Both the position numbers and the translations under genes were made by a program. DNA of 29,941 nucleotides from a virus. The first letter of the stretch is position 1; every line of letters begins with the position of its first letter. Positions 1 through 29,941 of this stretch are shown here, one piece after another. Where the stretch lies: positions 1 through 29,941 of the IMG/VR virus record IMGVR_UViG_3300037110_000098; one strand, given 5' to 3'. Below the pieces are notes generated by a model. That model had not been told where the DNA came from, did not search any database, and saw only the letters and a list, made by a program, of their open reading frames with translations.

Positions 1-63
1 GGCTACCAGACCAACTTCATTAAGAACTTCACTTACAATGTCCGTGCCGTTCGGGCTTTTTAA
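1..63 (+). CDS. C-terminal end of a DUF1566-like variable protein (partial)
   Basis: Only the last 20 codons and the stop are in the window; the gene begins upstream. The final nine codons (NVRAVRAF plus stop) are identical at DNA level to the end of the next gene at 82-567. The preceding 12 codons align without gaps to 505-540 but differ at 13 bases, and in 12 of these 13 one copy has an adenine. That pattern is what adenine-directed mutagenesis by a diversity-generating retroelement would leave. The C-terminal VRAVR(A/S)F ending is typical of the Lcl/DUF1566 C-type-lectin-like family. I infer a receptor-binding or display protein and a tandem sister of the next gene. Confidence 0.75.
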   Translation, partial: GYQTNFIKNFTYNVRAVRAF

Positions 64-96
64 CAATTTAAAATAAAAAAAATGGATAAAGAAAAG
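37..96 (+). repeat. 60-bp direct repeat, copy 1 (IMH-like end, intergenic leader and start codons)
   Basis: This stretch is identical base for base to 541-600. It covers the last codons of a variable protein, the stop, an 18-base A/T-rich leader, and the first five codons (MDKEK) of the next gene. Such a unit suggests tandem duplication of a whole variable-protein cassette. Confidence 0.95.
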
Positions 97-567
97 ATTG
101 GACAAAGTTATCAGGGAGGCATCATAGCTTATATTTTAAAATCCGGGGATCCGGGTTATGTTGCAGGACAAACACACGGCCTAATTGCTGCCACAAGTGA
201 TCAGAGCACAGGAATACAATGGTATAATGGAAGTTATATTTCAACTGGAGCAACAGGAACTGCAATTGGAACAGGAATGGCAAACACAAACATCATTATA
301 GCAGCACAAGGTATAAGTAGTTATGCAGCAAGTATATGTAAAGCATACAATGGTGGTGGGTATAGTGATTGGCATTTACCCAGTAAAGATGAATTGAATA
401 AACTATTTCTAAAAAAGAATAAAATTGGTGGTTTTTCTAATAACTACTATTGGAGTTCTACCGAGCTCAATAACTACGCCGCGTGGTTCCAGTTCTTCCT
501 CAATGGCTTCCAGCTCGACTACGATAAGTACTACCCAAGCAATGTCCGTGCCGTTCGGGCTTTTTAA
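82..567 (+). CDS. DUF1566/Lcl-domain protein, likely DGR target (variable protein)
   Basis: 161 residues. The N-terminal part carries motifs of the Lcl/Fibrobacter-major-paralogous (DUF1566) family: YQGGIIAYIL, DPGYVAGQTHGLIAA, DWHLPSKDELNKL, YYWSSTE and the VRAVRAF ending. The family has a C-type-lectin-like fold and is a known DGR target class in Bacteroidota and their phages. The base composition changes abruptly near codon 120. From 439 to the stop, 21 of 42 sense codons end in C and 8 in G, against a body dominated by A/T-ending codons. Many are NNC codons (AAC, TAC, TTC, CTC, GAC, AGC), as expected if AAC codons of a template repeat were randomised at their adenines. The start ATG follows an A-rich leader without Shine-Dalgarno. 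It probably binds a ligand or receptor on the virion; no reverse transcriptase or template repeat lies in this window. Confidence 0.85.
   Translation: MDKEKIGQSYQGGIIAYILKSGDPGYVAGQTHGLIAATSDQSTGIQWYNGSYISTGATGTAIGTGMANTNIIIAAQGISSYAASICKAYNGGGYSDWHLPSKDELNKLFLKKNKIGGFSNNYYWSSTELNNYAAWFQFFLNGFQLDYDKYYPSNVRAVRAF
439..567 (+). other. Putative DGR variable region with IMH-like 3' end
   Basis: This GC-rich tract ends a gene that is otherwise AT-rich. The last 27 bases (541-567) are identical to 37-63 and would serve as the invariant homing end (IMH-like). The segment 505-540 differs from 1-36 almost only at positions where one copy has A. The left edge is my estimate, taken from the composition change at the WSSTE motif. 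Known DGR biology supports the assignment; the missing template repeat keeps it an inference. Confidence 0.65.
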
Positions 568-600
568 CAATTTAAAATAAAAAAAATGGATAAAGAAAAG
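541..600 (+). repeat. 60-bp direct repeat, copy 2
   Basis: Identical to 37-96. Here the MDKEK start block leads into an unrelated 47-residue ORF instead of another DUF1566 protein. The repeat therefore marks a recombination boundary or the remnant of a third cassette. Confidence 0.95.
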
Positions 601-729
601 CAAGTATTAGAACTGTTCAATAAATACTATATAAAAGAAGAAATGTTCACTGATAAAACAATAGATCAATATGAATTATCAGAAACTCCAATAGAAGATC
701 TTGAAGATGATTACAATTTAGGAGAATAA
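586..729 (+). CDS. Small acidic protein with duplicated MDKEK start
   Basis: 47 residues. The leader and first five codons come from the 60-bp repeat and are identical to those of the DUF1566 gene. The rest (QVLELFNKYY..., ending in an acidic LEDDYNLGE) resembles no family I recognise. It is not part of the lectin-like domain. It may be a genuine small gene whose upstream region was copied to the DUF1566 genes, or an ORF that gained its start by recombination. No transmembrane segment or DNA-binding motif is apparent. It lies 18 bases behind the DUF1566 stop, so it is probably cotranscribed. Confidence 0.55.
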   Translation: MDKEKQVLELFNKYYIKEEMFTDKTIDQYELSETPIEDLEDDYNLGE

Positions 730-753
730 TGATGAAAATATTTTGTATTTCAT

Positions 754-840
754 TTACAATTTAGTAAATTTGATGATTACAAAAATGTGTTGTAGTGAGT
801 AAGTTACATGTTTGGTTGTATGAATTAATTTAAATTGTAA
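754..840. repeat. 10-bp inverted repeat in the 730-888 intergenic gap
   Basis: TTACAATTTA at 754-763 is the exact reverse complement of 831-840. A second pair, GATTACAA at 775-782 and TTGTAATC at 835-842, overlaps it. The gap of about 160 bases holds no ORF of note. The pairs could form alternative stems in a leader RNA or be operator half-sites; in AT-rich DNA chance is also possible. Confidence 0.35.
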
Positions 841-888
841 TCACTTTTGATTATACGTTTCATTAGCAAATATTTAATTCAAAATATT

Positions 889-1053
889 ATGGCAATTGCA
901 ATAAAAAACATTCCAATTCTTGAAAAAGATGATGCAAGAATTTTTGTTGAGAAAGCTGAAATAGCATACGCTAATAAGCAGACTATTGATTTTAGCAATG
1001 AGGTAAAATCAGCCAATAGTATATTGACCAAATCTAATATGAGATTAACATGA
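889..1053 (+). CDS. Small unknown protein, antitoxin-like in appearance
   Basis: 54 residues from the ATG at 889. A TTG 42 bases upstream would add 14 residues (MIIRFISKYLIQNI), but the ATG behind an A/T-rich leader is the more usual start here. The sequence MAIAIKNIPILEKDDARIF followed by a mixed charged helix resembles short Bacteroidota proteins of the kind often annotated as antitoxins, but I cannot name a family. No toxin-like partner is evident; the following ORF at 1073 is also unknown. Treat the antitoxin idea as weak. Confidence 0.5.
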   Translation: MAIAIKNIPILEKDDARIFVEKAEIAYANKQTIDFSNEVKSANSILTKSNMRLT

Positions 1054-1072
1054 AGAAATTAAAAGGAGGAAA

Positions 1073-1381
1073 ATGAACATGACGAACATTGGAATAAGGA
1101 TACAACAAGCTAAGGATGAGATGTTGAAGAGGTACATTGAAGCCACTGATTTGAATATTAATTATAGCGATTATCATCTTTTAAAGGAAGAGGTGCAACA
1201 GTTGACAGGAATACATATTGAGGATGACGACATAGCAACATACATGTCTCTCCAGATACATCATATTAATGATGATTATCCATCTCATGTGTTCAAGTCG
1301 TATGATAATCTCACTGATGGTGAGAAAGTTAGAAGGACATTTAATTCTGATTATTTTCATGAAAATTTAAAGGATGATTAA
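1073..1381 (+). CDS. Hypothetical protein
   Basis: 102 residues. This is one of two genes in the window with a strong Shine-Dalgarno sequence (AAAAGGAGG about 5 bases before the ATG), which fixes the start; a second ATG lies two codons in. The product is hydrophilic, rich in Asp, His and Tyr, with a predicted helical N-terminal half (GIRIQQAKDEMLKRYIEA) and no membrane segment or known motif. It lies between other small genes and ends three bases before the next ATG, so it is probably part of the same transcript. Function unknown. Confidence 0.7.
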   Translation: MNMTNIGIRIQQAKDEMLKRYIEATDLNINYSDYHLLKEEVQQLTGIHIEDDDIATYMSLQIHHINDDYPSHVFKSYDNLTDGEKVRRTFNSDYFHENLKDD

Positions 1382-1384
1382 TAT

Positions 1385-1516
1385 ATGAGTAATGTGAATA
1401 TGCCTATGGGTGCAGAATTAGACTGGTATGCCTTTGGGATGGAAGGGCACAAGGAAGAACCGGAATGGGATGAGGAACCGTGGGATTTTGAGGAGCAATA
1501 TTTTAAAAAAAGATAA
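1385..1516 (+). CDS. Small acidic Trp-rich protein
   Basis: 43 residues beginning three bases after the preceding stop. The composition is unusual: four Trp and a run of Glu/Asp-Trp pairs (EEPEWDEEPWDFEEQYF), ending in KKR. Such short acidic proteins occur in phage late operons, but no family is recognisable. The close spacing argues for translational coupling with the gene at 1073-1381. Confidence 0.5.
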   Translation: MSNVNMPMGAELDWYAFGMEGHKEEPEWDEEPWDFEEQYFKKR

Positions 1517-1567
1517 AATAATTCCCATACCGGTGATAAAACAGGGAAACTTAATTTAAAATAAACT

Positions 1568-1954
1568 ATGGATAAAATGTTAGCACAAAAAGAGTTAGAC
1601 ACTATCAGGGATATGGTTAAGGAACTCGAAAAAATAATTAATGAGCCGGAAGTTTCAAAAGAAAAAGAAATGAGTGATTTTTTATTTAACTCTATAGATG
1701 GATGTGTTAGAAAAATGACTAAAGGAGAAAAAGAAGTTACGTATTATAAAGATAATGAATGGGTAATAAAGCAGGATTATGAAAACAAGGTATTATGGAT
1801 AAGATATTCCCTAATATGGTTTGTTTTTAACACTAAATTTGGTCTTAACTATACTCAAATCAGAGATTTTATAGCTGCTTGGGTGGAAGCCAATACCGAA
1901 TGGAGAGGATTAACACCAAATAACAGGTTATGTCAAGCAGGTTTGCGGGTGTAA
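1568..1954 (+). CDS. Hypothetical protein
   Basis: 128 residues. The N-terminal third is a charged helix (MLAQKELDTIRDMVKELEKI). The middle contains alternating aromatic and charged stretches (VTYYKDNEWVIKQDYENK, WIRYSLIWFVFNTKF). The C-terminal part ends with WVEANTEWRGLTPNN and a short tail. Part of the tail-coding DNA (1887-1913) is repeated just beyond the stop, so the true ancestral C-terminus may have been changed by a local duplication. No known domain is recognised. Confidence 0.65.
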   Translation: MDKMLAQKELDTIRDMVKELEKIINEPEVSKEKEMSDFLFNSIDGCVRKMTKGEKEVTYYKDNEWVIKQDYENKVLWIRYSLIWFVFNTKFGLNYTQIRDFIAAWVEANTEWRGLTPNNRLCQAGLRV

Positions 1955-1979
1955 GCCAATACCGAATGAAGAGAGTTAA
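1887..1979 (+). repeat. Pair of imperfect 27-bp direct repeats across a gene end
   Basis: The sequence AAGCCAATACCGAATG and the next 11 bases at 1887-1913 recur at 1953-1979 with three substitutions. The second copy starts just inside the stop codon of the gene at 1568-1954 and is noncoding. This is a local duplication that probably altered the gene's 3' end. Confidence 0.8.
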
Positions 1980-2002
1980 TAATTGATAATGGACTCCAAA
2001 AA

Positions 2003-2030
2003 TTGAGTTAAAATAAAAGTAGTATATTTG
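2003..2030 (+). promoter_or_regulatory. Possible Bacteroidota-type promoter
   Basis: TATATTTG at 2023-2030 fits the Bacteroidetes -7 consensus TAnnTTTG. A TTG at 2003-2005 could serve as the -33 element, but the spacing of 17 bases is shorter than usual (about 19-20). It lies in the 266-base gap before the gene at 2221, a sensible place to start late transcription. Sequence match only. Confidence 0.3.
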
Positions 2031-2129
2031 TCCCCAAATTAAATTAAAGTTCCAGGTTTGATAGAAAATCGTCATTTAATCTAAATTAAGTGACGATAGT
2101 TATTAGTAAAGTAAAGGGGGTATAAATCT

Positions 2130-2148
2130 ATTATTTTACGAAAATAAT
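2130..2148. repeat. Perfect AT-rich hairpin, 8-bp stem
   Basis: ATTATTTT, loop ACG, AAAATAAT. It lies in the gap 1955-2220, downstream of the promoter-like site at 2023 and 73 bases before the next ATG. It could be a leader hairpin or an operator. No G/C stem or T-tract makes a terminator unlikely. Confidence 0.4.
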
Positions 2149-2220
2149 CTAAAATATTACCTTATTTAATATAAATTTCACGTATATTTAATAAATAATA
2201 GTACCCTAACCAAGAATTGT

Positions 2221-3303
2221 ATGGTAGAAAGCAACGGTTTGCCACCTGGAGTTATAAATACAGAGCAATATCAGAAGTATCTCGAAATTAATGAAAAGAT
2301 CAAGAATCACGAGTATAGAAAGTATAAATGCTCTGATGGAAGAATTGTCGATTTAATCAATCCAAAAAGTAAAACAGTACCCCTTCTTGAAGGTCTTAAA
2401 AATCAAGAGATTCAAGAGATATTTAGTAAAGCAAAAGTATTAAGATCTTTAATGGGTCAACGCACTGTTGCTTATCGAAAAATGGGTAGTTTAGATGGTA
2501 AGTTTGCTACGCCAGAATCTGTACTTGAAGGCAAGACTGATGAAATTATAGAATTTTTTGCAAGATGGTACACAGAAGCTGAAGTGCATAAGATTCTATG
2601 CACACAATGGGGTTATAAGATACCTATAATGGCAGTTAAACGCTTCGCTCTCAAGTATAAAGAGAAGATTGCTATATTAAAACAAGCGTATGAAGAAGAG
2701 TTTACAGATGTAAATATAGGGATAAAGCGTAGTCGCCTGTCAAGATTAAATTTCTTGATGAATGATAGAATGCAATTATATGAACGTAATCATAAGGTAG
2801 AAGATAGCAGAGAAATAAGAGCAATTCTTGATCAGGCACGTAAAGAAGTAGAGGGAGAAACTTTAAAGTTAGATTTAAGTGGTAAAATTGATATAGAAGC
2901 CACATTAACAATTGAATATCAAGGACAGGCTATGAATAGATTGCTGTTACAGCAATTAATCTTAGCTCGAGTTTCTTCAAGATTACAAGTCAATCCAATA
3001 GCCTTAATGTACAGATTAGCAAATAGTTATTATAGTAAATTTAATGGTTTTAGAAAGAATGAAGATATAACACAACAACCAATTTATCCAAGTAGTATCC
3101 CTTACGATTTCAATCAGATAGAGCAACAATATGAGGCCTTTTCATTAAAAGAACAACAGATGTCAAAGATAGAAGATGCTACTGTTATAGACAAAGAAGA
3201 GACCCAGGATATCAGGACTAAATTATTAAAAGCTCTCGATGCTAAACGTGCTAAGAATAAAGAAGTTAAAGAGAATACTGAAAAAATAATTTTGAGAAAA
3301 TAG
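2221..3303 (+). CDS. Possible phage terminase small subunit-like DNA-binding protein
   Basis: 360 residues, soluble. A segment at about 118-155 (WYTEAEVHKILCTQWGY and the following VKRFALKY) looks like a helix-turn-helix. It is followed by a long charged helical part with SRLSRLNFLMNDRMQLYE, REIRAILDQARKEVEGE and a short beta-like stretch. Small terminase proteins of tailed phages often combine an N-terminal helix-turn-helix with a helical oligomerisation core and lie upstream of the portal, as here with one gene between. No ATPase or nuclease motif of a large terminase is present, and none is seen elsewhere in the window. The role is therefore inferred from layout and general fold, and a different DNA-binding role is possible. 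The last 40 residues are Lys/Glu-rich. Confidence 0.45.
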   Translation: MVESNGLPPGVINTEQYQKYLEINEKIKNHEYRKYKCSDGRIVDLINPKSKTVPLLEGLKNQEIQEIFSKAKVLRSLMGQRTVAYRKMGSLDGKFATPESVLEGKTDEIIEFFARWYTEAEVHKILCTQWGYKIPIMAVKRFALKYKEKIAILKQAYEEEFTDVNIGIKRSRLSRLNFLMNDRMQLYERNHKVEDSREIRAILDQARKEVEGETLKLDLSGKIDIEATLTIEYQGQAMNRLLLQQLILARVSSRLQVNPIALMYRLANSYYSKFNGFRKNEDITQQPIYPSSIPYDFNQIEQQYEAFSLKEQQMSKIEDATVIDKEETQDIRTKLLKALDAKRAKNKEVKENTEKIILRK

Positions 3304-3383
3304 AATATATTAAAAGAAAAATTCACTATATTTAACCCATATTTGTAAAGTCAAAAATTGATAAAACAATAATTTTTAAAAAT

Positions 3384-4682
3384 ATGAAATCAATAATTGG
3401 TGGTGCTATTAACATGGATTCCTTTCTTAATAAGGATGATATAACGAAGGATCAGTTCGACAAGCTGGTCAAATCGGGTAAGTTTGATATTTATACACCT
3501 GAAGCAATTAATGCATTCAATAAAGAAATCAATAATGTTTTAAGTAAGGGAGAGACTGATTCTATCTCCTCTGAGACATTATCTGAAATTGAAATGCAGA
3601 AGGATTTGATTAAAGGACTTGCGGTAGTGACAGTTATTGGTGATGATCTGAAAAAAGCATATTTCTTTATAGGTGAAAGTCAGGTTGATATTGAGAAAGG
3701 TATTTATAAAAATACTTATTTTAATCGTAAACATTTCCTTGTTGGCAAGGAATGGCATCGTAAGAAGAAGGGTGTACAAGATACTGAAAAAGATACTGTT
3801 AAGACGAAATCAGGAAATACCGTTAATGAACCTACACACGAAGCTCCGAAAGAATCAGAGAAGAAAAAAGCAAAAGGTGGTTCTCATTTCGAATTGACCT
3901 CTGAATCCATCATGCATGATGGTGTTAAACTTTTCAGAGTTCAGTACAAAGATGGAACCGTGGGTGGTTTCGTTGAAAAAAAGGAAAATTTAGCTGACAA
4001 TGCTAAGGTTCTTGGTAATGCTAAAGTCTATGATAATGCTGTGGTCTCTGGTAATGCTGAGGTCTATAATAATGCTTGGATCTCTGGAAATGCTCGAGTC
4101 TCTGGTAAGGCTAAGGTCCATGGTAATGCTCGAGTCTTTGGTAAAGCTAAGGTCTCTGGTAATGCTGAGGTCTATAGTAATGCTTGGATCTCTGGAAATG
4201 CTCGAGTCTCTGATAAGGCTTTGGTCTTTGGTACTGCCTTTGTCTCTGGTGATGCTGAGGTCTCTGGTGATGCCCGGGTCTCTGGTGATACTGTGGTTCG
4301 TGGTAATGCCGAGGTCCATGGTAATGCTCGAGTCTCTGGTAAGGCTAAGGTCCATGGTAATGCTCGAGTCTCTGACAATGCTGAGGTCTGTGGTGATGCT
4401 GAGGTCTCTGGTATTGCCTGGGTCTATGGTAATGCTGAGGTCTATGATAATGCTGTGGTCTGTGATGATGCTGAGGTCTGTGTTAATGCTAAAGTCTGTG
4501 GTAATGCTAAAGTCTCTGGCGAGGCTTTGGTCTTTGGTAATGCTGTGGTCTCTGGTGATGCTAAAGTCTTTGGTAAGGCTGGGGTCTATGATAATGCTGT
4601 GGTCTGTGGTAAGGCTAAGGTCTCTGGTGATACTGTGGTCTGTGGTAATGATCGGATTACAAGTAATGATTTTAAAAAATAA
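3384..4682 (+). CDS. Long hexapeptide-repeat (left-handed beta-helix) protein
   Basis: 432 residues in three parts. Residues 1-130 are a unique head-operon-like region ending in a basic patch (NRKHFLVGKEWHRKKKG). Then comes a Lys/Glu-rich linker, and a conserved collar (GGSHFELTSES, GVKLFRVQYKDGT, GGFVEKKENL) at about 168-202. From about 204 to 427 there are roughly 37 hexapeptides of the form N-A-x-V-x-G, the rung pattern of left-handed beta-helices such as YdcK-like proteins. The GGFVEKKENL collar before such rungs is frequent in phage and bacterial proteins of unknown function. The DNA is an 18-bp tandem repeat, and the collar is closely similar to that of 19451-20089. The start could also be the ATG at 3414. 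It sits just before the portal gene, so a virion role is plausible; catalytic activity is not evident. Confidence 0.75.
   Translation: MKSIIGGAINMDSFLNKDDITKDQFDKLVKSGKFDIYTPEAINAFNKEINNVLSKGETDSISSETLSEIEMQKDLIKGLAVVTVIGDDLKKAYFFIGESQVDIEKGIYKNTYFNRKHFLVGKEWHRKKKGVQDTEKDTVKTKSGNTVNEPTHEAPKESEKKKAKGGSHFELTSESIMHDGVKLFRVQYKDGTVGGFVEKKENLADNAKVLGNAKVYDNAVVSGNAEVYNNAWISGNARVSGKAKVHGNARVFGKAKVSGNAEVYSNAWISGNARVSDKALVFGTAFVSGDAEVSGDARVSGDTVVRGNAEVHGNARVSGKAKVHGNARVSDNAEVCGDAEVSGIAWVYGNAEVYDNAVVCDDAEVCVNAKVCGNAKVSGEALVFGNAVVSGDAKVFGKAGVYDNAVVCGKAKVSGDTVVCGNDRITSNDFKK
3990..4665 (+). repeat. 18-bp coding tandem repeats (hexapeptide rungs)
   Basis: About 37 degenerate copies of an 18-base unit resembling AATGCTGAGGTCTCTGGT. 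A higher-order 108-base copy is visible: the block starting near 4044 recurs near 4152 with about two substitutions over some 70 bases. 108 bases equal six rungs, or two turns of a beta-helix. The repeats keep other frames open as well, which explains spurious overlapping ORFs. Confidence 0.85.
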
Positions 4683-4703
4683 TTAATCATCAAAAGATGA
4701 AGA

Positions 4704-6377
4704 ATGAGTAAGAAGAATAAGAGTAAAAATCAGAATATAACTAAGTCAATAAGTCCAACGAATATTGACTTATTGACTATTTCCCAACAGAAGCAAGTAT
4801 TAGAGTTACAGGAACAAGCAGAGATAACTAAAATGCTCCGCAGTACTGACGTTAATGATATATTAAAGGCTCAGAAATACCTTGCCAATATGGAGAAGCG
4901 AGTAATGAATCCAACGAAATCTTTTATATTCCCTCCAGATGATGAGTTCTATAATAGTCTGGGATATAAAAATCATCCTACAAATACGTCTTACACCACG
5001 ATTCGTAATATGGCTCGGGTGCCTCATATACGGGCAATTATAACCACACGTATGGATCAGGTAGCAAAGTTTTCAGAACCAACTATTGATGAGCAACAAA
5101 TAGGTTGGACAATCCGAAGGAAGAGGTCTGTATTCGACACTAAGAAGACAGAAGTTGACGATAAGGACAAACGTCGTATCGAAGATATTATAAAGTTCCT
5201 GGTTGACAATGGGATTTCCGGAAATACGTGGTCTAACGATAACTTCGAAGCTTTCTTGCGTAAGGTTACGAGAGATGCACTTGAGATTGACCAGATGACA
5301 TTTGAATGTATCCGTAACAGAAGAGGACAGTTAGTAGAGTTTCTCGCTGTGGACGGGGCCACCTTTAGATTAGCTGAAACCTATGATGACAGAGATGGCA
5401 TGGATAGATACAGAAATCAGTATGGATTTGAACCTATAAATGGTTACTATCCCAGTTATGTACAGGTGTGGGAGAATAATGTAGTTAGTGAATTTTATCC
5501 ATGGGAGTTGTGTTTCGGAATCCGCAATATTAATACTTCAGTATATAATAATGGTTATGGAATAAGTGAACTGGAAGATTTGATACAGGTAGTTACTTGG
5601 TTATTATACGGGATGCAATATAATGGCAATTTCTTCAAACAGGGTTCGAATCCTAAAGGTTTGCTCACAGTACAGGGCAACCTATCAGACAGTAGTTTGA
5701 ATGAATTTAAGCAAGCCTGGAGGAGTACAATAGCAGGTGTACAGAATGCTCACAAGTTACCTATTATATCTGCCCAGGATGAAATAAAGTGGATTGATAT
5801 GCAACATTCCAATAAGGATATGGAGTTTGGCAATTGGAATGATTTCCTGCTTATCCTTGCCTGTTCGATTTATAAGATTGACCCTACCGAGTTAGGGTTC
5901 CAATTACAGAAAGCATCGAGTTTATTCGGTCAGGATGGGCAAAAGGCACGCCTCGAACATAGCCAGTCAAAGGGATTAACACCGTTATTGAAATTCATTC
6001 AGAATAAACTTAATAAGTTCATCGTCAGTCAGCTTGACCCTAATTATGAATTCGTCTTCACTGGTGTAGAGCAGGAGGATAAAATTCAGTCTCTTGATAT
6101 GGACGTTAAGAAATCCGCAGCTGGATTCGTAAGTATGGAAGACATGTTTAAGAAGTACAGCAATCGTGATTATAATAAAGACAAGGATACTATCCTCAAT
6201 CAAATAATGATGCAAATCAAACAGCAAGAAGCTTTCGGAAGTCAACAAAGTAATGAGGCAGTAGATCAAGAAACTGGTGATGAATCGGGAAATCCTTTTA
6301 AGCAAGGTGCCGATGATCAGAACCCCTTTACTAAGGGAATGAACACTTGGATGGAGAGTAACATATTTAATAAATAA
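4704..6377 (+). CDS. Phage portal protein
   Basis: 557 residues, near the usual size of portal proteins. Typical portal features are an N-terminal helical arm with MARVPHIRAIITTRMDQV (about 94-112), a region with RDALEIDQMTFECIRNRRG and the VDGATFRL segment, and PWELCFGIRN. The later GYGISELEDLIQVVTWLLYG with FFKQGSNPKGLLTVQG is characteristic of HK97/SPP1-like portals. The C-terminal part (residues about 480-557) is polar and Asn/Asp/Gln-rich, a common feature of portal tails. The protein forms the dodecameric ring at the unique capsid vertex through which DNA enters and leaves. It starts 21 bases after the hexapeptide gene and is followed within five bases by the next gene. Confidence 0.9.
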   Translation: MSKKNKSKNQNITKSISPTNIDLLTISQQKQVLELQEQAEITKMLRSTDVNDILKAQKYLANMEKRVMNPTKSFIFPPDDEFYNSLGYKNHPTNTSYTTIRNMARVPHIRAIITTRMDQVAKFSEPTIDEQQIGWTIRRKRSVFDTKKTEVDDKDKRRIEDIIKFLVDNGISGNTWSNDNFEAFLRKVTRDALEIDQMTFECIRNRRGQLVEFLAVDGATFRLAETYDDRDGMDRYRNQYGFEPINGYYPSYVQVWENNVVSEFYPWELCFGIRNINTSVYNNGYGISELEDLIQVVTWLLYGMQYNGNFFKQGSNPKGLLTVQGNLSDSSLNEFKQAWRSTIAGVQNAHKLPIISAQDEIKWIDMQHSNKDMEFGNWNDFLLILACSIYKIDPTELGFQLQKASSLFGQDGQKARLEHSQSKGLTPLLKFIQNKLNKFIVSQLDPNYEFVFTGVEQEDKIQSLDMDVKKSAAGFVSMEDMFKKYSNRDYNKDKDTILNQIMMQIKQQEAFGSQQSNEAVDQETGDESGNPFKQGADDQNPFTKGMNTWMESNIFNK

Positions 6378-6381
6378 GTTT

Positions 6382-6618
6382 ATGATAAGTCAATGTAGAA
6401 GATGTGAGCCTGTATTGATAACTGAAGCTTATAAAATAATCCGAGACCATATAAGTGTTTCACAGACAGAAGCACATTTTTTATATAATGAAAAATTGAT
6501 ACGGGTATTTATACGCTGTTATTATAATGAACAGAACTTCGATTTCTTCAGGGATGATTTGTGTGCCATGAATTTCTCTCGTAAATTAATAGTTAGGAGT
6601 TATATATATTTAAACTAA
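6382..6618 (+). CDS. Small hypothetical protein
   Basis: 78 residues, starting four bases after the portal stop. It is rich in Arg, Cys, Tyr and Phe, with SVSQTEAHFLYNEKLIRVF and a basic aromatic C-terminus (SRKLIVRSYIYLN). There are two Cys near the N-terminus (CRRC) and one at about residue 47, but the pattern does not clearly make a zinc finger. Its stop overlaps the next start (TAATG), which indicates translational coupling. Function unknown; presence in a head operon suggests a minor structural or assembly role. Confidence 0.6.
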   Translation: MISQCRRCEPVLITEAYKIIRDHISVSQTEAHFLYNEKLIRVFIRCYYNEQNFDFFRDDLCAMNFSRKLIVRSYIYLN

Positions 6619-6791
6619 TGCGATCCAAAATAGGTCTCAAAATAGCACCTCACAGGAAGGTCAAAATGTTAGATCCTCCTCGTTATCCTAACGTAATATC
6701 AGGGTACGAGAACGAGATGGTGAAAAGTTATAATAATATCCTGGCTGAAATGCTAAAGGGATTAGCAGTTAAGTTAAATGAAATTATATAG
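6618..6791 (+). CDS. Small basic hypothetical protein
   Basis: 57 residues whose ATG shares one base with the stop of the preceding gene, and whose stop is two bases before the next ATG. The N-terminal part is basic (MRSKIGLKIAPHRKVKM), followed by DPPRYPNVISGYE and an amphipathic helix (MVKSYNNILAEMLKGLAVK). The tight packing on both sides supports a real gene. No family is recognised. Confidence 0.55.
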   Translation: MRSKIGLKIAPHRKVKMLDPPRYPNVISGYENEMVKSYNNILAEMLKGLAVKLNEII

Positions 6792-6793
6792 AT

Positions 6794-7216
6794 ATGATAA
6801 AGTTTAAATGTGAACGCAAATGGTTACGAGCAACCTACACAATAAGTGATTATTCGTACTTTGATGACCAGAATCCTCAGGCTGGATGGCAGTGGCTGTG
6901 TAATATTCTGGAGTTGCAAGTAGGTAATAATACTCCAGATGAAGAAGCAATTTCTTATGGACTGTACACATTTACCCTTTCAATGAGTGAAAATCCGAAT
7001 ATTCCATATGTGTGTCCTTTACTGCAAGATGTTCCTGGACGAACAGGAATACGTCAGCATATAGGTGATTTCCCAAGAGACACTAAAGGATGTCAGCTTA
7101 TAGGAATGAATACTATAAAGGGAAGACTCACGGACAGTGAGACAACGTTCAATGATAAATATATACCATTATTGAAAGCGAGTGGTCAGACGTCATGGCA
7201 GTTATTAATATGTTAA
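6794..7216 (+). CDS. DUF5675-like phage protein
   Basis: 140 residues. The central and C-terminal segments match the DUF5675 pattern: YGLYTFTLSMSENP (G-x-Y-x-V-like), then PLLQDVPGRTGIRQHIGD and DTKGCQLIGMN (the conserved VPG-x-x-GIR-x-H-x-G-N and T-x-GC-x-x-G motifs). The family occurs in Bacteroidota and their phages, often near lysis genes, and its biochemical role is not established. The conserved His in RQHIGD and the Cys in GCQLIG would be the natural candidates for catalysis. The last 22 bases overlap the next gene. There is no signal peptide. Confidence 0.75.
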   Translation: MIKFKCERKWLRATYTISDYSYFDDQNPQAGWQWLCNILELQVGNNTPDEEAISYGLYTFTLSMSENPNIPYVCPLLQDVPGRTGIRQHIGDFPRDTKGCQLIGMNTIKGRLTDSETTFNDKYIPLLKASGQTSWQLLIC

Positions 7217-7419
7217 GACTTGATAGTTTAAATATTCACCTTGCTGTAGATAGGGTCAAGTCGCTTCTTGATAATAGCGATACTCCTATTGAGGTACATA
7301 CTTTAGGAATAGATGAATTTGCTTTACGGTTTAAATTGAAAACGGGTAAGGAATTGCATATTGAGCCTATGATTAATACAGAGGGAGGATTTTCAGTTAG
7401 TTTGAAATTAAAATTTTAA
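7195..7419 (+). CDS. Small hypothetical protein overlapping DUF5675
   Basis: 74 residues if read from 7195; an internal ATG at 7210 (MLRLDSLNIHL) would shorten the overlap with the previous gene from 22 to 7 bases and is equally plausible. The sequence has alternating hydrophobic and charged residues (IEVHTLGIDEFALRFKLK, FSVSLKLKF) that suggest a small beta-rich fold. No family is recognised. The overlap implies coupled translation with the DUF5675 gene. Confidence 0.6.
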   Translation: MAVINMLRLDSLNIHLAVDRVKSLLDNSDTPIEVHTLGIDEFALRFKLKTGKELHIEPMINTEGGFSVSLKLKF

Positions 7420-7437
7420 TAAAAAGGAGGATACAAA

Positions 7438-7863
7438 ATGATTACATTAAAACAGATCGAAGAAGATTTCGTACGTGCAACCACAAAGGTCGAGAATGGA
7501 ATTGTCAAGCTGGCAAAATCAGTTGAAACTGATGCTGTTGCTGCTGAAAAGGAAGTTGTAGCAGTAGTTCAGTGGGTAGCTGCCAATAACGGTGTTATTG
7601 ATGCTGCTGCCAACGTGATAATCAAGTATATTCATAACATACAAGCCAATACTCCTGCAAAGGAAGCTTTGGTACGTATCGCTGTATCGGTTGTTGGAGG
7701 TATTGAAGCCGCTGTTGATTTTATTGTTAAAGATCAGAATGTTATAATCGAAGAGGCAAAAGTAATATTGGATTATATTGTTAGTACAGCTGAAAAGGCA
7801 AAAACAGTCGTTGGAAGTGTAAGTTATCCCGCAGGGCTGGGTGCTAATAATGTGGGAAAGTAA
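7438..7863 (+). CDS. Alanine/valine-rich helical protein
   Basis: 141 residues, with the best Shine-Dalgarno sequence of the window (AAAAAGGAGG before ATACAAA and the ATG), which suggests strong expression. The sequence is a chain of amphipathic helices rich in Ala, Val, Ile and Glu with a more glycine-rich end (SYPAGLGANNVGK). There is no clear transmembrane helix, since hydrophobic stretches are interrupted by charges. It could be a coiled-coil virion or membrane-associated protein; phasin-like or phage internal proteins look similar, but I recognise no family. It is the last gene before the AT-rich cargo block. Confidence 0.65.
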   Translation: MITLKQIEEDFVRATTKVENGIVKLAKSVETDAVAAEKEVVAVVQWVAANNGVIDAAANVIIKYIHNIQANTPAKEALVRIAVSVVGGIEAAVDFIVKDQNVIIEEAKVILDYIVSTAEKAKTVVGSVSYPAGLGANNVGK

Positions 7864-7909
7864 TATTCATTTATAGAACGGAGCGTAAAACCCATCCATC
7901 GTTTTTACT

Positions 7910-9061
7910 ATGAAGAACGCTATTCAAATACAGCAATATATTAAAGATAAGAAACCGTTGATTTCGGTACATGAACATGCATTTACATATAATCATGTCC
8001 CGAACAATTTCATAAATCTGAAATTGAATAAGCATACGTTCCTCGGTCTACCTATGAAGCAATGGATGTTAGTACCTTTAGATAAAGTGCTACAGTTGAT
8101 AGCCTGGTTTCCGTTCTCATGGTTCGAGAATACAGCCCAGCGTCAGCAAATAAAGAACGACATCAATTTCGTTACCACTATAAAGAAACAAACATCACTT
8201 GAAATATTTAAAGAGTCGCTGAGCTTTGAAACCGAGAGCATCAATACATTATTAATGATGAATATGCAGAACGGGATAGGTGGCGTTATGAACAAATCCA
8301 TTGAGGAACAGGCTCAGGAATTAATGGATATTCGAGATAAATATCCTAATCGTGTTTTAATATTTTATGCCATCGATCCGACTGATCCTAACTGTATAAA
8401 GGATTGTTGGAAATATTTGAATACTTATAAATTTGATGGTATCAAAGTATATCCGTCACTCGGATATTTGCCGAGTCATCCTGATTTAATGGCACTGTGG
8501 GTATATTGTGAAAAGAATAAAATTCCTGTAGTCAGTCATTGCTCAGCTGCCACAGTTCGTAGGACTGATAATACATATAATATTAGAGGTGTGTTGTATA
8601 ATGATGAGATTTATACATTATGTAATAAAATACAATACATAAGTGATGAAGGAACTGTAGCTAATTATTTTAATCACCCGTTACAATGGATGCCTGTACT
8701 GAAGCAGTATCCTAACTTGTATCTTGATTTAGCACATTTTGCTGGTTGTGGATGGAGCGATTATATTCAGGGGAAGCCGAGTTGGGTTGATGGAGCGATA
8801 ACCTTAATGAAGACATTTCCTAATGTTTATGCTGATTTCAGCTATACATTTAGTGAAAATGTTGATTTCATAAAAGGATTGAAAACCTTAATGAGTAGTG
8901 ATTCTGAGATATTGAATAAGGTTCTTTGGGGAAGTGATTATTATCTTGACTTTCTCTCGATGCCTTATGTACAGGCTCGGAAGCAATTTTTTGATATTAT
9001 TGGTGATGATCTCATGAATCAGATAGGAAGAGTGAATCCACGTAAATTTTTGAATATATAA
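7910..9061 (+). CDS. Amidohydrolase-2-like metal-dependent hydrolase
   Basis: 383 residues. The metal-ligand pattern of the amidohydrolase superfamily TIM barrel is visible in order: HEH at 21-23, a Lys in DGIKVYPSLGY (K179), VVSHCS (H210), LDLAHFAG (H276) and WGSDYYLD (D343). This is the layout of the amidohydrolase_2 family, which contains hydrolases and decarboxylases acting on C-N, C-O or C-C bonds. The substrate cannot be told. The insert NTAQRQQIKNDIN and a long N-terminal half are lineage features. It lies in the middle of a phage structural region with no obvious metabolic partner other than the sugar-modification genes behind it, so it is probably accessory cargo. The ATG has no good ribosome binding site. 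All expected metal ligands appear present, so it is likely active. Confidence 0.8.
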   Translation: MKNAIQIQQYIKDKKPLISVHEHAFTYNHVPNNFINLKLNKHTFLGLPMKQWMLVPLDKVLQLIAWFPFSWFENTAQRQQIKNDINFVTTIKKQTSLEIFKESLSFETESINTLLMMNMQNGIGGVMNKSIEEQAQELMDIRDKYPNRVLIFYAIDPTDPNCIKDCWKYLNTYKFDGIKVYPSLGYLPSHPDLMALWVYCEKNKIPVVSHCSAATVRRTDNTYNIRGVLYNDEIYTLCNKIQYISDEGTVANYFNHPLQWMPVLKQYPNLYLDLAHFAGCGWSDYIQGKPSWVDGAITLMKTFPNVYADFSYTFSENVDFIKGLKTLMSSDSEILNKVLWGSDYYLDFLSMPYVQARKQFFDIIGDDLMNQIGRVNPRKFLNI

Positions 9062-9073
9062 ATTAATAATACT

Positions 9074-9904
9074 ATGGAAGTATCTTCAATTTCTAATTAT
9101 GGGTGTAAATTTGAGAATTTGTTATTAAAATATAATAAATTAATCATTGATTATAATGAGTTACATAATAAATACAATCATTTGTTGTATAATAATAAAG
9201 TGATAGTTAAAAAGATGTTTTTAACTTCTATTAGTCCCGATGAGGCAAGTATAGATAGACAATTGAAAGCTATTAAATCGTGGGATAATTTGGCTATAAT
9301 ATATTCAGTGAATATTAAACAAGAAATTCAAAAGTTGAAAACTATTTTCACGATGGTTAATTTCATTGAGACTGTCAATACAGGTGAAGAATATTTTAAA
9401 AAGCCTTATGTTTATATTAATGAATTATTAATACAAGCAAGGAATATTGTAAAGGATGGATTGATATGTTTAATTAATTCAGATATTTTAATTGATGAAA
9501 ATATTAATAAATTAGATGATTTTTATAATCTATGTAATGGTGATAATTTAGTAATGGCGAATAGATATGATTTTAATAATCAAATATTAGATGGATCTAT
9601 TCAAGAATGGGGAATAGATGTATTTTTATTTCATTCAAAATTTGTATCTTTTTTTAATCAGAAAATATATTGTTTGGGTCAGCCATGGTGGGATTTATGG
9701 TTACCTTCTACAATTTGTAGTAAAGGTATTGATCTAATTCATTATAAGAAGCCTTTATTTTATCATAAAAATCATGAAAATCGTTGGAATAGTGAAAATT
9801 ATGAATATTTACATAAAGAATTTGATAAAGAATTTTATACAGAAAAATTGAATACTTCTGAAAAATTTTTTTTAACAATTAAAAAAGCAAAAGTAATACA
9901 ATAA
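9074..9904 (+). CDS. GT-A-like glycosyltransferase
   Basis: 276 residues. After a short helical N-terminus (residues 1-45) the protein resembles GT-A-fold glycosyltransferases: a first beta strand MFLTSISPDEASIDRQLKAI, a variant of the metal/nucleotide motif in CLINSDILID (NSD at 135-137), then EWGIDVFLFHSKF and the acceptor-side PWWDLWLP. The reaction would be transfer of a sugar from a nucleotide sugar to an unknown acceptor. The DNA is very poor in G and C compared with the portal or capsid genes. It is followed after one base by the FkbM methyltransferase, which supports a joint role in glycan synthesis. Confidence 0.7.
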   Translation: MEVSSISNYGCKFENLLLKYNKLIIDYNELHNKYNHLLYNNKVIVKKMFLTSISPDEASIDRQLKAIKSWDNLAIIYSVNIKQEIQKLKTIFTMVNFIETVNTGEEYFKKPYVYINELLIQARNIVKDGLICLINSDILIDENINKLDDFYNLCNGDNLVMANRYDFNNQILDGSIQEWGIDVFLFHSKFVSFFNQKIYCLGQPWWDLWLPSTICSKGIDLIHYKKPLFYHKNHENRWNSENYEYLHKEFDKEFYTEKLNTSEKFFLTIKKAKVIQ

Positions 9905-9905
9905 T

Positions 9906-10529
9906 ATGGAGTTAGATTTAAAGAAATTAATTAAAAAATATAATTTGAATTTATATGGAGTCATTAATATTGGTTCACATTATTTTCAGGAACGTCAGTT
10001 GTTTGAAGAGATAGGTATTAAGAATTATTTATTAATAGAACCACAAAAACATGCTTTTGAAGAAACTGTTAAAAAATCTACAGCATTAAATAATTGTAAG
10101 ATTTTGAATTGTGCTCTTTCGGATAAAGAAGGAGAAATGACTTTATACTGTGATAAGATAGAAGTAAATGCAGGTGCCAGTTCAAGTTTATTAAAGCCTA
10201 AAGATCATTTAAAAAAATTTCCCTGGGTAGAATTTAATAGAGAAGAAAGAGTGAATGTATTGAAATTAGATAATATAGTTTTAAATAAAGAAGATTATAA
10301 TTTTATCTTTATTGATGTACAGGGGAATGAGTTGAATGTATTTAAGGGTGGAGAAAATACTCTTGTATATATTGATGTTATTTTGACTGAAGTTAATTTT
10401 ATAGAATTATATGAAAATTGTTGTTTGGTTGAACAATTAGATGAATTTTTAAAATCATATTATTTTGTACGTGTAGAGACTGGTAAAGATTTGGGTGGAT
10501 ATAGTGATGCTTTATATATAAAGAAATGA
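9906..10529 (+). CDS. FkbM-family methyltransferase
   Basis: 207 residues. The SAM-binding motif is VINIGSHYFQER (a degenerate G-A-N-x-G loop, about 19-30), the acidic end of strand 2 is LLIEPQ (about 41-46), and the FkbM signature IFIDVQGNELNVFKGG is near 133-148. The family O-methylates sugars and related groups and is common in glycan loci. The next gene overlaps by four bases (ATGA), so the two are cotranslated. With the glycosyltransferase upstream, it may methylate a transferred sugar, for example to cap a glycan. AT-rich codon use matches its neighbours and differs from the structural genes. Confidence 0.85.
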   Translation: MELDLKKLIKKYNLNLYGVINIGSHYFQERQLFEEIGIKNYLLIEPQKHAFEETVKKSTALNNCKILNCALSDKEGEMTLYCDKIEVNAGASSSLLKPKDHLKKFPWVEFNREERVNVLKLDNIVLNKEDYNFIFIDVQGNELNVFKGGENTLVYIDVILTEVNFIELYENCCLVEQLDEFLKSYYFVRVETGKDLGGYSDALYIKK

Positions 10530-11170
10530 GAAATATTGATACGGTAAATTATTTTATTACTAATCAATGCAATCGTAGTTGTGTAGATTGTGCTCACAAT
10601 AATCCTGAAAGGATGAAAGATAAATCATTAAATAAATTTATTAATTTTGATTATATTTACGAATCTGCTAAGTATTTTAAAGGAATGAGAATTAAACTTA
10701 CTGGTGGAGAACCTACATTTCATCCATTATTTAATGAAATAGCTTCTAAATTTAGAGAAATATTTAATCCTTCGTCATTAGATATGGATACTAATGGATA
10801 TAAGTGTTTGGATAATATTGAATCATTAAAATATTTTGATAAAGTTTTATTCAGTCATTATATTCAGGGAGAATATTTTAATCATAATGAAGATAATACT
10901 CATATTTTAAAAGAATTAAAAAAGAGGACAGATATAAGTTTAATTGTATTTGATATAAATACTTTTGAAAGTAGAATTAATAATAACCATAATCCTTGTT
11001 ATAGAGGTACAGAATTGGGAACTGTGTCTTATATAGACGGATTAATATATCCTTGTTGTATAGGGGTAGGAAATAAAAGAGCTGTTGGTATGAAACCTAT
11101 TTTAGATTGGAAGAGTAAAATATTGGAAGTCCCTTTGGATTGTACTAATTATTTATTTGCTATTGAATAA
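10526..11170 (+). CDS. Radical SAM enzyme
   Basis: 214 residues. The CX3CX2C cluster motif is C15-C19-C22 (CNRSCVDC) and the SAM-binding GGEP follows at 60-63 in IKLTGGEPTFHP. Near the C-terminus, C158, C177 and C178 (NPCYRG, YPCCIG) recall a reduced SPASM-like auxiliary cluster region. The protein is shorter than many radical SAM enzymes (usually about 300 or more residues), so the barrel may be partial. The substrate is unknown. SPASM-type enzymes often modify peptides or sugars; here the neighbours favour glycan or nucleotide-sugar chemistry. The ATG overlaps the FkbM stop (ATGA). It ends the AT-rich cargo block. Confidence 0.85.
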   Translation: MRNIDTVNYFITNQCNRSCVDCAHNNPERMKDKSLNKFINFDYIYESAKYFKGMRIKLTGGEPTFHPLFNEIASKFREIFNPSSLDMDTNGYKCLDNIESLKYFDKVLFSHYIQGEYFNHNEDNTHILKELKKRTDISLIVFDINTFESRINNNHNPCYRGTELGTVSYIDGLIYPCCIGVGNKRAVGMKPILDWKSKILEVPLDCTNYLFAIE

Positions 11171-11185
11171 CTTTAATTAAAAATT

Positions 11186-11314
11186 ATGGACTCATTTGAA
11201 CAAATTAAAACCGAACAGCAACGCAGGGCTGCGAATATAGCTGCGAATGTAATACCTGATAAATCAGTTGAAACCAAGCAACCCGATGGTACTAAATCAG
11301 AATCAGATAAATGA
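11186..11314 (+). CDS. Small hydrophilic protein before the MuF gene
   Basis: 42 residues, hydrophilic, with Gln/Arg/Ala-rich helix (FEQIKTEQQRRAANIAAN) and a polar tail. It begins 16 bases behind the radical SAM gene and overlaps the likely start of the MuF gene by 29 bases. It may be a small assembly factor or a translational-coupling leader for the head protein. No family is known to me. Confidence 0.45.
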   Translation: MDSFEQIKTEQQRRAANIAANVIPDKSVETKQPDGTKSESDK

Positions 11315-12218
11315 GTTGCTCCGTATCGTTGAAGTGACCCATACTGTCTTTATTGCTCAGAACATAGGAATAGATACTTTATCGGAAGAAGACATACTGT
11401 TACTTCGTCGTTTTAATATAGACCCGTCTGATTATGCCGTCGAGCATACACCATATAAGATAGCTTATCTATTCGGGAAGCTGAGTCAGATACTTGGTGA
11501 TAAGAATACAAAATCATTGAAGTATGATGATTTGGTTAAATATGTGCGAAATCGTCAGTATGAGCCATTGACTGATACTGAAAAGGAAATTTATAAGATA
11601 GCACAACGACGGACATATAGTCATCTCAAGAATCTTGAGGAACGTGTAAAGCAGACCGTTGCAGGTGAGGTGTTAGAATACAGCCATAAGAATCGAGAAC
11701 AGTTTGAGAAGGTTACTAAAGAAGCGATAAAATCTGCAGTCCGTAAGAGAGAGAGTATAGGGTATGTGATTAGTCAATTAGGGAATAAGACTGAGGATTG
11801 GCGTCGTGACCTTGGACGTATCGCTGCAACTGAAATGCAGAATATATTTGAGCTCGGAAGAGCCGAGCAAATAGCAAAGAATAGTAAGAAAGGTTGGGAC
11901 ACTGAGGTTTATAAAGATGTATTCCCCGGAGCTTGTCGTCACTGCATACGTTTGTACATGACGACAGGAATAGGAAGTAAACCTCGCATTTTTAAGCTGA
12001 AAGATTTAGTGGCTAATGGTACTAATATCGGGCGAAAAGTAGAAAATTGGGTCCCTACCGTGACGGCTCTTCATCCTTGGTGCAGGTGCTTACTTACAGA
12101 AGTTCCTCGGTTCAGGGAATGGAATGATAAAGAAAAAAAATGGACTATGGTGGAACGAGACTACAGTAAGAAGTTTGGAATAAAAATTACTGTTGGTGAT
12201 AAAGTTTTTAATATTTAA
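11286..12218 (+). CDS. Phage head morphogenesis protein (MuF/SPP1 gp7-like)
   Basis: 310 residues from the ATG at 11286; a TTG six codons upstream is possible but less likely. The C-terminal half carries the MuF domain signature: RIAATEMQNIFELGRAEQI, the cysteine motif FPGACRHCIRLY, and the terminal TALHPWCRCLL. In SPP1 and Mu this minor head protein binds the portal or is packaged in the capsid and acts in head assembly or DNA entry. The N-terminal part is a helical arm (NELLRIVEVTHTVFIAQ). Here it is separated from the portal by the cargo block, an unusual distance, which suggests the cargo was inserted between them. The base composition returns to that of the structural genes. Confidence 0.85.
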   Translation: MVLNQNQINELLRIVEVTHTVFIAQNIGIDTLSEEDILLLRRFNIDPSDYAVEHTPYKIAYLFGKLSQILGDKNTKSLKYDDLVKYVRNRQYEPLTDTEKEIYKIAQRRTYSHLKNLEERVKQTVAGEVLEYSHKNREQFEKVTKEAIKSAVRKRESIGYVISQLGNKTEDWRRDLGRIAATEMQNIFELGRAEQIAKNSKKGWDTEVYKDVFPGACRHCIRLYMTTGIGSKPRIFKLKDLVANGTNIGRKVENWVPTVTALHPWCRCLLTEVPRFREWNDKEKKWTMVERDYSKKFGIKITVGDKVFNI

Positions 12219-12304
12219 TTTTGTTTGTTCTCTTATTTGTAGTAAATTTATAACTTGAAAAATTGTAAAATCATCATCGGCTCTATAATAATAATAATAA
12301 GTAT

Positions 12305-12646
12305 ATGGTTCTCCCTAATCAACAGGCTGGTGATGCCGTTAAATCATTAGATGGTGCTGGTAGATTGGTATCATTTCAAATATCACAATTTACAACTCAG
12401 AACTCAGGAACACAACCCAGTCAACCTATTGGTGCAGCAGGTATGAATGATCCTGAAGGATTTTATTTGAATGCTCATAGTGGAGATCAGGATAATATCA
12501 TTATGGTCACTGCTGCAGGAGATCCTGATGGTACTGTAAGTGCTCTTAGACTTTCAACTGGATGGAATCCAGTAAGAGTAAAGATGGTTTTACCTCTTTC
12601 TACATCTGGTAATACAATAACGAAATCACTTTATTGGGGGAAATAA
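12305..12646 (+). CDS. Small structural protein, fibre module candidate
   Basis: 113 residues, rich in Gly, Ser, Thr and Asn, with no charged helices. It reads as a beta-sandwich (FYLNAHSGDQDNIIMVTAAG, NPVRVKMVLPLSTSGN). No family is recognised. Similar compact beta proteins serve as head-fibre or decoration modules. The 86-base gap before it contains a run of ATA triplets and no clear promoter. A 14-codon mini-ORF (12646-12690) sharing a base with its stop and overlapping the next ATG links the genes translationally. Confidence 0.6.
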   Translation: MVLPNQQAGDAVKSLDGAGRLVSFQISQFTTQNSGTQPSQPIGAAGMNDPEGFYLNAHSGDQDNIIMVTAAGDPDGTVSALRLSTGWNPVRVKMVLPLSTSGNTITKSLYWGK

Positions 12647-12686
12647 TGAATATCTCTATTGCAATAATAATACAGAAACCACCAAA

Positions 12687-12917
12687 ATGATGGTTAATAT
12701 AATAGGAAATACTATATATAATAGTAAGAATTTAACAGTTCAGTCTTCTGCAATATTTAGTTCTGATGATAGTTATTTAATCAGTTCAGATGGTAGTATT
12801 CCTGTAACAAGTGCCATTCCTACTACACCAATTACAAATCCTTCCCTCTGGACACAATTCAAGAATTGGGTTGTCTCATTTATGCCGAGTTGGGTTACAA
12901 AAATATTTGGATCATGA
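12687..12917 (+). CDS. Small hypothetical protein with aromatic C-terminal segment
   Basis: 76 residues. The N-terminal two thirds are Ser/Thr/Ile-rich and beta-like. The end contains SLWTQFKNWVVSFMPSWVTK, an amphipathic aromatic helix that could bind membranes or another protein. The ATG at 12687 overlaps the stop of a 14-codon mini-ORF (ATGATG), and its stop overlaps the next gene's ATG (ATGA). No family is known. Coupled translation with neighbouring fibre genes suggests a chaperone or a tail component. Confidence 0.6.
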   Translation: MMVNIIGNTIYNSKNLTVQSSAIFSSDDSYLISSDGSIPVTSAIPTTPITNPSLWTQFKNWVVSFMPSWVTKIFGS

Positions 12918-13690
12918 AAAAAATATTTATAATAATATTATTTTTAATAAGTTTGAGGACGTATAGTCAACCAAAATATATAACCTCTTATGATAGTTTG
13001 CCAATAATGACACCCTATACATTATTAATCGGAAGTATCGGGGATAACTATTTACGGAAAATATCAGGTCAGGATATTAGCAACTATATTAATGTTTATT
13101 TTTATAGTAAAGGTAATGTTCAAACAGTCGGACAAGCATCAATAGCATATCAAAATATTACTTCTCCACCTTGGATTTTAAATGAAACAGATCCTGTGTT
13201 TATTGCAGATAGTTCTAATTATATTCCTAAAATAAAATATCAATCCGATACATCATCGAATAATAAAATATTAACCAGAAACAAAGCAGATGGTTTATTT
13301 CCTTATAAATCATCTCCTGCCGGAAGTGGATCTCCATATAATAATATTACATATAATTCAAGTGGTGTTATAACAGCAGGCTCTAATACAGCTTATTTAA
13401 CTGTAATGAATGAAACATTATCATCATCTGCTTCTATAACAACATCATATAATATAATATTATGTAATTCTACATCAGGGAATATTGTTGTAACCTTACC
13501 GAATGCAACGACTTGTAATAATTATATAGTTACTATTAAAAAAATTGATGCATCTGCTAATACAGTAATAATTCAACCTGTAGCAGCACAGTTGATAGAC
13601 AGTCAATCATCATTAATTGAATTATATCAATCGAGTACATATACAATCATGTCCAATAATACGCAATGGTATATAATTTCAGCTTTATAA
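12914..13690 (+). CDS. Fibre-like protein with N-terminal signal peptide
   Basis: 258 residues from the ATG at 12914, which overlaps the preceding stop. A longer frame from 12866 would bury the signal. The first 20 residues (MKKIFIIILFLISLRTYSQ) form a classical signal peptide with a Bacteroidota-style cleavage region (YSQ), which is unusual for a virion protein. The middle has INYINV-type beta segments. The C-terminal 100 residues (NIVVTLPNATTCNNYIVTI, IELYQSSTYTIMSNNTQWYI) resemble the repeated beta modules of phage tail fibres. It could be exported to the host envelope as a superinfection-exclusion or surface factor, or be a fibre with a captured signal. Confidence 0.65.
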   Translation: MKKIFIIILFLISLRTYSQPKYITSYDSLPIMTPYTLLIGSIGDNYLRKISGQDISNYINVYFYSKGNVQTVGQASIAYQNITSPPWILNETDPVFIADSSNYIPKIKYQSDTSSNNKILTRNKADGLFPYKSSPAGSGSPYNNITYNSSGVITAGSNTAYLTVMNETLSSSASITTSYNIILCNSTSGNIVVTLPNATTCNNYIVTIKKIDASANTVIIQPVAAQLIDSQSSLIELYQSSTYTIMSNNTQWYIISAL

Positions 13691-13700
13691 TTTATAACAT

Positions 13701-14852
13701 ATGGCACAAATAACATTAAATGGAATAACACAAGGATTGATAGGCGTTGCAACTAATGTAAATACAATGTTTACAGAAGTTTATAGCTACTTTCAAAGAA
13801 TATTATGGCTATTTAATGATCAATCAGCAAATTATGTTCTTGTTTTAACTGATAACGGTTTAAAGGTAAGAATGAATGTAGCTACAGCGAATACAGTAAC
13901 TATCCCACCAAATAGTTCAGTCGCATTTGCTGTGGGATCAACAATGCGTATAAGACAAATAGGAGTTGGGGTTACAACAATAGCACCGGGTGTTGGAGTA
14001 ACTATTAATAGTCCTTCTGGAATACTTGCATTAAGTCAATATACAGAATGTATATTAATGCAAGAATCTGCGAATGTATGGTCAATGGTTCCAATAGGAG
14101 CATCTACTAATTATCTATTAACCTATTCAACAACAGTAACAGCAGGAGCGACAACCACTTTAACAGCGGCAAGTAATTACAATCAATATTTTACAGGAAC
14201 TCTTAATCAAATAGTTGTATTACCCGTTGTTAGTACATTGTCGTTAGGGTTTTGTTTTAATATCGTTAATTTAGGAACAGGAGTTATAACGATAGAAAGT
14301 TCTGGTGGAAATCAAGTTTTACAATTAATACAACAAAATAGTACTTCTCCTACAGTTGTATTATTAACGTGCATAGCCATTACAGGAACAGGCATAGCAA
14401 GTTGGAGTTATGAAAGTGGAGTGATGCCATCACAATCAACAACGGAATATGCTTTAACATTAACAAACAATGGAGTTAAGCAAAATTATACAATATCACA
14501 ACAGAACGTTAGTGTTGGTACATTAGCATCGCAGAATTGGTCAACAGGACAAGTAACATTAACAGGAACACAAGGTACGTTTGCATACGATACATCTTAT
14601 GTATATTTCTGTATTGTATCAAATACATGGATTAGACTTGTAATCGCAATGGGGGCAACACTTGTTCAACAGTATATAAACTATATCACTACACCTGTAA
14701 CAGATTCATCTGGATCCCCTCTTTCAACCGCGACTCTTAATTCTGATTATCCATCGGCATTAAATGGTCAAAGAGTATGGGGTATTTATTATGTTTATGA
14801 GTTTCAGGGAGTAAACAGTACATGGGTGGCAATTTCAAAAATTAATATATAA
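13701..14852 (+). CDS. Tail fibre-like protein
   Basis: 383 residues of Thr/Ser/Gly/Val-rich beta sequence. Residues about 40-130 contain the typical phage fibre module (NYVLVLTDNGLKVRMNVATA, NTVTIPPNSSVAFAVG, MRIRQIGVGVTTI, CILMQESANVWSMV). A second related module lies at about 145-240. The C-terminal third has LTLTNNGVKQNYTISQQ and a terminal WVAISKINI. This pattern, a trimeric beta-structure with a closing W-strand, is widespread in fibre and appendage proteins. It starts 10 bases after the upstream gene, so the three fibre genes are one transcript. Role in host recognition is inferred. Confidence 0.7.
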   Translation: MAQITLNGITQGLIGVATNVNTMFTEVYSYFQRILWLFNDQSANYVLVLTDNGLKVRMNVATANTVTIPPNSSVAFAVGSTMRIRQIGVGVTTIAPGVGVTINSPSGILALSQYTECILMQESANVWSMVPIGASTNYLLTYSTTVTAGATTTLTAASNYNQYFTGTLNQIVVLPVVSTLSLGFCFNIVNLGTGVITIESSGGNQVLQLIQQNSTSPTVVLLTCIAITGTGIASWSYESGVMPSQSTTEYALTLTNNGVKQNYTISQQNVSVGTLASQNWSTGQVTLTGTQGTFAYDTSYVYFCIVSNTWIRLVIAMGATLVQQYINYITTPVTDSSGSPLSTATLNSDYPSALNGQRVWGIYYVYEFQGVNSTWVAISKINI

Positions 14853-14856
14853 CATT

Positions 14857-15762
14857 ATGAGCCATATTATAGCAAACGGAACAAATCTTTTAGCACTTGG
14901 AAACAATTTTCTAAGTACAGTTGATAAATTTATTTTTTCAACTTATGTATGTGGTGGTTCAGGTTCATTTAGTAATCCTTTTGGAGCAGCTATTAACCCA
15001 ACAGGAACATTATTATATGTTCCAAATAGCGACAATAGTACAGTATCAGTTATCAATATTCCTGCAAACACTCTTAATTCAGTTATTACTACAGCAGCTG
15101 GCTCATTTAGTACTCCACGTGGAGCAGCTATTAACCCAACAGGAACATTATTATATGTTCCAAATCACAGTAACAACACAGTATCAGTTATCAATATTCC
15201 TGCAAACACTCTTAATTCAGTTACTACAGCAACTGGCTCACTTAGCGGTCCTAATGGAGCAGCTATTAACCCAGCAGGAACATTATTATATGTTGCAAAT
15301 TACAGTAACAGCACAGTATCAGTTATCAATATTCCTGCAAACACTCTTAATTCAGTTATTACTACAGCAGCTGGCTCATTTAGCCAACCTTATAGTGCAG
15401 CTATTAACCCAGCAGGAACATTATTATATGTTCCAAATTACAGTAACAGCACAGTATCAGTTATCAATATTCCTGCAAACACTCTTAATTCAGTTATTAC
15501 TACAGCAGCTGGCTCATTTAGCGGTCCTATTGGAGCAGCTATTAACCCAACAGGAACATTATTATATGTTACGAATTCCGGTAACAACACAGTATCAGTT
15601 ATCAATATTCCTGCAAACACTCTTAATTCAGTTATTACCACAGCAACTGGCTCATTTAGTACTCCTTTTGGAGCAGCTATTAACCCAGCAGGAACATTAT
15701 TATATGTTGTAAATAGCGGTAACAACACAGTATCAGTGTTAAATAATCTAACAGCATCATGA
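14857..15762 (+). CDS. Phage YVTN-type beta-propeller protein
   Basis: 301 residues. After about 35 residues of unique sequence, six near-identical blades of 46 residues (one is 45) follow. Each has the form GSFSxPxGAAINPxG, then TLLYVxNxxNxTVSVINIP and ANTLNSVITT. This is the YVTN/surface-layer beta-propeller repeat, known from archaeal S-layers and bacterial surface proteins. Six blades suffice for a closed ring. Nearly all amino-acid differences between blades fall in two short windows (xPx and Nxx), while flanking codons are identical even at silent sites. The stop overlaps the next ATG. Its position among fibre genes suggests a receptor-binding or fibre tip role. Confidence 0.8.
   Translation: MSHIIANGTNLLALGNNFLSTVDKFIFSTYVCGGSGSFSNPFGAAINPTGTLLYVPNSDNSTVSVINIPANTLNSVITTAAGSFSTPRGAAINPTGTLLYVPNHSNNTVSVINIPANTLNSVTTATGSLSGPNGAAINPAGTLLYVANYSNSTVSVINIPANTLNSVITTAAGSFSQPYSAAINPAGTLLYVPNYSNSTVSVINIPANTLNSVITTAAGSFSGPIGAAINPTGTLLYVTNSGNNTVSVINIPANTLNSVITTATGSFSTPFGAAINPAGTLLYVVNSGNNTVSVLNNLTAS
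14962..15740 (+). repeat. Six tandem 138-bp coding repeats (propeller blades)
   Basis: Unit starts at 14962, 15100, 15235, 15373, 15511 and 15649. Blade two lacks one codon, so the spacing there is 135. Copies share long identical stretches such as GGAACATTATTATATGTT. Such near-identity indicates recent expansion or ongoing recombination between blades. Confidence 0.9.
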
Positions 15763-16316
15763 TAAATATATCAACAGATAGTCAAGATAATATCTTAGTC
15801 GTCAATTTTGATGGTACATTGACTGTATATACATGTCAGGTAAGTTCACTTCCTGATGATTTTTTTAAATATCTTGGTGCAGGAAAATATCTTGCAAATG
15901 CGCAAGGTTTATACATTAAATCAGGATGGACTGATTATAATGCTTTGGATATTCCAACTTCTCCAATTATTGATTATACAATGACTTCTGCATGCCCTGT
16001 AACAGGTTTAACAAGGCATGTATATTGGCAGGGTGAAGATCATGTTCTGAATACAAGTATTAATATTAATCTTATGATATTACATTTTAATTCTGACGGT
16101 TCACGAAACAGAACTTACGATGGATTATATGTATTAACGGCTCAATCTGGAACTATGATTAACAATCCCCTGACAAATCAACCGATTGATCAATATGAAT
16201 TTTTCTTAGCTCAGTCGCAAACCGTTCCATTACCTCAATTAATTGAGTTAGGAATACAGATGGCGGATGTAGATGGTAGGTTGAATAATATCATTAATTA
16301 TATTTTAACACAGTAA
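15759..16316 (+). CDS. Hypothetical tail or fibre-associated protein
   Basis: 185 residues. The ATG overlaps the propeller gene stop (ATGA). The sequence is beta-rich with aromatic residues (YLANAQGLYIKSGWTDY, RHVYWQGEDHVLNTSI, DGLYVLTAQSGTMI) and ends in a helix (LIELGIQMADVDGRLNNIIN). No family is recognised. The coupling to the propeller gene suggests an attachment module or a chaperone for it. No signal peptide or transmembrane helix is present. Confidence 0.6.
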   Translation: MINISTDSQDNILVVNFDGTLTVYTCQVSSLPDDFFKYLGAGKYLANAQGLYIKSGWTDYNALDIPTSPIIDYTMTSACPVTGLTRHVYWQGEDHVLNTSININLMILHFNSDGSRNRTYDGLYVLTAQSGTMINNPLTNQPIDQYEFFLAQSQTVPLPQLIELGIQMADVDGRLNNIINYILTQ

Positions 16317-16318
16317 AA

Positions 16319-16540
16319 ATGAAATGGGTTATAACGATAGTGTTTTTAAGTTCTCTCCATGATTCAATCCTGATCAATGGAAAGTATCAACATTTAGATA
16401 CTTTAAGGACAGAAGTCAGTTTTGAGGATAAACAACTTGCTTATCATCGGTATCACTCTTTACTCGAGATGCAGAAAAATAACAACCAGGAAACAAAAAT
16501 AATATCTGTACAAATTAAAGAAGATGACAAAGGAAAATGA
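16319..16540 (+). CDS. Small protein with N-terminal signal or anchor
   Basis: 73 residues. The N-terminal MKWVITIVFLSSLHDSIL is hydrophobic after a Lys and could be a signal peptide or a signal anchor. The remainder is hydrophilic and helical (VSFEDKQLAYHRYHSLLEMQ) and Gln/Lys-rich. It overlaps the next gene, a coiled-coil plus membrane protein, by 17 bases. This two-gene arrangement is consistent with a lysis or spanin-like pair, but no lipobox or diagnostic motif is present, so that is speculative. Confidence 0.55.
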   Translation: MKWVITIVFLSSLHDSILINGKYQHLDTLRTEVSFEDKQLAYHRYHSLLEMQKNNNQETKIISVQIKEDDKGK

Positions 16541-16850
16541 AACAGCTTTAATCATTAACTCGTTAAACTCTATTGATAGTAGATTAGAAGCAGGATTTAA
16601 GAGTATTGATGATTTAAAAACCGAAGTTGGGTTATTTAAAGTACAACTAAAAGGAATTGAAGTAAGACATGAAAATTGTCCTATTGATGAAAATGATTTT
16701 AAACGAGTTATGAACTGGTCAAAGAACTACAAGATATTATTAGTATTTGTAGTTATTTTAACAGTTTTGGCAATCGGTGGATCACTACCTCATTTGGGAG
16801 AACTTTCAAAAATAATAAAATCAGTATTAACAATAATTTTTGCAGTATAA
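16524..16850 (+). CDS. Coiled-coil/transmembrane protein (holin or XhlA-like candidate)
   Basis: 108 residues. An N-terminal coiled coil (INSLNSIDSRLEAGFKSI, DDLKTEVGLFKVQLKGIE) is followed by a basic stretch and a strong transmembrane helix (ILLVFVVILTVLAIGGSL), with a second hydrophobic segment at the C-terminus (SVLTIIFAV). Coiled coil plus C-terminal membrane anchor is the layout of XhlA-like haemolysin/holin-associated proteins. The overlap with 16319 and the following small phage ORF suit a lysis block. There is no enzyme motif; the assignment is from topology only. Confidence 0.55.
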   Translation: MTKENETALIINSLNSIDSRLEAGFKSIDDLKTEVGLFKVQLKGIEVRHENCPIDENDFKRVMNWSKNYKILLVFVVILTVLAIGGSLPHLGELSKIIKSVLTIIFAV

Positions 16851-16859
16851 ATTAAAAAT

Positions 16860-17009
16860 ATGAACGCATTTTGGAAAGGATTTGGAAATGTAATTAATCT
16901 TAGAGGTTCAGAACTTTTTGAGTATCCTTCGGATGAAGAAGCATTTTCTTCGGATTGGAAAGCAATTGGTGATGATTTTAGAAAATCTTTTGAAGAATTA
17001 AATTTATAA
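16860..17009 (+). CDS. Small conserved-looking phage protein (GFG...DWKAIGDDFR type)
   Basis: 49 residues: MNAFWKGFGNVINLRG, then SDEEAFSSDWKAIGDDFRKS. This form (FWKGFG near the start, DEEAxxxDWxxxGxD later) recalls small ORFs seen near lysis genes in many tailed phages; their function is not known. The start lies nine bases after the previous gene. A short continuation in another frame (17009-17074, KSELDRTKEILDECKEF) looks protein-like, so a frameshift may have cut the C-terminus. Confidence 0.6.
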   Translation: MNAFWKGFGNVINLRGSELFEYPSDEEAFSSDWKAIGDDFRKSFEELNL

Positions 17010-17158
17010 AATCGGAATTAGATAGAACAAAAGAAATACTTGATGAATGCAAGGAATTCACAAAAAAGAAATAAAATACAAGTTAATATTAAAAATTTTT
17101 ATTATATTTAACGCCTCGTAAATAAAAGAATTGTTGATAATATTTAATATCTAATAAA

Positions 17159-17515
17159 ATGGCAATAGAACTAAATTTCTTTAATTTGTCAGGTTCGATT
17201 AACCTTACGTATAGAACGAATCTTAATACATTACAGGATAATCCTTGTACATTATTAAGTTCAAAATTTCCTGGCAATAATTCACAATATGCCTTCCCTG
17301 TGGCATTCGGTATGCCTAATAAACAAGTTCCAACTACTCTCGGTGGTCTTATATTGTTTGCTAAGGAACAAGGATTGAAGTTGGTAGCTATTGACACAGC
17401 ATTACAAACTACCACAGTACTGGTTAATTTGAATCCTTTGTATTATGGAAACTATTATGGTGTCAATGGACTTGGATTTGATAATATCTACAATGGTCTG
17501 ACTCCGAACTTCTGA
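17159..17515 (+). CDS. Hypothetical small structural-type protein
   Basis: 118 residues, polar and beta-rich without charged helices (MAIELNFFNLSGSINLTYRT; VPTTLGGLILFAKEQGLKLV; YYGVNGLGFDNIYNGL). No family is recognised. Compact beta proteins of this size often decorate capsids or act as adapters. It stands free, with a gap of 150 bases before it (no ORF except the 17009-17074 tail) and 69 bases behind it. Confidence 0.55.
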   Translation: MAIELNFFNLSGSINLTYRTNLNTLQDNPCTLLSSKFPGNNSQYAFPVAFGMPNKQVPTTLGGLILFAKEQGLKLVAIDTALQTTTVLVNLNPLYYGNYYGVNGLGFDNIYNGLTPNF

Positions 17516-17584
17516 TCAATAATTGGATGATGTTCAGAAAAACAAGTGGTATTGTTTATTTAAACAGACAAAAATTGTGCTAAT

Positions 17585-18448
17585 ATGATAGCGGTCTACA
17601 GTCATTGGTCTCTGGATAGAAATTCTAATGGATATAATTCGTTTCAGGATTTTCTAATGACGATGAGTTTATCTGTTCTCGTAACAGCTAATAATTTCAA
17701 GCAAATTAATTTCGTTACTAATGACTTGGGTAAGAATATATTCATCAATCAAGTCAAGTTGCCTTTCACGAAAGTCTCTACATCACAGAATCAATTCAAT
17801 TCAAAACTTCCTCAATGGCTCTGGGGTTATGCTAAATTATTTGCATATACCGAGCAGACTGAACCTTTCGTTCATATTGATAATGATGTATTTCTTTGGG
17901 ATGGTCTCCCGGACGAAGTTTCGAGTAAAAAGATGTTTTTTCAATCATTAGAAACACCCTTCGAAGCTGGTTATGGGTGGTACGTTCCGCTGTTACATAT
18001 TATGAGTAAATGTCCAAATGTCCCTGTAGTCATAAAGAATCATCCTGTTGATTATTCATATAATTGTGGAATAATGGGATGTAATGACCCTTCGCTAATC
18101 AAGGAATGGTTCATTGCTTCGACAGCCTATGTTCGCGACCCTGAAAATTTAAAGGTCATGTCATCAAACTTATTTAAAGATAAGTTGATACATCAGAATT
18201 TACTGCACGAACAGTATTTTATCACTTCTATATTGGATAGTAAGGGATTAAAACCATATGAGGATGTGGGTTTAATGTTAAAGACTGAAAGTCTTACTGA
18301 AGATTGTTATTTGAAAGGTCGTCGTTACACGCATTTGTGGGGTCTTGATAAAAAAAATAAGGAAAGTATGGCAAAAGTTTATGCTCGCATGAAAGACGAC
18401 TTTCCAGAGTATTATAATCGGATTTTAAACCTTTGTAAATTATATTGA
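17585..18448 (+). CDS. Glycosyltransferase, DUF6734-like
   Basis: 287 residues. The N-terminal MIAVYSHWSLDRNSNGY, the segment LPQWLWGYAKLFAYTEQTEP and FVHIDNDVFLWDG with a DxD motif (D99, D101) fit a GT-A-type glycosyltransferase of the DUF6734 kind found in Bacteroidota. The C-terminal RRYTHLWGLDKKNKESMAK would lie near the acceptor site. The donor and acceptor are unknown. It is separated from the AT-rich cargo block by more than 6 kb, so the phage carries two distinct glycosyltransferases. It may alter virion proteins or host surface sugars. It is followed after one base by a small membrane protein. Confidence 0.7.
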   Translation: MIAVYSHWSLDRNSNGYNSFQDFLMTMSLSVLVTANNFKQINFVTNDLGKNIFINQVKLPFTKVSTSQNQFNSKLPQWLWGYAKLFAYTEQTEPFVHIDNDVFLWDGLPDEVSSKKMFFQSLETPFEAGYGWYVPLLHIMSKCPNVPVVIKNHPVDYSYNCGIMGCNDPSLIKEWFIASTAYVRDPENLKVMSSNLFKDKLIHQNLLHEQYFITSILDSKGLKPYEDVGLMLKTESLTEDCYLKGRRYTHLWGLDKKNKESMAKVYARMKDDFPEYYNRILNLCKLY

Positions 18449-18449
18449 T

Positions 18450-18734
18450 ATGAAGACAATAAAAGTTATAATCTCATTCTTGATGAGTTTTCCAGCTGTA
18501 CAGCGTTTCTTTAGCAAGACACCTGCCTTTTTTCAGTATGTTCAGTCAATAGGTGGTGTCTGTGCTGCGATAGGTGCATATTTTGTAAAGTATCCTGATA
18601 CTTTACCTCAGCAGTACAATGCTGTTGGTGGCTATTTGATAGCGGTGGGTGCTATTGCAGCATTCGTTAGTCAGTTCGCAATTCAAAACAATGTATATCC
18701 AAATATTTTATTAGGAAATAAAAATTTAAGATGA
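18450..18734 (+). CDS. Small two-helix membrane protein (holin-like)
   Basis: 94 residues. Two hydrophobic segments, near residues 32-48 (YVQSIGGVCAAIGAYFV) and 58-78 (VGGYLIAVGAIAAFVSQFAI), separated by a short polar loop, and a basic N-terminus. Holins of several classes are this size and topology. The stop overlaps the next gene's start by four bases. No class-specific signature is recognised, and other small membrane proteins look the same. Confidence 0.55.
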   Translation: MKTIKVIISFLMSFPAVQRFFSKTPAFFQYVQSIGGVCAAIGAYFVKYPDTLPQQYNAVGGYLIAVGAIAAFVSQFAIQNNVYPNILLGNKNLR

Positions 18735-19432
18735 AAAATCTCATAGGAGGTAGAGGTCAAGACCTAACTTTAGAGTATCTTTCTAAGAAATATGCGGTGC
18801 CAATAGGAGATGTAAATAAGCAATTCGAAATTGGGAAACATATTGAACGAGAGCATACAGATGAGGATGAAATTGCTGGTCAAATTGCGATAGATCATTT
18901 AGCTGAACGGCTAATGTATTACACTGACCCGATGCCTCAAAATTGGGCACGAAAAGAACTAAAAAAAGAAGGTATGAAAAAATCAGATATCAAGAAGGCT
19001 GCAGATCTATTGGGTATCAATATAGCAATCTCTGAAAGAGATATTCTTATTGAGAAAGGTGAATTAGAGATAAAAGAAATTGAAGATTTGCAAGGAAATA
19101 CCAGAAAAGTGAGTATATTTAATGCCTTAAATAAGGGGGAGGAAGCTATGGGAAGTAGTGATGCTTCTATGGGAACTCCTAAGAACTCACGTGCCATGAG
19201 ACCTCTATATAAGAGCGAAGCTGAGCAAGAGGAAGCAATGAAGCATCCTGACAAGCTTGGTGCTGGTGCTAAGAAACGTGGCAAGTTGAAAGAAAAAAAA
19301 GATAAGGTTGCTGTAGTGATGAAAGAATTTGCTCGTGGTACATTGCGTTCTGGTAGTGGAGACAAGGTTACTGATCGCAAGCAAGCCATCGCAATAGCTA
19401 TAAGTGAAGCAAAGAAACATAAAAACGGATAA
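18731..19432 (+). CDS. DUF5661/DUF6496-like phage protein
   Basis: 233 residues. Residues about 35-65 (IEREHTDEDEIAGQIAIDHLAE and the following YYTDPMP) resemble the DUF5661 pattern, in which Glu-His and IA-x-x-HL-x-E are conserved. Residues about 190-228 (VMKEFARGTLRSGSGDKV, QAIAIAISEAKKH) match DUF6496. Both are found in phage and environmental proteins; neither has a known function. The middle is a polar linker. Two domains of unknown function in one protein beside Nudix and TopoIB proteins make it a likely virion cargo. The start overlaps the previous gene (ATGA). Confidence 0.7.
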   Translation: MKNLIGGRGQDLTLEYLSKKYAVPIGDVNKQFEIGKHIEREHTDEDEIAGQIAIDHLAERLMYYTDPMPQNWARKELKKEGMKKSDIKKAADLLGINIAISERDILIEKGELEIKEIEDLQGNTRKVSIFNALNKGEEAMGSSDASMGTPKNSRAMRPLYKSEAEQEEAMKHPDKLGAGAKKRGKLKEKKDKVAVVMKEFARGTLRSGSGDKVTDRKQAIAIAISEAKKHKNG

Positions 19433-19450
19433 ATAAAACACTTAAAAAAC

Positions 19451-20089
19451 ATGCCAACTATTGAACATTTGTTACAGGCGAAGACCTTAAATCGAATTCA
19501 GGACATAGCTGTGAATTCAGGGTCTGATAAAGAATTCGTAAAAGAATTCAAGGAAGAATCAAAAGGTGGTTCTCATTTCAAATTGACCACCGAATCCATC
19601 GAGCACAAGGGTGTTAAGCTTTTCAGGGTTCAGTACAAAGATGGCACCAAGGGTGGTTTCGTTGAAAAAAAGGAAAATTTAGCTGGTAAGGCTAAGGTTC
19701 TTGGTAATGCTAAAGTCTTTGGTAATGCTGTGGTCTCTGATGATGCCCGGGTCGCTGATACTGCTCAGGTCTGTGGTGATGCTGAGGTCTCTGGTATTGC
19801 CTGGGTCTATGGTAATGCTGAGGTCTCTGGTGATGCCCGGGTCTCTGATACTGCTCAGGTCTTTGGTAATGCTGTGGTCTATGATAATGCTGTGGTCTCT
19901 GGTATTGCCTGGGTCTATGGTAATGCTGAGGTCTCTGGTGATGCCCGGGTCTCTGATACTGCTCAGGTCTTTGGTAATGCTGTGGTCTCTGATGATGCTC
20001 AGGTCTCTGGTGATACTGTGGTCTCTGGTAGTGCTTTGGTTCGTGGTGATGCTGTGGTCTCTGGTGATGATAAGTTATTTAATGATTAA
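19451..20089 (+). CDS. Second hexapeptide-repeat (beta-helix) protein
   Basis: 212 residues. A short N-terminus (about 36 residues) precedes the same collar as in 3384-4682 (GGSHFKLTTESIEHKGVKLF, GTKGGFVEKKENLAG) and then about 22 hexapeptide rungs (A-x-V-x-G-N type). The DNA of the collar is closely similar to the first copy, 16 kb away, which indicates recent duplication or gene conversion. A 94-base block at 19787-19880 recurs exactly at 19895-19988, offset 108 bases. The N-termini of the two proteins differ, so the beta-helix may be a shared display or trimerisation module on different anchors. No active-site residues for an acyltransferase are evident. Confidence 0.75.
   Translation: MPTIEHLLQAKTLNRIQDIAVNSGSDKEFVKEFKEESKGGSHFKLTTESIEHKGVKLFRVQYKDGTKGGFVEKKENLAGKAKVLGNAKVFGNAVVSDDARVADTAQVCGDAEVSGIAWVYGNAEVSGDARVSDTAQVFGNAVVYDNAVVSGIAWVYGNAEVSGDARVSDTAQVFGNAVVSDDAQVSGDTVVSGSALVRGDAVVSGDDKLFND
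19787..19988 (+). repeat. Exact 94-bp repeat with 108-bp period inside the beta-helix gene
   Basis: Bases 19787-19880 and 19895-19988 are identical. The 108-base offset equals six hexapeptide rungs, or two turns of a left-handed beta-helix, so whole turns were duplicated. Confidence 0.95.
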
Positions 20090-20135
20090 ATAATATAAAT
20101 AAACATGTTGATAAAATTAGATAACAACGAATAAC

Positions 20136-21230
20136 ATGATTCAGCAATTAAGACATTTCTTGCGTTTAGATACTGTAGAAGATTATATTTTACAGTATTC
20201 CGAATTATGTGATGATATTAATCTTGTAAAATCTGATCTGGCAGAGATAGTTGAGGAATTTAATGATTATAAAATAAATCATCATAAACAGCTTGCATAT
20301 TTCGATACTGAAATAAGTAAGGGAAACAGTAGAGTGAAATCTCTTAAGAATAGAATAGAGGATAGGTATAAATCTAATTTCATTACTTACTTGGGTAAAT
20401 GTAAGGTTATAAAAGAAGACCTCCAAAAAAGCCAAAAAGACCTCGAATTTCTCAAATCTCACGTTCCTAATATTGAAGATATTTACAATAAAAGTAAAAT
20501 TGAAAAGTCTTACCAGGTTGTAAAAACAGCCTATAAAAATCATGATATAACATGTGATGTACTGGAGAAGGCAATTAAGGGAATTACTAAAAATGGTAAG
20601 ACTTTATATTCCGATTGTATTATAAAGAATAATCTTGGTCAGATTCTTTTTTTATTGAGGAGATCGGATGCTGACTTTGCACCTTCTTGTTTTGGGTTAC
20701 CAGGAGGTCATATTGATCCATTTGAAACTGCAGAACAAGCAGCAATAAGAGAATGTGATGAAGAAACAATGTTGAAAGTAGAAAGTGTTGATGAAATTTT
20801 TACTTTTGAAGATGATAAATGTATTATAAAATATTTCCTTTGTACAGTATCACAGAGGTTGTTCAACCCATTCAATGATAGTTTTACTGTTGTACTTGAT
20901 AATAATAAACATCAGAATTATCAATGGATGGATAAGCAGGATTGGCAAGATAAACCTCTTATAAAAAATTTGAAGACTGTTCTTGATGATATATTTGTGA
21001 ATGATATTGAGAAAAATGCTATTGAATTAATTCAAAAAACAATAGGTATAGAAGAAACTGAAGAATTGTTGAGGAAAGGAAACAAAGTCAATCATAAATA
21101 TATAAGGAAAGAAGGAGATAAATATATATATGATGAATCTAAGAATGTAACATTGGAAGAATTACGAACTGAAAAGGAAAAATTTGTAAAGCAATTCGAT
21201 GAATTGAGAGCTATTAAAAAGAAGTTATAA
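20136..21230 (+). CDS. Nudix hydrolase domain in a head-operon protein
   Basis: 364 residues. Residues 1-150 are mostly coiled coil (LRLDTVEDYILQYSELCD; RVKSLKNRIEDRYKS; EDLQKSQKDLEFLKS). A Nudix domain follows at about 155-280, with the Nudix box at 191-210: G191, E197, R205, E206, E209 and E210 are in register (GX5EX7REUXEE). The usual Gly after the box is Met. Nudix enzymes hydrolyse nucleoside diphosphates linked to other groups; the substrate is unknown. The C-terminal part contains HKYIRKEGDKYIYDE, a basic/aromatic patch similar in style to patches in neighbouring virion proteins. The long coiled coil suggests capsid attachment or packaging of the enzyme as cargo. The frame remains open for 43 codons beyond the TAA stop. 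Confidence 0.8.
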   Translation: MIQQLRHFLRLDTVEDYILQYSELCDDINLVKSDLAEIVEEFNDYKINHHKQLAYFDTEISKGNSRVKSLKNRIEDRYKSNFITYLGKCKVIKEDLQKSQKDLEFLKSHVPNIEDIYNKSKIEKSYQVVKTAYKNHDITCDVLEKAIKGITKNGKTLYSDCIIKNNLGQILFLLRRSDADFAPSCFGLPGGHIDPFETAEQAAIRECDEETMLKVESVDEIFTFEDDKCIIKYFLCTVSQRLFNPFNDSFTVVLDNNKHQNYQWMDKQDWQDKPLIKNLKTVLDDIFVNDIEKNAIELIQKTIGIEETEELLRKGNKVNHKYIRKEGDKYIYDESKNVTLEELRTEKEKFVKQFDELRAIKKKL

Positions 21231-21287
21231 CCACCAATAGACATTGCAGAACATTTTCGACCTGGTGAGAAAGAATTTTTACATAAA

Positions 21288-21362
21288 ATGGCTGAGGTTG
21301 CAAGTAATATGAATCAATTGGTTCACAAGATAAATAAGTTAAGAAAAGAGAATGGAATCTAA
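21288..21362 (+). CDS. Small ORF in frame with the Nudix gene, after its stop
   Basis: 24 residues from the ATG at 21288 (MAEVASNMNQLVHKINKL). The same frame is open from 21231, directly behind the TAA of the Nudix gene, and the sequence there (PPIDIAEHFRPGEKEFLHK) also looks protein-like. It may be a short separate gene, the remnant of a longer Nudix-protein C-terminus lost by a nonsense change, or an extension made by stop readthrough. It overlaps the next gene's ATG at 21352 by 11 bases. Confidence 0.35.
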   Translation: MAEVASNMNQLVHKINKLRKENGI

Positions 21363-23661
21363 CAATATATTAGAACTTGTTCCAGAAGCTTCTTTGTACG
21401 ATATTACAAAAGGTAAGTATGGTCAGCATAAGCACTATGCCGATGTGATTGTTAATCGTGACGGAGTATTACGTCGTCGTAGACAGCTTGTAGGAAGTGA
21501 GAAGAAACAGATTCCAGGACTTTTACAAGTTCAGAATAGTCATCAAGTCCACTTTCTTGGAGCTGTTTATGGTGTGGGTGATTTCATTGAAAGGTTTAAG
21601 CAGTATATTGCATATACTGTTGAGGGTGATGCAGGCGATATGAATTCTCCAAAATGCATACATTTTCTTGATAGTAACACTTATAAACGTAAGTCTAAAG
21701 GATACCTTGCTGACTGGCAGAGACCTAAGACTCCGGTGGTAGATAAGATAATGATGAAGGATTCATTCATCGAGATGCTTAAAGACCGTCGTCAGAAACG
21801 TATTGAATATGAAAATAAGGTAGGTCAAGAAATTGACCAAAAGATGATAAGTCTTAATGCAACAAATTACTTACTTAGTAATGAAGGCAACGAAGTTACT
21901 TTTGTTCAAGACCAGGGTGATGGTACTGATAAACAGTTAGGGAAATATAAGATTGACCAGAATGGTGACCTTGAAGATATTTCAGAACATAATGAAATTG
22001 AGAAAGGCATTTCTGAAGATGATTTCAAGAAGAAAGTTAAAGATTTACCTGCTTTCGTCACCGATAGTGATAGAGTCTGGTCAAAGGATGTATATAAGAA
22101 TAATGAACTCGACGATATAGAGTCAAAGAAGATATTTTCTGAGGTTGATAACTTACTGAAAGAGAATCCTGATATGTATAAGACTTTAGAAAAGAATTAT
22201 TGCGAGGAACAGGATGTATCTATCCAAAAACTTATTTTGGAGCAAAATACGTTATCAAAAGATAAAATGATAGCAAAGTATGACTCCGATAAATTACCTG
22301 AAATTTGGAGGTTTCAGGGTGAGTTGTTGTTATCCAATGGTTATCATAGGATAGCTAATAAAATACTCGAGGGTAACAGTAAGGTAAGGGTCACTATATA
22401 TGACATTGATAAATATTTGAAGGATAATAAAATCGAGAAGGCTCAGAATACTCGGGATTATGGAACTGGTAAACATGCTGATGTAGTTAAGGTCACTCGT
22501 AACGGAAAGACTTTTGAACGCAAGCAAGTGGTAGGTCGTAAACAAGAAGATAAGGAACCTGAAAAACAACATAAGTACACACCTCAGGAACTTGAGAAAC
22601 ATGCCAGAGCTGCTTCGGAAGAGGATTTGAATCGTACTATAAAACAGCATGGTGATGAAGCTATTAGGGTTGCTGCTCATAAGGAACTTGATCGTCGTCA
22701 TAAAGAAGAACATGTACAGGAACCTGATGCTAAAGATGGTAAATCAAAGGATGTAAAATCTAAGAAACAAGTTGATCCTGAAAAGGAGAGACTAAAGAAA
22801 GAGAGTGCAGAAAGGAATAAGTGGGTTGAAAAGTACAGTAAATATAAACTCAACCATCTTCCAATTGATATACCAGAAAAGGATGTACAGGTGAATACCT
22901 CTGGAGACGTTGATTCTCACTGGATATTAAAGTGGGTCAATCCTAAGAATAATAAGACACAGTATGCATTTACTGAAAAGCTTTTACAGAAGAATGCTGA
23001 TTATAAATGGGAACGGATGCAACAGATAACAGATAAGGATATCAATAAAGTGAAGGATGTTGCCAGTAAAGCTCTTAAGAGTAATGATGAAAAGGAACGT
23101 CAGATAGGAGCCGTACTGAGCATCATAGTCAATACAGGGTTGCGTATAGGTAGTCAGAAGGGATTTGAGGAAACTGAGAATCGTGGAGTGACTACATTGA
23201 GTCCTGATAATATTAAGGTAAAAGGAGATACCGTTGAACTTGAATTCGTTGGTAAGTCATATAAAAACAATACTGTCTCGATTAATGATAAAGAATTAGC
23301 ATCATATCTGGGACAGATGAAGGATATGAAGAAAGGTGAAAATTTTGTATTTGATAAAGTCAATGACAGCACAGTACGTCGGTTCTTTCATGAAAATATA
23401 AGTCCAGATTGGAAGGTAAAGGATTTGAGGACTTGGGTCGCTACTGATATGGGTCGTAAGGTTCTGGAACAAGACAGTACTCCTCCACCACCTCTCCCTA
23501 AAAATCCAAAAGAGGCACAAAAATTAATTCAGAATAAACTTACTAATTTATATAAAGTTGTAAGTCGTAGATTGAACAATACTACAGCAATGGCTAAAGA
23601 AGCTTACATACATCCAAAGGTGACAGAAGAGTGGCTTAAAAAGATAGGAGCACAGTTATGA
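21352..23661 (+). CDS. Multidomain protein: ParB-like segment and type IB topoisomerase
   Basis: 769 residues. Residues about 318-350 (WRFQGELLLSNGYHRIANKI) look like the G-x-H-R core of ParB/Srx-like domains. Residues about 407-455 (QELEKHARAASEEDLNR and an AAHKELDRRH segment) form a small helical domain seen in polyvalent phage proteins. Residues about 488-769 match type IB topoisomerases: GLRIGS (R598), VGKS (K635), KDLRTW (R693) and the nucleophile motif AYIHP (Y752), giving a full R-K-R-Y set. A type IB enzyme relaxes DNA through a 3'-phosphotyrosyl bond. Two related patches (21-48 and 369-395) with HAD/HYAD and KxxVG or QLVG flank the ParB-like part. Position among protease, scaffold and capsid genes suggests packaging in the head and delivery with the DNA. 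Confidence 0.8.
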   Translation: MESNNILELVPEASLYDITKGKYGQHKHYADVIVNRDGVLRRRRQLVGSEKKQIPGLLQVQNSHQVHFLGAVYGVGDFIERFKQYIAYTVEGDAGDMNSPKCIHFLDSNTYKRKSKGYLADWQRPKTPVVDKIMMKDSFIEMLKDRRQKRIEYENKVGQEIDQKMISLNATNYLLSNEGNEVTFVQDQGDGTDKQLGKYKIDQNGDLEDISEHNEIEKGISEDDFKKKVKDLPAFVTDSDRVWSKDVYKNNELDDIESKKIFSEVDNLLKENPDMYKTLEKNYCEEQDVSIQKLILEQNTLSKDKMIAKYDSDKLPEIWRFQGELLLSNGYHRIANKILEGNSKVRVTIYDIDKYLKDNKIEKAQNTRDYGTGKHADVVKVTRNGKTFERKQVVGRKQEDKEPEKQHKYTPQELEKHARAASEEDLNRTIKQHGDEAIRVAAHKELDRRHKEEHVQEPDAKDGKSKDVKSKKQVDPEKERLKKESAERNKWVEKYSKYKLNHLPIDIPEKDVQVNTSGDVDSHWILKWVNPKNNKTQYAFTEKLLQKNADYKWERMQQITDKDINKVKDVASKALKSNDEKERQIGAVLSIIVNTGLRIGSQKGFEETENRGVTTLSPDNIKVKGDTVELEFVGKSYKNNTVSINDKELASYLGQMKDMKKGENFVFDKVNDSTVRRFFHENISPDWKVKDLRTWVATDMGRKVLEQDSTPPPPLPKNPKEAQKLIQNKLTNLYKVVSRRLNNTTAMAKEAYIHPKVTEEWLKKIGAQL

Positions 23662-23834
23662 GTGAATATAAAGATAATAAGGAAAATTATAGTCAGGAAT
23701 TCATAGATACAGTTGAAGACCTGGATGCATTCCCATTACCTGACTGGTGGGATGAAACGTTGGATGAAGAACAGGAAGATAAATCAGAAATCGGTGACGA
23801 TAATAATAAGAAGCAAAATGAAGACAGTAAATGA
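23658..23834 (+). CDS. Small acidic protein before the prohead protease
   Basis: 58 residues, strongly acidic (DTVEDLDAFPLPDWWDETLD, then DEEQEDKSEIGDDNN). The ATG overlaps the TopoIB stop (ATGA) and its own end overlaps the protease start by 17 bases. The WWD motif in an acidic tail is distinctive. It might act as an inhibitor or chaperone of the protease or scaffold, but no family is known. Confidence 0.55.
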   Translation: MSEYKDNKENYSQEFIDTVEDLDAFPLPDWWDETLDEEQEDKSEIGDDNNKKQNEDSK

Positions 23835-24843
23835 TTTCAATTTTTTCGTACCTTTTGAAACTATTGAAAAGGGAACTGATAATAAGGGTACTGAGGTATA
23901 TAAGTTTAAGGGTGTAGCCAGTGATGGTACTGAGGATACTGATGGTGAATTTCTCGACCCTAATGGATTTGACCTTAGTAATTTTACCACTGTTAGTTGG
24001 AATCATATGCAGGAGCCGAAATATATTATCGGAGAACCTACAAAGCATGTTCTTAAGAATGGCAAACTTGAAGTTGAAGGTATCATATATCCTGAAAGTG
24101 AAGTGGGTCAACAGGTTATTGATTTAATGAAGACCATGAAGAAATCATCTGAGATAGGGAATAGGTTGGGAATCTCAGTAGAAGGTAAGGCACTTGTTCG
24201 TGATTCGATAAACCCTAAGAGAGTAACGAAAGCAAAGATAACAGGATTTGCTATATGTCCTCATCCTAAGAATCCGAATACATGGGCAGACCTGATAACT
24301 AAGGGTATTAACTATAAAGAAAATGATTTTGATGTTATTGAAAAGTCGGAGCGTGGAACCATTTCAAAGTACATTGTTGATGTCATAAATTCTGAAACTG
24401 GTAAGAGATACACTATTGACCAGGATTTCAAGATTGAAGTCATTGATATTTCTAAGGCAGATAAAAATGTCATAGCATCAAAACATTTCACTTCATCGTC
24501 AACCAGTCAGTCTACTGAACCAAACTTTAGTGCAGAAGGGAAGATAATTCGTGATGAATCAGGTATAGCCAAGGCAGAGCAAGTATATCTTCGTAATATA
24601 AAAAGTCCAACCGAGATACAGAAAGCAAAAGCACGTAAATTTGCTGAGAAATATATCGGTAATAAGAATAAAGTGAAGAAGTCTGTATCCACTGAATCAG
24701 CAGCTGCCGTGATACCTGAAGACCTTGAGGGTGCTAATAAAAAGTTGGTAAAAGCGATAATTGTCGTGGCTCAAGGTTATCAGCAAGGGTTGATATCACT
24801 GGATTATAAAAATAAAATAGCAGAAAAAATCAATCATAGATAA
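23818..24843 (+). CDS. Prohead serine protease, XkdF-like
   Basis: 341 residues from the ATG at 23818. A longer frame from 23713 would prepend an odd basic stretch and overlap the acidic ORF in a different frame, so I chose the internal ATG. The family pattern is clear: FKGVASDGTEDTDGEFLDP, then FTTVSWNHMQEPKYIIGEP with His 63 and LGISVEGKALVRD with Ser 120, the probable catalytic pair of a phage prohead protease. It removes scaffold and N-terminal capsid segments during head maturation. The C-terminal 150 residues (Ser/Lys-rich, KARKFAEKYIGNKNK) are likely self-processed or scaffold-like. It sits directly upstream of scaffold and capsid, the usual order. Confidence 0.8.
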   Translation: MKTVNDFNFFVPFETIEKGTDNKGTEVYKFKGVASDGTEDTDGEFLDPNGFDLSNFTTVSWNHMQEPKYIIGEPTKHVLKNGKLEVEGIIYPESEVGQQVIDLMKTMKKSSEIGNRLGISVEGKALVRDSINPKRVTKAKITGFAICPHPKNPNTWADLITKGINYKENDFDVIEKSERGTISKYIVDVINSETGKRYTIDQDFKIEVIDISKADKNVIASKHFTSSSTSQSTEPNFSAEGKIIRDESGIAKAEQVYLRNIKSPTEIQKAKARKFAEKYIGNKNKVKKSVSTESAAAVIPEDLEGANKKLVKAIIVVAQGYQQGLISLDYKNKIAEKINHR

Positions 24844-24872
24844 AAAATATCTAAAAAACTTTTTTTTTTATC
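24839..24872 (+). other. AT-only inverted repeat with T10 run after the protease gene
   Basis: GATAAAAAA (24839-24847) pairs with TTTTTTATC (24864-24872). The ten-T run at 24860-24869 lies in the right arm. It could be a weak pausing site or a promoter-spacing tract in the 113-base gap before the scaffold gene. It lacks G/C pairs, so it is not a confident terminator. Confidence 0.3.
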
Positions 24873-24956
24873 TAAAATAGTATTATTTTTATAGTCTCAA
24901 ATTTACTCATCAATCGTAAATCCTAAAAATCGGTCATATCTTATTACTATAATAGT

Positions 24957-25844
24957 ATGGTAACAGACATTAATAATGTCACTGCTGAAGAACTTCAGAA
25001 GGCATTACAGATTTTGGGAATCGAAACAGATGATATAAGTAAAGGTACTGATGGTGCTGGTAAAAATGGTTCACAGAAAGGTTCTGACAAACCCGTCGTT
25101 GGCGACGTTGAACAGAATCATGAAAATTTTCCCGAAGGTAAAAATCCCGTTGATACAAAAAAAGAAGATGATGGCTTTAAGAAAGCTATGAAGGAATATA
25201 AAGACTTCAAGAAATCTATCAAGCAGGAATTGAGAGCAAAGAAAGATGAGATTAAGAAATCGTTCCCGAACGATTGGGAAGATCGTAAGCTTAAAAAGTC
25301 TGCCAAAAAAGAATTGATGAAAGATATGTCTCATGAGCCTGATGGTGATGAAGAAACTGGGAACCCAGGTAAGAATACTGGACACAGTGAACCTGATGGT
25401 GATGAAAGACGCATCAATAAAAGAAAGATACAAAAGAGTCAGGGTGATAGCCTTAATGATGGAGCAGAATTGATTGAAGGATTGACTGAAAAATTTGAGG
25501 CACAGAGTACCTTGATAAAGGCTATTATGAATGATAATGTGGAGCTCAGGAAACAAATTGAAGTTATCGGGAACTCTCCGGTGGGTCGTAAATCAATCGG
25601 ACGTACGAACGTCATTGAAAAGGCATTTACTCAGGATAAGGATAGTGGTAAAAAGGTTCTTTCAATTAGTCAGCACAAGAAGGAAGTTGCTGATACCCTG
25701 ATGTCGTATGCCGACCAGGAAATCAATAAAGGTGAGACGAATGGTCTGTACTGTAATGCAGCTCTGCTGTATGATGCGTCAAAAACATTACGTCCTAATG
25801 TCATAGCTGATTTGTTCAATAAAGGTATAAAGTTGGTTCAGTAA
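24957..25844 (+). CDS. Capsid scaffold protein candidate
   Basis: 295 residues, highly charged, helical and low in hydrophobics. There are Gly/Lys/Asp-rich linkers, a Lys-rich helix (KKAMKEYKDFKKSIKQEL), an acidic repeat (EPDGDE occurring twice), and a helical C-terminal half (AELIEGLTEKFEAQSTLIKA). Scaffolds in many phages lie between the protease and the major capsid gene and have this composition. The end (YDASKTLRPNVIADLFNKG) may bind the capsid. No sequence family is recognised with certainty. The preceding gap of 113 bases might carry a promoter, but no good motif is visible. Confidence 0.65.
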   Translation: MVTDINNVTAEELQKALQILGIETDDISKGTDGAGKNGSQKGSDKPVVGDVEQNHENFPEGKNPVDTKKEDDGFKKAMKEYKDFKKSIKQELRAKKDEIKKSFPNDWEDRKLKKSAKKELMKDMSHEPDGDEETGNPGKNTGHSEPDGDERRINKRKIQKSQGDSLNDGAELIEGLTEKFEAQSTLIKAIMNDNVELRKQIEVIGNSPVGRKSIGRTNVIEKAFTQDKDSGKKVLSISQHKKEVADTLMSYADQEINKGETNGLYCNAALLYDASKTLRPNVIADLFNKGIKLVQ

Positions 25845-25914
25845 TAACCAGCACAAAGATAAAGCAAACATCGTAACAATAGTCATTGGAAAGAAATTAA
25901 TTTGAATCAGTATT

Positions 25915-27408
25915 ATGGAAAATCTTGGAATCACATTACAAGACTATGCTAACTTCGGTCAGGGATTCGGTTCTGCGTCACAGCAGGAAGTCCAGGACTT
26001 GATGAAGGCTATGATGGCTGAAGAAATCACAGGTCGTGATACCACGAACCTGACCACAGCCAGTGGTGCTCCTTTAAAGGTTGAATCCTTAGAAGCCACT
26101 TTAAAGATTCTGACAAACACCGAACGTGATATCGTATTCTGGAAGATGCTTCCTAAACTGCCTGCTTACAACACGGTAGAAGAATACAATCAGTTAGCAA
26201 GTTATGGTGTTGACGGTGCTGCCTTCACTAACGAAGGTGAACTTCCCGAGTCTGTAGACTCGCAGTATGTAAGACGTGCTCAGTTGGTTAAATTTATGGG
26301 ATCGACCCGTGAAGTAACCCATCCGATGCAGTTAGTGTCAACCATGGTTGGTGACATGATTAAAAGAGAAACAATCAACGGAACCCAGTGGGTGCTCCGT
26401 CAGCTTGAAAAGGCATTACCGTTTGCCGATTCTGCTAAAGTTCCTCAGGAATTCAACGGTCTTTTTTCTCAGCATTTTACAGCTTTCAATGACACCTTAG
26501 ATAATTATCAGAACTCGACCACAGTGGTTGACCTTCGTGGTAATGCTTTGAGTGACGCTGCTGTTGAATCAGCTGTCGAAAGTATCAACGTGAACTATGG
26601 ATTTGCCGATAAAATCATCGCACCTCCTATCGTATTCTCGAACTATGTGAAACAGTTTCATGGTTCTAAACTTATTCAACCGAATACTCAACAGGTGACT
26701 GCTGGTATTATGGGTCAGAAAGTTGTAGGGATTACCACCCAGTTCGGTGATATCGCTGTTGTTGATGATAAATTTTGGAAATCAAACCCTTCCCGTATTA
26801 TCGGTTCAGCTGCCACCAACGTTAAAGCACCGAATGCTCCTCTCGCTGGCGGTACATCAGCTCTTGCTTCTGACACCAATAACAGGTTTGTCAATTTTAT
26901 TGGTGATTATTACTATGCCGTTGCTGCAAAGAACAGGTATGGTGAAAGTACGCTGCAGCAAATTGGTTCATCTGCAGGTCTTGTGCTAACAGCAGGAAAT
27001 TCAGTGAACCTGACCTTCCAGGATGGTGGCGGTGCATATCCCGCAACTGCTTACGTGATTTATCGTAGCACTGTTAATCCTAACACTGCTATTGGTGTAA
27101 CACAACTGTATCCTATCTTCACTGTTGCAGTGAGTGATTTGTCTGCCGGTTATGACGGTGCTGCTGCAGGTAGCGTATGGGACAGGAATCGCTATATCTC
27201 CAATACTGAACAGGCATTAGTTTGTGAAATGAACGATCAGATACTTTCGTTTAAACAGCTGGCTCCTCTGATGAAGATGGACTTGGCTGTACTGAGTCCT
27301 TCGACTCGTTTCATGGTGTTATTGTACGGAACTCCAATCCTGTACGCAGGATTGAAAGTGACCCGTATTATAAACATCGGAAGTATTCTTGTTTCACCGA
27401 CTCCCTAA
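25915..27408 (+). CDS. Major capsid protein with FN3/Ig-like insertion
   Basis: 497 residues. Position after protease and scaffold, the higher G/C and more C-ending codons than the neighbours (a sign of strong expression), and the strong terminator right behind support the capsid call. The core has TTASGAPLKVESLEATLK, the N-arm-like NEGELPESVDSQYVRRAQL and TREVTHPMQLVSTMVGDM with ETINGTQWVLRQLEKALPF; it probably has the HK97 fold. Residues about 303-425 (FIGDYYYAVAAKNRYGES, VNLTFQDGGG, AYVIYRSTVNPNT) read like a fibronectin-III/Ig-like domain placed within the core sequence, since the fold continues afterwards (NTEQALVCEMNDQILSFKQL). Such domains decorate capsids and may bind mucus or surfaces. 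A 70-base noncoding leader precedes the ATG. Confidence 0.85.
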   Translation: MENLGITLQDYANFGQGFGSASQQEVQDLMKAMMAEEITGRDTTNLTTASGAPLKVESLEATLKILTNTERDIVFWKMLPKLPAYNTVEEYNQLASYGVDGAAFTNEGELPESVDSQYVRRAQLVKFMGSTREVTHPMQLVSTMVGDMIKRETINGTQWVLRQLEKALPFADSAKVPQEFNGLFSQHFTAFNDTLDNYQNSTTVVDLRGNALSDAAVESAVESINVNYGFADKIIAPPIVFSNYVKQFHGSKLIQPNTQQVTAGIMGQKVVGITTQFGDIAVVDDKFWKSNPSRIIGSAATNVKAPNAPLAGGTSALASDTNNRFVNFIGDYYYAVAAKNRYGESTLQQIGSSAGLVLTAGNSVNLTFQDGGGAYPATAYVIYRSTVNPNTAIGVTQLYPIFTVAVSDLSAGYDGAAAGSVWDRNRYISNTEQALVCEMNDQILSFKQLAPLMKMDLAVLSPSTRFMVLLYGTPILYAGLKVTRIINIGSILVSPTP

Positions 27409-27451
27409 TTTGGTGAACCTTATGAATTAAGGTTAGATAATTCATTATCTC

Positions 27452-27480
27452 AAGCAAACCCTCATGCAGAGGGTTTGCTT
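27452..27480 (+). terminator. Intrinsic terminator behind the capsid gene
   Basis: A perfect 12-base-pair stem (AAGCAAACCCTC / GAGGGTTTGCTT) with loop ATGCA lies 43 bases after the capsid stop. An A/T-rich tract follows. It should end or attenuate the head transcript, and it places the TnpB element outside the capsid unit. Confidence 0.85.
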
Positions 27481-27526
27481 ATTTAAAGTAAAAAAAAATG
27501 ATTTTAAGTTCTTATTATATATTTTC

Positions 27527-27571
27527 GGGAAAGAAAACCCCGAAATCTTCAGTTTCGGGGATGAATTTCCC
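27527..27571 (+). repeat. Nested hairpin at the left end of the TnpB element
   Basis: The inner stem is CCCCGAAA (27538-27545) with TTTCGGGG (27553-27560). The outer stem is GGGAAA (27527-27532) with TTTCCC (27566-27571), with a symmetric 5-base internal loop. It probably is the subterminal palindrome recognised by a Y1 transposase in trans. No T-tract follows, so a second terminator is less likely. Confidence 0.6.
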
Positions 27572-27683
27572 ATCCGATATTATATATTAAAAAAATAGTT
27601 CAAGAATACTGAAACATTTTAGCAAAAAATGAGTATAAAGATTAAATATATAATTACAGAAAATAAAAAGATTGTGTAAATTA

Positions 27684-28895
27684 ATGTTAAAAGCTTATAA
27701 ATATAGAATTTTTCCAAATGATGTTCAAAAAGAATTATTAGCTAATATCTTTGGACAGGTACGAATTGTCTATAATTATGGTTTAGAACAAAAGATAGCA
27801 GCCTATACTAAAGATAAAACTAATCTAAGATGTTTTGATTTAATAAAACAGATTAAAGTTTTAAAAGATACTACACTTCCTTGGTTAGAAATTGCACCAT
27901 CTCAAGCTTTACAGATGGCGATGAGAAATCTGGATAATGCCTATACGAATTTCTTTCGGGGCAAAGGCTTTCCTAAATTTAAAAGTAAACATAAAAGGCA
28001 ATCTTTCCAATTACCACAAGGAGTATTTTTAAGTGAAGATCATAAACAGATATTTCTTCCTAAATTAAAGTTTGTGGATATAGATTTACACCGGGAATAT
28101 AAAGGAGAAATAAAGACAGTTACGGTGTCTAAAACAGTTACAAACAAATATTTTGTTTCGATTTTAGTCGAAACAACTCAAGATAAACCTGAAAAGAAAC
28201 CTATAACCGAAGATACAGCGGTAGGAATTGATTTAGGTATTAAAGATTTTTGCATTACATCAGATGGTAAGAAATTCGAGAACCAAGATTTTTTGAAATC
28301 GAGTATGCGACAATTACGGGTAGAACAACGATCATTGGCTCGAAAAAAGAAAGGCAGTCGACATTACTATCAACAAAAGATGAAACTTTCTTTACTACAC
28401 GAACACATCACCAATCAGAGAAAAGATTACTTACATAAGATTTCTCATTACTTGGTGACTAATTATGACACCATTTGTATGGAGGATTTGAATGTTTCGG
28501 GAATGATGAGTAGATGTAATCCTAAGAAAGATGAAAATGGAAAATATCTTCCTAATGGGCAAGCGGCCAAATCAGGCTTAAATCGAGCTATATCTGATAT
28601 GGGATGGAGCGAATTTAGGATAATGATAGAATATAAAACCGAGTGGTATGGTAAGAATGTATCTATAATTGGTAGATTTGAACCTTCCTCTAAAGTTTGT
28701 TCGAACTGTGGTTGGATTAACAAAGACTTGACATTAGATATCCGTGAATGGACTTGCCCTAAATGTAATATCATTCACGATCGTGATACTAATGCCGGTA
28801 AAAACATTAAAAATTTTGGGTTGAGGAACCAACCCAGCGTTACTCAAAGTGATAGATTACTATGTGCTTGTAACGTAGAAGCCACTATACTTTAG
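27684..28895 (+). CDS. tnpB: RNA-guided nuclease TnpB (IS605 OrfB-like)
   Basis: 403 residues from the ATG at 27684; a TTG four codons upstream is less likely because the MLKAYKYRIFPND start is typical. The RuvC-like triad is intact: VGIDLGIKDF (D183), ICMEDLNVSGM (E267) and HDRDTNAGKNI (D368). Zinc-finger cysteines 339, 342, 358 and 361 (CSNCG, CPKC) lie between the second and third motifs. TnpB is an RNA-guided DNA endonuclease that uses an omega RNA from the element's right end to cut empty target sites and so keep the element in place. The stop codon TAG lies in the loop-side of the first omega-RNA hairpin. The gene is full length with no sign of decay. The product likely acts on this phage's or a related phage's DNA. 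Confidence 0.9.
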   Translation: MLKAYKYRIFPNDVQKELLANIFGQVRIVYNYGLEQKIAAYTKDKTNLRCFDLIKQIKVLKDTTLPWLEIAPSQALQMAMRNLDNAYTNFFRGKGFPKFKSKHKRQSFQLPQGVFLSEDHKQIFLPKLKFVDIDLHREYKGEIKTVTVSKTVTNKYFVSILVETTQDKPEKKPITEDTAVGIDLGIKDFCITSDGKKFENQDFLKSSMRQLRVEQRSLARKKKGSRHYYQQKMKLSLLHEHITNQRKDYLHKISHYLVTNYDTICMEDLNVSGMMSRCNPKKDENGKYLPNGQAAKSGLNRAISDMGWSEFRIMIEYKTEWYGKNVSIIGRFEPSSKVCSNCGWINKDLTLDIREWTCPKCNIIHDRDTNAGKNIKNFGLRNQPSVTQSDRLLCACNVEATIL

Positions 28896-29045
28896 TATAG
28901 TGGTAGTTCACTTAATGGGTATTAATACAGCTGTGAACTACCTCTACCCTAAAGGGATAGAGGCTTCGGAAGTCAATACTCTAACTAATGTAGGCAGTTC
29001 GTTCCGATTTTTAAGTCTGTGTTCCGCAGACAAGTAATTTTTAAG
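28882..29045 (+). ncRNA. Putative omega RNA (right-end RNA) of TnpB
   Basis: A dense series of stems starts inside the tnpB 3' end. These are CCACTATACT/AGTATAGTGG (28882-28903), TAGTTCAC/GTGAACTA (28904-28911 with 28933-28940, containing TTAAT/ATTAA), CCTCTACCC/GGGATAGAGG with one bulge (28941-28963) and a cUUCGg-type hairpin (28964-28972). A further hairpin, GTCTG/CAGAC, is at 29015-29031. Such structure directly behind tnpB is the known layout of omega RNAs. The guide would be the first 15-20 bases after the right end, AGCAAAATTTTTAATATTTT if the edge at 29045 is right. Confidence 0.7.
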
Positions 29046-29079
29046 AGCAAAATTTTTAATATTTTTAAATAAAAATCGT

Positions 29080-29433
29080 ATGTTGATAAAAACCATTGAA
29101 TCTCGTTCGAACCGTCAATACAATTATTTCGGTTCTGTAGTATCCTTTAATGCTGAAGGTGTTGCTGAAGTTCCTGATACTCTTGGTCATCGTATTGTAA
29201 AGGAAGATAGTCGTGTGAAATATCACGTTGCTCCTTTAGTTGATGATGGGGAATATCCTGATGTAGAATTAGGTGTTCCGAATATAACTTCCAATAATGA
29301 ATATATCAAGCAACTTAAAAAGTACAATCTACCACAACTCAAGGAACTGGCGGTGGAAGCAGGTATTCCTGAATTTGAGATACCTTCGAGTAAAGGCGAG
29401 ATAATAATCTTACTTGCTTCAAAACTGAAATAA
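29080..29433 (+). CDS. Head/neck protein candidate with C-terminal SAP/HeH-like motif
   Basis: 117 residues. The N-terminal half is beta-like (MLIKTIESRSNRQYNYFGSV; VSFNAEGVAEVPDTLGHRIV). The C-terminal 40 residues (LKKYNLPQLKELAVEAGIPE followed by SSKGEIIILLASKL) match the SAP/HeH-like helix-extended-loop-helix pattern of a small DNA- or protein-binding domain. Genes between the capsid and the connector in tailed phages often have this composition. The start has an A/T-rich leader. The TnpB element separates it from the capsid gene. Confidence 0.65.
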   Translation: MLIKTIESRSNRQYNYFGSVVSFNAEGVAEVPDTLGHRIVKEDSRVKYHVAPLVDDGEYPDVELGVPNITSNNEYIKQLKKYNLPQLKELAVEAGIPEFEIPSSKGEIIILLASKLK

Positions 29434-29554
29434 CCTATTGGATTCTATTCAAGGAGATTTCTGGGCATTAAAATCAGAGAGTAATACTCAATACGTTGTT
29501 AAAATTGACTGAAATTTGTTCTACAATAATTTTAAATTTGATAAAGTAGTTTAA

Positions 29555-29941
29555 ATGGCGACACTAACTTTGGCTTCGAAATATAAAAGAGGGACAACAG
29601 ACTGGTTAGCGTTGAGTCCAAGTGAATTGCGTGATTTATATTTTTACGGGATTCATTTAACTGCTAAGGACGGGACGACTATTAGTGATTCTACTTATGA
29701 TACAATCATCTCTTCAGCTCAAAAGAAGATAGAAGCGATGTTTGCTATTAAGTTGACACCACAGATAATACAGGAATCTATATCATTTTATCGTGATGAC
29801 TTTGAGGCTTTCGGCTATGTGCGGTCATCATATCCAATAGTACAATGTTTTAAGCTGGATGGGTATGTAGGCACGATAAAGCAAATTGATTATCCGGTGG
29901 AATGGTTGAGTATAAGGGCAAGTGGTGACGGAGAAACATTC
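29555..29941 (+). CDS. Head-completion/connector protein candidate (partial)
   Basis: 129 codons are present and the frame stays open to the window end. The sequence has a Tyr/Leu-rich N-terminus (LSPSELRDLYFYGIHLTAKD), helix-rich DTIISSAQKKIEAMFAIKLT, and then beta-like segments (ESISFYRDDFEAFGYVRSSY; VEWLSIRASGDGETF). Proteins of the gp6/gp15-type connector or head-completion group follow the capsid gene in many phages and start with such helices. The assignment rests on place and general pattern only. The gap 29434-29554 before it holds a TTG-started 24-codon frame at 29438 and a TAAATTTG promoter-like motif at 29533, neither convincing. Confidence 0.5.
   Translation, partial: MATLTLASKYKRGTTDWLALSPSELRDLYFYGIHLTAKDGTTISDSTYDTIISSAQKKIEAMFAIKLTPQIIQESISFYRDDFEAFGYVRSSYPIVQCFKLDGYVGTIKQIDYPVEWLSIRASGDGETF

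Follow-up and report, generated by a model that had tools for sequence, protein, structure and literature searches.

Tandem lectin genes at the start of a phage contig probably carry variable repeats of a diversity-generating retroelement

The stretch of DNA analysed, here called the window, is a virus record from IMG/VR, 29,941 nt long and devoid of tRNAs, and it opens with the following features.

1..63 (+): 3' end of a first variable-protein gene that is truncated at the contig start, with variable repeat 1 (VR1) at 1-36 and the homing end plus stop at 37-63
82..567 (+): complete variable-protein gene of 161 aa, encoding just one Lcl_C/DUF1566 C-type-lectin-like domain
463..540 (+): core of variable repeat 2 (VR2), NNC/NNT-type codons with the invariant spacers GCG TGG, CAG, GGC, CAG and AAG
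541..567 (+): homing-end (IMH-like) sequence AATGTCCGTGCCGTTCGGGCTTTTTAA, identical to 37-63
568..600 (+): sequence between the stop and the next gene together with that gene's leader, the same as in 64-96 and starting with CAATTTA
586..729 (+): small downstream ORF of 47 aa, with the same leader and the same five initial codons (MDKEK) as the variable-protein gene

Diversity-generating retroelements (DGRs) rewrite a receptor-binding surface by copying a template with its adenines randomised. A sequence-only reading of this locus had proposed such an element on the basis of two adjacent genes with gap-free alignable 3' ends. The alignment is confirmed (1-63 versus 505-567, with 13 differences, all within the first 36 bases), while of the two genes the first is represented in the window by its last 21 codons, stop included, and is known by this tail alone. 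Identity of the last 27 bases (37-63 and 541-567), as had been described, is real but extends further, to 61 bases (36-96 and 540-600) running through the stop and the leader up to the fifth codon of the following gene, by which the repeated unit is defined as one of 504 bp. The 47-aa ORF, for which no Pfam match was found, is the end of such a unit, and the array probably grew by duplication of the ~504-bp unit. If a lectin gene had simply been duplicated in tandem and the copies had then acquired point mutations under diversifying selection, with no retroelement involved, just such a duplicated unit with identity past the stop would be left, and ordinary tails are indeed the rule among viral relatives: out of 80 viral Lcl_C loci 33 have a readable tail, and 31 of these 33 are not DGR-like, with C at about 0.33 or less of the third codon positions (C3) and mostly terminating in VRAIRSF or similar.

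The 161-aa protein matches Pfam PF07603 (Lcl_C; E=2.3e-12, 47.7 bits versus a curated cut-off of 34.9) as well as phrog_4245, and an N-terminal attachment domain is absent. Its AlphaFold2 model, built with 52 locus-derived sequences as input, reaches a pLDDT of 96.2 and a pTM of 0.91; the nearest solved fold is the C-terminal domain of Legionella Lcl (8q4e; TM 0.82 by target length), and matches in BFVD are DUF1566 proteins of uncultured phages, either standalone or inside longer proteins. On the model, the variable tract is predicted to occupy the strands and loops with which the domain ends, at residues about 128-153, and the lectins presumably contact the host surface or another ligand. DGR variable domains systematically adopt the C-type-lectin fold (PMC8144416), and DUF1566 has been reported as the most common target domain of DGRs (PMC6642488).

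Twelve of the 13 differences between VR1 and VR2 have A in one copy, as originally counted, and the thirteenth is C/T, compatible with a template A that mutated in both copies. The binomial chance of 12 or more out of 13 is 0.0017; with relatives as the null, the same bias is reached by 0 of 1079 pairs of DUF1566 tails poor in C-ending codons and by 1 of 941 pairs of tails rich in them. The tract had also been called GC-rich with half of its codons ending in C, which stands for the codons (C3 of 16/26, or 0.62, in 463-540 versus 15/127, or 0.12, in the gene body; Fisher 2.7e-7), while GC content itself amounts to 51% in the variable tract and 37% in the gene body. In 19 other ORFs of the window, none of 6255 stretches 26 codons long has a C3 above 0.385. 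Ordinary duplication thus has to contend with an A-bias that none of the ordinary-tail pairs attains and with C-ending codons concentrated in one tract of an AT-rich gene.

Scanning bacterial genomes uncovered 79 loci 51-70% identical to the window protein, mostly in Bacteroidota, one of which, L036 in a Bacteroidetes MAG (CAIVEH010000163), is a complete cassette. It consists of an Lcl_C target (9578-10471; 61% identical to the window protein over its domain), bAvd (10532-10876; PF22296), a template repeat (TR) and a reverse transcriptase (RT; 11287-12543), and all mismatches between its own TR and variable repeat in the best 50-nt stretch are at A (12/12). Both window repeats align to the L036 TR without gaps and in codon register; VR1 has 10 mismatches in 36 nt, 9 of them at template A, and VR2 has 31, of which 22 are at template A. 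In the genome of another relative, L018, an RT and a TR are present as well (L105), and 14 of 15 mismatches are at A for one of the three L018 tails. The L036 genome also harbours a second DGR (L107, contig C106 of G020) with an RT 89% identical and with its own template and target. Two further candidates were set aside: at L044 the DGR serves a different target and the Lcl_C gene is not DGR-like, and the Methylomonas plasmid CP157006 carries two RTs elsewhere, with identical scores, and no template near the Lcl_C gene within a 16-kb locus.

Tandem arrays of related genes are found in phages too. On an 88-kb contig (G005), five tandem Lcl_C genes of 107-108 aa each (L095; 9220-10922) form an array with a 344-bp unit in which leader and homing end are repeated, and three copies (2996-4030) are present in L197, a locus of the same metagenome which is about 90% identical around the array; L198 has one copy. 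The number of target copies therefore differs between sister phages of one metagenome, five versus three. Across the nine repeats of these three loci, A occurs in 39 of the 42 variable core columns and only four core columns are invariant A, with a mask of the NNC/NNT type. Neither an RT nor a TR was found within the 88 kb of G005, and no kinship of G005 with the window phage is detectable.

In the TRs of L036 and L105, which are templates of relatives and not the window phage's own, 21 of the 36 columns are A, and all 13 window differences fall on these (p=8.8e-5); likewise all 13 fall within the variable columns of the phage arrays L095, L197 and L198 (20 of 36 columns; p=3.4e-5), with the proviso that change-tolerant columns of the fold could coincide between families without a DGR, which weakens both p-values. 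The codon mask of 463-540 is that of the L036 and L105 TRs and of the nine variable repeats of the phage arrays. Point mutation after ordinary duplication would have had to hit template-A columns 13 times out of 13 and spare the adjoining 27 bases altogether, and we regard this explanation as highly improbable.

Sequence signatures at and beyond the stop codon point in the same direction as the mask. A homing-end form, GTNCGNGCNGTTCGGGCTTTTTAA, recurs at the ends of DGR-like tails from several phyla, and C-rich Lcl_C tails have GTTCGGGCTTTTTAA in common. Directly after the stop, NNATTTA is found in 25 of 45 DGR-like versus 2 of 47 other tails (p=3e-8), and farther on a GC-rich stem-loop, for example CCGC-GAA-GCGG, is present in 13 of 45 versus 1 of 47 (p=3e-4); codon and downstream-sequence signatures together separate DGR-like from ordinary DUF1566 tails. 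The window locus possesses the homing end and the post-stop motif in the form CAATTTA, and no stem-loop was detected within 100 nt downstream of either stop. In phage BPP-1 the stem-loop directly after the IMH helps without being essential (PMC12875486), and since it is not strictly required, its absence is not taken as excluding membership among DGRs. In DGR-like Lcl_C loci from several phyla (L036, L026, L017, L057, L081, L085 and others), a conserved YNATTTAAC..ATTTAAC follows the stop and is itself followed by the CCGC-GAA-GCGG hairpin; sequence and hairpin may be part of the homing site.

VR1 comprises only 36 variable bases at the contig end, which leaves some room for a misassembly of strain variants. 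The first 96 bases would then be a variant of a single gene joined through the 61-bp stretch, and both sequences would be DGR products but not in tandem. The contig does begin inside the first copy, the 61-bp repeat is short, and DGR variation would be expected to break assemblies. However, copy 1 leads into a complete gene and copy 2 into a different ORF, which requires a preceding gene with the same end in any case, and tandem arrays occur independently with five copies in L095, three in its sister phage L197 and two adjacent genes among the three targets of Pseudomonas phage Cruim01. An artefact of this kind, which we consider improbable, could mimic two genes in tandem, but would not produce the signature of a DGR.

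Resting on the anatomy of the locus, the A-bias, the match of the codon mask to real template repeats and the fold, all observed here, our reading is that window 1-567 holds two DGR variable repeats in tandem, belonging to phage Lcl_C/DUF1566 genes of which there are at least two copies; we assign it a probability of about 90%. Each gene would encode a lone C-type-lectin-like domain, the last ~100 bases being a DGR variable repeat closed by the common homing sequence. From a single A-rich template repeat an RT would make cDNA with errors at the template adenines, and this cDNA would take the place of the variable repeat in either gene, upstream of the common homing end. As the codons are mostly NNC, some 12 or more of the fold's terminal residues could vary with no stop codons made. 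Two targets with one homing end might, as also proposed by the sequence-only reading, double the receptor repertoire. The diversification proposed by the sequence-only reading is in this respect backed by the template-A columns, the tail signatures and the other arrays, and a single template outside the window as the source of both copies is what we infer.

The template itself was sought widely. As had been stated, the window contains no RT (no PF00078 match), nor was a match found in the fragments L001 and L002 of the same phage, which do not cover window 1-567. No template was detected when window 1-3000 was scanned against itself (at most one non-A mismatch), and Rfam matches in the window are absent. 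For the homing end of both repeats, the exact 24-mer has no match in IMG/VR, and with one mismatch none was found in 395 Bacteroidota genomes. An 18-mer of it hit two GC-rich IMG/VR contigs (L003 and L004, halovirus) in an unrelated capsid-type gene, and these were dismissed as chance matches. The mask pattern found no match in IMG/VR, a looser mask matched, in 398 more genomes, only the genome of L036 itself and one unrelated variable repeat, a DNA search of phage records with window 1-620 returned nothing, and no relatives came from a single-protein scan of IMG/VR. The search for template and RT that the sequence-only reading had called for thus yielded neither in the window, in IMG/VR or in the sampled Bacteroidota genomes. 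As the record is a 30-kb fragment, this absence of template, Avd and RT is uninformative, and near-identical records may be lacking from the collections searched. All three probably reside in the missing part of the phage genome; that they act in trans from the host or another element is a minor possibility, and that they have been lost is quite unlikely.

Phages that keep targets without the machinery do exist. Pseudomonas phage Cruim01 (PP179333) encodes avd, TR and RT together with three targets that depart from the TR only at A (10/10, 12/12 and 13/13 mismatches). Aurca01 (PP179334; L012/L199; 57,369 nt, deposited as complete), with the same host strain as Cruim01, has three targets which match the Cruim01 TR at 69/69, 69/69 and 68/69 non-A sites, and it is missing the avd-TR-RT stretch save the last 29 RT codons. 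A gene annotated as RecB-like occupies this place. Medea1 (MW862109; L201), circular and deposited as complete, has two targets matching the Cruim01 TR at nearly all non-A sites, and an RT was not found in it. Between Cruim01 and Aurca01, third positions differ at 80 of 490 sites in the target bodies versus 0 of 95 non-A sites in the repeats (p=3.2e-7), a contrast suggesting that the same template served to rewrite the repeats once the target bodies had diverged; the Aurca01 pattern is compatible with rewriting in trans or with a very recent loss. The term reverse transcriptase does not occur in the paper describing Cruim01 and Aurca01. The expectation of the earlier reading that a genuine target comes with a template or RT in the genome was consequently too strong, at least two phages deposited as complete keeping targets without an RT.

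The window phage might likewise be a target-only phage, its repeats being real and diversified in trans by the DGR of a host or co-resident phage, or a recent relic. Besides Aurca01 and Medea1, the five tandem targets of G005 without RT or TR in 88 kb are in line with this, as is trans diversification reported in Thiohalocapsa PB-PSB1 (PMC10907252); yet the window is a fragment, in which nothing shows that an RT is missing from the whole genome, and we hold this explanation possible but unlikely for the window. More generally, and as a tentative and rather doubtful proposal, some phages, possibly that of the window, may carry expandable tandem target arrays free of RT and template, which a host DGR or that of a co-resident phage rewrites in trans. 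No report of RT-less target arrays in phages was found in the literature searched, the coverage of which is incomplete. If such arrays are indeed diversified in trans, a hypermutation machine can be borrowed by phages, and the usual practice of detecting DGRs through the RT overlooks such cases.

Elsewhere in the window, long repeats with an 18-bp period at 3384-4682 and 19451-20089 encode YdcK-type beta-solenoids, with PF18836 in the former gene and an 82% identical 300-bp stretch common to both. The gene at 14857-15762 is composed of repeats of about 138 bp (SVINIPANTLNSV units); contig L001 ends inside it, at 86% protein identity. An IS605/TnpB-like gene lies at 27672-28895. A TnpB-like gene 43% identical to it is inserted in L002 (1700-3545) at the site corresponding to window 7216-7438, which is empty in the window and in L001.

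Multi-target DGRs have been described, one with five DUF1566 targets (PMC6642488), and so have phage DGRs with two targets, data on multi-target phages being called limited (PMC10743442). The window locus therefore adds to a known kind, namely a Bacteroidota-type phage with adjacent standalone lectin targets to the few described multi-target DGR phages, while the comparison yielded phages deposited as complete with near-perfect DGR targets and no RT. With the BPP-1 DGR (Mtd), the locus shares a C-terminal C-type-lectin repeat that is diversified at adenines and closed by an IMH; BPP-1, in contrast, has a complete cis cassette, one target, which is a tail-tip protein, and a stem-loop after the IMH (PMC12875486). 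The L036 cassette is similar in its Lcl_C target, in a TR codon-aligned with the window repeats and in the homing-end form, but unites target, bAvd, TR and RT, has one target with a long N-terminal part and, unlike the window, a stem-loop after the homing end. The arrays of L095/G005 and L197 resemble the window in lone tandem lectin genes, repeated leader and homing end, the variable-codon mask and the absence of RT and TR from the available sequence, and differ in protein length (107-108 aa), unit (344 bp) and an unrelated phage backbone. Cruim01, Aurca01 and Medea1, finally, have small standalone Lcl_C variable proteins, two of them adjacent, with one homing end, as in the window, but are GC-rich Pseudomonas phages with longer proteins (about 200 aa), TR, Avd and RT being present in Cruim01 and an RT absent from Aurca01 and Medea1.
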